Positions 1 through 64,000 of a stretch of DNA of 64,000 nucleotides are shown here, piece after piece. The stretch lies in contig NZ_CP116413.1 in assembly GCF_030064675.1 (NCBI RefSeq), forward strand, positions 6,976,001 to 7,040,000. The letters are read 5' to 3'. A program made the translations under genes and the position numbers. Source of the DNA: Crossiella sp. CA-258035. Its GTDB lineage: Bacteria > Actinomycetota > Actinomycetes > Mycobacteriales > Pseudonocardiaceae. Each line of letters opens with the position of its first letter. The stretch's first letter is position 1. The notes below the pieces were generated by a model. It made no database searches. It saw nothing but the letters and a program-made list of their open reading frames with translations, and was not told the origin of the DNA.

Positions 1-81
1 ACAGCCACGATCGTGGTTGAACCGGCCCGGGGTGGGCACCCTGCTGCTCGTACAGCCGCTGTCTAGCAGGGGAGCTGACGT

Positions 82-267
82 ATGAGTACCGGAGACAAGA
101 TCGACGCCAAGGCCGACCAGGTCAAGGGCAAGGTCAAGGAAGCGGCCGGCCGCGCCACCGATGACGAGGGCATGGAGGCCGAGGGTCGTGGTGACCAGGC
201 CAAGGGCGACCTGAAGCAGGGCGTGGAGAAGGCGAAGGACGCGGTCAAGAACATCGTCAAGGACTGA
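82..267 (+). CDS. CsbD family stress-response protein
   Basis: Small (61 aa), highly charged Lys/Asp/Glu/Gly-rich protein with no signal peptide or membrane segment. It contains the CsbD signature: repeated KADQVKGKVKEAAG-like stretches near the N terminus and GDLKQGVEKAKDAVK near the C terminus. The length is usual for the family. CsbD proteins are abundant general-stress proteins (sigma-B controlled in Bacillus); their biochemical role is unknown. The ATG at 82 follows a good ribosome site (AGGGGAG, about 7 bases upstream). The gene stands alone and ends in a strong hairpin shared with the convergent LuxR gene. Confidence 0.92.
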   Translation: MSTGDKIDAKADQVKGKVKEAAGRATDDEGMEAEGRGDQAKGDLKQGVEKAKDAVKNIVKD

Positions 268-280
268 CCGGTCCGGCTCG

Positions 281-310
281 GCGGCGGGTGAGGCCCTCAT
301 CACCCGCCGC
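281..310. terminator. Bidirectional hairpin terminator between csbD-like and luxR-like genes
   Basis: Perfect 11-bp stem (GCGGCGGGTGA at 281-291 with TCACCCGCCGC at 300-310) and an 8-base loop. It lies between two convergent stop codons (267 and 317). There is no U-tract, which is common for actinobacterial terminators. Confidence 0.75.
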
Positions 311-316
311 GCCGGG

Positions 317-940
317 TCAGATCATTCCGGCGCGCATCGCGTAGGCCACCGCGTGCGGCCGGTTCTTCAGCTTCAACCGCTGGGTGACACCGGAGATCAC
401 GTTCTTCACGGTCCGCTCGGAGTAGCAGAGCCGGGTGGCGATCTCCGCGGTGTCCCAGCCGTCGGCCATCAACCGCAGCACGTCGACCTCGCGCGGACTC
501 AGCCCCGCGGCGTTCATGCCCTTGGGCGCCAACAGTTCCCGTTGCAGCCGCTCCACGTGCTTGAGCAGCTCGCCGAGCATCACCGGCGGCAGCACCCCGC
601 CGCCCGCCGCGGCCGCGCGCACACCGTGCACCAGCCGGTCGCCGGTGGCCGCCGCCCTGGGCAGCACCGCGACCACCCGGCATTCCACCGCCGCGAGCAG
701 TTCGGACTCCTCTAACTGGTTCACCACCAGTACAACCGGTACGCCACCGTTGTTGGCCGCCCGGCGCAGCAGCGAGAGCAGTTCGGAGGTCAGCGCGTCG
801 GCGACGACCACTCGGACGTCGGCGCGCGGTGACTGCAAGCCCTCCTCGACCACCATGTCGGCGCAGGCGCGCAGCGTGCCGGTGAGACCGGCGGCGGTGA
901 GTGGATCTGGTGCGTAGACCGCGACGCGCATTGCTTCCAC
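317..940 (-). CDS. LuxR-family (NarL-like) response-regulator-type transcription factor
   Basis: 207-aa protein with an N-terminal receiver-like fold (AVYAPDPLTAAGLTGTL start) and a C-terminal LuxR/GerE helix-turn-helix (LSPREVDVLRLMADG, then TAEIATRLCYSERTVKNVI). The receiver is atypical: the usual acidic pair near residue 10 and the phospho-acceptor Asp are not obvious, so phosphorylation-independent control is likely. No histidine kinase is adjacent. The GTG at 940 is preferred because GGGGAGA lies 6 bases upstream; ATG 931 is the alternative. The target is unknown. Confidence 0.85.
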   Translation of the reverse strand: MEAMRVAVYAPDPLTAAGLTGTLRACADMVVEEGLQSPRADVRVVVADALTSELLSLLRRAANNGGVPVVLVVNQLEESELLAAVECRVVAVLPRAAATGDRLVHGVRAAAAGGGVLPPVMLGELLKHVERLQRELLAPKGMNAAGLSPREVDVLRLMADGWDTAEIATRLCYSERTVKNVISGVTQRLKLKNRPHAVAYAMRAGMI

Positions 941-1148
941 TGCGTTCTCCCCGTACGTGGTGGGTCAACGCCGCCAATCCTCACCCTGAGTGACGCAGGA
1001 GACATCGGCCACCTGACGGTGTCCACGCGGAAGTGGGTTGACCTGCGCTGACCGTGGTCTACAGGGGCAACTTCGCTGGTGCGCGAGGGCAACCTGCGGA
1101 TACCTGCGGTGGCCACCTGTGGACGACGTGCCTCGTCATCCGGCCGGG

Positions 1149-3980
1149 TCAGCCGGCGCGGCGGCGGAAGACCTCCCTGGCGATCTCCACCCGGCCGCGC
1201 ATGCCGAGCTTGCCCAGGATGTGCGAGATGTGGGTCTGCACGGTCCGCGGGGAGAGGAACAGTCCGGCGGCGATGCCGGGGGTGGACTGGCCGTCGGCGA
1301 CGAGCTCGGCGATGCGCAGTTCGGTGGGGGTCAGCGCGTCCCAGCCGGTCAGCTCACGGGCGGCGCGGCGGCCGCGCACGCCCCGGCGGACCCCGTGTTC
1401 GCGGAGCCTGCCCTCGGCGCGGCGGATGTCCCATTCGGCGCCGAACTCGCCGTAGCGGGTGACCGCCTCGTGCAGCGCGTCCCTGGCCTCGGCGTGCGCA
1501 CCGGTCGCGGCGAGCACGGTGGCCAGGTCCTCCAGGGCCGCGGCCAGCTCCACCGCGGGACCGGCGGCACGGTAGTGATCGACGGCGGCGCGCAGCGGCA
1601 CGGGGTCACCGTCGAGAAGTCCTTGGCAGCGCAGCACAGCCGCGGCGGCCCGGCCGGGTGCGGCCTCGGCGTCGGCCTCGGCGCGGCAGGCGGCCAGCGC
1701 GGCGCGGGCGGTGTCCGGCTCCTCGTTGGCCAGGGCGAGGCGGAGCAGATCGGGCAGCCACTGGTGGATCAGCGACATCTCGCCGGGCCGCCGGTCCAGC
1801 AGCGTGCCGGCCAGGGTGGTCATGGCCGCGCGCGGATCGCCGTCCTGTTCCAGCACCACGCTGCGCGCGGCGATGAGGAAGTCCTGGTTCTCCCGGTCGC
1901 CGATGGTGCTGACCGGCAGGGCGGCGCCGTCGCGCAGGTGCGCGCGGGCGGCTTCGCGGTGGTCCTGGCGGGCGGCGATCATCGCGGCCACCCCGTGCCA
2001 CAGCAGGGACGGTCCGGGTTCGCGCAGCCCTGAGTAGGTGAAGCCAACCTCGGTCAGGTGCTCCGGGTCGAGCTCGGCGCGGGCATCCGCCCACTCGCCG
2101 AGCCAGTACCGCAGCACCGCCGTGGTCACCCCCGGCCTGACCGCGGCGGAACCCCGCACGCCGCTGTCGCGTTCCTGGCGCAGCGCGGCCGCGGCCTCCG
2201 GCCAGCGGGCCAGGTTCTGCAGGGTGAAGATCCGCGCGTCCTGGGCGAAGGCCAGCAGGTCGGTGTGGTCCGGGCCGGCGCGCAACACCTCCAGCGCGTG
2301 GTCGAGACTGGCCAGCGCGGCGAGGTGGTCGCGGCGGATGGACTGGTTGACCCACAGCACGGTCAGCGCGTAGGCGGTGCCGAAGGAGTCGCCGACGCTC
2401 TCGGCCATGTGCAGCGCCTGCCGCGCGGTCCGCTCGGCCGCCTCGACATCGCCCTCCCCCGCCCGCTGGTACATGGCCAGCGATCCGAGCAGCCGGGCCC
2501 GCCACGCCACCGGCAGGTCGGTGCGGGCCAGCGCGCGCCGCACCGCCTCCACCGCCTCGGTGTTGCGGCCCAGGCTGAACAACGCCCGCACCAGCACGAA
2601 GTACATCTCGGCCCGGTGCCCGCTCCGGCTCGCCGCGGCCAGGGCCTGCCGCGCCCGCACCACCGCCTCGTCGTGGCGGGCGACGCCGAGCAGCACCCAG
2701 GCGAGCACCACCAGCAGGACCTCGCCGTGCCCGTCCTCGACCACGGCCTGGTCCACATCGCGGCAGAGCAGCTCGATCGCGATCTCCGGCGCGTGCGCCG
2801 CCAGCGCGGTCGCCGTGCCGGCCAGCCACTCCCGCGCCCAGGCGTCGCCCGGCTGCCCGGAGGCGAGCAGCTGCTCGGCCACCCGCAGCGCCCCGCCACC
2901 GGAGTCGGCCAGCGTCTGCGCCGCCTCTCGGTGCAGGGCGGCCCGCAGCGCGGCGGGCATGCCGTCGTAGAGCGCCTGCCGGATCAGCGGATGCCGGAAC
3001 GCCATGTGGCTGCCGGCGTCCACCACGATCCCCGCGGCCAGCGCGTCCTGCAGCCCCAGCACCAGCTCCGCGGCCGGCCGCCGCATCAGCACCGCGACCT
3101 CGGTGACCGCGAACCGCCCGCCCAGCAACGCGGCCATCCGCAGGATCTCCGCCGACCCCTCCGGCACCACCCGCAACCGCCCGGTCAACGCCTCCGCGAA
3201 CGAGCTCGGCAACCGCGCCCCCCGCCCCGAGGCGCCACTGCGACGCGCCGCGTCAGCGAGCTCCCGCAGGTAGAGCGGATTGCCCAACGCCAGCTCCCGC
3301 AACCGGTCCCGCGCCGCCCCCGGCAACTCCCCCAGCCCGGGCAACCCCGCCAACAACTCCGCGGCCTGCCCATCCGCGAGCGGCTCCAGCACCAGCAACG
3401 GATGCCCCCGCCGCGCCAGGGCGGCACGCAACTCCTGGACCTCGCGGCGGCGCGGCACCGGCCGGCAGGTGGTGACGAGCAGGAGCGGGAGCTGGTCGAC
3501 CGCGGTCACCAGCCGGTGCCACATCAGGAAGGAGGCCTCGTCGAGGTACTGGAGGTCATCCACCACGAGCACGGTCGGCCCCGCGGTGCACAACTCGTCC
3601 ACCAGCCCCGCCAACAGCTCGATCTCCACCCACCCGACGTCCGCCGCCTCCAGCAACCCCAGCCGCCGCTCCCGCAACGCCGCCGCGATCCGCGCCCGCC
3701 GCGGATCCGCCGACCGCGGCCCGACCTGCAACAGGTCCAGCATCACCCGCAACGGCGACCGCTGCGACATCGGATCGGCAACCCCGGCCAGCACCCCGTA
3801 CCCGGCCTCCCGCGCCACCTCCAACCCCCGCGCCACCAACGCCGACTTCCCAATCCCCGGCTCCCCCTCAACCCACACGGCCGCGCCGGTACCGCGACCA
3901 AGGTTCGCCACGGCGGACCGGAGCACGGCGAGTTCCGCCTCACGACCGATCCACACATCGGACGGGGGCTCGGGCTGCAT
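1149..3980 (-). CDS. Large ATP-binding LuxR regulator (LAL family)
   Basis: 943-aa STAND-type regulator. An N-terminal AAA/NACHT-like ATPase carries Walker A (GEPGIGKSALV, near residue 45) and Walker B (VLVVDDLQYLDE, near residue 140). A long alpha-helical TPR-like middle follows. The C-terminal LuxR helix-turn-helix reads LTPTELRIAELVADGQ then SPRTVQTHISHILGKLGM. Length and order match LAL activators such as MalT-like and polyketide-pathway regulators. ATG 3980 starts the conserved IGREAEL motif region. It is monocistronic and its ligand and targets are unknown. A LuxR gene with a similar C-terminal plan but no ATPase lies at 5880-7949. Confidence 0.93.
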   Translation of the reverse strand: MQPEPPSDVWIGREAELAVLRSAVANLGRGTGAAVWVEGEPGIGKSALVARGLEVAREAGYGVLAGVADPMSQRSPLRVMLDLLQVGPRSADPRRARIAAALRERRLGLLEAADVGWVEIELLAGLVDELCTAGPTVLVVDDLQYLDEASFLMWHRLVTAVDQLPLLLVTTCRPVPRRREVQELRAALARRGHPLLVLEPLADGQAAELLAGLPGLGELPGAARDRLRELALGNPLYLRELADAARRSGASGRGARLPSSFAEALTGRLRVVPEGSAEILRMAALLGGRFAVTEVAVLMRRPAAELVLGLQDALAAGIVVDAGSHMAFRHPLIRQALYDGMPAALRAALHREAAQTLADSGGGALRVAEQLLASGQPGDAWAREWLAGTATALAAHAPEIAIELLCRDVDQAVVEDGHGEVLLVVLAWVLLGVARHDEAVVRARQALAAASRSGHRAEMYFVLVRALFSLGRNTEAVEAVRRALARTDLPVAWRARLLGSLAMYQRAGEGDVEAAERTARQALHMAESVGDSFGTAYALTVLWVNQSIRRDHLAALASLDHALEVLRAGPDHTDLLAFAQDARIFTLQNLARWPEAAAALRQERDSGVRGSAAVRPGVTTAVLRYWLGEWADARAELDPEHLTEVGFTYSGLREPGPSLLWHGVAAMIAARQDHREAARAHLRDGAALPVSTIGDRENQDFLIAARSVVLEQDGDPRAAMTTLAGTLLDRRPGEMSLIHQWLPDLLRLALANEEPDTARAALAACRAEADAEAAPGRAAAAVLRCQGLLDGDPVPLRAAVDHYRAAGPAVELAAALEDLATVLAATGAHAEARDALHEAVTRYGEFGAEWDIRRAEGRLREHGVRRGVRGRRAARELTGWDALTPTELRIAELVADGQSTPGIAAGLFLSPRTVQTHISHILGKLGMRGRVEIAREVFRRRAG

Positions 3981-4391
3981 GCGCAGTAACTTACGACCCG
4001 GTCGGATCCGGTCGCCACAAGCCCGCGGGCGGGTTGCGGCGGGGCGCGCAGGTCACGCGGGGCGCGGGGCGGGCGATCGGGATCAGTGTGGCGCCGGCCG
4101 TCTGCCCCGGGTTCCGGCGCGGGCGAGGCCGGTGCTGCCGAGGGGACGCCCCGGGCTGGCCGCGACCGCGAGCGAACGCGCGACGGCAAGGCGACAAGGC
4201 GCGGCGCGACGGCGAACGGTCACGAGCGGGCGCGCACGGCGGCGGGTGGCAGCGGGTGGCGGCAGCGCGCAGTCGCGGCGGGAAGCCGCGAAACGGCAGC
4301 CAGTAGGGGCCGTGGCGGCAAACCCTGGCGTGCACGGCGGGCAGCGGCGGGCCGGTGCGCGGCGGCTACCGGCGGGGCTCGGGGCGGCTGG
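3981..4391. other. Gene-free stretch upstream of the LAL regulator
   Basis: About 410 bases between the LAL start codon and the stop of the lipoprotein gene. It is very GC-rich. Open frames exist on both strands but have no ribosome site and a low-complexity Arg/Gly/Ala composition, so they look like chance frames. No clear promoter, RNA or repeat was recognised. Confidence 0.5.
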
Positions 4392-4826
4392 TCAGTCCGT
4401 GAAGCTGCCGGACAGGTTGGCGGTGTTCTTGGTGCCGGGCGAGCCGCCGCCACCGGTGCGCGTCACGAGCTTTCCGTTGACCGTGGCGGTCGCGGACATG
4501 GTTCCGCCGGTGTGCTGCATGGTCAGCTTCCACTCGTGGCGTCCGGTTCCGAACGGGACCGTGACGGTTTTACGCCACGGCAGTTTCACCGACTCCTCCT
4601 CGCTGACCTTCCCGTCGAGGGTGAAGGTGGCGGTGGAGAGGGTGGCCGAGCCGGTCACCTCGAGCTCCAGTACGTGTTGTGCGGCCGCGGAGCTCTCGGA
4701 GGTCGCGGCACCGCTCGCCGAGGACGCGGGGGCCTGGGGTGGTGTGGGCGAGGCTGGGGATGCCGGGTTCCCGCACGCGGTGAGCAGGGCCGCGGACAGG
4801 AGTGCGACGACGACGGTTCGGGTCAT
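4392..4826 (-). CDS. Small secreted lipoprotein, MmpS-like
   Basis: 144-aa protein. The signal peptide MTRTVVVALLSAALLTACGN ends in a lipobox (L-T-A-C), predicting lipidation at Cys18. A Ser/Ala/Pro-rich linker of about 30 residues follows. A beta-rich domain then carries VTGSATLSTATFTLDG, LPWRKTVTVPFG and MSATATVNGKLV, resembling the MmpS/small actinobacterial lipoprotein fold (usually around 140 aa). ATG 4826 is chosen because it starts the signal peptide, although the frame is open much farther upstream. No RND transporter (MmpL) is adjacent, so the partner is unknown. Confidence 0.8.
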   Translation of the reverse strand: MTRTVVVALLSAALLTACGNPASPASPTPPQAPASSASGAATSESSAAAQHVLELEVTGSATLSTATFTLDGKVSEEESVKLPWRKTVTVPFGTGRHEWKLTMQHTGGTMSATATVNGKLVTRTGGGGSPGTKNTANLSGSFTD

Positions 4827-5527
4827 GGCTGCCAGTAGATCCGCGGCCGTGGGAACGGGCAACGCGGCGGGCCGGTTCCTGCCATGCTCCCCGCGGCTGC
4901 GGACTCGCGCCATGCTCGGGCTCGCCCATGCCGCTGCCTCGCTCCATGCTTGTGCGGCATCGGCGTGCGGCCCGGCGTTCCGCTGCTGCGCGGCCCGGCG
5001 TTCCGCCGTCGTGCGGCCCGGCGTTCGCTGTCGTGCGGCCTGGTGCTCCGCCGCTTCCGTCGACCGGTGCTTCGCTACTTCCGTCGAGCCGCTTCCGCTC
5101 TGGTCGGGTGGACTGCCTCCTTTGTGGTCGGTTGGATCGCTTCCGCTTCCGCTTCGGTGGAGTGCTGGGGTCGAGGCGGGGGCTTGAGGGCGTCGCGGGG
5201 GTGGGTGCCGCGCGGGGGCGCCGCTCTTCTTTCGCGCAACGCGGGAAACAGTGATTCGGTTCCTTTCTGTCTTGATCTTGGCGGGGAAATGGGGGTTCGG
5301 GGTTGCGGAGCGGGCGCTCCGGTTGGGTTGTAGCTTAGCTGAGCTGGGGGTTTGGTGGAGGCGCGAGCCCAGGCGCGAATGGGGGTTCACTCGAAGGTGT
5401 GGCGGGGCGGGAGGGTGCGCGTGGGCAAGGTCGACTGGGGATGGGGGCAGAGTTGGCAGTGGGGGGTGTCGGGCGGGGCGGCGGAGGTAGTGGACTTCCG
5501 GGTGGTGTGATCGGCGGGAGGCGGCGG
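4827..5527. other. 700-bp intergenic region with degenerate tandem repeat
   Basis: No convincing gene. Around 4965-5052 about four degenerate 22-23-bp units begin with CGGCCCGGCGTTC. Further on there are TTCCGCT-type low-complexity runs. At 5230-5400 base composition drops (for example ATTCGGTTCCTTTCTGTCTTG), unlike the coding DNA around it. Long open frames on both strands have no ribosome site and biased composition. Confidence 0.5.
4965..5052. repeat. Degenerate 22-23-bp tandem repeat, about 4 units
   Basis: Units start at about 4968, 4991, 5014 and 5036, each beginning CGGCCCGGCGTTC (the last degenerates to CGGCCTGGTGCTC). The array is intergenic. It may be a slippage product rather than a functional element. 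Confidence 0.6.
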
Positions 5528-5839
5528 ATGGCTGGCAGCGACACCGGGTATGGCGGGCTGGCCGGCGATCTTTTCCTGCGGCTGGCGGCCGATGGGCGGC
5601 TCGCGCTTGATCCGGCGCAGGCGGCGGTGATCGTGGATGAGCTGGTGCGGACGCTGGACTCGGTGTGCCTCTTGCTGCGCTGTGCCGACGCCGAACCTCG
5701 GGAGTCGGCCGCGGACTGGCTGATCCCCGGCGGACGCGTGCCCGCGCTGGACATCGACCAGCCGAGGCTGGAGGCGGCCCGGCGGGAGCTGCCGAAGTAC
5801 ATCGAGGCGTTCCGGCTGGTGCGGGACCGGGCGTCCTAG
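5528..5839 (+). CDS. Conserved-type hypothetical protein, 103 aa
   Basis: 103-aa soluble protein with no signal or membrane segment and no domain I recognise. The region LALDPAQAAVIVDELVRTLDSV then LLLRCADAEP looks helical and amphipathic. ATG 5528 follows GGGAGG by about 5 bases; the frame is open to 5399 but lacks a better ribosome site. It is convergent with the LuxR gene at 5880 and shares a hairpin with it. A small helical cytoplasmic protein is all that can be inferred. Confidence 0.6.
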   Translation: MAGSDTGYGGLAGDLFLRLAADGRLALDPAQAAVIVDELVRTLDSVCLLLRCADAEPRESAADWLIPGGRVPALDIDQPRLEAARRELPKYIEAFRLVRDRAS

Positions 5840-5857
5840 ACCGGGTTTCCGATGTCA

Positions 5858-5873
5858 CGCCGGCGATCCGGCG
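5858..5873. terminator. Hairpin between convergent genes
   Basis: CGCCGG-CGAT-CCGGCG: a perfect 6-bp stem with a tetraloop between the stops at 5839 and 5880. Confidence 0.5.
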
Positions 5874-5879
5874 CGCGGG

Positions 5880-7949
5880 CTAGTCGAGTTCCGGGCCGGT
5901 CCAGGCGGCCAGGTCGCGGCGGCCGGTGATGCCGAGTTTGCGGTAGACGCTGGAGAGGTGGAACTCGACGGTGCGGCGGGCCAGGGTCAGCTCGTCGGCG
6001 ATCTGGGCGTTGGTCTGGCCGCGGGCGACCTGGCGGGCGATGCGTCGTTCCTGCGGGGTGAGGACGGGGCGGTCGGCCGGATCGGGGGTGCCCAGGGTGG
6101 CGCCGCAGTGGGCGGCCAGTTCGCGGGCGCGGGCCAGGTGGGGTTCCGCTTCCGCTGGGGAGCCTGCTTGGCGGAGGGCTTGGGCCAGGTCGTGGCGGGC
6201 GTGCGCCTCGGCGAGGGCGGCGCCCGCGGTGGCCAGGAGGCTGGCGGCCTCGGTGAGCAACGTGATCCGTTGGGGGCCGTCGCTGGTCAGGGCGCGGGCG
6301 TAGGTGGCGAAGCCGAGGGCGCGCGGGGTGCCCCAGGCCGCGGCGGCGGCCTGGTCGGCCTCGGCCAGGGCTTGGGCCTCGTCGTGGCGGTCGGCGCGGA
6401 GCAGGGTGCGCACCGCCTCGAAGCGCCAGGGCAGGAACTCGGCGTTGAGCTCGGCCCAGCCGGTGACGTGCCTGCCGCAGTCCAGTTGCGCCGTCAGCGC
6501 CGCGTCCAGGTCGCCGTTGGCGGCGGCGACCGCGCCCCGGCCGCGCAGCACGCACATCGAGGCGCCGGTGTCGCGGAGGTCGCCGTCGAGGCGGTACTCG
6601 GCGAGCACCTGTTCGGCCCGGCGCAACGCCCCGGTGTGCACCAGGGCCTCGGCCAGGTTGGCCGCGGCGGTGGCCACGATCGGATGGTCGCGGGCCAGGC
6701 CGGACGCCGCGCACGCGGCCAGCAGAGAGTCCAATGTGGACACTGTGACGCGCAGGTTTCCCTGACGCCGCAAAGAGTATGCCCGGGTCAGCTCGCAGCC
6801 GAAGCGCTGGATCTCGGTGTCCTCGACCGGCAGGGCGGTGTCCAGCTCGCGGCAGGCGCGTTCGGTGGCCGCGTCGTCCCCGGCCAGCAGCAGCGCGGAG
6901 AGCGCGAGCCAGCAGGCGTCCCACTCGTGCCGCGGGTCGGCCTCGGCCAGCACCGCGGTGGCCAGCTCGACCGCGTTGCCTGCGCGCGGTTCGCGCAGCG
7001 CCGCCAGGCAGGCCCGCACCGCGGCCAGGCCCCGGCGCGCCGGCGGATCGGCCAGGTCGGCCTTGGCCAGCCAGTCCGCCAGCCTGCTCAGCCGGGTGGT
7101 CCCGCCGGGTCGGAACAGCGCGAACCCGGCCCTGGTGAGCTGCAACCGGATCGCGGCCGGCGGATCGTGCTGGTGCAGCCGGTCGGCGGCCTCGTCGAAC
7201 AGGCGCAACGCGTCCTGGGTGCTCGGCAACCTTGTCACCAGCCGCCGCAGCAACCCGGTGGTGGCGGTGACCTCGACGGCGGTGTCCTCCCGCCGCAGCT
7301 CCCGCAACAGGCAGGTGAGGGCGGCCAGCGGGTCGGTGTCGGTGAGCATCGCGGCCAGCTGCTGGGTGTGCGCGACCCGTTCGGCCACCGGCATCGGTTC
7401 GGCCAGCGCGTGCCGCAGGTACTCCGCTGCCGCCCGCCAGTCCCCCCGGTCCAGCGCCTGCGCGGAGGCGGCGCACAGCGCGTCCGCCGCCCAGTCCAGG
7501 CCGACCGAGCCGATCCGCACCAGCTGGTCGGCGGTGCGTTCGGCCGCGCCGGGCAGCGCGCGCAGCATCTCCGCCGCGCGCAGCCGCACGGTGATCCGCG
7601 CGCCCACCGGCAGCCCGCCCAGGACGGTCTCGGCGGTGTCCGGCTCGTGGAAGGACAGCGGCACCCGGTTGACCAGCACGCCGGCCGCGGTCAGCACGTC
7701 CACCGCGGCCAGGGTGGCGGGCAGGCTCAGCTGGGCCAGCGCCGCGGTGTCGCCCAGTGGCGCCTCGGGACCGAGCACGGCCACCGCCACCGCCACCGCG
7801 CCCGCGTGCGGGCCGAGTCCCTCGAACACCGGCGGCAGCGGCGCGGCGCCGCTTTCCCGCCGTGGCGCGGGGGCGTCCGGGACCCCCTCGACGGCGCGCA
7901 GCGCGTCGACGTTGAGTCCCAGTCGTCCCGCCCAGGGTGATCCTGCCAA
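5880..7949 (-). CDS. LuxR-family regulator with helical sensor region, no ATPase domain
   Basis: About 689 aa. The C terminus is a LuxR/GerE helix-turn-helix (LTPQERRIARQVARGQTNAQ, then ARRTVEFHLSSVYRKLGI). The preceding roughly 600 residues are Ala/Leu/Arg-rich TPR-like helices as in LAL proteins. No Walker A or B motif is present, so it is a half-LAL. TTG 7949 is chosen because GGGAGAGGG lies 3-4 bases upstream; the frame continues open into the antisense of the P450 gene, which is not coding. It starts 64 bp downstream of the P450 stop on the same strand and may be cotranscribed with it. Confidence 0.8.
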   Translation of the reverse strand: MAGSPWAGRLGLNVDALRAVEGVPDAPAPRRESGAAPLPPVFEGLGPHAGAVAVAVAVLGPEAPLGDTAALAQLSLPATLAAVDVLTAAGVLVNRVPLSFHEPDTAETVLGGLPVGARITVRLRAAEMLRALPGAAERTADQLVRIGSVGLDWAADALCAASAQALDRGDWRAAAEYLRHALAEPMPVAERVAHTQQLAAMLTDTDPLAALTCLLRELRREDTAVEVTATTGLLRRLVTRLPSTQDALRLFDEAADRLHQHDPPAAIRLQLTRAGFALFRPGGTTRLSRLADWLAKADLADPPARRGLAAVRACLAALREPRAGNAVELATAVLAEADPRHEWDACWLALSALLLAGDDAATERACRELDTALPVEDTEIQRFGCELTRAYSLRRQGNLRVTVSTLDSLLAACAASGLARDHPIVATAAANLAEALVHTGALRRAEQVLAEYRLDGDLRDTGASMCVLRGRGAVAAANGDLDAALTAQLDCGRHVTGWAELNAEFLPWRFEAVRTLLRADRHDEAQALAEADQAAAAAWGTPRALGFATYARALTSDGPQRITLLTEAASLLATAGAALAEAHARHDLAQALRQAGSPAEAEPHLARARELAAHCGATLGTPDPADRPVLTPQERRIARQVARGQTNAQIADELTLARRTVEFHLSSVYRKLGITGRRDLAAWTGPELD

Positions 7950-8013
7950 CGTCCCTCTCCCACCCCTAGACCCGGTTCCGACCGTAGTCCTCCTCGCCCG
8001 CGGGGGTGGCGCC

Positions 8014-9165
8014 TCAGCATCCCCGCAGTGAAACGCGCAGGCCACGTAGCTCGTAGGCGGCGATCTCCGGCCGGTGGGCCACCGTCGGGCCGCTTTCCAG
8101 GGTGATTCCGGGCTGGTTGAGCAGGGCGTGCAGGAACAGGTCGCTCTCCAGCATCGCGATGTGCGCGCCGGGGCAGCGGTGCGGGCCGTCGCCGAAGGCC
8201 AGCGCGACCGGCGACGCCCCGTCGGCAAGCCCGCGACCTGGGCGGATGTCGGCCGGGTGGTCGCCGACCGCGGCCGGGTCCACGTTGGTGGCGCTGACCT
8301 CGATGTCCACCAGGTCACCGGCCGGGATGGTGACCCCGGTCAGCTCGATCGGGGCGGTGGTGCGGCGGCTGAGCCTGCTGACCACCGGTTCCAGCCGGAG
8401 CAGCTCGTGCAGCAGCGCCAGCCGCTCCGGCTCCTCGGCGGTGCGGTAGCGCTGTCCCAGGTCCGCGTCGGCGAGCAGGTGCCAGGCGGCCAGGTTGATG
8501 AACTCCCTGGTGGTGACCATGCCCGCGGCGGCGAAGGTCAGGCATTCGCCGAGGATCTCGCTGTCCCGGCAGCCCTCGTCGATCAGGTGCGAGATCAGGT
8601 CGTCCCGGCGTGCCCGGCGGCGGGCGCGCACGGCGGGGCGGACGTCGCCGAAGTGGAACCGCAGCCAGGCCAGGTTGAGCCGCAGGAACCCGGGCGGGGC
8701 AGCCGGGAAGAACGCCTCCAGCCGCCGGTCGATGCCGGGCCTGCTGTCGGTGAGGCCGACGACCTCGGCGACCACCTGGAGCGCGAGCTGGAAGCTGAGC
8801 CTGCTCAGGTCGGCGCTGCCCGCCTGGCGCAGCACCGCGAGCTGCTCCTGCACCACCCTGCGCATCAGCGGCCGGTAGTGCTGCTCGACTCGGCGTGGGG
8901 TGAAGAACCGGGCGGTCTGGCGTCGGTGCTCGCGGTGCTCGGGACCGTCGCGGTACAGCACGGGACGGCGCAGGCCGCTGGGCAGCTTGTCCATCCGCTC
9001 CACGGCCAGCCCGGCCTGGCGGGTGTCGGTGCTGCGCAGCACGGTGCGGCCCTCGGCGAGGCCACGAACGGACCAGTGCCCGGCCGCCACCTGGGTGATG
9101 GGACAGCCTGCCTCGCTGTTCCGGACGCGCCGCCGGTCCCGGCCCGTGCTCGCCTCGCTGCCCAT
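8014..9165 (-). CDS. Cytochrome P450
   Basis: 383-aa soluble bacterial P450, slightly shorter than the usual 400. The heme-binding loop FGDGPHRCPGAHIA has its ligand Cys near residue 330. The K-helix ExxR is ELLRLEP, and the oxygen-activation I-helix is AAAGMVTTREF. An acidic/arginine-rich N terminus replaces any membrane anchor. The substrate cannot be deduced; no ferredoxin or reductase gene is adjacent. ATG 9165 is the first plausible start. The downstream LuxR regulator on the same strand suggests a small specialised-metabolism or detoxification unit. Confidence 0.92.
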   Translation of the reverse strand: MGSEASTGRDRRRVRNSEAGCPITQVAAGHWSVRGLAEGRTVLRSTDTRQAGLAVERMDKLPSGLRRPVLYRDGPEHREHRRQTARFFTPRRVEQHYRPLMRRVVQEQLAVLRQAGSADLSRLSFQLALQVVAEVVGLTDSRPGIDRRLEAFFPAAPPGFLRLNLAWLRFHFGDVRPAVRARRRARRDDLISHLIDEGCRDSEILGECLTFAAAGMVTTREFINLAAWHLLADADLGQRYRTAEEPERLALLHELLRLEPVVSRLSRRTTAPIELTGVTIPAGDLVDIEVSATNVDPAAVGDHPADIRPGRGLADGASPVALAFGDGPHRCPGAHIAMLESDLFLHALLNQPGITLESGPTVAHRPEIAAYELRGLRVSLRGC

Positions 9166-9341
9166 GTCGCCCCCCGGCTCCTCGATCTCCGGGGCAACGT
9201 TACGCGGTGGCCCAGTCGTGACCGCCGCTTCCCTGGTTCGTTGCCCCAGCTCACCCGTAGTGGTGAACGAAGGTGCTGGGAGCTAACGACTTTCCGTCAC
9301 CGCGCGAGGTCCGGGCATACCTTGACACGCAGGGAGCGACC

Positions 9342-10112
9342 ATGACCTACCAGCTGCCCGTCATGCCCGAGGCGCCGCCACCGCCGCCGCGGCCCAGGTT
9401 CAGCGGGCTCGCGCTGACCGCGCTGATCCTCGGCCTGGTGGGCCTGTGCGGCTCGCCGATCATCATCCTCAACAACGTCACCGCGATCGCCGCCGGGGTC
9501 GGCGTGGTGCTCGGGGTGATCGCGCTGTTCGGCGCCCGCAAGGTGATGGCCGCCATCGGCGTGGGCCTGTGCGTGCTGGGCATCGTGATCACCGTGGTGG
9601 TGCAGGCGGCCGCGGTGAAAGCCCTGGACGAGGCGTTGCGGGGCACCACGAACCAGGGCCAGGTCAGCGACGGCGACCCGGCCAGGGCGAAACCCGCCGA
9701 CAACCCGCCACCCGCGGAGACGCCGACCTGGGGCACACGCTACACCTGGCCGGACGGGCTGGCCGTCGAGGTGGCCAAGCCCGCCGCGTGCAAGCCGGGC
9801 AAGTACGCCTCACCGTCCACAGTGGACCGTGCGGTGAAGGTCAGCGTCACCGTGGTCAACGGCACCAGGGAGCCGGTGCAGACCGGCCTGCTGCTCGGGC
9901 TGACCGACGCCCAGTTCGACGGCCGCGAGGCGAAGTCGGTCATCGACTTCAACGGTCCCTGCGGCACCGGCCTGGACAGCGGCACCGTGCTGCCCGGCAA
10001 GAGCTTCACCTACGAGGTCGCCTACGCGGTCGGGGCGAAGCCGGGTGAGCTGCAGCTGGCGTTCCAGCCCGGGTTCGGCAAGGACAAGGCCGTCTTCCTC
10101 GGGCCGGCCTGA
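9342..10112 (+). CDS. Membrane protein with DUF4190-like helices and DUF4352-like domain
   Basis: 256 aa. A short Pro-rich N terminus precedes two or three hydrophobic helices (about residues 20-90; [40 protein letters not shown]). A linker leads to a C-terminal beta-sandwich like DUF4352/Telomeric-repeat-binding-like lipoproteins ([16 protein letters not shown], then [15 protein letters not shown]). The C-terminal domain should be extracytoplasmic. ATG 9342 with AGGGAG upstream is preferred over the longer frame from 9273. Function is unknown. The gene carries one GTCCACAGTGGAC palindrome (9815). Confidence 0.78.
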
Positions 10113-10291
10113 CTCGCGGCCGACACCGACGGGGACACCCGTGCAGCGGCTTTTCCAGCGCCGGATCTCCCGCCAGCACCAGGTCAACCGGGGTGGCCGA
10201 ACGGAAACTCACGGTCGGTCACCGCCCTGGTGCACCCGTTCGGAACACGGTGCGGCACGGCCTGTCGGCGGGGATCGGTAACCTCGGCCGC

Positions 10292-12139
<1,848 letters not shown>

Positions 12140-12157
12140 GGATCAGGACGGTGCGGT

Positions 12158-15100
12158 TCAGGACAGGGTCAGTGCGTACAGCTCGACCCTCGGATCGTTG
12201 GGGAGGCTGATCGAACGAAGTGACTTGGCCGGGTTGAGCGGCACGGTCTGGCCGAACAGCCGGACCGGTGGGCCGTCGATCCCGGTGCCCGCCTTGATGC
12301 GGTGTGGCATCTCCAGCAGCACCACGGTGCCCGCTGGGGTGGAGCCCGCCCAGTCGCCGACGGAGAGGGCGACGTCCTCGGTGGTGCCGTCGGCGTAGCG
12401 CAGGGTCACCGGTGCGGTGACCGGGCCGTTGTGGCTGGCGGAGACCACTTTCAGGCTGCTGCGCCTGCCTTCGGGGAGCAGCAGGGCCTGGCCGCGGGCC
12501 TCGACGAAGTTGGGTTGTGCGCCGGCCGCGTTCGGGGCGGTGTAGGTGGTGCCGGCCCAGGTGACCGGGCCCGCCGGTGGCAGCAGGGCGGCGTCGTAGC
12601 TCCAGCCGCTGCCGTCGAAGTTGCCTTCGGCGGAGGCGGTCACGGTGGCGGTGCCGTCGTGGTCGGCGAAGGTCTTCAGCTCCACCGCGCACTGGGTTCC
12701 GCTGGTGCTCGCGCAGGTCGCGGCGGCGCGCAGCTCCACGGTCAGCTCTCGGACGACCTTGTTGCCGCCGAGGGCTTCCACCCGCACCACCACCGGGTAC
12801 TTGCCGACCGGGGCAGCCGCGGGGACTGTGAGCGTCAGCGGCACGGTCTCCTGGGCGGGCAGGCGGTGCGAGCGCAGGAAGATCGGCGCGGCCGGGGCGT
12901 CGATCCGCCAGCCCGCCGGTGCGGTGGCGCGGACCTGGGCGGCGATGACGCCTGGGGACTGGCCGAGCACGTCCAGCGGCAGGCTCGTCTGCTGGCTGCC
13001 CGCCGAGGTGGGCAGCACCGCGGTGGGCTGGCGCAGCGAGGCGTCCACGTGGTGCCGGAGATCGCCCGCGGCGCGGTTGATCGAGGGCGGCTCGTCCTGG
13101 CGGCCGGTGCCCCAGTCGGAGGGGGTGCTGCCCAGGGTGTGCGCCAGGGTGCCGCCGCGGGCGAGGTCGGCCCAGGACAGCCAGGTCTTGCCGACCGGGC
13201 GGTCGTTCAGCGACACCCGCTGCACGTAGCGGTTGGTGTCGCTGGCGCCGGGCGCGGTGACGGTGAGCGTGCCGCCCTGGCGGCCGCCCCAGTCGCCGAT
13301 GCGCACCGTGGCCGTGGGGAACTGCGGGCTGGACAGCGCGAGGAAGTTGGCGCCGCTCATCGTCGGGTAGAGGCCGAGGCTGGAGAAGACGTACCAGGCG
13401 GACATGGTGCCCAGGTCGTCGTTGCCGGTCATGCCGTCCGGGCCGGTGGTGAACAGGGTCATCGCGGCACGGACCACGGTCGCGGTCTTGGCCGGGGCGC
13501 CTGCCCACAGGTACATGTACGGCGCGTGCAGGTCGGGCTCGTTGTTCGGGTTGTAGGTGGGTTTGCCGTAGTAGTCGTAGGGATCGGTGATCCAGTCCTT
13601 GCGGGCGGTGCCGGCCGGGTCGCGCAACAGCTTGTCGTAGGCGAAGAAGCGGTCCAGGCGCTGCTCGGTGGCCTTGCGGCCGCCCATCAGCTCGACCAGT
13701 CCGGCCGGGTCCTGCGGGACCAGCCACTGGTACTGGTGCGCGCCGCCCTCGTGGAACTGGTGCGCGGCGCCGACCGGGTCGTAGGGGGTGAGCCAGGTGC
13801 CGTCCTTGGTGCGCGGGCGGAACTGGCTGATGCCCTTGTCCCACAGGTTGCGGTACCACTGGCCGCGGTCGGCGAACATGCGCGCGTCGGCGCGTTCGCC
13901 GAGGGCGTCGGCGAGCAGGGCGAGCGCGGCGTCCGCGGCGGCGTACTCCATGGTCGCCGAGGCGGGGTGCACGCAGTCGTTGTCGCCGCCCTTGTGCGCG
14001 CAGTCCACGCCGAGCTTGAGGCCGGAAGGGAGGTAGCCGCGGGTGTTGTAGTAGTCCGCGCCGGACCGTCCGTTGTAGACGGCGTCAGCGGGCGGGGTGG
14101 CGGTGGCGTTCTTGCGCAGCAAGGCGTACGCCTCACGTTCGTGCCCGGCGAGCAGGCCCTTGGACCAGGCCTCGACCAGGAACGGGGTGACCGGGTCGCC
14201 GGTCATGATGTTGGTCTCGCTGTTGGCCAGCGCCCAGCGCGGCAGCCAGCCGCCGTCGCGGCCCGCGGCCAGCACGGACAGCGCGACATCGCGGGCCACC
14301 TGGGGTTCCAGCATCTCCAGCAGCTGGTTCTGCGGGCGGTAGGTGTCCCACAGCGACAGGTTCTGGTACGGGGTGAAGTCGGTGGCGGTGCGCACCTTGT
14401 CGTCGAAGCCGAGGTACTTGCCGTCGACGTCGCCTGCCAGGTTGGGGTGCAGCAGCGAGTGGTAGAGCGCGGTGTAGAACGCGGTCTGCCGTTCGGTGCT
14501 GCCGCCGCCGACGCTCACCGAGCGCAGCCGCTGCACCCAGGACTGGTGCAGCTTGGCGCGGACGGCGTCGAAGTCGTGCGCGTCGGCGGTCTCCGCGGTC
14601 AGGTTGCGGCGGGCGCCGTCCACGCCGGTGTAGGACAGGCCGACCTTGACCACCACGTCCCGGTCGGCGGTGGCGTCGAAGGTGACCCAGGCGCCGTTGC
14701 CGCCCGTCCCGGCGGCGTCCCTGATGCCAGGGCGTTTGGTGGTGCCGCGCCAGGTGCCGAAGGCGGTGAACGGGCGGTCGAAGCTGGCGGTGAAGTAGAC
14801 GGTGTGGTCGTCCTTGCCCGCGCAGAACCCGCCCGCGCGGACCCGGCCCTCCAGGGTGCGGTCACCGACGACGTGGATCTCCGAGTCGTGCACGCCCTGG
14901 TTGGCCTTGCCGGTGTTGAACAGCACGTTGGCCGCGGCGGTGGCCGGGAAGGTGTAGCGCTGCCAGCCGGTGCGCTCGGTGGCGGTCAGTTCGGCGTTGA
15001 CGCCGTAGCGGGAGAGTCCGACCCGGTAGTAGCCGGGCTTGGCCTCCTCGTCGGCGTGGGAGTACTTGGAGCGGTAGCCGGTGTGCTCGACCGAGTCGAC

Positions 15101-15445
15101 CGGCCCGGTGGTGGGCATGATCGGCAGCTCGCCGGCCACCCCGCAGCCGACGCCGGAGAGGTGGGTCTGGCTGAACCCGTGGATCTGGTCCTGTTTGTAG
15201 TCGTAGCCGCCCTGGCCGCCGGTGTCCGGGCTGACCTGGACCATGCCGAAGGGCGCGCTGGCGCCGGGGAAGGTGTTGCCGAAGTTCTGGGTGCCGACGA
15301 ACGGGTTGACCAGCGTGGTCGGGTCGGCCACCGGCTGGGCGGCCGCGGTGGCCGGGGCGAGCAGCCCACCGGCGAGCAGCGCGACGGCCAGTACTCGCGC
15401 GACGGTTCTGCCGGGCGCGACGGTTCTGCCGGGAGATGGTGCCAC
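12158..15445 (-). CDS. Secreted GH92 alpha-1,2-mannosidase with C-terminal accessory domains
   Basis: 1095 aa. The signal peptide (VLAVALLAGGLLAPATAAAQ) is followed by the GH92 N-terminal beta-sandwich (VNPFVGTQNFGNTFPGA) and the catalytic alpha/alpha barrel with hallmark [22 protein letters not shown]92 enzymes are calcium-dependent exo-alpha-mannosidases acting on N-glycans and yeast mannan. After about residue 770 comes a NEW3-like domain, then a beta-rich carbohydrate-binding-type module. GTG 15445 follows GAGGGGG. A perfect 12-bp LacI-type operator lies 18 bp upstream of the start, implying sugar-inducible repression. A second, shorter GH92 is at 51671-53968. Confidence 0.93.
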   Translation of the reverse strand: MAPSPGRTVAPGRTVARVLAVALLAGGLLAPATAAAQPVADPTTLVNPFVGTQNFGNTFPGASAPFGMVQVSPDTGGQGGYDYKQDQIHGFSQTHLSGVGCGVAGELPIMPTTGPVDSVEHTGYRSKYSHADEEAKPGYYRVGLSRYGVNAELTATERTGWQRYTFPATAAANVLFNTGKANQGVHDSEIHVVGDRTLEGRVRAGGFCAGKDDHTVYFTASFDRPFTAFGTWRGTTKRPGIRDAAGTGGNGAWVTFDATADRDVVVKVGLSYTGVDGARRNLTAETADAHDFDAVRAKLHQSWVQRLRSVSVGGGSTERQTAFYTALYHSLLHPNLAGDVDGKYLGFDDKVRTATDFTPYQNLSLWDTYRPQNQLLEMLEPQVARDVALSVLAAGRDGGWLPRWALANSETNIMTGDPVTPFLVEAWSKGLLAGHEREAYALLRKNATATPPADAVYNGRSGADYYNTRGYLPSGLKLGVDCAHKGGDNDCVHPASATMEYAAADAALALLADALGERADARMFADRGQWYRNLWDKGISQFRPRTKDGTWLTPYDPVGAAHQFHEGGAHQYQWLVPQDPAGLVELMGGRKATEQRLDRFFAYDKLLRDPAGTARKDWITDPYDYYGKPTYNPNNEPDLHAPYMYLWAGAPAKTATVVRAAMTLFTTGPDGMTGNDDLGTMSAWYVFSSLGLYPTMSGANFLALSSPQFPTATVRIGDWGGRQGGTLTVTAPGASDTNRYVQRVSLNDRPVGKTWLSWADLARGGTLAHTLGSTPSDWGTGRQDEPPSINRAAGDLRHHVDASLRQPTAVLPTSAGSQQTSLPLDVLGQSPGVIAAQVRATAPAGWRIDAPAAPIFLRSHRLPAQETVPLTLTVPAAAPVGKYPVVVRVEALGGNKVVRELTVELRAAATCASTSGTQCAVELKTFADHDGTATVTASAEGNFDGSGWSYDAALLPPAGPVTWAGTTYTAPNAAGAQPNFVEARGQALLLPEGRRSSLKVVSASHNGPVTAPVTLRYADGTTEDVALSVGDWAGSTPAGTVVLLEMPHRIKAGTGIDGPPVRLFGQTVPLNPAKSLRSISLPNDPRVELYALTLS

Positions 15446-15462
15446 GGTTCCGCCCCCTCGCT

Positions 15463-15474
15463 GACAACGTTGTC
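15463..15474. promoter_or_regulatory. LacI-family-type operator upstream of GH92
   Basis: Perfect palindrome GACAACGTTGTC with the central CG step typical of LacI/GalR operators in actinobacteria, 18 bp upstream of the GH92 GTG. No LacI regulator gene lies in the window, so the repressor is encoded elsewhere. Confidence 0.7.
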
Positions 15475-15647
15475 GGAGTCAGAGCGACCATGCCATGTCC
15501 CGCCGGGCGGGGAAAAGGGTCTGTCCGGGGAACTGTCCGAATTTGGTCCGGAACCGGCTCGCGCCGGGAGTGGGCCGAGGGCACGGGGCGCGGGGTGCGG
15601 GCGGGCAGTGGGATGGCGGGGCTGGGCGCTCGGGCAGACTTTGCGGC

Positions 15648-16586
15648 ATGACCGTTGTTGATGTTCGGCCGCGGCGGCGGGTGGTCGCGTGGCTGGGGTG
15701 GGCCGTGCTGGCTCCGGTGGTGGGGCTGGTGCTGGTTCGACTGGCCGGGCTGGACGACGGGAACGTGCTCGCGCTGCCGATGGCCGGTTTTCCGCTGGTG
15801 GCGGCGGGGACCGTGTTGCTGGCGGTGGTGTTCGGGGTGGTGCGGATGAAGGCCGCCTGGCTGGCCGCGGGGCTCGCGGTGGTGCAGCTGGCGGTGCTGG
15901 TGCCGCGGTTCGTGCCCGATGGCGGCGAGGTGGGGGCGGTGCGGCTGCGGGTGGGCACGATCAACGCCCTGGCCGGGCGGGTGGACGCGGCGGCGCTGGT
16001 GGAGCTGGTGCGCGCCGAGCGGCTGGATGTGCTTGCGGTGCAGGAACTTCCCGGGGCCGGGGTGCGGTCGCTGGCCGCGGCCGGGATCGACGAGGTGTTG
16101 CCGTACCAGGAGCTGCACCCGGAGCAGGACACCTCGATCTACTCGCGGTTGCCGCTGCACGGGGGTGGGTTGCTGGCCGCGCCGACGACCTGGGGGCAGA
16201 CCGTGGCCAAGGTGGAGGTCGGCGGGCGGGCTATCCGGCTGGTGGGGGTGCACACGCTGTACCCGTTGGGGGACGCGGAGAAGTGGGGCCGGGACCTGGC
16301 CGCGCTGCGGGTGGCGGCCGGGCCGGATGTGGTGATGCTGGGCGACTTCAACGCCACGCTGGACCACGCCTCGATGCGCGGGCTGCTGGCCGCCGGGCTG
16401 GTGGACACGCACGCGGAGCTGGGCCGCGGGTGGGCGCCGACCTGGCCCTCGGGGTGGTGGGTGCCGCCGCTGATGCAGCTGGACCACGTGCTGCACGGGG
16501 CGGGGCTGCGCGGGGTGTCGGTGGGCGAGCACACGCTGGGTGGTTCGGATCACCGGATGGTGGTTGCCGAGCTGGCCCTGGTCTGA
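15648..16586 (+). CDS. Membrane-anchored endonuclease/exonuclease/phosphatase family protein
   Basis: 312 aa. Three N-terminal transmembrane helices (about residues 12-85) precede an EEP-fold domain with TINALAGRVDAAALVELV, VLAVQELPG (metal Glu), MLGDFNATLDH (catalytic Asp/Asn) and a terminal GSDHRMVVAEL (Asp-His). This plan (membrane domain plus extracytoplasmic EEP) is widespread in actinobacteria; the substrate may be a phosphodiester such as a lipid or nucleic acid. ATG 15648 is chosen over the frame opening at 15495 because it begins the conserved protein. Downstream, 43 bp away, is the TetR gene on the same strand. Confidence 0.85.
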   Translation: MTVVDVRPRRRVVAWLGWAVLAPVVGLVLVRLAGLDDGNVLALPMAGFPLVAAGTVLLAVVFGVVRMKAAWLAAGLAVVQLAVLVPRFVPDGGEVGAVRLRVGTINALAGRVDAAALVELVRAERLDVLAVQELPGAGVRSLAAAGIDEVLPYQELHPEQDTSIYSRLPLHGGGLLAAPTTWGQTVAKVEVGGRAIRLVGVHTLYPLGDAEKWGRDLAALRVAAGPDVVMLGDFNATLDHASMRGLLAAGLVDTHAELGRGWAPTWPSGWWVPPLMQLDHVLHGAGLRGVSVGEHTLGGSDHRMVVAELALV

Positions 16587-16599
16587 CCAGCGCGGAGTA

Positions 16600-16617
16600 C
16601 AGTATCGGCTGGTACTG
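16600..16617. promoter_or_regulatory. Palindromic operator upstream of tetR
   Basis: CAGTA-N8-TACTG inverted repeat (18 bp), 13 bp before the TetR ATG and just before its AAGGAGG ribosome site. Size and position fit an autoregulatory TetR-family operator. Confidence 0.55.
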
Positions 16618-16629
16618 AAGGAGGCGGTG

Positions 16630-17220
16630 ATGGCGATCGGGCGGCCCCGGGAGTTCGATGTCGACCAGGCGCTGGACCGGGCGCTGGAGGTCTTCTGGCG
16701 GCACGGTTACGAGGGTGCGGCGATGTCCGACCTGACCGCGGCCATGGGCATCAACCGGCCCAGCCTGTACGCGGCCTACGGCAACAAGGAGTCGCTGTTC
16801 CGCAAGGCGCTGGAGCGCTACACCGAGGGCCCGGCACGGCACGTCAGCGAGGCGATGGAACAGCCGACGGCGCGGGCCACCGCCGAGCGGCTGCTCTACG
16901 GCACGGTGGACACGGTGACCGCGGCCGGCCGTCCGCGCGGGTGCCTGGTGGTGCAGGGCGCGCTGGCCACCGGCAGCGCGGCGGAGGGGGTGCGGGCGGC
17001 GGTGTCGGCGGAGCGGATGGCGGGCGAGGTGCGGTTGCGGGAGCGGTTCGCGCGGGCCCAGCAGGAGGGCGACCTGCCGGAGTCGGTGGACACGGCGACG
17101 CTGGCGCGGCTGGTGATGGTGGTCAACCAGGGGATGGCGGTGCACGCGGCCGACGGGGTGGGGCCGGCGGAGCTGCGCCGGGTGGTGGAGATGACGATGG
17201 CGAACTTCCCCGGGAAGTAA
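16630..17220 (+). CDS. TetR/AcrR-family transcriptional regulator
   Basis: 196 aa. The N-terminal TetR helix-turn-helix reads FDVDQALDRALEVFWRHGYE then MGINRPSLYAAYGNKESLF. The all-helical ligand-binding half contains RPRGCLVVQGALATGSAAE, a signature of the subgroup with TetR_C_16-type domains. The start is firm: ATG 16630 behind AAGGAGG. A palindrome immediately upstream suggests autorepression. The only same-strand neighbour is the EEP membrane protein; no efflux pump is adjacent, so the regulated target is unclear. Confidence 0.92.
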   Translation: MAIGRPREFDVDQALDRALEVFWRHGYEGAAMSDLTAAMGINRPSLYAAYGNKESLFRKALERYTEGPARHVSEAMEQPTARATAERLLYGTVDTVTAAGRPRGCLVVQGALATGSAAEGVRAAVSAERMAGEVRLRERFARAQQEGDLPESVDTATLARLVMVVNQGMAVHAADGVGPAELRRVVEMTMANFPGK

Positions 17221-17247
17221 GGCCATCAGTTGGCGGAGCGGCGAGCC

Positions 17248-17469
17248 TCACACCAGGCCCCGGCGTACCGCCCACACGATGACCTGGATGGAGCTGGAGA
17301 AGCCGAGCTGGTTGCACATGGCGCGGGTGCGCCTGCGCACGGTGCGCTCGGAGAGCTCGAGCCTGCGCGCGACCGCGTCGATCGGCAGTCCGGTCGAGAG
17401 CAGGCGGAGCAGGGTGACCTCTTCCTCGCTGAGCACGGCGTGGTCACGGATGTTGTCGGCTACCACCAT
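17248..17469 (-). CDS. Small LuxR-type helix-turn-helix protein
   Basis: 73-aa protein consisting almost only of a LuxR/GerE DNA-binding domain (LSEEEVTLLRLLSTGLPIDA, then LELSERTVRRRTRAMCNQLG). ATG 17469 is supported by AGGAGGG 7 bases upstream; an alternative ATG near 17511 and a longer 155-aa frame from 17715 lack ribosome sites. Such orphan LuxR domains occur in actinobacteria and may compete with or co-bind at larger regulators' sites. It is convergent with tetR (27 bp apart) and divergent from the O-methyltransferase across 361 bp. Confidence 0.72.
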   Translation of the reverse strand: MVVADNIRDHAVLSEEEVTLLRLLSTGLPIDAVARRLELSERTVRRRTRAMCNQLGFSSSIQVIVWAVRRGLV

Positions 17470-17830
17470 CGTGGTCCCTCCTGGGGGTGCGTTGACCGGT
17501 TGGAAGCTCATCGCAGGAACGCCCGGGTTAGCCCCGTTGTCCTGGATGTGGTGTTCCCCCAGTACCGCCGCGGGTAGCACTGTCCACTGTGGACGGAGCA
17601 GTCGCAGGCCCAGGAAGGAGTTCCGATCTGCTGCGCGCGCATCGTCGGCTCCCCCCTCCCAGCAGTCGAACCGGTCGACGGTGTCCTTGGCGCGGACCGT
17701 CGGCGGCCCCACCACGATCTCACCCGATTGGCCGATCGCGGTACTCGCCGAGGCTGCCCGCGCCGAACTTCTGCCCTTGCGAACCAGTCACCCTGCCCGA
17801 AGCGAGCGCCGCGACATCTAGCCTTGACTG
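17470..17830. other. Divergent promoter region between small LuxR and O-methyltransferase genes
   Basis: About 360 bases without a supported gene. It holds one perfect GTCCACTGTGGAC palindrome (17582-17594), the only non-coding copy of that motif in the window. Open frames on both strands lack ribosome sites. If the LuxR protein actually starts at 17715, part of this stretch is coding. Confidence 0.5.
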
Positions 17831-18805
17831 ATGAGTGAGCGATCAATCATGGCTTTGGCGGATCTGGCTACGCCGATGGCGATCCGGGTGGCGGCGACGC
17901 TGGGGCTGGTCGAACGGGCTGGGTCCGCGGGGGCTTCGGTGGAGCAGCTCGCGTCGGAGACCGGGACTTCCGCGCTGGCGTTGCGGCGGTTGCTCGACCA
18001 CCTGGTCGCGGTGGGGGTCTTCGCGGTGGAGTCCGGGTGTTATCGGCCGACGGAGCTGGGTGCGCAGATGGCGCCGGGCCGGTTCAAGACGCTGCTGGAC
18101 ATCAACTGTGCCGGGGGCCGGGCGGAGCTGGCCTTCGTGGAGTTGCTGGAGACGGTGCGGGATGGGACTTCCGCTTATGAGAAGCGGTACGGGCGGGAGT
18201 TCTGGGCGGACCTGGACGCGCGGCCGGAGCTGCGGAAGTCCTTTGACGCGCAGATGAACTGGCGGTTCCGGGTGCAGGCGGGGCAGATCGCGGAAAGGTT
18301 CGACTGGGGGCGGTTCGGGGAGATCGTCGACGTGGGCGGGGGTGACGGGTACGTGCTGGCGGAGATCCTGCGGGCGCATCCCGGGGTTCGCGGTCGGGTG
18401 GTGGACCTGGCGCCGACGGCCGCGGCCGCGAGCGAGCGGTTTGTCGCCGCGGGGCTTGGGGATCGGGCTTCGGCGGTGGCGGGGAGCTTCTTCGATCCGC
18501 TGCCCGGGGGTGCGGATGCCTATGTGCTGTCCGACATCCTGCACGACTGGGACGACGAGCGGGCTCAGCGGATTCTGCGGGGGTGCCGGGAAGCCGCTGG
18601 GGACAACGGGACCGTGCTGGTGATCGAGCCCGCCTGGGCGGACGGGACGGGGACGGCGATGAGCTTGCACATGTTGATGTGCTTTGGTGGCAAGGAACGG
18701 AGTGTCGCGGAGTTGGTGGAGCTCGGGGCGGCAGGTGGGCTCGCGCTGCGGGAGTCGGGGGCGATCGCGGATGGGCGGGTGCTGCTGGAGTTCGGGGTGA
18801 GCTAG
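17831..18805 (+). CDS. SAM-dependent O-methyltransferase (dimerising, plant COMT-like type)
   Basis: 324 aa. An N-terminal winged-helix dimerisation domain (LRRLLDHLVAVGVF) is followed by a Rossmann methyltransferase fold with glycine motif I (EIVDVGGGDGYVLAEILRAHP), acidic VVDLAP, and the LSDILHDWDDERAQRIL segment whose His-Asp pair is the catalytic signature. Family members methylate hydroxyls of aromatic polyketides and similar small molecules. No biosynthetic cluster adjoins, so the substrate is unknown. The stop overlaps that of the convergent PucR gene by 3 bases (CTAG). Confidence 0.9.
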   Translation: MSERSIMALADLATPMAIRVAATLGLVERAGSAGASVEQLASETGTSALALRRLLDHLVAVGVFAVESGCYRPTELGAQMAPGRFKTLLDINCAGGRAELAFVELLETVRDGTSAYEKRYGREFWADLDARPELRKSFDAQMNWRFRVQAGQIAERFDWGRFGEIVDVGGGDGYVLAEILRAHPGVRGRVVDLAPTAAAASERFVAAGLGDRASAVAGSFFDPLPGGADAYVLSDILHDWDDERAQRILRGCREAAGDNGTVLVIEPAWADGTGTAMSLHMLMCFGGKERSVAELVELGAAGGLALRESGAIADGRVLLEFGVS

Positions 18806-20091
18806 CGGGGCGCGAAGTCGCGGACGGTGAGTGCCGCGGCCAGGATCCGCGCGCCCGCCGGGTCGGCCGGGCTGTGGCCGGTGAGGGTGGCGATCCGGCG
18901 CAGGCGGTGGTTCAGGGTGTTGCGGTGGATGTGCAGCTCGGCGGCGGCCCGGTGGCGGTTGTGGCCGCTGGCCAGGAAGACCCGCAGGGTCCAGAGCAGG
19001 TCCTGGTGCTGGGTGAGCTCGTCCAGGATGCGGTTCAGGCGTTCCCGGCCTGGGCCTGGGCGGCAGAGCTGGTACTCCAGCAGGACGTCGTCGAGCTGGT
19101 AGGCCCCGGGTGGGCGGCCGAGGCGGGTGGCCAGGTCGGCGATGTCGGTGGCCTGGTGCACGGCGGCGGGGATGGCCGCCCGGGTGGCGGCGGTGGCGAT
19201 GCCGGTGAGCAGGGTGGTGCCTGCGGCCAGGTGCAGGCGTTCGGACAGGGCCAGGGCGGTGGCCGGGCCGTCGGCGGGGGCCTCAGCCGGGTCGTCGGCC
19301 GGCAGCAGCAGGGTGCCGCCGGTGTGGTTGACCGCGGCCAGGGTGTGCGGGGGCAGCTCGGCCTGCAGGCGGCGGACCAGGGTTCTGGCGGCCAACTGAG
19401 GGTCGGCGCCGTCGGACTGCGGAGGCGGGCCGAGCCGGAGGTGCAGGACGGTGTGCGCCTCGGACAGGGAGATGCCGAGGCGTTCGGCCAGGGGTTCGGC
19501 CGGGGCGCCGGTGAGCAGGGCGGTGACCAGGGCACGGCGGGCCTCGCGGTGTTCGGCGTCCAGGGTCTGCTGCTCGTGCAGGTAGGAGGCGGCCACGGCG
19601 GGCACGGCGACGCTGAGGTAACCGAGCAGGCCGGGCACGCTGGAGAGCAGCTCGGGCAGCTCCGCCGGCTCGGCCAGGGCGGCCATCGCCTCCCAGCCGA
19701 CCTGGGCGGCGATGTGGTAGGTGCCCAGCACCACCTCCAGCGGCACGCCCTGCTGGGCGCGGCGGATGGCGGCGCCGATCTGCTCGGTCAGCTCCTCTGG
19801 GCGGGGTGGGCGGCGCTCGCGCAGGCAGTGCAGGTACAGGCGCAGGTTCAGCGCGATCGCGGCGCTGATCTCCCTGTTCACCAGCTGCGGCGGCAGCTGC
19901 TGGTAGCCGGCGGCCCTGGCGAAGAAGGCGGCCAGCACGTCCTCGGCGATCCGCGGGATCGCGGCCTCGGCTCGCTGGTACAGCTTGGCCAGCGGATCGG
20001 GTTCCGGGATGTCCACCACCGCCTGAGCCTCGTCGACCGGCGTGGCGAGCGCAATCCGCCCGCGGCCTGCTACCCAGGTAGGCAGCTGCAC
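18802..20091 (-). CDS. PucR/CdaR-family transcriptional regulator
   Basis: About 429 aa. The N-terminal half is helical (RsbR-like; EVVLGTYHIAAQVGWEAM). A GGDEF-like CdaR middle follows, then a C-terminal PucR helix-turn-helix (LRVFLASGHNRHRAAAELHI, HRNTLNHRLRRI). The start is uncertain: GTG 20091 is used, but the frame is open upstream and a GGGGAGGA at about 20130 is followed only by CTG. The start codon lies in the left arm of a perfect 11-bp inverted repeat (20083-20119), consistent with autoregulation. It may govern the neighbouring methyltransferase or a distant catabolic gene. Confidence 0.85.
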   Translation of the reverse strand: MQLPTWVAGRGRIALATPVDEAQAVVDIPEPDPLAKLYQRAEAAIPRIAEDVLAAFFARAAGYQQLPPQLVNREISAAIALNLRLYLHCLRERRPPRPEELTEQIGAAIRRAQQGVPLEVVLGTYHIAAQVGWEAMAALAEPAELPELLSSVPGLLGYLSVAVPAVAASYLHEQQTLDAEHREARRALVTALLTGAPAEPLAERLGISLSEAHTVLHLRLGPPPQSDGADPQLAARTLVRRLQAELPPHTLAAVNHTGGTLLLPADDPAEAPADGPATALALSERLHLAAGTTLLTGIATAATRAAIPAAVHQATDIADLATRLGRPPGAYQLDDVLLEYQLCRPGPGRERLNRILDELTQHQDLLWTLRVFLASGHNRHRAAAELHIHRNTLNHRLRRIATLTGHSPADPAGARILAAALTVRDFAPR

Positions 20092-20119
20092 AACGGTGGC
20101 CTGGCGGGTTGTGCAGCTG
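20083..20119. promoter_or_regulatory. Perfect 11-bp inverted repeat at the PucR-type gene start
   Basis: CAGCTGCACAA (20083-20093) and TTGTGCAGCTG (20109-20119), 15-base spacer. It spans the assumed PucR start codon and lies about 90 bp from the divergent gene at 20209. Candidate operator or RNA hairpin. Confidence 0.6.
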
Positions 20120-20208
20120 ACCAGCGGTCCTCCCCTGATCGAGCGATGCCCACCGTCAGCGCCTTGGCACCCGGGCAGAATCGTGGGCTCCAGGGCGGCG
20201 GGAGGACG

Positions 20209-20559
20209 ATGGGACAGGACGACGGAGCCGGGCCGAGATCGATCTCGGAGTGCATGAAAATGCTGCGGCGCAAGGGCTTCCGGCAGAGCGTGATCCGGGA
20301 CGAGCTGGCCAGCACGGACGCGGTGATGTTCAACCGGGTCTGGCGCGGGGTGCGGGAGACGGTGCTGGCGTACTCGGAGTCCGAGGCGCTGGCCTACCGG
20401 GTGCGGGCCGAGGACGTGGACGCGGCGGATCCGTTCACGGTGGACCCGGACCGGCGGATGTGGCACCGGGGCGGGGAGTTCCTGGAGGTGGCGCGGCAGC
20501 TGCTCGCGTTGCCCCCGCCGCCGGGGCACAGCGCGTTCCCGGCGACCGGGATGGCTTAG
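20209..20559 (+). CDS. Hypothetical protein, 116 aa
   Basis: 116-aa soluble protein of unknown family. The N-terminal half looks like a helix-turn-helix or small helical domain (SECMKMLRRKGFRQSVIRDEL). The C-terminal half contains WHRGGEFLEVARQLLALPPPPG. No signal or membrane segment. ATG 20209 has GGGAGG close upstream. It is divergent from the PucR gene and its stop overlaps that of the GH78 gene. Codon use is typical of the window, so it is probably real. Confidence 0.65.
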   Translation: MGQDDGAGPRSISECMKMLRRKGFRQSVIRDELASTDAVMFNRVWRGVRETVLAYSESEALAYRVRAEDVDAADPFTVDPDRRMWHRGGEFLEVARQLLALPPPPGHSAFPATGMA

Positions 20560-23500
20560 CCGGTGGAGAACGTCCAGGTGCCGGAGCCGACCCGGTAGGG
20601 GGCGTGGCCGGGGATGGGGGGCAGGGTGACCGCACCGGGCGGGGCGGTCACCTGGTGGGCGGGGGCGGTGGGCAGGTGGATCTCCGCGGTCGCGCCGACC
20701 GGGACGGTGGCGGTCAGGGTCAGGCCGGTCGGGGTGGTGGCCCAGCTGACCGCGGCGCGGCCGCGCACGGTGTCGATGCTGGTGCGGGCCCAGGCCACGC
20801 CGGTCCTGGCGTCCGGGCGGATGAGGATGCGTTCGTAGCCGTTGGCCAGTGGGCGCAGGCCCGCCACGTTCTCGTACAGCCACTGGGTGACGGTGCCCTG
20901 GAAGTAGTGGTTGCGGGAGCGGGAGTCCTGGTGCCACATCTCCCACATGGTGTCCGCGCCCTGCTCGATCCAGTAGCCCCAGCTGGGTTCGGTGCGCTGC
21001 ACGGCGATCGCGTGCGCCAGCTCGGCGTGGCCGTGCGCGGTGAGCACCGGCAGCAGCACGCTGGTGCCCAGGCAGCCGGTGTTGAGGTGGTTGCCGCGCT
21101 TGCGGATGTCCGCCGCCAGACTGTCCACAACGGACTGAACTGACTCCGCAGGCACCAGGCCGAAGGCCAGCGGGATGGCGTTGCTGGTCTGGCGGTAGCC
21201 CTGGTCGCGGTCGCCGCGGTAGTGGCCGCCGCGCAGGAAGGTGCGGTTAAGGGTGTCCTCGGCCTGCGCGGCGACCGCGCGGTAGCGGGCCGCGGTGACC
21301 TGGTGGCCGAGCAGCTCCCCCATCTCCGCCACTCCGACCAGCGCGCGGTGCAGGTAGGCGGTGGCGGTGAGCCGGTTGTCCTCGGGGGCCACGCCCCACG
21401 GCGCGTCCGGGGACAGGAAGTCGCCGAGGGCGGTCAGCGCCAGGCCGCCGCTCATCCGGTTGATCTCCCAGTCCAGGTAGCGGGTGAGCGCGGGCCAGTG
21501 CTCGGCGGCCACCCGGTCGTCGCCGTACCAGCGGTGCATCTCCCTGGCCAGGAACGGGAACACGGTGGTCCACTCCGGGGCAGGGGCGAGCTGGCGGTAG
21601 CCCCAGCGGCCGCCGTTGGGCACGATCACCGGGACCTGGCCCGCGCTGTCCTGGGCGTCGGCCAGGTCGCCGGTCCACTTGGCGAACAGGCGCTGCATGC
21701 CGAAGGCGTAGGCCATGCTGGGCGCGCCGACCTGGGCGTCGCCGGTCCAGCCGTTCTTCTCGTACTTGGGGGTGTCGGTGGGCAGGCCGTGCAGGTTGTT
21801 CACGATGGTGCGGCGCATCATCCGGTCCAGCTGCTCGAACATCGGCTCGGCGCAGCGGAACTCGCTGACCTCGGGCACATCGCTGTGCACCAGCCGCCCC
21901 AGCACCTCCTCCGGCCGCGGCCCGGTGATCTGCACGTAGCGGAAACCCTTGTAGGAGAACCGGGGTTCCCAGGTCTCCGCACCGGCGCCCGCGGCGATGT
22001 ACTCGTCGCGCTGCTGGCGGGTGTCCTTGACGTGCTCGTTGACCGACTGCACGCTGCCGTCCGGGTTGAGCTTCTCCCCGTGCAGCAAGGAGATCCGGGT
22101 GCCTGCCGGGGCGCGGACGGTGATCTTGGTCCAGCCGGCCATGGTGCGGCCCATGTCCGCCACGTGCACGCCGGGCCGCAGCTCGGTGATGCTGACCGGG
22201 CGGATGGTCTCGGTGACCCGGATGGGTTCGTTGGGCTGGGCGCGCAGGACTCCGGCAGGGGCGGGGACCAGCTGGGCGTCGGTCCACTGCCGCGGGATGT
22301 GCCGGGCGTCGTAGGTTTCGCCCGCGTACTGGGAGTTCGCGCGGGTGGGGCTGTCGGTGAGCCGCCAGCTGCGGTCGGAGCCGATGGTGGTGCGGCCGCC
22401 GTCGGGGTGGTCGATCTCCAGCTGGGCCAGCAGTCTGGGCTCACCGTGCCACTTGGCCAGGTGCCAGTCCCAGACGTTGATCGTGGTCATGCCGTAGAAA
22501 CCGCGGCCCAGCGTGACATCGAGCCGGTTGTCGCCCTGGCGGAGCTGGCCGGTGATGTCGTGCACGGCGTAGAGCACGGTCTTGTCGTAGCCGGTGAAAC
22601 CCGGGTCGAGGACCTGGTCGCCGACGCGGTGGCCGTTGAGCTGGGCGTCGTAGTAGGCCAGGCCGCTGAGGTAGAGGCGGGCCCGGGTGACCGGTCGGGT
22701 GAGCTGGAAGTCCTTGCGCAGCAACGGTGCCGGTCGCGGCGGGGCGGGCACGGTGACGTCGCGGGCCCACGGGCCGTCGCCGTAGCGGGCCAGGACGGCC
22801 GCGGCGGGCCAGCCGGAGTCGTCGAGGTCGGGGCTGGTCCACTGCGGGTGCGCGGTGCCGGTGGCGCGCCAGCCCGTGCCGGTGGTCAGTTCGCGGGTGC
22901 TGCCGTCGGTGAGCTCGACGAGCAGGCGCAGCAGCAGTCCGGCCGGTCCGCCGCGGTTGGCGGCCTCCACCGCGACGGCGAGCCGGGCTCCGGCGGCGCG
23001 GACCTCCTCGGTGACGTCGAGCAGGTGCGCGGTGGCCCAGGCGTTGCCGGAAGTGTTGGCGGACAACACTTCCCGGCCGTGCAGGTGCACGTTCAGGGCA
23101 TCGTCGGCGGTGGCGACCAGGGTGGCGGCGCGGATCTCGGCCGGGAGGTCCAGGGTGGTGCGGAACCAGCGGGAGCCGGTCGGAGCCTCGGTCAGGGTCC
23201 AGCCGGGGCCGCCGATCCAGGACGCCTGGTCCAGGGCAGGCGGCGGGGGTGGCGCGGTGGGGCCGATCCAGCTGGCGGACCAGGGCTGGCCCAGGTGGCC
23301 GGTCTCCCACCAGGCCGGGGCGCTCCAGGGGCTGGGGCGGTTCTCGCCGTCCCAGACCCGGACCCGCCAGTGGTAGCGGGTGCGGGGGCGCAGCGGCGGG
23401 CCGTCGTAGCGGATGCCCAGGGTGCGGCTTGAGGTGATCCGGCCGGTGTCCCAGTGGGGGCGGCCCTCGGCGAGGCGGCGGGGGTCGGGGTCGGCCTGGA

Positions 23501-23633
23501 CCTGGTAGGCGGACTGGGTCGCGCCGTTGACCTCGGCGGTGAGCACCCAGGCCAGCCGGGGGTGCGGGACGTCGGTGCCGAGCGGGTTGTCCGCGTACTC
23601 GGTGGTGAGCCGGGTGATCGCCACAGCGCACAT
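20556..23633 (-). CDS. GH78 alpha-L-rhamnosidase
   Basis: 1025 aa. Order typical of bacterial GH78: N-terminal fibronectin-like domain (PRLAWVL, AYQVQ), two beta-sandwich carbohydrate-binding modules, the (alpha/alpha)6 catalytic domain with TDTPKYEKNGWTGDAQV (acidic catalytic region), and a C-terminal beta-sandwich. It releases terminal L-rhamnose from glycosides. ATG 23633 has GGGGAGGA 7 bases upstream and starts the family N terminus without a signal peptide, so the enzyme is predicted cytoplasmic. A 10-bp perfect hairpin lies in its coding sequence (23049-23073). Divergent from the nucleotidyltransferase gene. Confidence 0.93.
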   Translation of the reverse strand: MCAVAITRLTTEYADNPLGTDVPHPRLAWVLTAEVNGATQSAYQVQADPDPRRLAEGRPHWDTGRITSSRTLGIRYDGPPLRPRTRYHWRVRVWDGENRPSPWSAPAWWETGHLGQPWSASWIGPTAPPPPPALDQASWIGGPGWTLTEAPTGSRWFRTTLDLPAEIRAATLVATADDALNVHLHGREVLSANTSGNAWATAHLLDVTEEVRAAGARLAVAVEAANRGGPAGLLLRLLVELTDGSTRELTTGTGWRATGTAHPQWTSPDLDDSGWPAAAVLARYGDGPWARDVTVPAPPRPAPLLRKDFQLTRPVTRARLYLSGLAYYDAQLNGHRVGDQVLDPGFTGYDKTVLYAVHDITGQLRQGDNRLDVTLGRGFYGMTTINVWDWHLAKWHGEPRLLAQLEIDHPDGGRTTIGSDRSWRLTDSPTRANSQYAGETYDARHIPRQWTDAQLVPAPAGVLRAQPNEPIRVTETIRPVSITELRPGVHVADMGRTMAGWTKITVRAPAGTRISLLHGEKLNPDGSVQSVNEHVKDTRQQRDEYIAAGAGAETWEPRFSYKGFRYVQITGPRPEEVLGRLVHSDVPEVSEFRCAEPMFEQLDRMMRRTIVNNLHGLPTDTPKYEKNGWTGDAQVGAPSMAYAFGMQRLFAKWTGDLADAQDSAGQVPVIVPNGGRWGYRQLAPAPEWTTVFPFLAREMHRWYGDDRVAAEHWPALTRYLDWEINRMSGGLALTALGDFLSPDAPWGVAPEDNRLTATAYLHRALVGVAEMGELLGHQVTAARYRAVAAQAEDTLNRTFLRGGHYRGDRDQGYRQTSNAIPLAFGLVPAESVQSVVDSLAADIRKRGNHLNTGCLGTSVLLPVLTAHGHAELAHAIAVQRTEPSWGYWIEQGADTMWEMWHQDSRSRNHYFQGTVTQWLYENVAGLRPLANGYERILIRPDARTGVAWARTSIDTVRGRAAVSWATTPTGLTLTATVPVGATAEIHLPTAPAHQVTAPPGAVTLPPIPGHAPYRVGSGTWTFSTG

Positions 23634-23736
23634 GGGTTGGTCCTCCCCTGCCTCGGCGGTCCCGTCAACCGACAGTGCCACCGCCGCCGCGCCCGCGCCA
23701 CCGCCGCGCAGGAAGTTCCGCTGGCACACTGGGCTG

Positions 23737-24570
23737 ATGCCGTATCCCGGAGCCGAACGCACCGCCGCCCGCTACCTGGCCGTGGCCGACCGGCTGCTAC
23801 CCGGCCGGATCACCGGCTGCTACCTGGTCGGCTCGGCCGCGCTGGGCGCCTGGCGGGCCGGGCGCAGCGACATCGACTTCATCGCGGTGGTGGACGGCGG
23901 TTTCCGCGAGGGGGAGCTGCGCCGCCTGCGGGTGCTGCACGTCGTCGGCAACCTGCCCGCCGCCGGACGCGCGCTGCTCAGGGCGGATCCGACCATCCCC
24001 GGCACGATGAACGGCGCGTTCGTGCCCGCGGCCGAGCTCGGCGAACCGGTGACCCGGATCCGGCCGCTGGCCTCGCACAGCGGCCGCTCCTTCAAACGCG
24101 GCCGCGGGTTCGACGTGAACCCGGTGATGTGGAAGGTGTTGCGGGAACAGGGAGTCACCGTGCGCGGCCCGGCCCCGGACCGGCTCGGACTCGACCCGGA
24201 ACCGGACCGGCTGCGGGAGTGGAACCTGGACCAGCTGCGCGGCCACTGGCGGGACTGGGCACAGCAGTGCGTCACCGGCGGGGCGTCGGGCAAACCCCTG
24301 GTGTCCGCGCACCGGGCGGCACTGGCCAGGGTGCTCGGCCCGCCGCGCCTGCACCACACCATCGCCACCGGCGCGGTGATCTCGAAAGAAGCGGCGGCCG
24401 AATACGCCCTCGATGTCTTCGACACCCGCTGGCATCCATTGCTGCGCGCCGCCTTGGCCCAGCGCACCGGCGGGCCGGGCCCGGAAATCCCGGAACCCGG
24501 CCAGCTGACCCGGTTGGCCGGTGAGTTCACCCTGGAACTGATCGGCGATGCGGAACGGTTGGCGCGCTGA
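23737..24570 (+). CDS. Nucleotidyltransferase-fold protein (aminoglycoside adenylyltransferase-like)
   Basis: 277 aa. The N terminus has the polymerase-beta-type nucleotidyltransferase motif: GSAALGAWRAGRSDIDFIAV (Gly-Ser and the two metal Asp). The C-terminal half resembles the helical DUF4111 domain of ANT(3'')-like enzymes (ISKEAAAEYALDVF). Relatives adenylylate aminoglycosides, but many actinobacterial copies have no demonstrated resistance role. ATG 23737 starts the motif-bearing domain. Its TGA directly abuts the convergent LPMO stop with no gap. Confidence 0.8.
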   Translation: MPYPGAERTAARYLAVADRLLPGRITGCYLVGSAALGAWRAGRSDIDFIAVVDGGFREGELRRLRVLHVVGNLPAAGRALLRADPTIPGTMNGAFVPAAELGEPVTRIRPLASHSGRSFKRGRGFDVNPVMWKVLREQGVTVRGPAPDRLGLDPEPDRLREWNLDQLRGHWRDWAQQCVTGGASGKPLVSAHRAALARVLGPPRLHHTIATGAVISKEAAAEYALDVFDTRWHPLLRAALAQRTGGPGPEIPEPGQLTRLAGEFTLELIGDAERLAR

Positions 24571-25176
24571 TCAGAAAGTGACGTCGATGCACTGGTAGAA
24601 CGCGTTTCCGGTGTCCGCGATGTCCCAGACCGCCAGGATCAGGTGCCTGCCGGTCTTGCCCGCCGGCACGGTGCCGGTGTGCGAGACCGCGTTCGGCGGC
24701 CGCGCGCCACCGTTGCTGACACTGATGAACGGGGCAGGGTCCAGCGCGGCGCGGGTCAGTTTCGCGTTGGCGTTCCAGCCGTTCTTGGTGATGAAGTACT
24801 TGAACGAGGTGCTCGCGTGCGGCGCGGTCAGGTACCAGCTGAACGTGCGGCTCGCGCCGCTGGTCAGCTGGGTGGACGGCCAGCTCCCGCCGCGCGGGTC
24901 GTCCAGCTGCGCGAACTGGCTGAGTCCACCGGCGCAGATGCTGCCGTCAGCGGGTCCGCGGGCCGGGAATCCCTTGGGGCCCTCCACACTTTGTGGTTCC
25001 CACTGGATCGGGCCGCAGTTCTTGGCGGTGCCGAGTTTGCAGAAGTAGGCCCGGCTGTTCGGGCCGTTGGTGTAACCGTGCGCGCTGGCCGTGGCCGGTA
25101 CCAGGACGGAAAGCGCCATCAGCGCCAGGCTCATCAGGCCGACGAGAATCGATCGCGTGATCGGAGTGGTGTGCAA
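24571..25176 (-). CDS. AA10 lytic polysaccharide monooxygenase (chitin/cellulose-active)
   Basis: 201 aa. The signal peptide ends ...VPATASA, exposing a mature N-terminal His (HGYTNGPNSRAYFC), which with the second His (TAPHASTSFKY) forms the copper histidine brace. AA10 landmarks NCGPIQWEPQSVE and GRHLILAVWDIADTGNAFYQ are present. These secreted copper enzymes oxidatively cleave chitin or cellulose. It is a single-domain form with no additional carbohydrate-binding module. ATG 25176. Monocistronic, back-to-back with the nucleotidyltransferase gene. Confidence 0.95.
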   Translation of the reverse strand: MHTTPITRSILVGLMSLALMALSVLVPATASAHGYTNGPNSRAYFCKLGTAKNCGPIQWEPQSVEGPKGFPARGPADGSICAGGLSQFAQLDDPRGGSWPSTQLTSGASRTFSWYLTAPHASTSFKYFITKNGWNANAKLTRAALDPAPFISVSNGGARPPNAVSHTGTVPAGKTGRHLILAVWDIADTGNAFYQCIDVTF

Positions 25177-25333
25177 GGCAACCTCCGCGGTGTTTCCGGC
25201 GGCGGGGGTTGCACCTCATGATGACACCGGGCGGAGATTTCCCGGCAGCGACTAACGTCGGATTACCGGTTCTCCGGCGAATGCCAGGGCCGGGTGTCGC
25301 CGGAATCGTGACGACACCCGGCCTGGCGTGGCT

Positions 25334-26797
25334 TCACCCGGCCTGTTCGGCCTTGTCCGGCGTGGCCCACAGGGTGTGGAAGGAGCCCTCGGCGTCCACC
25401 CGGCGGTAGGTGTGCGCGCCGAAGTTGTCCCGCAGGCCCTGGATCAGCGCGGCGGGCAGCCGGTCGCGGCGCAGGCCGTCGTAGTAGGCCAGCGAGGAGG
25501 AGAACGCCGGGGTCGGCACGCCCTCGCGGACCGCGTCCGCGACCACCCGGCGCCAGCTGTCCACGCCGCTGGTGACCGCCTCGGCGAAGTACGGGGCGAC
25601 CAGCAGGCTGGGCAGGTCGGGGTTGGCGTCGTAGGACTCGCGGATGCGGTCCAGGAACCGGGCCCTGATGATGCAGCCGCCACGCCAGATGGTGGCGGTG
25701 GCGCCCAGATCGATGTCCCAGCCGTACTCCTGGCTGCCCGCGCGGATGTGGTCGAAGCCCTGGGCGTAGGCGACCACCTTGGAGGCGTAGAGCGCCTTGC
25801 GCACGTCCTCGATGAAGGCGTCCCGGTCGGCGTCCTTCACCCAGCCCGCGCCCGCCTCGCTGCCGAAGGCCTCGGCCGCGGCGGCGCGCTGGCCGGCGTG
25901 CCCGGACAGGGACCTGGCGAAGGTGGCCTCGGCGATCCCGGTGATCGGCACGCCCAGGTCCAGCGCGCTCTGCACGGTCCAGCGGCCGGTGCCCTTCTGC
26001 TCGGCCTGGTCCTGCACCACGTCCACGAACGGCTTGCCGGTGCGGGCGTCGGTGTGCGCGAGCACGTCCGCGGTGATCTCGATGAGGAAGGACTCCAGGT
26101 CGCCCTCGTTCCAGCCGCGGAAGATCTCCGCGATCTCCGCGGGGGTGGCGCCGAGTCCGGCGCGGAGCAGGTCGTAGGCCTCCGCGATGAGCTGCATGTC
26201 GGCGTACTCGATGCCGTTGTGCACCATCTTCACGAAGTGGCCCGCGCCGTCCGGGCCGACGTGCACACAGCAGGCCTGCCCGTCCACGGTGGCCGCGATC
26301 GACTCGAACACCGGGCCGAGCCGCGCATAGGACTCCTTCGAGCCGCCCGGCATGATGCTGGGCCCGAGCAGCGCGCCCTCCTCGCCGCCGGAGACGCCGG
26401 CGCCGACGAAGTGCAGGCCCTTCTCCTTGAGCGCGGCCTCGCGGCGGCGGGTGTCGGCGAAGTGCGCGTTGCCGCAGTCCACCACGATGTCGCCGGGTTC
26501 GAGCAGCTCGGCCAGCTCGTCGATGACCGCGTCGGTCGGGCCGCCGGCCTTGACCATGACGATCGCCACCCGCGGGCGCTCCAGCGCGTCCACGAACTCG
26601 GCGAGGGTCTCCGCCGGGACGAAGGTGCCCTCGTCGCCGTGCTCGGCGACCAGGCTCTTCATCCGCTCCACCGACCGGTTGTGCACGGCGACCGGGTAGC
26701 CGTTGCGGGCGAGGTTGCGGGCCAGGTTGCGGCCCATCACCGCCAACCCGGTCACCCCGATGCGTGCCGTCGCGGTCCTGGAGGTCTCGCTGCTCAT
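25334..26797 (-). CDS. gnd: 6-phosphogluconate dehydrogenase, decarboxylating
   Basis: 487 aa, the size of the long (dimeric) form. Oxidative pentose phosphate pathway: 6-phosphogluconate to ribulose-5-phosphate, CO2 and NAD(P)H. The nucleotide-binding motif is IGVTGLAVMGRNLARN, the NADP-selecting region is HNRSVERM, and the catalytic Lys and substrate region is HFVKMVHNGIEYADMQLIAE. The C-terminal helical domain is complete. ATG 26797 is favoured; a GTG nine bases upstream is the alternative. Monocistronic. Confidence 0.95.
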   Translation of the reverse strand: MSSETSRTATARIGVTGLAVMGRNLARNLARNGYPVAVHNRSVERMKSLVAEHGDEGTFVPAETLAEFVDALERPRVAIVMVKAGGPTDAVIDELAELLEPGDIVVDCGNAHFADTRRREAALKEKGLHFVGAGVSGGEEGALLGPSIMPGGSKESYARLGPVFESIAATVDGQACCVHVGPDGAGHFVKMVHNGIEYADMQLIAEAYDLLRAGLGATPAEIAEIFRGWNEGDLESFLIEITADVLAHTDARTGKPFVDVVQDQAEQKGTGRWTVQSALDLGVPITGIAEATFARSLSGHAGQRAAAAEAFGSEAGAGWVKDADRDAFIEDVRKALYASKVVAYAQGFDHIRAGSQEYGWDIDLGATATIWRGGCIIRARFLDRIRESYDANPDLPSLLVAPYFAEAVTSGVDSWRRVVADAVREGVPTPAFSSSLAYYDGLRRDRLPAALIQGLRDNFGAHTYRRVDAEGSFHTLWATPDKAEQAG

Positions 26798-26893
26798 CCT
26801 GCCCACCGTTCCGTGTCTGTGGCTGCTGCTACCTAGCGCAACGCCAACCCTGCCACTCCTACTCCCTGTTCAACGTGCGGGACCAAGGATCGT

Positions 26894-27847
26894 TCACGCG
26901 CGGCCACCCCGCAGTGCACGCCGGAGCGCGTCGGTGAGGTCCCGGCCCATGCGGACGGTGACCGCGGCCCCGGCGACGAACGCGGAGCCGTGGAAAGTTC
27001 CCGGGTACAGGTGCAGTTCGGTGGACACCCCGGCCTGGACCAGTCGCTGCGCGTAGTCGAGACCCTCGTCCCGGAGCGGGTCGAACTCGCACACCGCGAC
27101 GAAGGCCGGTGGCAGCCCGGACAGGTCGGTGGCGCGGGCCGGGGCCGCGTACGGGGAGACGTCCTCGGTGCCGCGCCTGCCGTCGCCGAGGTAGAAGTCC
27201 CAGCTCAGGATGGCGTTGGGCCGGTGCCACATCGGGGTGTCGGTGAAGGCGGTCATGGACGGGGTGCTCAGCCGGTCGTCCAGCTCGGGGATGTTGAGCA
27301 CCTGGTAGGCCAGTGCGGGGCCGCCGCGGTCGCGGGCCAGCAGCGTGACCGCCGCGGCCAGCCCGCCGCCCGCGCTGTCCCCGCCGACCGCGATCCGGTC
27401 CGGGTCCACGCCCAGCTCGGCGGCGTGCTTCGCGGTCCACTCCAGGGTGGCGTAGCAGTCCTCCAGGCCCGCGGGGAACGGGTGTTCGGGGGCGAGCCGG
27501 TAGTCCATGGCGACCACGACCACGCCGACCTCGTCGGCCACCCGCAGCGCGGTCCGCTCGGCCATGTCCAGGTCGCCGATGACGAAGCCGCCGCCGTGGA
27601 TGTGCACCAGCGCGCCCAGCGGGCCGGGTTCGGCGGCCGGGGTGTAGACCCGGATGTCCACTTCGGGCGCGCCCGCCGGGCCGGGGATGCTCAGCGCGCG
27701 CACCTCGACCGGGTTCACCGGCTGGTAGGCGGGGATCACGTCGGCCATCTCCCGCATCCGGGCGCGGATGGCCGCCGGGTCGGCGAAGTCCACCTCGGGG
27801 ATCATGGTGATCCAGGTGGCCAGTTCGGGGTCGATCGGGTAGCTCAT
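26894..27847 (-). CDS. Alpha/beta hydrolase, hormone-sensitive-lipase (family IV) esterase
   Basis: 317 aa, typical size. Oxyanion motif HGGG (LVHIHGGGFVIGDLD), nucleophile GDSAGG (Ser), acid in EFDPLRDEG, and catalytic His in YPGTFHGSAFV. Acts on short-chain esters in the cytoplasm. ATG 27847 begins the conserved MSYPIDPELATW; the frame runs open upstream as antisense of the PucR gene. Divergent from a PucR-type regulator 93 bp away, with a 14-bp palindrome in between, so it is probably that regulator's target. Confidence 0.92.
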   Translation of the reverse strand: MSYPIDPELATWITMIPEVDFADPAAIRARMREMADVIPAYQPVNPVEVRALSIPGPAGAPEVDIRVYTPAAEPGPLGALVHIHGGGFVIGDLDMAERTALRVADEVGVVVVAMDYRLAPEHPFPAGLEDCYATLEWTAKHAAELGVDPDRIAVGGDSAGGGLAAAVTLLARDRGGPALAYQVLNIPELDDRLSTPSMTAFTDTPMWHRPNAILSWDFYLGDGRRGTEDVSPYAAPARATDLSGLPPAFVAVCEFDPLRDEGLDYAQRLVQAGVSTELHLYPGTFHGSAFVAGAAVTVRMGRDLTDALRRALRGGRA

Positions 27848-27893
27848 GATCGAAGTCTGCGCCGCGGGCGCGGGCCGCGCCCACCGCCAACCG

Positions 27894-27907
27894 CCGGTGG
27901 TCACCGG
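27894..27907. promoter_or_regulatory. Palindrome in the esterase/PucR divergent promoter
   Basis: CCGGTGGTCACCGG, a perfect 14-bp palindrome, 33 bp upstream of the regulator start and 47 bp upstream of the esterase start. Candidate operator for the adjacent regulator. Confidence 0.45.
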
Positions 27908-27939
27908 GCCTGGACCCGCCAAATGGCTACCCTGGCGGC

Positions 27940-28965
27940 ATGGAAGGCCTGCTGCTGCGCCTGTCCGCGTTGGACGCCGACGCGGCCGGCGAGGTGCGCG
28001 TGATCGCCTTCTTCGACTCGCTGATCGCCCGCCGGGCAGGCCTGGACACCCTGCTGGCCACCACGGCCCAGCTCGTCGAGTGCCCGGTCGGCCTGGACGC
28101 CGCCGAGCGGGGACTCGCGCTGGCCGCCGATCCGCCTGGTGTGGTGCGGGCCGGGGTGTCAACGCCGAAGGGCGCGCGGGCGCGGGAGCTGCCGGACGGG
28201 TCGCGGGTGTGGCTGGCCCGGCCGGGGGCTGGGCTGCCGATGGACGAGATGGTGCTGGAGCGGTTCGCGATCGCCGCGGAGCTGGTGCTGGCCAGGGGCG
28301 GGTTGCCGGAGCTGGGTGATCCGGCGCTGGTGGAGCTGGTGCTGGCGGAGCGGGCCGGGGAGGCGGAGCGGTCGCGGGCGCTGCACCTGCTCGGACTCAC
28401 GCCGGGGACGCGGGTGCGGGTGCTCGCGGTGGCGGGGGACTCGACCGGGCTGGGCGGGTGGTCGGCGGAGCTGGGGCGGCTGCGGGCGGTGCTGCTGGCC
28501 GAACCGCCGGAGCTGGGCCAGGTGCGGCCGCCCACGCGGGTCGGGGTCGGCGGTGAGGTGGCCGCGATCGAGGCGCGCCGCTCCTGGCGGCAGGCCCGGC
28601 TCGCGGTGCGGCTGGCCGGATCGCTGCCCTGGGACCCGCCGGTGTGCTGGTGGGAGCGGCTTGGCGCGCTGGCCACGGTGGCCGAGGGCTTGCGCGGCAA
28701 CGACATCGGCCAGATCGAGGACGTGCGCGCGCTGGACCGGCTGTCCGAGGGCCCGCTCGGCGCGGACCTGCTGCTGATCCTGTCCGCGGTGTGCGCGCAC
28801 GACTCGGTGCGCAAGGCCGCGGCCGAGGTGCACCGGCACCACAGCTCGGTCGCCGCGCGCCTGGCGCACGCGGAGAGCGAGCTGGGTTTCCCGGTGACCA
28901 CGGCCGCGGGCCGCTTCCGGCTGCACCTGGCGATGGTGCTGCGCCGTTTGCGGGACAACGCTTAG
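27940..28965 (+). CDS. PucR/CdaR-like helix-turn-helix regulator
   Basis: 341 aa. The N-terminal half lacks clear motifs. The C-terminal PucR helix-turn-helix reads LSAVCAHDSVRKAAAEVHRH then HSSVAARLAHAESELGF. ATG 27940. Divergent from the HSL-type esterase. The 3' end abuts a palindromic TGTTGGCCG element that separates it from the convergent cobN. Confidence 0.82.
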   Translation: MEGLLLRLSALDADAAGEVRVIAFFDSLIARRAGLDTLLATTAQLVECPVGLDAAERGLALAADPPGVVRAGVSTPKGARARELPDGSRVWLARPGAGLPMDEMVLERFAIAAELVLARGGLPELGDPALVELVLAERAGEAERSRALHLLGLTPGTRVRVLAVAGDSTGLGGWSAELGRLRAVLLAEPPELGQVRPPTRVGVGGEVAAIEARRSWRQARLAVRLAGSLPWDPPVCWWERLGALATVAEGLRGNDIGQIEDVRALDRLSEGPLGADLLLILSAVCAHDSVRKAAAEVHRHHSSVAARLAHAESELGFPVTTAAGRFRLHLAMVLRRLRDNA

Positions 28966-28989
28966 CCGCACGGCCTGTACCCCACCGTC

Positions 28990-29089
28990 GTGTTGGCCGT
29001 TGTCGTACGGTGTGTTGGCCGTTGTGGACGGTGTGTTGGCCGAATGGGGCACTAATTCGGCCAACACTGTGTACGACAACGGCCAACAC
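28990..29089. repeat. TGTTGGCCG palindromic element A
   Basis: Three forward copies (28991, 29013, 29034) and two inverted copies (29058-29066, 29080-29088) of TGTTGGCCG. The outer arms GTGTTGGCCGTTGTCGTAC (28990-29008) and its exact complement (29071-29089) give a perfect 19-bp inverted repeat with a nested second dyad. It lies exactly between the convergent stops of the PucR gene and cobN, where it could act as a bidirectional terminator. Confidence 0.85.
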
Positions 29090-29093
29090 ACGC

Positions 29094-32699
<3,606 letters not shown>

Positions 32700-32744
32700 G
32701 CTGGTCTCCACATCCCTCGGGGTCCGCGCCCCACATCGGTCGGG

Positions 32745-32855
32745 ACGGTGAGCGGAGTGTCTGGCTCCCAGGCGGGCCTGGTGACAGTGGCGGGACCGCG
32801 CCGGACTCGCACCGGCTTCCTCCGTGGTTCACCGTTCGGAGAGGACCCTACCCGC
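32745..32855 (-). promoter_or_regulatory. Cobalamin (adenosylcobalamin) riboswitch in the cobN leader
   Basis: Read on the minus strand, the leader contains GAAGCCGGTGCGAGTCCGG, then GGTCCCGCCACTGT (the B12 box), then GGGAGCCAGACACT. These are the conserved core blocks of cobalamin riboswitches in the right order. It ends about 45 bases before the cobN start, so translational or attenuator control is possible. The boundaries are approximate. Its promoter must lie above about 32860, inside the 5' end of divergent cobG. Confidence 0.92.
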
Positions 32856-32872
32856 CGCGTAGCATCCGGCGC

Positions 32873-34018
32873 GTGCCCTCTTCGCCACATCGCTCGCGCC
32901 CGGACGCCTGTCCCGGCGCCATCGAGGTGCACCCGGCCGCGGACGGCGGCCTGGCCAGGGTGCGGATCCCGGGCGGCACACTGACCGCCGACCGGCTGGC
33001 GGTGCTGCGCCAGGCCGCGATCGAGCTGGGCGACGGCTCCCTTGAGCTGACCTCCCGGGCGAACGTGCAGATCAGAGGCCTGGCACCCGGTTCGGAGCCG
33101 GAGCTGGGCGAGCGACTGGCCGAGGCCGGTCTGCTGCCCACGCTGACCCATGAGCGGATGCGCAACATCATCGCCTCCCCGCTGGCCGACACCCAGGGCC
33201 TGGCCGACGCGATCGACGCGGCGCTGTGCGCGGTGCCGGAGCTGGCCGAGCTGCCGGGCCGGTTCCTGGTCACGGTGGACGAGGGCGGCGATGTGAGCGG
33301 GCTGGGCGCGGACATCGGGCTGCACCGGGTGGGCGCGGAGTGGGCGTTGTTGCTGGCCGGGGCCGACTCGGGGCTGCGGCCGGGCGATCCGGTGGCGGCG
33401 GTGACCAGGGCCGCGGTGGAGTTCCTGACGCTGCGGGCCGAGCGGGGCGGGGCGGCCTGGCGGCTGGCGGAGATCGAGGGCGGTGTCACGGAGATCACGC
33501 GCCGGTTGGCGGCGGGAACCGCGAGCCACATCGCGCCCCTGAGCAGCCCCGCCCCCGCCGATCGCGTCCAGCCCGCGCGTTCCCAGCCCCTCCCCCCTGG
33601 TCCGCTGCCCGACGGTCGGCTCGTGGTCGGCGTGCCCCTGGGCCGCCTGAACCCAGCCCAGTCCGCGGCCCTGCTCGCCGCCGAGCACCTCCGCCTCACC
33701 CCCTGGCGCAGCGTGCTGCTCCCGCACTCGATCCCCCTGGGCCACGGCCTGATCACCGACCCGGACTCACCCTGGCACGGTGCCACCGCCTGCACCGGCC
33801 GCCCCGGCTGCGCCAAGGCCCTGGCCGACGTGCGCGCCGACGCCCCCCGCCTGCTCGGCGGCGCGGGCCGGTCGGTGCACTTCTCCGGCTGCGAACGCCG
33901 GTGCGGCCGCCCGCGCGGCGCGATCGACGTGCTGGCCACGGCGGACGGCTACCTGGTCGACGGACAACGGCACGAGGACACGGCCGCGGCGATCGACGCG
34001 GCCCGGAGGAAGCAGTAG
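32873..34018 (+). CDS. cobG: Precorrin-3B synthase CobG
   Basis: 381 aa. O2-dependent monooxygenase making precorrin-3B in aerobic B12 synthesis. It belongs to the sulfite/nitrite-reductase-like siroheme fold, with ferredoxin-like repeats ([13 protein letters not shown]) and the Fe-S cysteines in [14 protein letters not shown] and [13 protein letters not shown] Pro/Ala-rich linker (about residues 225-245) joins two halves. The GTG at 32873 is tentative; no strong ribosome site. First gene of cobG-cobH-cobIJ; its stop overlaps the cobH GTG by one base. Confidence 0.93.
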
Positions 34019-34644
34019 TGACCGACTACATCAAGGACGGCGCGGAGATCTACCGCCGGTCCTTCGCCACCATCCGCGCCGAGGCAGGCCTGACCGGTCT
34101 GCCCCCGGACGTGGCGCGGGTGGCGGTGCGGATGATCCACGCCTGCGGGATGGTCGACCTGGTCGAGGACCTCGGCTACTCCCCCGGCGTGGTCGCCTCG
34201 GCGCGCACCGCGCTCGATGCCGGAGCGCCGATCCTGTGTGATGCCACCATGGTCGCGGCCGGGGTGACCCGGCGACGGCTGCCCGCGGACAACGAGGTGG
34301 TGTGCCTGCTCGGTGATCCCCGGGTGCCGGAACTGGCCAAGGACATGGGCAACACGCGCAGTGTGGCGGCCCTGGAGTTGTTGCGGGACAAGCTCGGCGG
34401 GGCGGTGGTGGCCATCGGCAACGCGCCGACCGCGCTGTTCCACCTGCTGGAGATGATCGCCGGTGGCGCGCCGAAACCCGCTGCGGTGCTGGGGATTCCG
34501 GTGGGGTTCATCGGCGCGGCCGAGTCGAAGGAGGCCCTGGCCGCCAACGAGCTGGGGCTGGAGTACCTGGTGGTGCGGGGCAGGCGGGGCGGCAGCGCGA
34601 TGACCGCCGCCGCGATCAACGCGATTGCGAGTGACGAAGAGTGA
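34018..34644 (+). CDS. cobH: Precorrin-8X methylmutase CobH
   Basis: 208 aa. Moves the C11 methyl to C12, converting precorrin-8X to hydrogenobyrinic acid. Family landmarks: [13 protein letters not shown], the catalytic His in [12 protein letters not shown], the [12 protein letters not shown] loop, [13 protein letters not shown], and [19 protein letters not shown] 34018 overlaps the cobG stop, and its own TGA overlaps the cobIJ GTG (GTGA), indicating translational coupling. Confidence 0.96.
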
Positions 34645-36140
34645 GTGAGCTGGGACGGCTGTACGGCGTCGGGCTGGGCCCCGGCGACCCGGAACTGGTG
34701 ACGGTCAAGGCGGCGCGGCTGATCGGCGCGGCGGACGTGGTGGTGTTCCACAGCGCGCGGCACGGCCGCAGCATCGCCCGCTCGATCGCCGAGCCCTACC
34801 TGCGCCCTGGTCAGATCGAGGAGCAGCTGGTCTACCCGGTGACCACCGAGGACACCGAGGACTACCAGGGCGAGATCGACGCCTTCTACGAGCAGAGCGC
34901 GGAGCGCCTGGCCGCGCACCTGTCCGCGGGCCGGGACGTGGTGGTGCTCGCGGCCGGGGACCCGTTCTTCTACGGCTCCTACATGCACATGCACAAGCGG
35001 CTGGCGCACCGGTTCCCGACCGAGGTGGTGCCGGGGGTGACCTCGGTGAGCGGGGCCGCCGCGGTGCTCGGGCGACCGCTGGTGGAGCGGGACGAGGTGC
35101 TCACCGTGCTGCCCGGCACGCTGCCGCAGGAGGAGCTGGCCGAGTGGCTGGCCACCACCGACTCGGCCGCGATCATGAAGCTGGGCCGTACTTTCGGCGT
35201 GGTGCGCGAGGCGCTGCACGCGGCAGGGCGACTGGAGGACGCCTGGTACGTGGAGCGGGCGACCACCGGGCGGCAGCGGGTGGCCCCACTGTCCGAAGTG
35301 GACCCCGAAGGCGTGCCGTACTTCTCGCTGGCGCTGCTGCCCAGCCAGGCGCACCAGACCATCGAGGCCGCCCCGGCGACGACGACCAGCGGTACCGGCG
35401 AGGTGGTCGTGGTCGGCCTCGGTCCCGCCGGGCGCGAGTGGCTCACCCCGCAGGCGCAGGACGCGCTGGCCACCGCCGACGAGCTGATCGGTTACGGCCC
35501 CTACCTGGACCGGGTCCCGCCGAACCCGCGTCAGCGGCGGCATCCCTCGGACAACCGTGTGGAGGCCGAGCGGGCCGCGTTCGCGCTGGACCTGGCCAAG
35601 AACGGGGCCCGGGTCGCGGTGGTCTCCTCCGGCGATCCCGGGGTGTTCGCGATGGCCAGCGCGGTGCTGGAGGTGGCCGGTGAGGAGCAGTTCACCGGGG
35701 TGCCGGTGCGGGTGCTGCCGGGCCTGACCGCGGCGCACGCGGTGGCCAGCCGGGTGGGCGCGCCGCTGGGCCACGACTACTGCGTGCTGTCGCTGTCGGA
35801 CCGGCTCAAGCCGTGGGAGGTCATCGAGCGGCGGCTGGCCGCGGCGGCCGCGGCCGACCTGGTGATCGCGATCTACAACCCGGCCTCGCGCAGCCGCACC
35901 TGGCAGGTCGAGTCGGCCCGGGAAACCCTGCTGGCGCACCGGTCCCCGGACACGCCGGTGGTGATCGGCCGGGACGTCGGCGGCCCGGAGGAGTCGGTGC
36001 GGGTGGTCCGCCTCGCCGATCTCGATCCGTCCACTGTGGACATGCGCTGCCTGTTGCTGGTCGGCTCCTCCACCACCCGGTTCCGCACCGGCCCCGACGG
36101 TGAGCCGGTGGTGTTCACCCCGCGCCGCTACCCCGCCTGA
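34641..36140 (+). CDS. cobIJ: Fused precorrin-2 C20- and precorrin-3B C17-methyltransferase CobIJ
   Basis: 499 aa. Two tetrapyrrole methyltransferase domains in tandem. CobI (about 1-240; [20 protein letters not shown]) methylates precorrin-2 at C20. CobJ (about 250-499; [33 protein letters not shown]) methylates at C17 with ring contraction. The fusion is common in mycobacteria and relatives. GTG 34641 overlaps the cobH stop by 4 bases. The 3' end overlaps convergent cobK by 26 bp. Contains one GTCCACTGTGGAC palindrome (36029). Confidence 0.96.
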
Positions 36141-36858
36141 CCCACTCGACGGCCGCGGCCACGGTGCCTGCCGTGGTCGCGGCCGGCAGCGGCGGCCGGC
36201 GCACCAGGACCACCGGCAGGCCGAGCCGACGGGCCGCGGTGAGCTTGGCCGCGGTCTGCTCGCCACCGCTGTCCTTGCTGACCACCACGTCGATCCGGTT
36301 GGCGCGCAGCAGCTCCAGCTCACCGTCCACTGTGTACGGTCCCCGGTCCAGCAGGATGGTCACGTTCGACGCGTGATGCTCCGGCGGGTCGACCGAGCGG
36401 CTGAGGAACCACAGGTCCGGGTTGGCGAAGGCGGGCAGGTCGCGGCGGCCGGTGGTGAGCAGCACCCGGCGGCCCAGCGCGGGCAGTGCCTCGGCGGCCT
36501 CGGCGATCGAGGACACCCAGTGCCAGCGGTCCCCCGGCTGCTCGGTCCAACCGGGCCTGCGCAGCACCAGCAGCGGCAGCCCGAGCTCGGCGGTCGCGGC
36601 CGCGGCGTTGCCGGTCATGGTCGCGGCGAACGGATGCGTGGCATCCACCACCAGGTCAACCCGGTTGTCCCGCAACCACTCCCGCAACCCGGCCACCCCG
36701 CCGAACCCGCCGATCCGCACCTCCCCGACGGGCAGCACCGGCTCCCGCACCCGCCCGGCCAGCGAGGACACCACCCGCAGCCCCGGCACCTCCGCCAGCT
36801 CCGCGGCCAGCCGCCGAGCCTCCCCCGTCCCCCCCAACACCAGCACAGTCCTCGTCAC
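36115..36858 (-). CDS. cobK: Precorrin-6A reductase CobK
   Basis: About 247 aa, normal family length. NADPH-dependent reduction of precorrin-6A. N-terminal nucleotide motif VLVLGGTGEARRLAAEL, the VDATHPFAATMTGNAA core, and the C-terminal VVSKDSGGEQTAAKL. GTG 36858 is preferred over ATG 36885 because GGGGGAGG sits 7 bases upstream and because the ATG lies inside a palindromic repeat. Transcribed against cobG-H-IJ with overlapping 3' ends. Confidence 0.93.
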   Translation of the reverse strand: MTRTVLVLGGTGEARRLAAELAEVPGLRVVSSLAGRVREPVLPVGEVRIGGFGGVAGLREWLRDNRVDLVVDATHPFAATMTGNAAAATAELGLPLLVLRRPGWTEQPGDRWHWVSSIAEAAEALPALGRRVLLTTGRRDLPAFANPDLWFLSRSVDPPEHHASNVTILLDRGPYTVDGELELLRANRIDVVVSKDSGGEQTAAKLTAARRLGLPVVLVRRPPLPAATTAGTVAAAVEWVRRGSGAG

Positions 36859-36884
36859 CCCCCCATCCTCCCCCGAAAAACCCA

Positions 36885-36977
36885 TCGTGTTGGCCGTTGT
36901 GGTACGGGGTGTTGGCCGTTGTGGACGGCACGGCCGCCGACAACGGCCAACACCCCGTACGAGATCGGCCAACACGA
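36885..36977. repeat. TGTTGGCCG palindromic element B
   Basis: Two forward (36888, 36910) and two inverted (36944, 36966) copies of TGTTGGCCG. The inner arms form a 21-bp perfect inverted repeat (36902-36922 with 36940-36960, core GGGGTGTTGGCCGTTGT). The outer arms TCGTGTTGGCCG (36885-36896) and CGGCCAACACGA (36966-36977) form a second hairpin around it. It sits between the GH95 stop and the cobK start, 7 bp beyond the GH95 stop. Confidence 0.85.
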
Positions 36978-36984
36978 CGCGGGG

Positions 36985-39366
36985 TCAGGGGCGGATGGTG
37001 ACGGATTCTCCTGGACGCAGGGTGATCACGCGCTTCCAGGAGCCCGCGCGCACCTCGGTGCTGGTGCCGCCGACGCTGCGCAGCACCGCGGTGGTGACCT
37101 TGCCGTCCCGCCAGCTCAGGTCGACCTCGAAGCCGCCCTTGACGCCGGCACCGGTGACCCGGCCCCGTTTCGCCCACGCGCCGGGCAGCGCGGGCAGCAG
37201 TTCGACCACGCCCGGCCGGGAGTACAGGATCATCTCCAGCATCGCGGCCGGCGCGCCGAAGTTGGCGTCGATCTGGAAGATGGCCCGGTCGTTGTTCCGG
37301 TACATGTCGAAGAAGTTGGCCGAGGTGCCGTTCTCGTTGGCGATGGACGGGCGCATCACGGTGAGCAGCAGCTGGTAGGCGCGGTCGGCGTCGCGGAGCC
37401 TGGCCCAGCAGGCGGACCGCCAGGCGCAGGCCCAGCCGAAGCTCTCCATGCCGCGCACGTCCAGCAGCTTGCGAATGCCCTCGATGGTGGCCTTCGGCGT
37501 GTCGTCGTGGTTCATGTGGTCGCCGGGGAAGAACCCGATCAGCGGGGACAGGTGCCGGTGGGTGCGCTCGCCGATGTCGTCCGGGTGCATCCACTCCTGC
37601 AGCATGCCGGTCTTCGGACTGACCTCCGGCAGGTACAACCGCGACTGGAGGTCCTTGACCCGCGCCGCGAACTCCTTGTCCCGCTCCAGTTCCGCCGCCG
37701 CGACCTGGAGCTCACGGAACAGCTCCCAGACGATCTCCTGGGCGTAGCTGATGCCGAGCGCGTCCTGCGGCCCGTGCTCCGGCGACCAGTCCTTGTCGTC
37801 GACCAGCACCTCCCGGGTGCTGCCGTCGGGGTAGGTGTGCGTGATGGTGACCAGCCGCGCGGCCCAGAACTCGGCCGCGCCCTTGAGCAGCGGGTAGATC
37901 CGTTCCAGGTACTGGGCGTCCAGGGTGAACTCGTAGTGCTCCCACAGCGACTGGCACAGCCAGGCGTTGCCCGCGGGGTGCCACCACCAGCCGAGGCCAC
38001 CGTTGGTGTTGGTGGAGAAGGCCACCGTCCACCCGGCGATCTTGCCGGAGGAGTTGCGGAACCGGTTGCGCGGATCGTTGAACAGACGCTGGGTCTGCCG
38101 CGACCACTCGGGCAGTTGAGCGAGGCAGTAGTCGGCGAGAGCGGTGAAGCAGCGGCCGAGACCGGCGCGGTCGGTCAGCCAGTAGTTCATCTGGATGTTG
38201 ATGTCGGTGTGGTAGTCGGCGTACCAGTCCGGCGAGTTGTTGTGCAGCCACAACCCCTGGAGGTTGATCGGCAGGCTGTTCCGGGACCCGGTGATCATCA
38301 GGTACCGCCCGAACTGGAGGTAGCTGGCCTCCAGCTCCGGGTCCGGCTGCCCGGGATTGGTGTGCCGCACCGCGAGCCGGGACCAGGAGTCCAGGTTCCG
38401 CTGGGCGCGGCTGGACTCACCGAGGTCCACGGTCATCCGCCGGTACAGCGACTGGTAGTCGGCCACGTGCGTGTGCAGCAACGCACTCCCCGCCACCTCC
38501 GCCTTGGCCAGCGCCCGCTCCCGCGCCACCACCAGCGGATCAACCGAGCTGTTCCGGAACCCCTTGGCCGCGTTCGCGAGGTAGTCGGTCCCGCCAGAGA
38601 CGATGACCAGCACCTCCCGGCACTCCTTGAAAACGAGCGCGTTGCCGGTCACCGCGACCGTCCCGGTCTCGCTGAACGCGGTGACCACCGCGGCATAGCG
38701 CAGCCCGTTGTCGAACCGCGAGCTCAACGAGATCGTGCGACTGCCGGGCTCGCCCACCACCGTCTCGGCGCGGGTGGCCTCCAACCGGATCCGTCCACTG
38801 TGGACACCACCACCGCGCTGGGTCAGCCGCACCACCACCACGTCGTCCGGATGGCTGGAGTAGGTCTCCCGCCGGTACTGCGCGCCCCGGTAGCGGTAGG
38901 AGCTGGTGATCAGCCCGTTGCTCAGGTCCAGCCGCCGCCGGTAGTCGGTCACGGCGGCCTTGGTGTGCCCGGTGGCCTCGACCCGCACCTTGGCCAGCAG
39001 CCCGAACGATCCGAAGTCGTTGGGCCCGTACGGGAACTGCCCGTCGTCCTGGAGAACGTCGTTGCGGTGCCCGGTCCACAAGGTGGCATCGGTCAGGTAG
39101 AGCACGTCATCAGCCGGATCAGACCCGACCAATGCCCCCAGCCGCCCGTTGCCGATCGGCAGGCCCTGCTGGATGATCCGGCTCTCCTCGGCAGGCGCCG
39201 GGTACCAGAGACTGGTCGCCTCCCCTTCCGGCACCAGACTGACGTTCTCGGGCCGAGCCACCTCCTCGGCCTGGGCGATGAACGGCCGGACCCCGCTCAA
39301 CATCATCCCGGCGCCCACGGCGCCCGTGATGCGCAGGAAGTCCCGGCGCGACGGCGAGTCGGACAT
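36985..39366 (-). CDS. Secreted GH95 alpha-L-fucosidase-family enzyme
   Basis: 793 aa. Tat signal peptide (SRRDFLRITGAVGAGMML). N-terminal beta-sandwich domain (LWYPAPAEESRIIQQGLPIG), then the (alpha/alpha)6 catalytic domain with YHTDINIQMNYWLTD, whose Asn pair matches the catalytic Asn residues of AfcA-type 1,2-alpha-L-fucosidases. The C-terminal beta domain is complete. Substrate could be fucosyl or galactosyl glycans. ATG 39366. Monocistronic. Its coding sequence includes a GTCCACTGTGGAC palindrome (38793). Confidence 0.93.
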   Translation of the reverse strand: MSDSPSRRDFLRITGAVGAGMMLSGVRPFIAQAEEVARPENVSLVPEGEATSLWYPAPAEESRIIQQGLPIGNGRLGALVGSDPADDVLYLTDATLWTGHRNDVLQDDGQFPYGPNDFGSFGLLAKVRVEATGHTKAAVTDYRRRLDLSNGLITSSYRYRGAQYRRETYSSHPDDVVVVRLTQRGGGVHSGRIRLEATRAETVVGEPGSRTISLSSRFDNGLRYAAVVTAFSETGTVAVTGNALVFKECREVLVIVSGGTDYLANAAKGFRNSSVDPLVVARERALAKAEVAGSALLHTHVADYQSLYRRMTVDLGESSRAQRNLDSWSRLAVRHTNPGQPDPELEASYLQFGRYLMITGSRNSLPINLQGLWLHNNSPDWYADYHTDINIQMNYWLTDRAGLGRCFTALADYCLAQLPEWSRQTQRLFNDPRNRFRNSSGKIAGWTVAFSTNTNGGLGWWWHPAGNAWLCQSLWEHYEFTLDAQYLERIYPLLKGAAEFWAARLVTITHTYPDGSTREVLVDDKDWSPEHGPQDALGISYAQEIVWELFRELQVAAAELERDKEFAARVKDLQSRLYLPEVSPKTGMLQEWMHPDDIGERTHRHLSPLIGFFPGDHMNHDDTPKATIEGIRKLLDVRGMESFGWACAWRSACWARLRDADRAYQLLLTVMRPSIANENGTSANFFDMYRNNDRAIFQIDANFGAPAAMLEMILYSRPGVVELLPALPGAWAKRGRVTGAGVKGGFEVDLSWRDGKVTTAVLRSVGGTSTEVRAGSWKRVITLRPGESVTIRP

Positions 39367-39590
39367 GGTCGAGTCCCTTCGATGGCTGTGGCGGAAGGTC
39401 CACTCGAGGCTCGATGTGGTGCGGCGCAGGAAAGATACGATCTCTGCCCAGGTGCGTCAACGGCCCGTGGTCGTCGACCGGTCGGAGCAACCGGCGGATC
39501 AGCGTGTGGAGCAGCGGGTTTTCGCTGACAGGATCGGACAGGTCTGTTCGGAATAGATCGGCGCGTTACCCCCATAGCTCCGATGACTTC

Positions 39591-39987
39591 AAGACGACCG
39601 GTCATATTCGGCAGGCGCCGCAGACCCGGCCACGGGGAAGCTCGACCTTCTCCGGCGCGGTCGCTCGCCCGCAAGACGACCGGTCACATTGGACAGTGCA
39701 CCAGGCGAGCCAGAACAGATGGGCTCGGCTCGGCTCGAGGCCGGGCCGGGCCGGGCCGGGTCGGATCGGCTCGGGGCCGGTTCGGATCGGCTCGGCTCGG
39801 GCCCGGGTCGGATCGGGTCGCGGCGGATGGGCTCGCGTCGGGTCGGCGAGTTTGGGACGGACCAAGCCAGGTCTGGCCAGGCCACCCCAACCCCTTGAGA
39901 CGACCGGTCATATTCACCGCCAGGCGCCAGCTCAATGAATATGACCGGTCGTCTCAAGGGTCAAGCGAATATGACCGGTCGTCTTGA
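39591..39987. repeat. Five copies of the AGACGACCGGTCATATTC element
   Basis: Forward copies at 39591-39609, 39673-39690 (CACATT variant) and 39897-39915; inverted copies at 39937-39955 and 39967-39987. Copies 3 and 4 form a perfect 25-bp inverted repeat (39892-39916 with 39936-39960, 19-base spacer). Each copy centres on the 8-bp palindrome GACCGGTC with asymmetric flanks. Confidence 0.88.
39715..39850. repeat. Low-complexity TCGG-rich tract
   Basis: Runs of CGGGCCGGGCCGGG and repeated GGATCGGCTCGG units (for example at about 39759 and 39783) between copies 2 and 3 of the ACGACCGGTCAT element. Looks like a slippage-generated tract. Confidence 0.7.
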
Positions 39988-40047
39988 GTAGGAACAGCGC
40001 GAAAAGGGGCCCCGGCGAAGAGGGAAGCTTCCGCGGGCAGACCAACG

Positions 40048-40374
40048 TTATGACGGCGGCCGCGCAGTCGATGTGATGCGGTCAGCGAGCCAGCCGACAA
40101 CGTACGGGGCCGCCATCAGGTTGAACTCGGTGTTCCAGCCGCCGATCCAGAGCAACTCACGCTCGTCGCCAGTAGCGACCGCCCCCAAGCATGCGCTCGC
40201 GGCGAGCAGCCACTCCAGGTCGATGACCACACCGGCGCAGCCCTCGCCGCCGACCTCGATCTTGGCGGTGAAGCCGTAGCGCCCCTGGCTGACCGGGGCT
40301 GCCACCGGCCAGCCTGGGCGGGCAGCGCGGTGGCCGGCACCGCGACGGAGGGGCAACTCCGCGATTCCTACCAA
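40048..40374 (-). pseudogene. Truncated trypsin-fold (S1) protein remnant
   Basis: About 108 codons. The middle reads SQGRYGFTAKIEVGGEGCAG then VVIDLEWLLAASACLGA, which lines up with the N-terminal beta-barrel of the trypsin-like protein at 41330-42958 (GYTAYVRVG, CSGVLVDQQWVLTAARCFGA). There is no signal peptide, the His of the TAAHC motif is absent, and the frame ends about 45 residues later without Asp or Ser regions. The only starts are TTG 40374 or internal codons. A decayed duplicate is the simplest reading; a short real protein is possible. Confidence 0.45.
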
Positions 40375-40396
40375 TTCGCCTCACCCGATCCCGCCG

Positions 40397-41323
40397 GTGA
40401 GGATGACTGTCGTGCCCCATCGTCTCCCACTGGCCCCGCTGCTGGCGTTGATCGTCGCCGTGCTCGCGGTGTCCACCTCCGGCCCGCTGATCGCCTTCGC
40501 CGCCGCGCCCGCGCTGGCCATCGCGTTCTGGCGCAACACGATCGCGGTCGGCTTGCTCACCCCGTTCGCCGCGCTCCGCCGCGGCCCCGAGCTGCGTTCG
40601 GCGGTCAGCGGCGAGAAACGCGGCCAGGGCGGGTACAGCGTGCTGGCCGGGGCGATGCTGGCGCTGCACTTCGGCACCTGGATGTCCAGCGCGCAGCTGA
40701 CCACGGTGGCCACCTCGATCGCGCTGGGCTGCACCCAGCCGGTGTGGGCCGGGCTGATCGCGGTGGGACAGGGCAAACGGCTGCCGCTGACCACCTGGCT
40801 GGGCATCGGGCTCGCGGTGGCCGGGGCGGCCTGGACCACCGGCGCGGACTTCCAGGTCTCCGGCGCCGCGCTGTGGGGGGATGTGCTCGCGGTGCTCGGC
40901 GGGATGGCCGCGGCCGGGTACGTGGCGCTCGGCGAGCACGCGCGGACCAGCCTGAGCACCACGACCTACACCACGATCTGCTACGCCACCTGCGCGCTGG
41001 TGCTGCTGGTGGTGTGCCTGAGCGCGGGCATCCCGCTGGCCGGGTTCCCGGACTCCACCTGGCTGGCCATCCTGGCCATCGCGCTGGGCGCGCAGCTGCT
41101 CGGGCACTCGATGTTCAACTACGCGCTGCACGCGGTCTCGGCCACCACGATCAGCCTGGTCACCCTGCTGGAGGTGCCCGGCGCGGCGCTGCTGGCCTGG
41201 TTGTGGCTCGGGCAGGTGCCCAGGGCGGCCGCCCTGCCGGGGATGGCGTTGCTGCTGGCCGGGGTGGCGGTGGTGGTGCTGGCCGGGACCCGGCGACCCG
41301 CGGCGGCGCGGGTCGCCGGGTAG
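40397..41323 (+). CDS. EamA/DMT-family membrane transporter
   Basis: 308 aa with ten predicted hydrophobic helices in two EamA repeats (first ends near residue 140, second starts at about ALWGDVLAVLGGMAAAGYVA). Drug/metabolite transporter superfamily; such proteins export amino acids, metabolites or drugs, and the substrate cannot be predicted here. GTG 40397 or ATG 40403 are both plausible starts. No regulator or biosynthetic partner is adjacent. Convergent with the trypsin-fold gene (6 bp between stops). Confidence 0.9.
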   Translation: MRMTVVPHRLPLAPLLALIVAVLAVSTSGPLIAFAAAPALAIAFWRNTIAVGLLTPFAALRRGPELRSAVSGEKRGQGGYSVLAGAMLALHFGTWMSSAQLTTVATSIALGCTQPVWAGLIAVGQGKRLPLTTWLGIGLAVAGAAWTTGADFQVSGAALWGDVLAVLGGMAAAGYVALGEHARTSLSTTTYTTICYATCALVLLVVCLSAGIPLAGFPDSTWLAILAIALGAQLLGHSMFNYALHAVSATTISLVTLLEVPGAALLAWLWLGQVPRAAALPGMALLLAGVAVVVLAGTRRPAAARVAG

Positions 41324-41329
41324 CGGCGG

Positions 41330-42958
41330 TCAGGGCTTGAGCGGCGGTGCGACCACCCAGCTGCTGTCCGGCTCGAAGAAGTTCGGGTTCTCATACCACT
41401 GGGCGCCGCCCTTGTAGGCGCTCCACACCTCGCCGCGGATGTGCCGCAGGTAGTTGTCCGGGAAGTTCAGCGCGGCGAAGGAGACCCCGGTGCCGCTGAG
41501 GCCGTCCCTGGCGCACCAGGTGGCGTCGGCGTCGAACTGGCCGCCGCCGACGCGGTCGTCCAGCCGGACCCGGCCGTACTGGTGGCGCAGGTACGCGCCG
41601 GGGATGTTGGACGCCTCGAAGGAGTAGCAGTCGGCGTTGGCCAGGCCGGGCACCAGGCGGAAGGTGGCGTCGGCCTTGTCCAGGTCCGGGTTGTTCGCGG
41701 TGATCAGGTTCAGCCAGCCCTCGCCGCGGCCGTGCCGCAGGTAGTGGTCGGGCAGGCCCTCGTTGGTGGCCTTGAGCGAACCGCGCTGCGGCAGGTCGTG
41801 CCGGGCCTTGCCCTTGGCGGTCAGCCGCCACAGCTGGTAGGCGTAGGGCTGGTTGGTGCGCAGCACCGGCTTGGTCGACTCGACCAGTTCGGGCACGGTC
41901 AGCGGCTTCTTGTGCTGCTGGTTGACCAGCTGCACGGTGCCGCCCTTGCCGGGCAGCAGGGCCCAGCCCTGGGCCGGGTTGTTCGCGTCGCAGGCCTGCG
42001 GGGCCAGCGAGTTGCCGTCGATGCCCAGGCACTGGCGGCTGTGCAGGTTGCGCAGCCGCTTGTGCTCACCGGCGCCGAGCAGCTCGAACTCCTGCGCGGA
42101 GCGGCCGGAGCCGCAGGTGGCGGTGGTGTCGCCGGACAGGCAGCCGCCGGTGATGTTGTTGGTCAGCTCGACGATGCCGCTGTCTGCCACGGCCGGGTTG
42201 GCCCGGCTCGCCGCGACGTTCTCCTTGATCCAGGCGGCGAGGTCGTCCACCCGTTCGGCGGCGGAGCTCGCGGTCTGCTCGGTCTCGCCGAGGCAGTTGC
42301 GCTGCTTGGCCGAGGTGATGATGCCGCCCAGCTCCAGTGCGCCGTCGCGCTGGCGCAGCACCGGGCCGCCCAGGTCGCCGGAGCACAGGTCGGCGCCGGT
42401 CGGGGTGGCCGCGCCGAAGGTGAGCTCCTTGCCGGTCACCGCGCCGAGTGCGAAGGCCGCGCTGTGCAGGCGGTCCTCGTCCTCGCTGGTCGCGGCGAGC
42501 GCGCCGTAGCCGGTGACGGTGAGCTGCTCGCCGGTGGTGAAGCCGGCCGCACCGGGCAGCGGGACCGGTGCGACGTCGGCGACGGGGTCGGCGAGCTTGG
42601 CCAGGACCACGTCCCGGCCGGTCTGGGTGGCGATGCTCTGCACCTCCACCACCTCGCCGGAGCCGTGCGCGAGCTTGGTGCGGCCGACCGTGACCACGGT
42701 GCGCTCGGCGGGTGCGCCGGGCCTGACCTGGCCGGGCGCGCCGAAGCAGCGGGCGGCGGTGAGCACCCACTGCTGGTCGACCAGCACCCCGGAGCAGGTC
42801 TTGGTGCCCACCCGGACGTAGGCGGTGTAGCCGTGCGCGCCATCGGTCGCGGCGGTGCCGCCGCTGATCGCGTGCGCGGGCAGTGCGGTCAGCACTCCGG
42901 TGATCACCGACGCGGCCAGTACCCCGGCCAGCGCTCTGCTCAACTCAGGACGCGCCAC
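41330..42958 (-). CDS. Secreted trypsin-fold pseudo-protease with C-terminal AbfB (CBM42) domain
   Basis: About 542 aa. Signal peptide (LAGVLAASVITGVLTALPAHA), then an S1 chymotrypsin-like domain in which the catalytic His site reads WVLTAARCFG (His replaced by Arg) and the Ser site reads DLCSGDLGGPVL (Ser replaced by Leu). The Asp region GRDVVLAKL remains. A middle Cys-rich beta-trefoil-like segment (CLSGDTTATCGSGRSAQEF) follows. The C-terminal AbfB/CBM42 repeats contain HYLRHGRGEG, AYLRHQYGRV and NYLRHIRGEV. GTG 42958 follows GAGGGGGAA; ATG 42976 is the alternative. Probably a carbohydrate-binding wall or extracellular protein, not a protease. Confidence 0.85.
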   Translation of the reverse strand: MARPELSRALAGVLAASVITGVLTALPAHAISGGTAATDGAHGYTAYVRVGTKTCSGVLVDQQWVLTAARCFGAPGQVRPGAPAERTVVTVGRTKLAHGSGEVVEVQSIATQTGRDVVLAKLADPVADVAPVPLPGAAGFTTGEQLTVTGYGALAATSEDEDRLHSAAFALGAVTGKELTFGAATPTGADLCSGDLGGPVLRQRDGALELGGIITSAKQRNCLGETEQTASSAAERVDDLAAWIKENVAASRANPAVADSGIVELTNNITGGCLSGDTTATCGSGRSAQEFELLGAGEHKRLRNLHSRQCLGIDGNSLAPQACDANNPAQGWALLPGKGGTVQLVNQQHKKPLTVPELVESTKPVLRTNQPYAYQLWRLTAKGKARHDLPQRGSLKATNEGLPDHYLRHGRGEGWLNLITANNPDLDKADATFRLVPGLANADCYSFEASNIPGAYLRHQYGRVRLDDRVGGGQFDADATWCARDGLSGTGVSFAALNFPDNYLRHIRGEVWSAYKGGAQWYENPNFFEPDSSWVVAPPLKP

Positions 42959-43046
42959 AGCGCAGTTCCCCCTCATCGACGAAGTCGTTGCATGACAAGG
43001 GGAAGCGCTCCCCAGCAGGCGAGCGTAGGCAGGCCGCCGGGGGCCG

Positions 43047-45203
43047 TCAATCCGCTGTTTGCCGCCCGGCCGCGCCGACCGGGGGCGCGGCGGCGTCGGG
43101 AGCCAGCGGCACGAACCCGCCGGTCTCCGGGTCCACAATGGACAGTTGAGCCCGGCCGATGTCGAAGAACAGCCCGATGACCTGCAACCGGCCCTCGGTG
43201 ATCGCGGTCCGCACCATGGGCAGCCGGGCCAGCGCCTCGGCCTGCACCGCGACGTTGACCCTGGCCAGCCGGTCCACCTCCGCGCCGTCGCCCCGGCCTG
43301 CCGGGTGCCCGGCGCGGAAGGCGTGCAGGCTGGGCAGTCCGGCGCGCAGCCAGCGGCCGAGCGAGTCGTCCTGTTCGGCGCGACCGGAGAGCAGGCTGGT
43401 CATGCCGGCGCAGGCGGAGTGGCCGCAGACCATCAGCGTGGGCACCCGCAGCACCTCCACCGCGACGTGCACCGATGCCTCGATGCCGTCGTCCCCGGCG
43501 GGCACCAGGTTGCCCACGTTGCGCACGGTGAACAGGTCGCCGGGCCCGCTCGAGGTGATCATGTTGGGCACGATCCGGGAGTCCGCGCAGGTCAGGAACA
43601 GCCCGTGCGGGCGCTGCAACAGCGCGAGTTGCTCGAACACCGGGCGCAGCAGCGGGGCGGAGTGCCGGTGGTACTCGGCCACGCCGGTGACCAGCGGGGA
43701 GGCCGCGCGCTGGCTGGGCACCTCGGCCTGCCAGTCCGACCAGGGCGCGAACCAGCGCGGCAGCACCGGTCTCCGGCCGCCGCCGACCTCCTCGACGGTG
43801 ACCGCGCCGCCGCGGTCCTCGTGCTGGTACTGCCAGGAGGACAGGTGCTCGTAGGCGGCGTGGTCCAGGTAGTCCGCGCGCAGCTCGATGTCCACAGTGG
43901 ACTCATCGGGCACCTGGGCGAGCACCCTGGACAGCCGGGGCAGGGACAGGAAGCTCAGCGTCCCGGCCACCGTCACCCGCCAGTGCCCCGGCGCGGTCTC
44001 GGTGGCCCGCACCCTGACCCAGACCACCCGGCGCAGCACCAGCACCACCGAGATGGCCAGCCCGATCAGCACGCCCCGCAACAGGTCCAGGAACACCACG
44101 CCGGCCACGGTGGCCAGGTAGGCGGCGGCCTCCCCGTGCCGCCAGGCCGCCCGGACATCCCGCAACCGCACCAGTTGCAGCCCGATGAAGACCAGCAGCC
44201 CGGCCAGCGCGGCCATCGGCACCCGCTCGATCGTGCCTGCCAGCAGCAGGGTGAACAGCAGCACCCAGACGCTGTGCAGGATGGCCGATGCCCTGGTGCG
44301 GGCCCCGGCGGCGACGTTGGTGGAGGCGCGCACGATCACCCCGGTCACCGGCAGCCCGCCGAGCAGGCCGGAGGCGGTGTTGGCCACGCCCTGCCCGACC
44401 AGCTCGCGGTCCAGGTTGCTGCGGGTGCCGCCGAGCTTGTCCACCGCCACCGCGGAGAGCAGGCTTTCCACGCTGGCGATGACCGCCAGGGTGAGCACGG
44501 CCAGGACCACCGCGCCCCACTGTCCGCCGGGCAGTTTCGGCAGGTGCAGCGAGGCCAGCACGGACTCCGGCAGGTCCACCCGGACCAGCTGCAACCCGGC
44601 GGTCTCGGCCAGCACGGTCGCGCCGACCACCGCGACCAGCGGCCCCGGCACCTTGCGCACCGCCGTGGGCAGGAATCCCCACAGCAGCAGCACACCCAGC
44701 ACCAGCAGGCCGATCAGCGCGGCCGGTCCGTGGATGTCGATCAGCTGGCCGGGCAGTTCGAGCAGGTTGGTCAGCGCGCTGGTGCCCGGCTGCCCGCCGA
44801 GCAGCACGTGCAGCTGGCCGAGCACGATGACCACGCCGATCCCGGCCAGCATCCCGTGCACCACCGCGGGCGAGATGGCCAGTGCCGCCCTGGCCACCCG
44901 GCTCAGCCCGAGCACGAGCTGCACCAGCCCGGCCGCCACGGTGATCGCGCAGGTGACCGCCCAGCCGAACTGGTCGACGAACCCGGCCACCACCACGGTC
45001 AGCCCGGCGGCGGGTCCGCTGACCAGCAGCGGCGAGCCGCCGAAGGCCGCGGCCAGGATGCCGCCCACCACCGCGGCCACCAGTCCGGCCACGATCGGCG
45101 CGCCGGAGGCCACCGCGATGCCCAGCGACAACGGCACCGCGACCAGGAAGACCACCAGCGAGGCGGCCAGGTCGTGCCGAAGGTCCTGTCGCAACCAGCG
45201 CAT
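43047..45203 (-). CDS. SulP-family anion transporter fused to beta-carbonic anhydrase
   Basis: 718 aa. N-terminal SulP transporter domain with 10-12 hydrophobic segments (about 1-400; VFLVAVPLSLGIAVASGAP, and GLLGGLPVTGVIVRASTNV). A STAS domain (about 410-480) follows, then a beta-class carbonic anhydrase (about 500-700) whose zinc/active residues are intact: CADSRIVP and CGHSACAG. Such fusions are thought to import bicarbonate and interconvert it with CO2 at the membrane. ATG 45203 has AAGGGGG upstream. A perfect dyad lies 31 bp before the start. The pseudo-protease gene follows on the same strand after about 90 bp. Confidence 0.93.
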   Translation of the reverse strand: MRWLRQDLRHDLAASLVVFLVAVPLSLGIAVASGAPIVAGLVAAVVGGILAAAFGGSPLLVSGPAAGLTVVVAGFVDQFGWAVTCAITVAAGLVQLVLGLSRVARAALAISPAVVHGMLAGIGVVIVLGQLHVLLGGQPGTSALTNLLELPGQLIDIHGPAALIGLLVLGVLLLWGFLPTAVRKVPGPLVAVVGATVLAETAGLQLVRVDLPESVLASLHLPKLPGGQWGAVVLAVLTLAVIASVESLLSAVAVDKLGGTRSNLDRELVGQGVANTASGLLGGLPVTGVIVRASTNVAAGARTRASAILHSVWVLLFTLLLAGTIERVPMAALAGLLVFIGLQLVRLRDVRAAWRHGEAAAYLATVAGVVFLDLLRGVLIGLAISVVLVLRRVVWVRVRATETAPGHWRVTVAGTLSFLSLPRLSRVLAQVPDESTVDIELRADYLDHAAYEHLSSWQYQHEDRGGAVTVEEVGGGRRPVLPRWFAPWSDWQAEVPSQRAASPLVTGVAEYHRHSAPLLRPVFEQLALLQRPHGLFLTCADSRIVPNMITSSGPGDLFTVRNVGNLVPAGDDGIEASVHVAVEVLRVPTLMVCGHSACAGMTSLLSGRAEQDDSLGRWLRAGLPSLHAFRAGHPAGRGDGAEVDRLARVNVAVQAEALARLPMVRTAITEGRLQVIGLFFDIGRAQLSIVDPETGGFVPLAPDAAAPPVGAAGRQTAD

Positions 45204-45233
45204 GTGGTTCCCCCTTTCCTACCAACACTATGG

Positions 45234-45251
45234 ACCAATTGTCCGATTGGT
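45234..45251. promoter_or_regulatory. Operator-like dyad upstream of sulP-CA gene
   Basis: ACCAAT-TGTCCG-ATTGGT, a perfect 6-6-6 inverted repeat, 31 bp upstream of the start codon and just above a possible minus-strand -10 (TAGTGT). Position fits a repressor site. Confidence 0.5.
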
Positions 45252-45476
45252 CGGAACAGGGCGTGCGGACCTTACTACGCAGGGCAACAACGAGCAGTCC
45301 AGCTTCACTCGATGGACGAGTGGCAGCCGGGAACTCTGGCTGGGCCAGCCGGTTCGTGGGCGTGCGTGATCCGGTGGCGCGGGCGGGCGGGGGTGGCGGC
45401 GGGCGCAGGAGTTCACCCGCATCGGTGATCCCGGGCGGGGTGGCGGCCGGGTGGAGGCGACGGCCGGGGTGGCCGG

Positions 45477-46226
45477 TCAGTCGGTGCTGCGGCAGCGGTC
45501 CGTGGAGTACAGGTGGCTGTCCGGGAAGGAGGCCGCGGTCAGCACCTCGCCGACCACGATCACCGCGGTCCGCTTGACCCCGGCCGCGTGCACCGCCGCG
45601 GCGATGTCCCGCAGCGTGCCGCGCAGCACCAGCTCATCGGCCCTGCTGGCCCGCGCCACCACCGCGACCGGGCAGTCCGGCCCGTAGTTCGGCAGCAGTT
45701 CGGCCACCACCTCGTCGATCCGCTGCACGGCCAGGTGCAGCACCATCGTCGCCCGGCTCTGCCCCAGCGTGGCCAGGTCCTCCCCCGGCGGCATCGGGGT
45801 GGCACGCGCGGAGGTGCGGGTGAGCACCACGGTCTGGCCGACGCCCGGCACGGTCAGCTCCCGGCGCAGCGCGGCCGCGGCCGCGGCGAAGGCGGGCACG
45901 CCGGGGACCACGTCGTAGGGCACCCCGGCGGCGTCCAGGCGGCGCATCTGCTCGGCCATCGCGCTGTACACCGAGGGGTCGCCGGAGTGCAGCCGGGCCA
46001 CGTCGGAACCGTTGGCGTGCGCGGAGACCAGCTCCTCGGTGATCTGGTCCAGGTCCAGGTTCGCGGTGTCCACCAGCCGCGCACCGGCCGGGCACCAGGC
46101 CAGGAGTTCTCGCGGCACAAGGGATCCGGCGTACAGGCAGACCGGCGACCCGGCGATCAGCCGCTGGCCGCGCAGGGTGATCAGGTCGGCCGCGCCCGGC
46201 CCGGCCCCGATGAAGTGGACGGTCAC
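45477..46226 (-). CDS. cobM: Precorrin-4 C11-methyltransferase CobM
   Basis: 249 aa. SAM-dependent methylation of precorrin-4 at C11. Tetrapyrrole methylase fold: VHFIGAGPGAADLITLRGQR, LHSGDPSVYSAMAEQMRRLD, VVPGVPAFAAAAAAL. GTG 46226 has a strong AAGGAGGAG and overlaps the cobL stop by 4 bases (GTGA). Last gene of def-cobL-cobM. The 3' flank (45204-45476) has no gene. Confidence 0.96.
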   Translation of the reverse strand: MTVHFIGAGPGAADLITLRGQRLIAGSPVCLYAGSLVPRELLAWCPAGARLVDTANLDLDQITEELVSAHANGSDVARLHSGDPSVYSAMAEQMRRLDAAGVPYDVVPGVPAFAAAAAALRRELTVPGVGQTVVLTRTSARATPMPPGEDLATLGQSRATMVLHLAVQRIDEVVAELLPNYGPDCPVAVVARASRADELVLRGTLRDIAAAVHAAGVKRTAVIVVGEVLTAASFPDSHLYSTDRCRSTD

Positions 46227-47440
46227 CGCTCCTCCTTCGTCGCCACCCAGGTGGTCACCGGCAGCATCGGTCGCATCGCGGTGAACCCGCCGACCGGCGC
46301 GGCCCGGCTGATCGCCATCCGCAGCAGGTCCCCGCCCAGTCGCGCATACCACTGCGCCACCAGGGACTCCGACTCCACGGTCACCGCGTTGACCACCAGC
46401 CGTCCGCCGGGCAGCAGGCTCTGCCAGCACTTCTCGATCACGCCGGGCCCGGTCGCGCCACCGCCGACGAACACCGCCGAGGGCGCTTCCAGACCGTCCA
46501 GAGCGGACGGCGCCTCACCTAAGACGACCTCGATCCCCGGCACGCCAAGGGCATAGGCGTTGCGGGTGATCCGCTCCGCGCGCTCCGGCTCGCGTTCCAC
46601 CGCGACCGCCCGGCAGCTGGGATGGGTGCGCGACCACTCGATGGCCACGCTGCCCGCCCCCGCGCCGACGTCCCACAGCAGCTGGCCGGGCACCGGGGCC
46701 AGCCGGGACAGGGTGAGCGCGCGCACCTCGCGCTTGGTCAGCTGGCCGTCGTGGTCGAAGGCGGAGTCGGGCAGGCCGGGCACGGTGGGCAGCAGCGGGG
46801 TGCCGGGATCGGCCACGCAGTCCACCGCGATCACGTTCAGCGCGGCGGTGCGCGGCAGCGACCACTCGCCCGCGGTGCCGCTGACCAGTCGTTCGTCCTT
46901 GCCGCCCAGGCGTTCCAGCACGGTCAGCCTGCTCGGCCCGTAGCCGCGCACGGTGAGCAGCGCGGCCACCTCGGCCGGGGTGCCGCCGCCCGCGCTGAGC
47001 ACCAGCACCCGCCGTCCCGGCTGCACGAACGGGTGCAGCAGCTCCACCGGCCGGCCGACCGCGCTGACCACGTCCACCGCCTCCATCGGCCAGCCCAGCC
47101 GGGCGCAGGCCAGCGATATCGAGGATGCGTGTGGCAGCACCCGCAGCCGCTGCGGGCCGAGCAGCCTGGCCAGGGTGGAGCCGACGCCGAAGAACATCGG
47201 GTCCCCGCTGGCCAGCACGCAGATCCGCCGGCCGCGGTGGCGTTCCAGCAGGCCGGGCAGGGCGGGCAGCATGGGTGAGGGCCAGGCCACGCGTTCGGCG
47301 GTGACCTTGTCGGGCACCAGGTCGAGTTGGCGGGAGCTGCCCAGCAGCACCTGCGCGGCGCGCACTTCCAGCTGGGCGGGCTGGGCGAGGCCGGGCCAGC
47401 CGTCCGCGCCGATGCCCACCACGGTGACGGGCTCGGTCAT
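46223..47440 (-). CDS. cobL: Precorrin-6Y C5,15-methyltransferase (decarboxylating) CobL
   Basis: 405 aa, a CbiE-CbiT fusion. The N-terminal methylase (VVGIGADGWPGLAQPAQ) and the C-terminal Rossmann domain (LLWDVGAGAGSVAIEWSRTH) together methylate C5 and C15 and decarboxylate the C12 acetate. Acts after CobK. ATG 47440 overlaps the def stop by one base, and its stop overlaps cobM, so the three genes are translationally coupled. It lies about 11 kb from the main cob locus. Confidence 0.96.
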   Translation of the reverse strand: MTEPVTVVGIGADGWPGLAQPAQLEVRAAQVLLGSSRQLDLVPDKVTAERVAWPSPMLPALPGLLERHRGRRICVLASGDPMFFGVGSTLARLLGPQRLRVLPHASSISLACARLGWPMEAVDVVSAVGRPVELLHPFVQPGRRVLVLSAGGGTPAEVAALLTVRGYGPSRLTVLERLGGKDERLVSGTAGEWSLPRTAALNVIAVDCVADPGTPLLPTVPGLPDSAFDHDGQLTKREVRALTLSRLAPVPGQLLWDVGAGAGSVAIEWSRTHPSCRAVAVEREPERAERITRNAYALGVPGIEVVLGEAPSALDGLEAPSAVFVGGGATGPGVIEKCWQSLLPGGRLVVNAVTVESESLVAQWYARLGGDLLRMAISRAAPVGGFTAMRPMLPVTTWVATKEER

Positions 47441-47964
47441 CAGCGCAGTCCGGCCTCGGTCAGGATCTCCTTGCGCTGCTTGGCCGGCAGCCGGTCCACG
47501 TAGAGCAGGCCGTCCAGGTGGTCGACCTCGTGCTGGAGGCAGCGGGCGGCGATCCCGTTGGTGCGCACGGTGACCGGGTTGCCCTCGGCGTCGAAGCCGT
47601 TGACCTCGGCGTGCTCGGAGCGGGCCAGCTCGGCGTGCTGGCCGGGCACGGACAGGCAGCCCTCGTTGAACAGGGTCAGCTCGCGCGGCGCGGGCGGCAG
47701 CGTGAGCACCGGGTTGACCAGGGTGGCGACCACCGGGTTGCCGTCGGCGTCGGGGCAGTCCATGACGAAGACGCGGGCGTCCACGCCGATCTGGTTGGCG
47801 GCCAGGCCGACCCCTTCGGCGGCGTACATGGAGGCGAACATGTCCGCGACCAGGGCGCGCAGGTCGTCATCGAAGCTGGTCACCGGGGCGCAGGACCGGT
47901 GCAGCACCGGGTCTCCGTAGTACACGATCGGCCGCGCGGTTCCGGTGGAGCTCATGGTCGACAT
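47440..47964 (-). CDS. def: Peptide deformylase
   Basis: 174 aa. Fe/Zn hydrolase removing the N-formyl group from nascent proteins. All three motifs are intact: GVGLAANQIG, EGCLSVPG and QHEVDHLDG (metal Cys, His, His). ATG 47964 or 47955. It leads an operon with cobL and cobM by one-base overlap, an unusual partner for a translation housekeeping gene; other def copies may exist elsewhere. Divergent from the cyclophilin gene. Confidence 0.95.
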   Translation of the reverse strand: MSTMSSTGTARPIVYYGDPVLHRSCAPVTSFDDDLRALVADMFASMYAAEGVGLAANQIGVDARVFVMDCPDADGNPVVATLVNPVLTLPPAPRELTLFNEGCLSVPGQHAELARSEHAEVNGFDAEGNPVTVRTNGIAARCLQHEVDHLDGLLYVDRLPAKQRKEILTEAGLR

Positions 47965-48023
47965 CGTAAGGTGGTCGCTTCGCCGGGTTTCTTCCGGCCC
48001 GGGGCCGGGCTAGGTTGACCGGC

Positions 48024-48692
48024 ATGAGAAAACGCTGGTCAGTTGGTGTTGTTGTGGCCGCGATGCTGGCCGCGCTGCCGGTCGGCGCGGCTCAGGCGGC
48101 GCCGGAGACCGTCTCCGGGGGCTCGGTTCGCTGCACCTTCACCCCCACCCCGGAGGACCCGGCGGCCAAGCCGGTCCGCCCGCCCCGGTCGAAGGCGAAG
48201 GCCAGGGGCACGGTCACGGTGACCATCTCCACCAACCACGGCAAGATCGTGATGGAGCTGGACCGGGCGAACGCGCCCTGCGCGGTGCACAACTTCCTCT
48301 CCCTCACCCGGCAGCGGTTCTATAACAAGACCCAGTGCTGGCGGCTGACCAACTCCACCCGCCTCGGTGTGTTGCAGTGCGGCGACATCTGGGCGGCGGA
48401 GAAGGGCGGTCCCGGCTACAAGTTCGACGACGAGGTCACCGGCAAGGAGACCTATCCGCGCGGCACGGTGGCGATGGGCAACTTCGGGCCGAACACCAAC
48501 GGCAGCCAGTTCTTCATCGTGCACAGCTTCGCCAACATCAAGCCCGCCTACACCGTGCTCGGCAAGGTGACCAGGGGCATGGCGGTGCTGGACAAGATCG
48601 TGGCCGGCGGCATCATCCCCGGTCCGGGCAACCCCTTGGACGGCCTGCCCAAGCTCCCGGTGCACATCCAGCGCGTGCGCTACGGGCACTGA
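48024..48692 (+). CDS. Secreted cyclophilin-type peptidyl-prolyl cis-trans isomerase
   Basis: 222 aa. N-terminal signal-like segment (WSVGVVVAAMLAALPVGAAQAA) followed by a Pro-rich linker and a cyclophilin domain: VTISTNHGKIVMELDRANAP, FYNKTQCWRLT, YPRGTVAMGNFGPNTNGSQF. Catalyses prolyl isomerisation outside the membrane; the domain is slightly divergent. ATG 48024 is preferred over TTG 48015. It ends in a strong hairpin. Confidence 0.92.
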   Translation: MRKRWSVGVVVAAMLAALPVGAAQAAPETVSGGSVRCTFTPTPEDPAAKPVRPPRSKAKARGTVTVTISTNHGKIVMELDRANAPCAVHNFLSLTRQRFYNKTQCWRLTNSTRLGVLQCGDIWAAEKGGPGYKFDDEVTGKETYPRGTVAMGNFGPNTNGSQFFIVHSFANIKPAYTVLGKVTRGMAVLDKIVAGGIIPGPGNPLDGLPKLPVHIQRVRYGH

Positions 48693-48697
48693 GCACC

Positions 48698-48736
48698 GGC
48701 CGCGGAACCCGTTGCCCCGCACCGGGTTCCGCGGCC
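48698..48736. terminator. Strong bidirectional hairpin terminator
   Basis: Perfect 14-bp stem GGCCGCGGAACCCG (48698-48711) and CGGGTTCCGCGGCC (48723-48736), 11-base loop, between convergent cyclophilin and SDR stops. Confidence 0.85.
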
Positions 48737-48746
48737 CTCTCGGTGG

Positions 48747-49532
48747 TCAGTCCACCTGGCGGATGCTGCCGCCGTCGATCCGGAACTCCGCGCCGACCAC
48801 CCACTCGGCCTGGTCGGAGGCCAGGTAGGCGACCGCGTTGGCGATGTCCTCCGGGGTGCCGACCCGGCCCGCCGGGATGCCGCCGACCAGTTCGACGATC
48901 TGCGCCTTGCCGTCCATGCCCTGGGTGTCCTGGATGTGCTGGGCGAAGGTCTGCACCGCCTCGGTCCAGATCATGCCGGGGGCGATCCGGTTGACCCGCA
49001 CCCCGCGCGGGGCGACCTCGGTGGCCAGCGCCTTGCTGTAGGCGTTGAGGGCGGCCTTGGCCGCGCCGTAGTGCGTCAGCGGGGGCTGGACCAGCTGCGC
49101 GGCGATCGAGCTGATGTGGATGATCGAGCCGCTGCCGCGCTCCAGCATGCCGGGCAGCAGCGCCCGGTCCAGCCGCACCGCGGACATCACGTTGAGCTGG
49201 TAGGCCTCTTCCCAGTGCCGGTCGGACAGCTCGGGAATGGTGCCGGTGCCCAGCTCGGCCCCGCCCGCGTTGTCCACGACCACGTCCACCCCGCCGAGGT
49301 GGGCCAGCGCAGCTTCGGCCAGCGCGGCGACCCCGGACTCGGTGGCCACATCCGCCTTGACGAAGTGCACGTTCGCCGGCAGCGACTCGGGCGCGGAGCG
49401 CGCCGCCACCACCACCGAGGCGCCGGCCCCGGCCAGTCGCGCGGTGATCGCCGCGCCGATTCCCTTGGTGCCACCGGTGACGACGACCCGCTTGCCTGCC
49501 AGGCCGTCCAGGTTCACAACGTTATTGACCAT
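48747..49532 (-). CDS. Short-chain dehydrogenase/reductase
   Basis: 261 aa classical SDR. Nucleotide motif VVVTGGTKGIGAAITARL, DNAGG, Ser of IIHISSIAA, and YGAAK (Tyr-x-x-x-Lys). The substrate is not predictable. ATG 49532 is used; ATG 49550 is possible. Both lie within a 44-bp dyad that also covers the promoter region toward divergent xdhC-like gene, implying regulated expression. Confidence 0.92.
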   Translation of the reverse strand: MVNNVVNLDGLAGKRVVVTGGTKGIGAAITARLAGAGASVVVAARSAPESLPANVHFVKADVATESGVAALAEAALAHLGGVDVVVDNAGGAELGTGTIPELSDRHWEEAYQLNVMSAVRLDRALLPGMLERGSGSIIHISSIAAQLVQPPLTHYGAAKAALNAYSKALATEVAPRGVRVNRIAPGMIWTEAVQTFAQHIQDTQGMDGKAQIVELVGGIPAGRVGTPEDIANAVAYLASDQAEWVVGAEFRIDGGSIRQVD

Positions 49533-49568
49533 ACGGTCCACAATGCCCATTCTGGACCGCCTAGTCAA
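49525..49568. promoter_or_regulatory. 44-bp nested dyad at the SDR/xdhC-like divergent promoter
   Basis: TTGAC (49525-49529) pairs with GTCAA (49564-49568), and CGGTCCA (49534-49540) with TGGACCG (49553-49559), all sharing one centre (49546.5). Overall 17 of 22 half-site positions are symmetric. It overlaps the SDR start. Confidence 0.6.
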
Positions 49569-49606
49569 ATACAACTTCTTGACCGCCCCCGGCGCACAAT
49601 GGGCCG

Positions 49607-50710
49607 ATGCGCGAACTGATCGCCCCACTGCTCGCCTGGTACCGCGAGGGAAACCCGTTCGCGCTGGCGACGGTGGTGCGGACCTGGCACTCGGCGCCGC
49701 GGCAGCCGGGCGCGGCGATGGCGGTGTCCGCGGCGGGCGAGGCGCTGGGCAGCGTGTCCGGCGGCTGCGTGGAGGGCGCGGTGTACGAGCTGGCCCAGCA
49801 GGTGCTGCGGACCGGCGTGCCGGAGCTGGCCACCTACGGGGTGAGCGATGACGACGCGTTCGCGGTCGGCCTGACCTGCGGCGGCACCCTCCAGGTCTTC
49901 GTGCAGCCGGTAACGCCCGAGCACTTCCCGGAGTTCCCGGCCATCGGCGAGTCCATCCGGTCGAGCGAACCGGTCGCGGTGGCCACCCTGCTCGACGGCG
50001 CGGCCAACCCGGGCGCGCACCTGCTGGTGACCCCGGCGGAGACCGGCGGCGCGCTGGGTTCGGCCCGGCTGAACGAGGCGGTCCGGGACCACGCCAGGGG
50101 CATGCTCGCCTTGGGCAGCACCGGTTTCCTGCACATCGGCGCGGACGGCGAGCAGCGCGGCGACGAGCTGTCGATCTTCGTGGAGTCCTTCGCGCCGCCG
50201 CCCCGGATGCTGGTCTTCGGCGCCATCGACTTCGCCGGCGCGGTGGCCCGCATCGGCAAGTTCCTCGGCTACCACGTGACCGTCTGCGACGCCCGCCCGG
50301 TCTTCGCCACCGCGCGGCGCTTCCCCGAGGCCGACGAGCTGGTGGTGATGTGGCCGCACCAGTACCTGGCCCGGACCGAGGTGGACGAGCGCACGGTGAT
50401 CTGCGTGCTCACCCACGACCCCAAGTTCGACGTGCCGCTGCTGGAGCTGGCGCTGCGCACCAAGGCCGCCTACATCGGCGCGATGGGCAGCCGCCGCACC
50501 CACCAGGACCGGCTGAACCGGTTGCGGGAGCTGGGTTTGACCGAACCGGAGCTGGCCAGGCTGTCCTCCCCGATCGGGCTGGACCTGGGCGCGCGCACGC
50601 CGGAGGAGACGGCGGTGTCCATCGCGGCCGAGATCGTGTCGCTGAACTGGGGCGGATCGGGCCGCCGCCTGGCTGAGACGGACAACCCGATCCACCACCC
50701 GCGCGGCTGA
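49607..50710 (+). CDS. XdhC/CoxI family protein (molybdenum hydroxylase maturation factor)
   Basis: 367 aa. N-terminal XdhC_CoxI domain (ALATVVRTWHSAPRQPGAAM, GSVSGGCVEGAVYE) and C-terminal Rossmann XdhC domain (MLVFGAIDFAGAVARIGKFL, YIGAMGSRRTHQDR). XdhC inserts or sulfurates the molybdenum cofactor in xanthine dehydrogenase or CO dehydrogenase. No molybdoenzyme gene is adjacent. ATG 49607 is preceded at 7 bases by CACAAT, a -10-like box, so the message may be leaderless. Convergent with the aldo/keto reductase (4-bp gap). Confidence 0.93.
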   Translation: MRELIAPLLAWYREGNPFALATVVRTWHSAPRQPGAAMAVSAAGEALGSVSGGCVEGAVYELAQQVLRTGVPELATYGVSDDDAFAVGLTCGGTLQVFVQPVTPEHFPEFPAIGESIRSSEPVAVATLLDGAANPGAHLLVTPAETGGALGSARLNEAVRDHARGMLALGSTGFLHIGADGEQRGDELSIFVESFAPPPRMLVFGAIDFAGAVARIGKFLGYHVTVCDARPVFATARRFPEADELVVMWPHQYLARTEVDERTVICVLTHDPKFDVPLLELALRTKAAYIGAMGSRRTHQDRLNRLRELGLTEPELARLSSPIGLDLGARTPEETAVSIAAEIVSLNWGGSGRRLAETDNPIHHPRG

Positions 50711-50714
50711 GCGC

Positions 50715-51572
50715 TCAGTCCCGGATCGCGTCCAGCGCCGCGAACTGCTTGTCGCTGAGCTCGACCGTGGCCGCGCCCAGGTTGTCCTCCAGGTGCGAGA
50801 CCGTCTTGGTGCCGGGGATCGGCAGCATCACCGGCGACCGCTTGAGCAGCCAGGCCAGCGCGACCTGCGCCGGGGTCGCGCCGAGCTCCGCGGCCACCGC
50901 GGCGACCGGGCTGTCCGGCTTGGTCAGGTCGCCGGTGGCGATCGGGAACCACGGGATGAAGGCGATGTTCTCCTTCGCCGCGTGGTCGAGCAGTTCCTCG
51001 CTGCCCCGGTCGATGAGGTTGTACCGGTTCTGCACGCTGACGATCGGCGTGATCTGCCGCGCCTGCTCCAGCTCGGCCACGCTCACCTCGGACAGCCCGA
51101 TGTGCTTGACCTTGCCCGCCTCCCGCAGCTCCACGAACGCGCCCAGCTGGTCGGCCAGCGGCACGGCCGGGTCGATGCGGTGCAGCTGGATCAGGTCGAT
51201 GTGGTCCAGCCGCAGGTGCCGCAGGCTCAGCTCGACCTGCTGGGTCAGGTACTCGGGACGGCCGCACTCAGTCCACTGACCAGGCCCCTGGCGGGTGAAC
51301 CCGGCCTTCGTGGCAATCACCAGGTCGTCGCGGTACGGGTGCAGGGCCTCCGCGATCAGCAGTTCGCTGACCAGCGGGCCGTAGGAGTCGGCGGTGTCGA
51401 TGAAGGTGACGCCCAGTTCGACCGCCCGGCGCAGCACGGCCAGCGCGCCTGCCCGGTCCGCCGGCCAGTCCCACACGCCGGGGCCGGTGATCTGCATGGC
51501 GCCGTAGCCGAGCCTGCCGATCGGCAGGTCGCCGCCCAGGTCGAACCGGCCGCCGAGGAAGTTCTCTGTCAC
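50715..51572 (-). CDS. Aldo/keto reductase
   Basis: 285 aa, (beta/alpha)8 NADPH oxidoreductase. Catalytic tetrad visible: Asp and Tyr in [10 protein letters not shown], Lys in VIATKAGF, His in IQLHRIDP. Cofactor loop [13 protein letters not shown]. The substrate is unknown. GTG 51572 with GGGAG upstream starts the conserved protein; the frame continues open but unconserved. Separated from the upstream GH92 gene by a hairpin. Confidence 0.93.
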
Positions 51573-51632
51573 TGCTGCGATCTCCCGCTGTTGGTTGGAC
51601 TCGTATCCGGTGGTCACCGCCAACCAACGCCG

Positions 51633-51663
51633 GCGGGCGGGTGTCTGTTCCACCTCCGCCCGC
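51633..51663 (-). terminator. Hairpin terminator after GH92
   Basis: GCGGGCGG (51633-51640) pairs with CCGCCCGC (51656-51663), 15-base loop, starting 8 bp beyond the GH92 stop on the minus strand. Confidence 0.55.
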
Positions 51664-51670
51664 TTTTCCG

Positions 51671-53968
51671 CTATCCGGGTACCGCCTCGCCGCGCCGCAC
51701 GTGCAGGCTCCTGGGCAATCCGCCGACCTTCCAGTCCCGGTGCGCCCGGCCGTTCACGGTCACCGCCAGGGTGTACGGCCCAGCGCCGCTGGTGTCGATC
51801 AAGCTCGGCGTCCGCCCATCGGGTGAGATGAGCGCGCGCGGGAACAACGGGGTGGCCAGCAGGAGTTCCGCGCTGCCCGGGGTGCGCGGGAACAGGCCGA
51901 GCGCGCCGAAGACGTACCAGGCGGACATGGTGCCGAGGTCGTCGTTGCCGGGCAGCCCGGCCGGGCCGGTGCGGTAGACGGTGTCCATCAGCCGACGCAC
52001 GGTCTCCTGGGTCTTCCAGGGCTGACCGAGCTCGTTGTACAGCCAGGGCGCGTGGATGCCGGGTTCGTTGGCCGGGTCGTAGCGCAGCGGCCCACCCCCG
52101 CCGAGGAAGAACTCGTCCAGCCGCCGGACCGCGTTCTCCTTGCCGCCCATGGCTTCGGCCAGCCCGCTGACGTCCTGCGGCACCATCCACACATAGGTCG
52201 CGGCACTGCCCTGCGCGAACCCCTGCTGACTCGCCGGGTCGAACGGGGTGAGCCAGGAACCGTCCAGCTTGCGCGCCTGGATGTACCCGGTGGCGGGGTT
52301 GAACACGTTGCGCCAGTAGGTCCCCCGCTGCCGCAACTCAGCGGTTTCCTTGCCCAGCCCCAGTTCCGCCGCCCACCGGCCCAGCGCGTCATCAGCGACC
52401 GATGCCTCCAGGGTCTCCGCCGCGCCACCCCAGCAGTGGCAGACGTCGTGCGCGCTGTACCGGGACTGGAGGTACTGACCCAGGTTCGGCCGCTGCCCGA
52501 CGCACTGCCCAGGACAACCCGCGTCCAGCAGCCCTTCCGGCCGGGGCACGGTGGCCTGCCGGTACAGCGAGGCAAACGCGCCCGCGACGTCGAAGTCGCG
52601 CACCCCCATGGCGTGGAAGGTGGCCAGGGTGGCCGCGGACGGGTCGCCGGTCATCACGTGGGTGGCGCCGTTGACGTGCACCCAGCGGTCCCAGACCCCG
52701 TCGTTCTGCCGCGCGTAGTTGAGCAGCGACTGCGCGAAGTCCCTGGCCAGCCCCGGTTTCAGCAACGCCAGCAGCTGGATCTGCGCCCGGTACTGGTCCC
52801 ACCCGGAGAAGTTCCCGTACTGCGCGCCCTGCCCCGCCCCGACCCGGTGCACCCGCCGGTCCATGCCGAGATAGCGACCGTCCACATCGGACACGAGGTT
52901 GGGCTGCTGCAAGGCGTGGTACAGCGCGGTGTAGAACACGGTCCGCTGGTCGGCACTGCCACCCGCGACCCGAACTCGCCGAAGCTCCCGGTCCCAGGCC
53001 CGGAACCCGTCCCGCGCCACCCGCGCCACGGTGTCCGAACGCCGGATCTCCTGCCGCAGGTTCCCCTCCGCGCCAACAATGTCCACATAGGACATACCGA
53101 TCCGCATCCGCACCGCACTCCCTGGCGCGAAGCTGACGTACCCACCGGAGCCGCGCCCGGCCCGCTCCGCACCGGTGGCATAACCCTCCCCACCGCTGAC
53201 GCTGGTCCCGCCGGGCGTGAGCGTCCCGTCCCGCCACACCCCGGTGCCGGTCACCGGCTGGTCGAACTCGGCGGTGAAGTGCAGCCGGTAGTAGCTCTTG
53301 CGGTTGTGCACCCCGCCGTTGGCCCGCCGCCCGCAGAACGCCCCGGTCAGCACCGACCCGGTGACCCGCCGCCCGGTCGGATCGATCCGGATGTCGGCGT
53401 CCTCGCTGCCGTTGAGCGAGTTGGAGGTGCGGAACAACAGGTTCGCGGCCTTCCCGGCCGGAAAGCCGAACTCGGCGATCCCGGCCCGCTCGGTCACCGC
53501 GAGATCAACCCGAGCCCCGGAAGCCAGCCCCACCGAGTACCGGCCCGGCCGCGCGAGCTCGTCCTCATGCGAGAAGTCACTGGCGTACACGGCATCCGTG
53601 ACATCCGCACTCGGCGAGCTGAGCACCTCCCCCACGTGCGGCATGATCGGCACATCCCCCGCCGCGCCAGGGTTGCACCCGGCCCCGTTGACGTGGGTCA
53701 GCGAGAACCCCCGCACCCGGGTGACGTCGTAGGAGTACCCGTTCGCCGCCCCGGTCCCGGTCTGGTCGCCACGCGTGCTGGTCGGACTCCACGCGATCAT
53801 CCCGAACGGCCGCTGCGCGCCGGGGAAGGTGTTCCCCTCCCGCGCCGACCCGATCAGTGGATCAACGAACCCCGCGGGCTCACTCACCCACTGCTCCCGG
53901 GCCTCGGCCACACCCCCGGCCACCAGAACCCCAACCAGCCCAACCCCAACCACCCGCCACCACAACAC
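51671..53968 (-). CDS. Secreted GH92 alpha-mannosidase (shorter form)
   Basis: 765 aa. Signal peptide ([18 protein letters not shown]), GH92 N domain ([20 protein letters not shown]) and catalytic domain with [20 protein letters not shown]. Lacks the C-terminal accessory modules of the GH92 at 12158-15445 and is only distantly similar, so the two probably cut different alpha-mannosides. The start codon region is near the repeat-rich intergenic zone at 54001-54339. No LacI-type operator was seen upstream. Confidence 0.93.
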
Positions 53969-54000
53969 CCCGCGACCCTGACACGCCCCAGGCGATCAGC

Positions 54001-54339
54001 CGCCGAACCTGTCCGAATTCGGCCAACCCGAGCGACAAAGCGGCCAACACAGCGACAACAACGGCCAACACGCGGGTGGCTCGGTCACCGAGCCCGCTGA
54101 GACGGATGGCGCGCGGCCCGGCAACCAGCCCTGCAGACGGGCGAGGGATGTGCGGGCCAGGCGAGCCGCGTCCGGCCAGACGGCCAGACGGCCAGCTTGC
54201 GGGACGGGTGAGCGGTGGCCGGGCGGAGCGGCGTGTTCGCGAAATCGGCCAACACATCGCGAACGCGGGCTCGGCGAAACCCGGCGATAGACTGGATGCC
54301 GGGGGGCCGAGGGCCGTCCTTGAGCCTGCTGGGGGCGAC
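54001..54339. repeat. TGTTGGCCG element C and flanking hairpin in a divergent intergenic region
   Basis: CGGCCAACC/A copies at about 54020, 54041 and 54062 in one orientation with about 21-bp spacing. A further CGGCCAACA at about 54247 lies in the loop of a hairpin whose perfect arms are GTTCGCGA (54235-54242) and TCGCGAAC (54257-54264). There are also GGCCAGACGGCCAGACGG runs near 54175. No gene was recognised here. Confidence 0.7.
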
Positions 54340-54717
54340 GTGGTGGCGGATGTGGCGGTGGCGCGAGTCGGCCGGGCCGCGGGTTTGGGCTGGTCAGTCG
54401 GGGTGGTGGTGAACCTGGCGCTCGGGGTGGCCGCGTACTTCCCGCTGTTGTTCACCCGCATGGTCTTCTCCGCGATCGCCTACCGGCTGGGTGACTTCTC
54501 CGCGTTCCCGGCGCGCGACGGCATCGACATCCCGATCATGATGGCCGGGGTGTGCTGGCTGCTGTTCCTGCCGCTGTGGTTCCTGGCCAACCGGTTCATC
54601 ACCCTCTGGGCCGTGGTGCCGGTGCGGCCGTACTGGCTGGTCGCGGTACTGCTGCCCGGTGTGCTGTTCCTCGCGGACACGGTGTTCGCGCTGCGCCTGT
54701 TCAAGCTGGTGTTCTGA
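54340..54717 (+). CDS. Small polytopic membrane protein
   Basis: About 125 aa with three hydrophobic helices (VGVVVNLALGVAAYFPLLF, MMAGVCWLLFLPLWFLA, WLVAVLLPGVLFLADTVFAL). No known domain. GTG 54340 (or 54343) is behind a G-rich stretch; the frame is open much farther upstream but that part is unconserved-looking Arg/Pro-rich sequence overlapping the repeats. Function unknown. Confidence 0.65.
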   Translation: MVADVAVARVGRAAGLGWSVGVVVNLALGVAAYFPLLFTRMVFSAIAYRLGDFSAFPARDGIDIPIMMAGVCWLLFLPLWFLANRFITLWAVVPVRPYWLVAVLLPGVLFLADTVFALRLFKLVF

Positions 54718-54791
54718 GAAATCAGCCGTTCGCCGCCGGGATCGGCCGATCGGCTGAGCAGCTCGGGCGCCGCCCCGGTCAGGGTGGGCGC

Positions 54792-56213
54792 ATGCAGATC
54801 AAGAAACTGTTCGGCCCCCTGCTGGCCGGGCTGGTGCTGCTCCCGCTGGCGCCCGGGATCGCCACGGCGAGCACCTTGCAGTGGCGGCCCTGCAAGGAGA
54901 TCGCGCACCGCTGGTCGCCCGGCGACGACCGCACCGAGTGCGCGATGGTGACCGTGCCGGTCGACTACGCCAAGCCCGACGGGCGCAGCTTCGGTATCGC
55001 GATCAGCCGGATCAAGGCCAGTGGCCGCCGCGACGGGGTCGTGCTGTTCAACCCGGGCGGTCCCGGCGGATCCGGGATGAACATGCCGAGCTCGGTGCTG
55101 CGGTCGAAGGCCGCCGGCCTCGGCGTGCACCACGACCTCATCGGTTTCGCGCCCCGCGGGGTCGCCTACAGCGAGGCGGTGACCTGCGCGGATGACTGGA
55201 CCCAGCCGGATCCCGCGTTGTCGCCGAAGGAGCGGGCGCGTTTTGTCGCCGAGCGGGACGGCCGCAACCACCAGCGGTGTGTTGCGGCCGATCCCGAGTT
55301 CATGCGCAATCTTTCCACTGCCAACATCGCGCGGGACATGGACCGGATCCGGCTGGCCCTGGGTGAGCGCAAGATCGGCTACTACGGCATCTCCTGGGGC
55401 ACCGCGCTGGGCGCGCAGTACCGCACGCTGTTCGACCAGCACGTGGACAAGATGCTGCTCGACTCGGTGATGGCGCCCACCCTGGACCTGGTCGAGATGG
55501 ACCGCGGTCAGCTGACGGCGCGGGAGAACACCTTCCACGAGTTCGCCGCCTGGATCGCCCGCAACAACGACGTCTACCGCTTCGGCGCGACCGGGCCGCT
55601 GGTCAGCAAGGCGCTGCTGGACCTGCGCGCCCGGCAGACCAGCGAGCTCGACGTCTTCGACGACCTGATCACCTCCGCCCGCCGGGACTGGGCCGAGTCG
55701 GCCCGGCGGCTGGCCGGACTGCGTGACGGCACCCAGCGCGAACTGGTCGCGCCGCCGAGGGAGCAGACCATGCTGGGCTGGGACAGCGAGCAGGTCGGCT
55801 TCAGCCCGTTCCAGCAGACCTCGGTGATGTGCAACGACTCCGCCGGCACCCGCGACTTCGAGGAGATCTGGCGCAGCCGCCAGGAGCTGGTCGCGCAGCT
55901 GCCGGTCTCCGGTGGCTACGGCAAGTACGACGACCGCTGCGTCGGCTGGCCGCTGCCGGCCACGCCGTGGCAGTTCGCCGGCGGCACCAGTCCGCTCCAG
56001 CTGGTCGGGCACTCACACGAGGAGATCACCCCGATCGAGTGGTCTCGTGCGATGCGGGAACGAATCGGCGGCGCCTTGCTCACGGTCGAGGACGACCAGC
56101 ACGGTTCGCTGCTGGACCTGCCGTGCGCGGCCAAGGCCGTCGAGTTCTTCGACACGGGCAAGACCTCCGACGAGTCCTGCGCCGGTGCGCCGATCCCGCC
56201 TGCACGCCGCTGA
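54792..56213 (+). CDS. Secreted alpha/beta hydrolase (S33, tripeptidyl-aminopeptidase-like)
   Basis: 473 aa. Signal peptide (LFGPLLAGLVLLPLAPGIATA). Oxyanion loop LFNPGGPGGSGMNM, nucleophile in IGYYGISWGTALGAQY (Ser), and a C-terminal His in DDQHGSLLDLP. The usual acid motif (D-x-D-P-x-T-P) reads HSHEEITP, so the Asp appears replaced by Glu. Four or more Cys suggest disulfides. Relatives release N-terminal tripeptides or hydrolyse esters outside the cell. ATG 54792. Its TGA abuts the convergent Clp-N gene stop with no gap. Confidence 0.9.
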   Translation: MQIKKLFGPLLAGLVLLPLAPGIATASTLQWRPCKEIAHRWSPGDDRTECAMVTVPVDYAKPDGRSFGIAISRIKASGRRDGVVLFNPGGPGGSGMNMPSSVLRSKAAGLGVHHDLIGFAPRGVAYSEAVTCADDWTQPDPALSPKERARFVAERDGRNHQRCVAADPEFMRNLSTANIARDMDRIRLALGERKIGYYGISWGTALGAQYRTLFDQHVDKMLLDSVMAPTLDLVEMDRGQLTARENTFHEFAAWIARNNDVYRFGATGPLVSKALLDLRARQTSELDVFDDLITSARRDWAESARRLAGLRDGTQRELVAPPREQTMLGWDSEQVGFSPFQQTSVMCNDSAGTRDFEEIWRSRQELVAQLPVSGGYGKYDDRCVGWPLPATPWQFAGGTSPLQLVGHSHEEITPIEWSRAMRERIGGALLTVEDDQHGSLLDLPCAAKAVEFFDTGKTSDESCAGAPIPPARR

Positions 56214-56954
56214 TCAGCCCTGGAGCCGCTTCATGATCTTCTCCAGCTCGGCCACCGTCCACGCCTCGACGGCCTCCGCGGCGATGCCCAGCTCGGCGAG
56301 CGCCCGAGCGCCGGGTGAGTCCTGTTCGGCCAGCACGCCCAGCAGGATGTGCTCGGTGCCGATGTAGTTGTGGCCGAGGCGAAGCGCGGTGCGGCCGGTC
56401 AGTTCGAGCACCTTCACCGCGGCCGGGGTGAACGGGACCTGCACGGTCATCTCCGCCACCGGTTCCGGCAGCAGCGGGGTGACCGCGTCGCGGACCTGGT
56501 CCAGGGTGACGCCCTGGGCCAGGATCGCCTTCGCCGCCAAGCCTTCCGACTGGTCCAGCAGGCCGAGGACCAGGTGTTCCGGGGTGCCCTTGCCGCTGCG
56601 CGCCTCACGGGCCACGTCCTGGGCGGCGACCACCACCTGGCGGGCCCGGTCGGTGAACCGGCTGAACAGGCTGAGGTCCAGGGTCTCGCCGCCTTCCTTG
56701 GGCACGAACCGCTTCTGCGCGGCCTGTTTGGTGACACCCATGCTGCGGCCGATCTCGGTCCAGGACGCGCCGTTGCGGCGGGCCTGGTCGACGAAGTGGC
56801 CGATCAGGTGGTCGGCGAGCTCGCCGAGGCGTTCGCCGAGCACCACGGCGTCCTTCAACTGGTGCAGGGCGTCCTGGTCGGGGTCCTGGTTGCGCAGGAC
56901 CGACATGCGCCGTATGGCGGCGATGAGCTCGTCAAGTCGGGGTGCGTTGTCCAT
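56214..56954 (-). CDS. HTH plus Clp N-terminal-domain protein
   Basis: 246 aa. The N-terminal part is helical with a helix-turn-helix-like segment (RRNGASWTEIGRSMGVTKQA). From about residue 95 there are two Clp-N repeats (RARQVVVAAQDVAREARSGK, TPEHLVLGLL; and GHNYIGTEHILLGVL). No AAA+ ATPase domain follows, so it is not a ClpC unfoldase; it may be a DNA-binding protein that docks ClpC-type substrates or adaptors. The promoter carries two perfect CGTCAAC-N5-GTTGACG palindromes over the -35 and -10, implying tight autoregulation. ATG 56954 is 7 bases after the -10, so the mRNA is probably leaderless. Confidence 0.88.
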   Translation of the reverse strand: MDNAPRLDELIAAIRRMSVLRNQDPDQDALHQLKDAVVLGERLGELADHLIGHFVDQARRNGASWTEIGRSMGVTKQAAQKRFVPKEGGETLDLSLFSRFTDRARQVVVAAQDVAREARSGKGTPEHLVLGLLDQSEGLAAKAILAQGVTLDQVRDAVTPLLPEPVAEMTVQVPFTPAAVKVLELTGRTALRLGHNYIGTEHILLGVLAEQDSPGARALAELGIAAEAVEAWTVAELEKIMKRLQG

Positions 56955-56956
56955 GC

Positions 56957-57004
56957 CGTCAACTCTAGGTTGACGCAGCGAGCGCCGTCAACCTCGGGTT
57001 GACG
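56957..57004 (-). promoter_or_regulatory. Promoter with two identical operators
   Basis: Operators CGTCAACTCTAGGTTGACG (56957-56975) and CGTCAACCTCGGGTTGACG (56986-57004), each with 7-bp arms and 5-bp spacer, centres 29 bp apart. On the minus strand TTGACG (56991-56986) is the -35, and TAGAGT (56967-56962) with an 18-bp spacer is the -10. The second operator's outer arm also supplies TTGACG 36 bp before selC on the plus strand. Confidence 0.75.
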
Positions 57005-57039
57005 TATCTAGCTACTGGCAAGATGGGCTGGTGGCTCAG

Positions 57040-57134
57040 GGAGGCGTATCCGGCCTGGTGACCGGCGCGGTCTTCAACACCGCTGAGCGGCAGCAGCTGT
57101 CGCTGGCGGGTTCGATTCCCGTCCGCCTCCGCCA
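57040..57134 (+). tRNA. selC: tRNA-Sec (anticodon TCA)
   Basis: Acceptor GGAGGCG pairs with CGCCTCC (57124-57130), followed by G and an encoded CCA (57132-57134). Anticodon stem GCGGT/ACCGC encloses CTTCAAC, with TCA at 57074-57076. A long variable arm (about 57084-57104) and T loop TTCGATT are present; total about 95 nt. Reads UGA as selenocysteine with SelA and SelB, encoded immediately downstream. Confidence 0.97.
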
Positions 57135-57146
57135 CCCGGGGCTGCG

Positions 57147-58460
57147 ATGACCGATCCACGCACCGAAGGCGGGTCGGCCGATCCCCGCAGGCACATCCCC
57201 CGCACCGATGCCTTGCTAACTGACCCGCGCCTGGCCGCGATGGCCGCCACCCTCGGCCGCGACACGGTCAAGGCCGCCATCACCCGCGCCCAGAGCCTCG
57301 CCCGCGCCGGCGAGATCGCGCCCGCCGAGGTGGCCGCGCACGCGCTGGCCGCGCTCCCCACTGGTGCGAGCAGCCTGCGCCCGGTGCTCAACGCCACCGG
57401 CGTGCTGGTGCACACCAACCTCGGCCGCGCCCCGCTCTCCCCCGCCGCCGTGGCCGCCATCGCCGCGGCCGCCGGGCCGACCGACGTGGAGTTCGACCTG
57501 GCCACCGGCGCCCGCGCCCGCCGGGGCCGGGACGCGCTGGCCGCGCTCGCCGAGGCGGTGCCCGCGGCCGGTGGCGTGCACGTGGTCAACAACAACGCCG
57601 CCGCGCTGCTGCTGTGCGCGCTGGCCATGGCCGCCGGACGGGAGATCGTGATCAGCCGCGGCGAGCTGGTGGAGATCGGCGACGGCTTCCGCATCCCGGA
57701 CCTGTTGCGCAGCACCGGCGCCCGCCTGCACGAGGTCGGCGCGACGAACCGGGTGCACCTGCGCGACTACGCCGAGGCGGTCGGCCAGGACACCGGTTTC
57801 ATCCTCAAGGTGCACCCGTCCAACTTCCAGGTCACCGGCTTCACCTCCACTGTGGACACCGCCGAGCTGGCCGGCCTCGGGGTGCCGGTGGTGGTGGACA
57901 TCGGTTCCGGTCTGCTGCACCCGCATCCGCTGCTGCCGGAGGAACCGGACGCCACCACGGCGTTGCGCGCAGGCGCGACCCTGGTCACCGCGAGCGGGGA
58001 CAAGCTGCTCGGCGGTCCGCAGGCCGGACTGCTGCTGGGCGAGGCGGAGCTGGTCGAGCGGCTGCGGCGGCATCCGGCGGCCCGCGCGCTGCGGGTGGAC
58101 AAGCTCACCCTGGCCGCGCTGGAGGCGACCCTGCGCGGACCGGAAACCCCGGTGGCGCAAGCACTTTCCGCGGGCCAGGACGAGCTGCTGGCCCGCGCCG
58201 GAGCGCTCGCGGCCGCACTGGTCGGGTCCGGTGTGGACGCGGTGGCGGTCCAGAGCATCGCCGCGGTCGGCGGTGGTGGCGCGCCGGGAGTGCCGCTGCC
58301 GAGTGCCGCGGTCAGCCTGCCCGAGCACTACGCCGCCGCCCTGCGCGCGCTGGCCGTGGTCGGCCGGGTGGAACGGGGACGCTGCCTGCTCGACCTGCGC
58401 GCCGTTGCCCCGCACCAGGACGACCACCTGCGCGCGGCGGTGCTGGCGGTGCCGCGCTGA
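57147..58460 (+). CDS. selA: L-seryl-tRNA(Sec) selenium transferase SelA
   Basis: 437 aa, normal length. PLP enzyme converting Ser-tRNA(Sec) to Sec-tRNA(Sec) using selenophosphate. Conserved NATGVLVHTNLGRAPLS, VNNNAAALLLCALAMAAGRE, and the PLP lysine in TASGDKLLGGPQAG. ATG 57147 lies 12 bases beyond the tRNA. Its stop overlaps the selB ATG by one base. Carries a near-copy of the GTCCACTGTGGAC palindrome (57845). selD is not in the window. Confidence 0.97.
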   Translation: MTDPRTEGGSADPRRHIPRTDALLTDPRLAAMAATLGRDTVKAAITRAQSLARAGEIAPAEVAAHALAALPTGASSLRPVLNATGVLVHTNLGRAPLSPAAVAAIAAAAGPTDVEFDLATGARARRGRDALAALAEAVPAAGGVHVVNNNAAALLLCALAMAAGREIVISRGELVEIGDGFRIPDLLRSTGARLHEVGATNRVHLRDYAEAVGQDTGFILKVHPSNFQVTGFTSTVDTAELAGLGVPVVVDIGSGLLHPHPLLPEEPDATTALRAGATLVTASGDKLLGGPQAGLLLGEAELVERLRRHPAARALRVDKLTLAALEATLRGPETPVAQALSAGQDELLARAGALAAALVGSGVDAVAVQSIAAVGGGGAPGVPLPSAAVSLPEHYAAALRALAVVGRVERGRCLLDLRAVAPHQDDHLRAAVLAVPR

Positions 58461-60157
58461 TGCGGGTGGTGGCCACCGCCGGGCACGTCGACCACGGCAA
58501 GTCCACCCTGGTCCGCCTGCTCACCGGGATGGAACCGGACCGCTGGGCCGAGGAGCGCCGCCGGGGCCTGACCATCGACCTGGGTTTCGCCTGGACCACG
58601 CTGTCCGGGCAGGAGATCGCCTTCGTCGACGTGCCGGGGCACCACCGGTTCGTGCCCAACATGCTCGCCGGGATCGGGCCGGTGCCCGCGGTGCTGTTCG
58701 TGGTGGCCGCGGACGAGGGCTGGAAACCCCAGTCCGCCGAACACCTGGCCGCGATCCGCGCGCTCGGCGTCCGGCACCTGCTGCTGGCCATCACCCGCGC
58801 CGACCTCGCCGACCCGGAAACCGCGCTGCGCCAAGCCGAACAGCACCTGGGCGCGGTTCCGCACGTGGTGGTCAGCGCGACCACCGGACAGGGACTGGAC
58901 GAGCTGCGGGCCGCGATCCTCGCGCTGACCGACCGGCTGCCCGCGCCCGAGCCCGCGGCGGACGTGCGGCTGTGGCTGGACCGCTCGTTCACCGTGGGCG
59001 GCGCGGGCACGGTGGTCACCGGGACGCTCAGCGCGGGCACCATCGCCAAGGGCGAGGAGCTCCAGCTCGCCTCCACCGGGCAGCTGCTCCGGGTGCGCGG
59101 CCTGCACGCCCTGGGCCGCCAGTGCGACCTCGTGCCCGCGGTGGCCCGGATCGCGGTCAACCTGCGCGGGGTCGAGCGGACCGAGCTGGTGCGCGGGGAC
59201 GCGCTGCTCAGCCCCGGCCGCTGGCGCACCGCGACCGTGGTCGACGTCCTCATCGGCGCCGAGCTGCCGGCGGAACTGGTGGCGCACCTGGGATCGGCCG
59301 CGGTGCCGGTGCGGGTCCGTCCACTGGGGACGGTCGGCGCCCGGCTGCGGCTGGCCCGGCCGCTGCCGCTGCGGATCGGGGATCGGCTGCTGCTGCGCGA
59401 TCCCGGCCGGGGCGAGGTGCTGGGCGGGGCGGAGGTCGTCGATCTCGATCCGCGGCCGCTGCGCCGGGGCGGGGCCGCGGCCAGGGCAGCCGAGCTGACC
59501 GACGATCCACTGGCGATCCACCTGCGCACCAGAGGTTTCGCCCGGACGGCTGAACTGCGGGCCGCTGGGCTGTCCGCGCCGGAACCGGTTCTGGCGGACT
59601 GGCACGCTGATCCAGAGCACTGGGCCGCCATGGTCCGGCGCGCGCCCGGAGAGGTCGAGTCGTGGCGACAGGAGCACCCGCTCGAACCGGGGATGCCCGC
59701 CGAGGCGCTGCGACAGCGGCTGGACCTGCCCGAGGTGGCGCTGGTCGGGCCGCTGGCGAACGCGGCGGGGCTGGCGGTGCCGGCGGGGCGGGTCGGCGGC
59801 GCGGAGCTGCCCGCGCGGATCGAGCAGGCGCTGGGCGCGCTCGCGGCGGAGCTGGCCGGGAACCCGTTCGCCGCACCGGATGCGGCCCGGCTGGTCGAGC
59901 TGGGGCTGGGCGGCAAGGAGCTGGCGGCGGCAGTGCGGGCCGGGCGGCTGCTGCGGGTCGCCGAGGGTGTCGTGCTGTCACCCGATGCGGTCACTCAAGC
60001 CGTGAAGGTGTTGGCCATGCTCGCTGCCCCGTTCACGGTGAGTCAGGCGCGGCAGGCGCTGGGCACCAGCCGCCGGGTGGCGGTGCCGCTGCTGGAACTG
60101 CTGGACCGGCGCGGGATCACCGAGCGGCTGGCGGACTCGTCCCGCCGCCTGCGCTGA
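58460..60157 (+). CDS. selB: Selenocysteine-specific elongation factor SelB
   Basis: 565 aa. EF-Tu-like GTPase domain (TAGHVDHGKSTLVRLL, VDVPGHHRFVPNM, TRAD in place of NKxD), beta-barrel domains 2 and 3, and C-terminal winged helices (KVLAMLAAPFTVSQARQALG) that bind the SECIS hairpin. It brings Sec-tRNA to in-frame UGA codons. ATG 58460 overlaps the selA stop. The 3' end overlaps the convergent MauE-like gene by 41 bp. Confidence 0.97.
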   Translation: MRVVATAGHVDHGKSTLVRLLTGMEPDRWAEERRRGLTIDLGFAWTTLSGQEIAFVDVPGHHRFVPNMLAGIGPVPAVLFVVAADEGWKPQSAEHLAAIRALGVRHLLLAITRADLADPETALRQAEQHLGAVPHVVVSATTGQGLDELRAAILALTDRLPAPEPAADVRLWLDRSFTVGGAGTVVTGTLSAGTIAKGEELQLASTGQLLRVRGLHALGRQCDLVPAVARIAVNLRGVERTELVRGDALLSPGRWRTATVVDVLIGAELPAELVAHLGSAAVPVRVRPLGTVGARLRLARPLPLRIGDRLLLRDPGRGEVLGGAEVVDLDPRPLRRGGAAARAAELTDDPLAIHLRTRGFARTAELRAAGLSAPEPVLADWHADPEHWAAMVRRAPGEVESWRQEHPLEPGMPAEALRQRLDLPEVALVGPLANAAGLAVPAGRVGGAELPARIEQALGALAAELAGNPFAAPDAARLVELGLGGKELAAAVRAGRLLRVAEGVVLSPDAVTQAVKVLAMLAAPFTVSQARQALGTSRRVAVPLLELLDRRGITERLADSSRRLR

Positions 60158-60662
60158 ACACCGGGGCCAGCCAGGCGATCGCGGCGAGCACGAGGCTCGC
60201 GGCCAGGGCGGGCAGCAGCCAGCTTTTCGGCAGGGGCGGCGCAAACGTGGTCACCAGCGTCGCGGCCGCGGCGAGGGTCGCGCGCAGGACCGTCGCCCAG
60301 GTGGCCGGGGAGCGGGAGTTGAAGCAACCGCAGGGCGTGCCGGGCCTGGTGCGCACCAAGATGCCCAGGTATGCGGCAAAGGCCAGGTAGAGGGCAGTCT
60401 GTGGCAACAGCAGAGCACGTGGCAGGGAGGGCAGCAGCACGGTGGCGGTGGTGAGGGCCGCGGCCAGGAGTTCCGTGGCCGGGGTGAGCAAGGACACGGG
60501 ACGGTGCACGGTCGGCGGCAGCAGGCGTTGCGCACGGAGCGTGGCCAGGAAGAGTGTACGTTCGCGCAGGTGGCCGAGTCCGGCTACCAACAGGAGCAGT
60601 GCGGCGCCGAGCGAACAGGCGTTGAGCACGGCGGAGAACACTCGATGAGGGTAACCGGACAC
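60117..60662 (-). CDS. MauE/DoxX-like membrane protein
   Basis: 181 aa with four hydrophobic helices (LGAALLLLVAGLGHL, LLTPATELLAAALTTATVLL, ALYLAFAAYLGILV, LPALAASLVLAAIAWLAPVF) and the MauE-type redox motif PCGCFNSRSP. MauE is needed for maturation of methylamine dehydrogenase small subunit with disulfides and tryptophylquinone. GTG 60662 or GTG 60641 are possible starts. Divergent (68 bp) from the downstream Mau-like operon, and the 3' end overlaps selB by 41 bp. Confidence 0.82.
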   Translation of the reverse strand: MSGYPHRVFSAVLNACSLGAALLLLVAGLGHLRERTLFLATLRAQRLLPPTVHRPVSLLTPATELLAAALTTATVLLPSLPRALLLPQTALYLAFAAYLGILVRTRPGTPCGCFNSRSPATWATVLRATLAAAATLVTTFAPPLPKSWLLPALAASLVLAAIAWLAPVFSAGGGTSPPAAR

Positions 60663-60730
60663 CCGAATGATGGCTGTTGATCTTCTCTGCGGCCGTGTTT
60701 CATGAACCAGCCCTGGCGAGAGGAAAGGTG

Positions 60731-61444
60731 ATGGCGACCCAGCAGTTGACGCTGACCGCGCCCAGCGGGCGCCGGGTGAGCGTCACGCTGCCCGCGCACA
60801 CCCCGGTGTCCAGTGTGGCCGCGGGGATCCGGTTCGCCGGTGGCGTGCACGGCACCGGCTTCCAGATCGGGTCGCGCGGCTACCACGAGTTCGCGGTCAC
60901 CCAGGTGGCGCCGATGCGGCAGCGGGAGCGGTTCCTGGTGCACGGCAGGGAGGTGGTGGTCGCCGAGGCGATCGACGGCCAGTCCTCGCTGGCCACCCTG
61001 TTCGGGGTCTACCACGAGCTGATGACCGTCTACTCCGGACCCGCGCCGCACCGGGACGCGGTGTTCGCGCTGTTCAACTCCTTGCGGGTGCAGGACACCG
61101 TGGCCGGGATGGTGGTGCGGCCGCGGTCGGCGACCATGCTGGAGCTGATGAGCGAGCAGATCATGCTGGCCGTCCGGGACCACGGCTCGCTGTCCATTCC
61201 CGGTCCGCGCCAGGCCGCCGGGCTCACCCCGCGCTTCGCCGGGGCGCGCACCCGGCACGGCGAGGTGTGGAAAACTCCGTACCCCGGCGCGGCAGGGTCG
61301 GCACGGGCCAGCGAGCACGCGTTTGTGCTCGGCTGCCCGGCGGGCACCGCCGAGGTGCACCTGTGCGACACCGGCGCGACCACCGAACGGCAACGGCTGG
61401 ACTGGCTGAACGAGATCAACGTGGTCTGGCACAAGGCGAACTGA
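60731..61444 (+). CDS. Unknown 237-aa protein of the Mau-like cluster
   Basis: Soluble protein without signal or membrane segments; no domain recognised. It starts as a small beta-rich domain (LTLTAPSGRRVSVTLPAHTP), followed by SRGYHEFAVTQVAPMRQRER and VRDHGSLSIPGPRQAAGLTP. It has two Cys in the last quarter (VLGCP, HLCDTG). ATG 60731 has GAGGAAAGG upstream. First gene of a four- or five-gene unit, so it may be a cytoplasmic partner, chaperone or modifying protein for the exported Cys-rich protein. Confidence 0.75.
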   Translation: MATQQLTLTAPSGRRVSVTLPAHTPVSSVAAGIRFAGGVHGTGFQIGSRGYHEFAVTQVAPMRQRERFLVHGREVVVAEAIDGQSSLATLFGVYHELMTVYSGPAPHRDAVFALFNSLRVQDTVAGMVVRPRSATMLELMSEQIMLAVRDHGSLSIPGPRQAAGLTPRFAGARTRHGEVWKTPYPGAAGSARASEHAFVLGCPAGTAEVHLCDTGATTERQRLDWLNEINVVWHKAN

Positions 61445-61451
61445 GACGGGT

Positions 61452-61952
61452 ATGTCACCGGAAATGGCCTTCAACATCATCACCTGGGTGGCGATCCTGG
61501 TGCTGTTCCTCGGACTCGCCGCGGTGCTGCGGGAGATCCGCCTGCTGCGCAACGAGGTCCGGCGCAGCCCGGAGGCCTTCGCGGCCGCCCCGCCGGAGCT
61601 GCTGCTCGGCCCCCGCTTCGCCGGGCGGGGGCGGCGGATCGTGCTGGCCGCCGACTCCGGCTGCCCGCTCTGCCACGCCGTGCTGGACCGGCTGCTGGCC
61701 TTGGCACCCGGCTCGGTGCTGCTGACGCATGAGCCGGAAGCGTTGTGGGCCAAGGTGTCCGGCCAACTGGAGGTGGTCAGCGACGGCGAGGTGTGGCGCG
61801 CGGTCTCGCACCTGTCGCCGCCGGTGCTGATGCTGGTGGACGGCACCGGCCGGGCCGAGCGGGTGCACCTGCCGGTGCGGGTGGCCGAGGTGGACACGGT
61901 GCTGGCCGAATGGCAGCGGATCGTGGTGCGGGGGCACGCCGATGCCGCTTGA
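61452..61952 (+). CDS. MauD-like membrane-anchored thioredoxin-fold protein
   Basis: 166 aa. An N-terminal transmembrane helix (IITWVAILVLFLGLAAVL) is followed by a periplasm-type thioredoxin-like domain with CPLC redox motif (VLAADSGCPLCHAVLDRLLA), and a cis-Pro-like VSHLSPPVLMLVDG. MauD with MauE supports disulfide formation in methylamine dehydrogenase small subunit. ATG 61452, 8 bp after the previous stop. It overlaps the following gene by 11 bp, so the genes are coupled. Confidence 0.85.
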   Translation: MSPEMAFNIITWVAILVLFLGLAAVLREIRLLRNEVRRSPEAFAAAPPELLLGPRFAGRGRRIVLAADSGCPLCHAVLDRLLALAPGSVLLTHEPEALWAKVSGQLEVVSDGEVWRAVSHLSPPVLMLVDGTGRAERVHLPVRVAEVDTVLAEWQRIVVRGHADAA

Positions 61953-62502
61953 CCTCAACGACATCCCGGACACCGATCAGGCCCCCGCGGACGCGCGGCC
62001 GACCACCGCGTTGCGCGAACTGGACTTCACCGGCAGCCGCCGCGCCCTGTTCAAGGCCCTCGCGCTGGGCGCGGTCACGGTGGGCGCGAGCGCGCTGAAC
62101 CTGTTCGGCGCGCGCCCGGCCGGCGCGGAGGCCGGTCCGTACGCCCTGTCCGGCTGGGACCGCAACGACTGCAAGGACGCCTACCCCAACGGCTACGCCG
62201 AGGTCGGTGACACCACCGGCGCGTACGTCAGCACCCACGCGGCCTGCCTGTCCGGCACCTGGCGCGGCTCGGTGTACTGCGAGAAGGGCTGGCACAAGTA
62301 CGGGACCTACGAGAACGGCGCGATGCAGAGTCAGCACGTGCCGATCTCCACCTCCTGCGGCACCTCCACCACCAAGAACGCGTGGAAGTGGACCACCCCG
62401 GACGGCAAGGTGTGGCGCTGCTCGGACGGCTATTCGACGTTCTGGGGTCCTGGCCACAGTGGACAGACGTACCTGACGATCTGCCGGGCTCCTGTGCTGT
62501 GA
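61942..62502 (+). CDS. Tat-exported Cys/Trp-rich protein, methylamine dehydrogenase light-chain-like
   Basis: 186 aa. A long N-terminal extension ends in a twin-arginine signal (FTGSRRALFKALALGAVTVG, cleaved near ARPAGAEA). The mature part of about 130 residues has six Cys and seven Trp (GWDRNDCKDAY, AACLSGTWRGSVYCEKGWHK, NAWKWTTPDGKVWRCSDGY). The long Tat leader and Cys/Trp density recall MauA, whose two Trp form tryptophylquinone, but there are six Cys rather than about twelve and no heavy-chain gene. Likely the cargo of the MauD/MauE-like proteins. Stop overlaps the next GTG by 3-4 bases. Confidence 0.75.
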   Translation: MPLDLNDIPDTDQAPADARPTTALRELDFTGSRRALFKALALGAVTVGASALNLFGARPAGAEAGPYALSGWDRNDCKDAYPNGYAEVGDTTGAYVSTHAACLSGTWRGSVYCEKGWHKYGTYENGAMQSQHVPISTSCGTSTTKNAWKWTTPDGKVWRCSDGYSTFWGPGHSGQTYLTICRAPVL

Positions 62503-62639
62503 GCAGGCTGCACTGGCATCCGCTGGCCGGAGCCGCCGCCGTGCTCGCGCTGGCCGCCGCCGCGACGGGTTTGCCCGTGCTGGCCGGGTGGCTGGCGATG
62601 GGCGCGGCCTCGGGGTTCGCCACCAGCGGCTCCACCTGA
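62499..62639 (+). CDS. 5' frame of membrane protein, ending at in-frame TGA
   Basis: 46 codons from GTG 62499 (GTGA overlap with the previous stop) to TGA 62637. They encode a hydrophobic helix-turn-helix-length segment (LAGAAAVLALAAAATGLPVL, GWLAMGAASGFATSGST). After the TGA the same frame stays open with six G/C-ending codons and enters the frame annotated from 62658. It is either a separate small membrane peptide or the N-terminal part of one 246-aa protein with UGA decoded as selenocysteine. Confidence 0.6.
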   Translation: MSRLHWHPLAGAAAVLALAAAATGLPVLAGWLAMGAASGFATSGST

Positions 62640-62693
62640 AGCCGGAACTCGGCCCTGGTGCTGAGCTCGCCGGTCTGGCGAGGCACTCCGGCG
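62637..62693 (+). promoter_or_regulatory. In-frame TGA with downstream SECIS-like hairpin
   Basis: TGA at 62637-62639. The hairpin CTCGCC (62666-62671) - GGTCT - GGCGAG (62677-62682) is a perfect 6-bp stem. A lower stem GTGC/GCAC (62658-62661 with 62683-62686) is joined through a 4-base 5' bulge. The loop GGUCU is the loop sequence of the E. coli fdhF SECIS as I recall it. It begins 33 bases after the TGA, within the usual UGA-loop distance for bacterial SECIS. Also foldable: CGCCGG (62668) with CCGGCG (62688). Confidence 0.45.
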
Positions 62694-63239
62694 GTGGCCT
62701 TCTGCCTGGGACTGCTGGGCGGCGGCCTGGTCACCGCGACCGTACTGGTGGTGGTCGGCTCGCTGCTGCGCGCCCCGCTGCCGCCGCCCGTGCCCTGGCT
62801 GCTGGTCGGGCTGATGCTCATCGTGGTGCTGGGCAAGGAGCTCGGCTGGCTGCGGATCCGGTTGCCGGAGAACCGGCGGCTGGTGCCGGAGACGGTGTTC
62901 CGGCTGGGGCGGCACGCCGGGCCGTTCCAGTTCGGGCTGGAGATGGGCACCGGGGCGCGCACCTACCTGCCCAGTGGGCTGCCGTACGTGGCCGCGGTCG
63001 CGGTGCTGTTCCTGGCCTCCGTGCCGGCCGCGCTGTGCGCCGGGCTGGGTTTTGGCCTGGGTCGGGCGCTGATGACCACGGCGAACCTGCGCTTCGGCGA
63101 GAGCGGGGCGTGGGACGCGGCGTGGACTCGCCACCGCCGCGTCCTCACCCTGCTCCTCGGGCTCGCGTTCCTGCTGGCGCTGCTGGTGTTGCTGCTCAGC
63201 GATCCGACAGTCCGTATGCCCGGTACACGGTCTGGCTGA
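62658..63239 (+). CDS. Polytopic membrane protein (3' part of possible UGA-containing gene)
   Basis: 193 codons from GTG 62658. Four or five hydrophobic helices (AVAFCLGLLGGGLVTATVLV, VPWLLVGLMLIVVLGKEL, YVAAVAVLFLASVPAALCAG, VLTLLLGLAFLLALLVLLL) separated by a polar region rich in Arg (RIRLPENRRLVPETVFRLGR). No family recognised. GTG 62658 has only a weak ribosome-site-like sequence (CCGGAA), so translation by coupling or read-through from 62499 is likely. Probably the membrane component of the Mau-like cluster. Convergent with the secreted peptidase-like gene (44-bp overlap). Confidence 0.7.
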   Translation: MLSSPVWRGTPAVAFCLGLLGGGLVTATVLVVVGSLLRAPLPPPVPWLLVGLMLIVVLGKELGWLRIRLPENRRLVPETVFRLGRHAGPFQFGLEMGTGARTYLPSGLPYVAAVAVLFLASVPAALCAGLGFGLGRALMTTANLRFGESGAWDAAWTRHRRVLTLLLGLAFLLALLVLLLSDPTVRMPGTRSG

Positions 63240-64000
63240 CCGAGTTGCCCTCGGCGTCGGCCGCGGTGAGCCGGAGCGCGGCGAAACCGGTGCCGCGCGG
63301 GTGGTTCAGCAGCGTGTAGCCGTTGGCGCCGAAGCGCAGCACCGGGCTGCGGGTCCAGGTCCCGCCCTCGTCGTAGGAGACCTCGGCGGTCAGCGCGGTG
63401 ATCGGTGCGGCGGCCGCGCCCGGCTGGTGGTGCACGGACAGGTTCAGCAGGTGGGACGTTCCGGCGCGGGCGCGGTTGTGCTCGTCGACCTGGCCGGTGG
63501 CGCGGATGGCCAGCACCGGCAACGGTTTCCCCTCGCCCGCGTCGCGGAAGGTCCAGCTGACCTCGGCGCGGCTGCCCAGGTCGGACCAGGGCACGCTGCG
63601 GGTGGCGCTGGCCTGCACGGTGTAGCGGCCGCCGGTGGTCGGCACGGTGAACACGCCGGAGCCGGGGGTGTCGGCCACGCCGAGCTGCCGGCCGTCGCGG
63701 GAGAGCGTGGTGCGGCCGGTCATGCCGACCGGCGGTGGCTCGGTGACCAGTGCGGGATCGTTGCCGGACAACAGCGGCACGCCGAACTGGAGGGTCGCAC
63801 CGATGCGGTGCGCGCCCCAGCCGCGTTCCGGGTCGCCGAAGGCCGGGCCGAGCGGGGCCCGGTTCCAGGCTGCGGCGGACCGGCCGGGGCGCAGGGTGCG
63901 CACGGACCAGTGCAGTTCGGCGTCGGACTCATCCGGCGGGCGGAGCACCAGGAGCTGCTGCCAGGTGACGTCGGGGTGCGCGGTGAAGTACTCGACCCGC
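63196..64000 (-). CDS. 3' part of a secreted protein, probably an S8 serine peptidase C-terminal region (partial)
   Basis: At least 267 codons; the start is outside the window. The sequence is beta-rich and extracellular in character: FTAHPDVTWQQLLVLRPPDE, TTLSRDGRQLGVADTPGSGV, AEVSYDEGGTWTRSPVLRFG. These resemble the long C-terminal region of actinobacterial subtilisin-like peptidases. The catalytic domain is not visible, so the assignment is tentative. The 3' end overlaps the convergent membrane gene by 44 bp. Confidence 0.55.
   Translation of the reverse strand, partial: RVEYFTAHPDVTWQQLLVLRPPDESDAELHWSVRTLRPGRSAAAWNRAPLGPAFGDPERGWGAHRIGATLQFGVPLLSGNDPALVTEPPPVGMTGRTTLSRDGRQLGVADTPGSGVFTVPTTGGRYTVQASATRSVPWSDLGSRAEVSWTFRDAGEGKPLPVLAIRATGQVDEHNRARAGTSHLLNLSVHHQPGAAAAPITALTAEVSYDEGGTWTRSPVLRFGANGYTLLNHPRGTGFAALRLTAADAEGNSVSQTVYRAYGLSDR

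Follow-up and report, generated by a model that had tools for sequence, protein, structure and literature searches.

A candidate selenoprotein family of actinobacterial membranes, encoded beside the selenocysteine genes of Crossiella

Introduction

Does the UGA at position 62637 end a short gene, where standard annotation would end it, or does it encode selenocysteine (Sec) within a longer one? The question arises in the window (the whole 64,000-nucleotide stretch of DNA analysed here), part of a 9.17 Mb genome in a single contig. A reading frame opens at GTG 62499, a start that overlaps the stop of the preceding gene (GTGA, 62499–62502), runs through TGA 62637–62639 and closes with the stop at 63237–63239, giving 246 residues with Sec at 47. 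The frame is present in the window as the preliminary description had it, with a single TGA, and its reading as a candidate selenoprotein is supported by a conserved UGA motif, a conserved hairpin and a link to selC. The probability that the in-frame stop is a UGA read as Sec, and that the gene encodes an integral-membrane selenoprotein, is put at about 0.93; both Sec insertion itself and membrane topology are deduced from sequence. The strong part of the case is comparative, and does not lie in the hairpin by itself. The features concerned are as follows.

57040–57134, plus strand: selC (tRNA-Sec), found by ARAGORN; RF01852 match of 78.6 bits
57147–58460, plus strand: selA (PF03841, E 2.9e-97)
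58460–60157, plus strand: selB (PF00009 (GTP_EFTU), SelB-wing_3 and SelB beta-barrel)
60117–60662, minus strand: MauE-family (PF07291) membrane protein (Pfam E 4.5e-19)
60677–61444, plus strand: conserved protein with no assigned function (ORF of 255 residues, though translation may begin at a later codon); found upstream at 62 of 79 related loci
61452–61952, plus strand: MauD/thioredoxin-like protein whose N-terminus is hydrophobic and which carries a CPLC motif; found upstream at 44 of 79 loci, CxxC in 44 of 44
61942–62502, plus strand: small Cys- and Trp-rich protein that has a twin-arginine-like leader; found upstream at 47 of 79 loci
62499–63239, plus strand: predicted membrane selenoprotein gene; TGA at one motif, full-length product modelled as one domain
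62637–62639, plus strand: putative Sec-encoding UGA codon; TGA in 87 of 87 distinct sequences compared (a count that leaves out the divergent paralogue L125, also TGA), between invariant S-G-S and N-S
62666–62682, plus strand: putative SECIS hairpin with 6-bp stem and GGUCU loop; pairs form in 425 of 426 cells across 71 distinct sequences

Results

Conservation of the UGA motif

A first search, of 60 genomes, found copies close to full length in six of them; there were nine, the window's own included, each with TGA at the motif. Among 346 family genomes, 70 had a match, at 76 places, 69 with an in-frame TGA and seven without; a UGA-bearing copy was present in 64 genomes, and at all 69 TGA-bearing places the codon sat in SGSx-UGA-[ST]xNS. 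The UGA was likewise found in 79 of 79 loci from a named genome collection, in a scan of the best 80 of 123 confirmed places. The closest locus among those best 80 was that of Crossiella sp. SN42 (L040, 96%), and others belonged to Amycolatopsis, Saccharothrix, Pseudonocardia, Micromonospora, Actinoplanes, Nonomuraea, Herbidospora, Streptomyces, Mobilicoccus, Phycicoccus and Pimelobacter. The family, called here SGSTU, is spread across the phylum and is broader than the single-genome case first noted.

The motif was present in 117 of the 123 matches of the fetched sets, which contain duplicate genes and reduce to 99 distinct 150-nt stretches. Across 77 aligned proteins S43, G44, S45, N50 and S51 are invariant, and several of the codons for invariant residues vary at the third position while the residue stays the same. 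An alignment of homologues had been proposed at the outset as a check: it has conserved residues on both sides of the UGA, and the codon is TGA in the motif-bearing members. No TAA or TAG was seen in the matches from the 346 family genomes and the named loci. The preliminary description had set against a selenoprotein three patterns, namely homologues that are always two proteins, a stop other than TGA with no Cys/Sec column, and a hairpin that is not conserved, and the homologues have none of these.

Among the seven places without TGA, the motif is decayed in one genome (G215), is lost in four genomes of one genus, and falls beyond the end of two fragments. None of the five motif-less places that cover the site has Cys, and no Cys form of the SGSTU subfamily was found among the matches. 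A Cys/Sec column, also anticipated earlier, exists, but only in the remote sister subfamily described below; in the SGSTU subfamily no Cys was seen.

Several individual loci may be recorded here. Where the Sec motif has decayed or gone (L119 in G215; L120–L123 in G192, G349, G325 and G331) there is no change to Cys; G215 has no clear selC, which is kept in the other four genomes despite the lost motif. A shortened second copy (L010, G033:C47:476502-476735), apparently a pseudogene, occurs in a genome that also has a full-length UGA-bearing one. Phytoactinopolyspora limicola (L082) and Actinoplanes flavus (L056) each have two different UGA-bearing members on opposite strands, plus selC, within 17 kb. 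A plasmid collection yielded one Nonomuraea record with two places, neither covering 80%.

A sister subfamily with Sec and Cys forms

The profile of 77 proteins matched 34 of 396 phylum genomes, and the matches were mostly distant relatives bearing SP[U/C]GxSM. Comparison of the SGSTU and SP[U/C]G profiles gave a probability of 99.3% (E 9.8e-21) with the Sec columns aligned. A profile of this sister subfamily found a match in 72 of the 396 genomes, at 79 places, 55 of them with an in-frame TGA, and about 53 genomes had such a TGA-bearing match. The 24 places without TGA include eight confirmed as Cys, one unreadable at the site and one with TAG, the others being partial or outside the confirmed set. 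Cys at the Sec column was confirmed in eight genomes, all in the sister subfamily.

The two forms differ in what accompanies them. A hairpin at −7.5 kcal/mol or better was present in 27 of 29 distinct Sec forms vs one of eight Cys forms, with a one-sided p of 4e-5; the script's motif missed another three Sec loci, namely L208, L210 and L211. A clear selC, taken as at least 56 bits, a cut chosen after the gap was seen, occurred in 21 of 22 Sec-form genomes vs one of eight Cys-form genomes (30 sister genomes in all). The exceptions are G516, a Sec form with 51 bits in an assembly 87% complete, and G467, a Cys form with a clear selC. G467 (L196, L254) also has a second, distant match with an in-frame TGA; it was considered as a Sec paralogue and dropped, as it has no SP[U/C]G motif.

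Link to the selenocysteine machinery

The genes selA, selB, selC and selD are all encoded in the window's genome. A selC-selA-selB set had been placed 2.3 kb upstream on the same strand, and this was confirmed by ARAGORN and Pfam, the end of selB lying 2.3 kb before 62499. A strong selC (RF01852, E 1e-12 or better) is present in 63 of the 64 genomes with the UGA gene; the exception, G161, has the gene and no clear selC in an assembly 87% complete. Given that RF01852 matches over the cut-off are found in 239 of the 346 family genomes, a high base rate, a sharper test was made within three genera chosen because they are mixed for gene presence. There, selC occurs in 23 of 23 gene-positive vs 14 of 66 gene-negative genomes (p 5e-12). 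The best selB match scored 234–251 bits in 13 gene-positive genomes (eight over the cut-off) and 195–208 in seven negatives, and selA, selB or selC lies within 20 of the 79 loci.

The same genome has another copy of the predicted membrane selenoprotein gene directly beside selD, at a place outside the window (contig C1, 931567–933215; L130, L212). This paralogue, at 931567–932265, ends about 50 bases from selD at 932313, and both copies in the genome adjoin sel genes, the one selC-selA-selB and the other selD.

No in-frame TGA occurs in the ten formate dehydrogenase matches of the window's genome, nor in its SelD. A formate dehydrogenase match with an in-frame TGA was found in four of five other genomes checked, and no Sec formate dehydrogenase was detected in two of the six genomes checked. 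Amycolatopsis vancoresmycina DSM 44592 appears as an 'orphan SelD' in Table 1 of PMC5029168. The SGSTU gene was considered as the explanation and rejected, since G350 (L043; taken as that species) has selC, selB and a TGA-bearing formate dehydrogenase match; as far as that table goes, an incomplete draft is the likelier cause of the listing.

The downstream hairpin

The hairpin at 62666–62682 (CUCGCC-GGUCU-GGCGAG) is exact in the sequence, with the perfect 6-bp stem and GGUCU loop first reported for it. The distance from the UGA to the start of the loop is 32 nt. The bacterial SECIS model, as set out in the relevant part of PMC13188914, places the element 16–37 nt after the UGA with a G in the first two loop positions; the window's loop fits this model, and the earlier statement that the distance falls in the reported bacterial range stands.

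The earlier caution that hairpins are common proved well placed. A generic SECIS-like hairpin (at least 6 bp, a loop of 3–9 nt, G in the first two loop positions and an appropriate distance) turns up in 31% of random window stretches, and the hairpin alone was rejected as evidence for that reason. A stem of at least 6 bp around exactly GGTCT occurs in 0.1% of such stretches. Of 92 distinct SGSTU sequences, 85 have a hairpin that reaches −7.5 kcal/mol or better, as do 19% of random window stretches, and the folding of the 60-nt stretch as a whole is not unusually stable (z −1.64).

Comparison across the family is more informative. Over the 71 distinct sequences, 99.8% of stem cells are paired vs 92.6% in shuffled sets (reached in 0 of 500) and 34–51% when the stem is slid. 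The pair adjoining the base of the stem, 31-45, is UA in 29, UG in 21 and GC in 21 of the 71; by script over 85 distinct stretches it is TA in 39, TG in 24 and GC in 21, the divergent paralogue L125 being without the pattern, and in 33 places fetched later it is GC in 15, TA in 10 and TG in eight, paired in all 33. With this change one codon goes from TCG (Ser) to GCG (Ala), and the Arg codon from CGA/CGG to CGC. Three of the six stem pairs never vary, the pair-keeping changes rest mainly on one pair, and the pair at the base of the stem shows a both-side change in one sequence only. The sequences are related by descent and these changes are not a count of independent events; two of five hairpin measures, including the number of pairs with a both-side change, were reached by 19 of 500 shuffles.

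The protein and its neighbours

The read-through product was modelled from 77 sequences as one all-helical domain (pLDDT 93.6, pTM 0.91), with Sec47 at the start of a short helix, 46–55, that follows helix 27–41. Foldseek against the PDB gave a best E of 0.47, with none below 0.001, and a profile search of the PDB with the membrane protein found nothing relevant. There was no match above cut-off in Pfam (77 members and six sister proteins) or in NCBIfam (one member and six sister proteins). In the protein alignments Cys or Sec is conserved at the Sec column alone, and there is no second conserved Cys. SGSTU is very probably an actinobacterial selenoprotein family absent from the family libraries searched.

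At least one of the three upstream genes is present in 67 of the 79 loci, and a MauE-like gene lies within 4.5 kb in 32; these neighbour counts are lower bounds, since the upstream sequence is shorter than 3 kb in seven loci and a search with a single sequence misses members that have diverged. The product of 60677–61444 has no Pfam or NCBIfam match. The neighbours were initially called redox-related, MauE- and MauD-like; this is confirmed in part, the first label by the PF07291 match, whereas the protein given the second, at 61452–61952, carries a CPLC motif but is itself unmatched in Pfam. For the Tat-type Cys-rich protein, RR, four Cys and two Trp are invariant in 14 chosen members, and no relevant Pfam or PDB match was found.

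Variants of these neighbours occur around the sister subfamily. Its Cys-rich protein is fused to LGFP repeats (PF08310) at L201 and L203, two of four sister loci tested; LGFP repeats are cell-wall linked, and the system may therefore serve cell-wall proteins. The MauE proteins encoded next to two Cys forms (PF07291 E 1e-17 and 7e-18) carry an additional fused domain, which in one falls just under the cut-off for Thioredoxin_3 (E 4e-5) and in the other gives only a weak hint.

Discussion

Very probably the UGA is decoded as Sec and does not divide two genes. Two coupled genes, a 46-residue peptide ending at the UGA and a 193-residue protein from GTG 62658, are extremely unlikely. GTG 62658 is present in the window, and an in-frame start seven codons after the TGA exists in 37 of 92 distinct sequences; in at least 40 of the other 55, however, the next in-frame ATG, GTG or TTG is at least 17 codons on, and up to 68. 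The invariant N50 and S51 are encoded between the UGA and GTG 62658, neither TAA nor TAG was seen among the family-genome and named-locus matches, the sister subfamily has Cys forms at the UGA column, and the read-through product models as one domain, all of which argue against separate proteins. Read-through without Sec, in which a near-cognate or suppressor tRNA yields the full-length product, would also conserve coding on both sides of the UGA, but it gives no reason to expect a link to selC and selB, a conserved GGUCU hairpin, or Cys forms mostly without that hairpin, and is very unlikely too. Sec decoding would then proceed by SelB, guided by hairpin 62666–62682, inserting selenocysteine at UGA 62637.

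What the selenol does is a more tentative matter. In the conserved cluster the membrane selenoprotein gene comes last, after those for the protein of no assigned function, the thioredoxin-like protein and the Tat-type Cys-rich protein, often with a MauE-family gene near. The single selenol would transfer electrons or oxidising equivalents between membrane and CxxC protein, and the latter would in turn form or repair disulfides in the exported Cys-rich protein. With no second conserved Cys in the membrane protein, the resolving thiol would sit in a partner. Such a relay, with its export, partners and electron direction conjectural, is credited with somewhat less than an even chance, because there is no match to a solved fold and no second conserved Cys, and the partners are assigned by neighbourhood only. 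Its main rival is that Sec is real and takes part in no thiol relay, the selenolate instead binding a metal or cofactor or reducing peroxide in the membrane. The conserved Sec without Cys beside it or a C-x-x-U pair, and the lack of a match to any solved thiol-transfer fold, agree with that function, whereas the CxxC protein upstream in 44 of 79 loci, the Cys-rich Tat-type neighbour, and the MauE fused to a weakly thioredoxin-similar domain beside two Cys forms speak against it; it is a serious possibility, on balance rather doubtful.

The proposed membrane relay may be compared with known systems. CcdA and DsbD relays likewise employ a small multi-helix membrane protein, and the SP[U/C] motif of the sister subfamily presumably resembles the SPC of CcdA. 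The CcdA/DsbD membrane domain has a pair of conserved membrane cysteines, whereas the SGSTU and sister family has one conserved Sec/Cys. A sub-threshold DsbD_2 match (E 0.01) was obtained for one of six sister proteins; identity with CcdA/DsbD was not borne out, there being no Pfam match above cut-off, no PDB fold match and no conserved Cys pair. The methylamine utilisation cluster (mau; mauD/mauE/mauF) is alike in that a single cluster combines a MauE-family gene with genes for a CxxC protein, a membrane protein and a Cys-rich protein of Tat type, and differs in its MauA light chain (PF02975), which is unmatched by the window's Cys-rich protein; an identity with MauA was not borne out for that protein, which matches neither PF02975 nor a relevant PDB chain.

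The gene shares with the bacterial selenoproteins whose SECIS lies in the coding region (119 families and subfamilies in Table 1 of PMC13188914) an in-frame UGA, a G in the apical loop and the 16–37 nt distance, and SelB, SelA, SelD and selC are likewise encoded in the window's genome. It differs from the families of that table in its motif, SGSTUSRNSA or SPUGxSM, and in having no UxxC or CxxU pair. That 2026 table holds no recognisable entry for either motif, and, as far as this catalogue is concerned, GST-UGA-SRN was rightly described at the outset as matching no known Sec motif. No literature on the SGSTU family was found in a search to which preprints and most subscription journals were external.

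These observations may bear on how selenoproteins are recognised. The superfamily is found in more than 100 of the searched genomes (64 plus about 53), with no model in the family libraries tried; in one record with a match, whose gene table is incomplete, no feature is listed at the place. According to the pertinent part of PMC12013277, Cys homologues seem to exist for every known selenoprotein, and deep-Sep may discard those without; the SGSTU subfamily is, within its own clade, a candidate exception to the rule as stated there. The gene also offers a reason for the Sec machinery where no Sec formate dehydrogenase was detected, and membrane chemistry by a single Sec that has no Cys partner can be put directly to the test. 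It is possible, though offered here with reserve, that SGSTU is an obligate-Sec subfamily without a Cys counterpart of its own, that it, and not formate dehydrogenase or SelD, keeps the Sec trait in some actinobacteria, and that it would stand at the centre of an extracytoplasmic selenol redox system dedicated to an exported Cys-rich protein.
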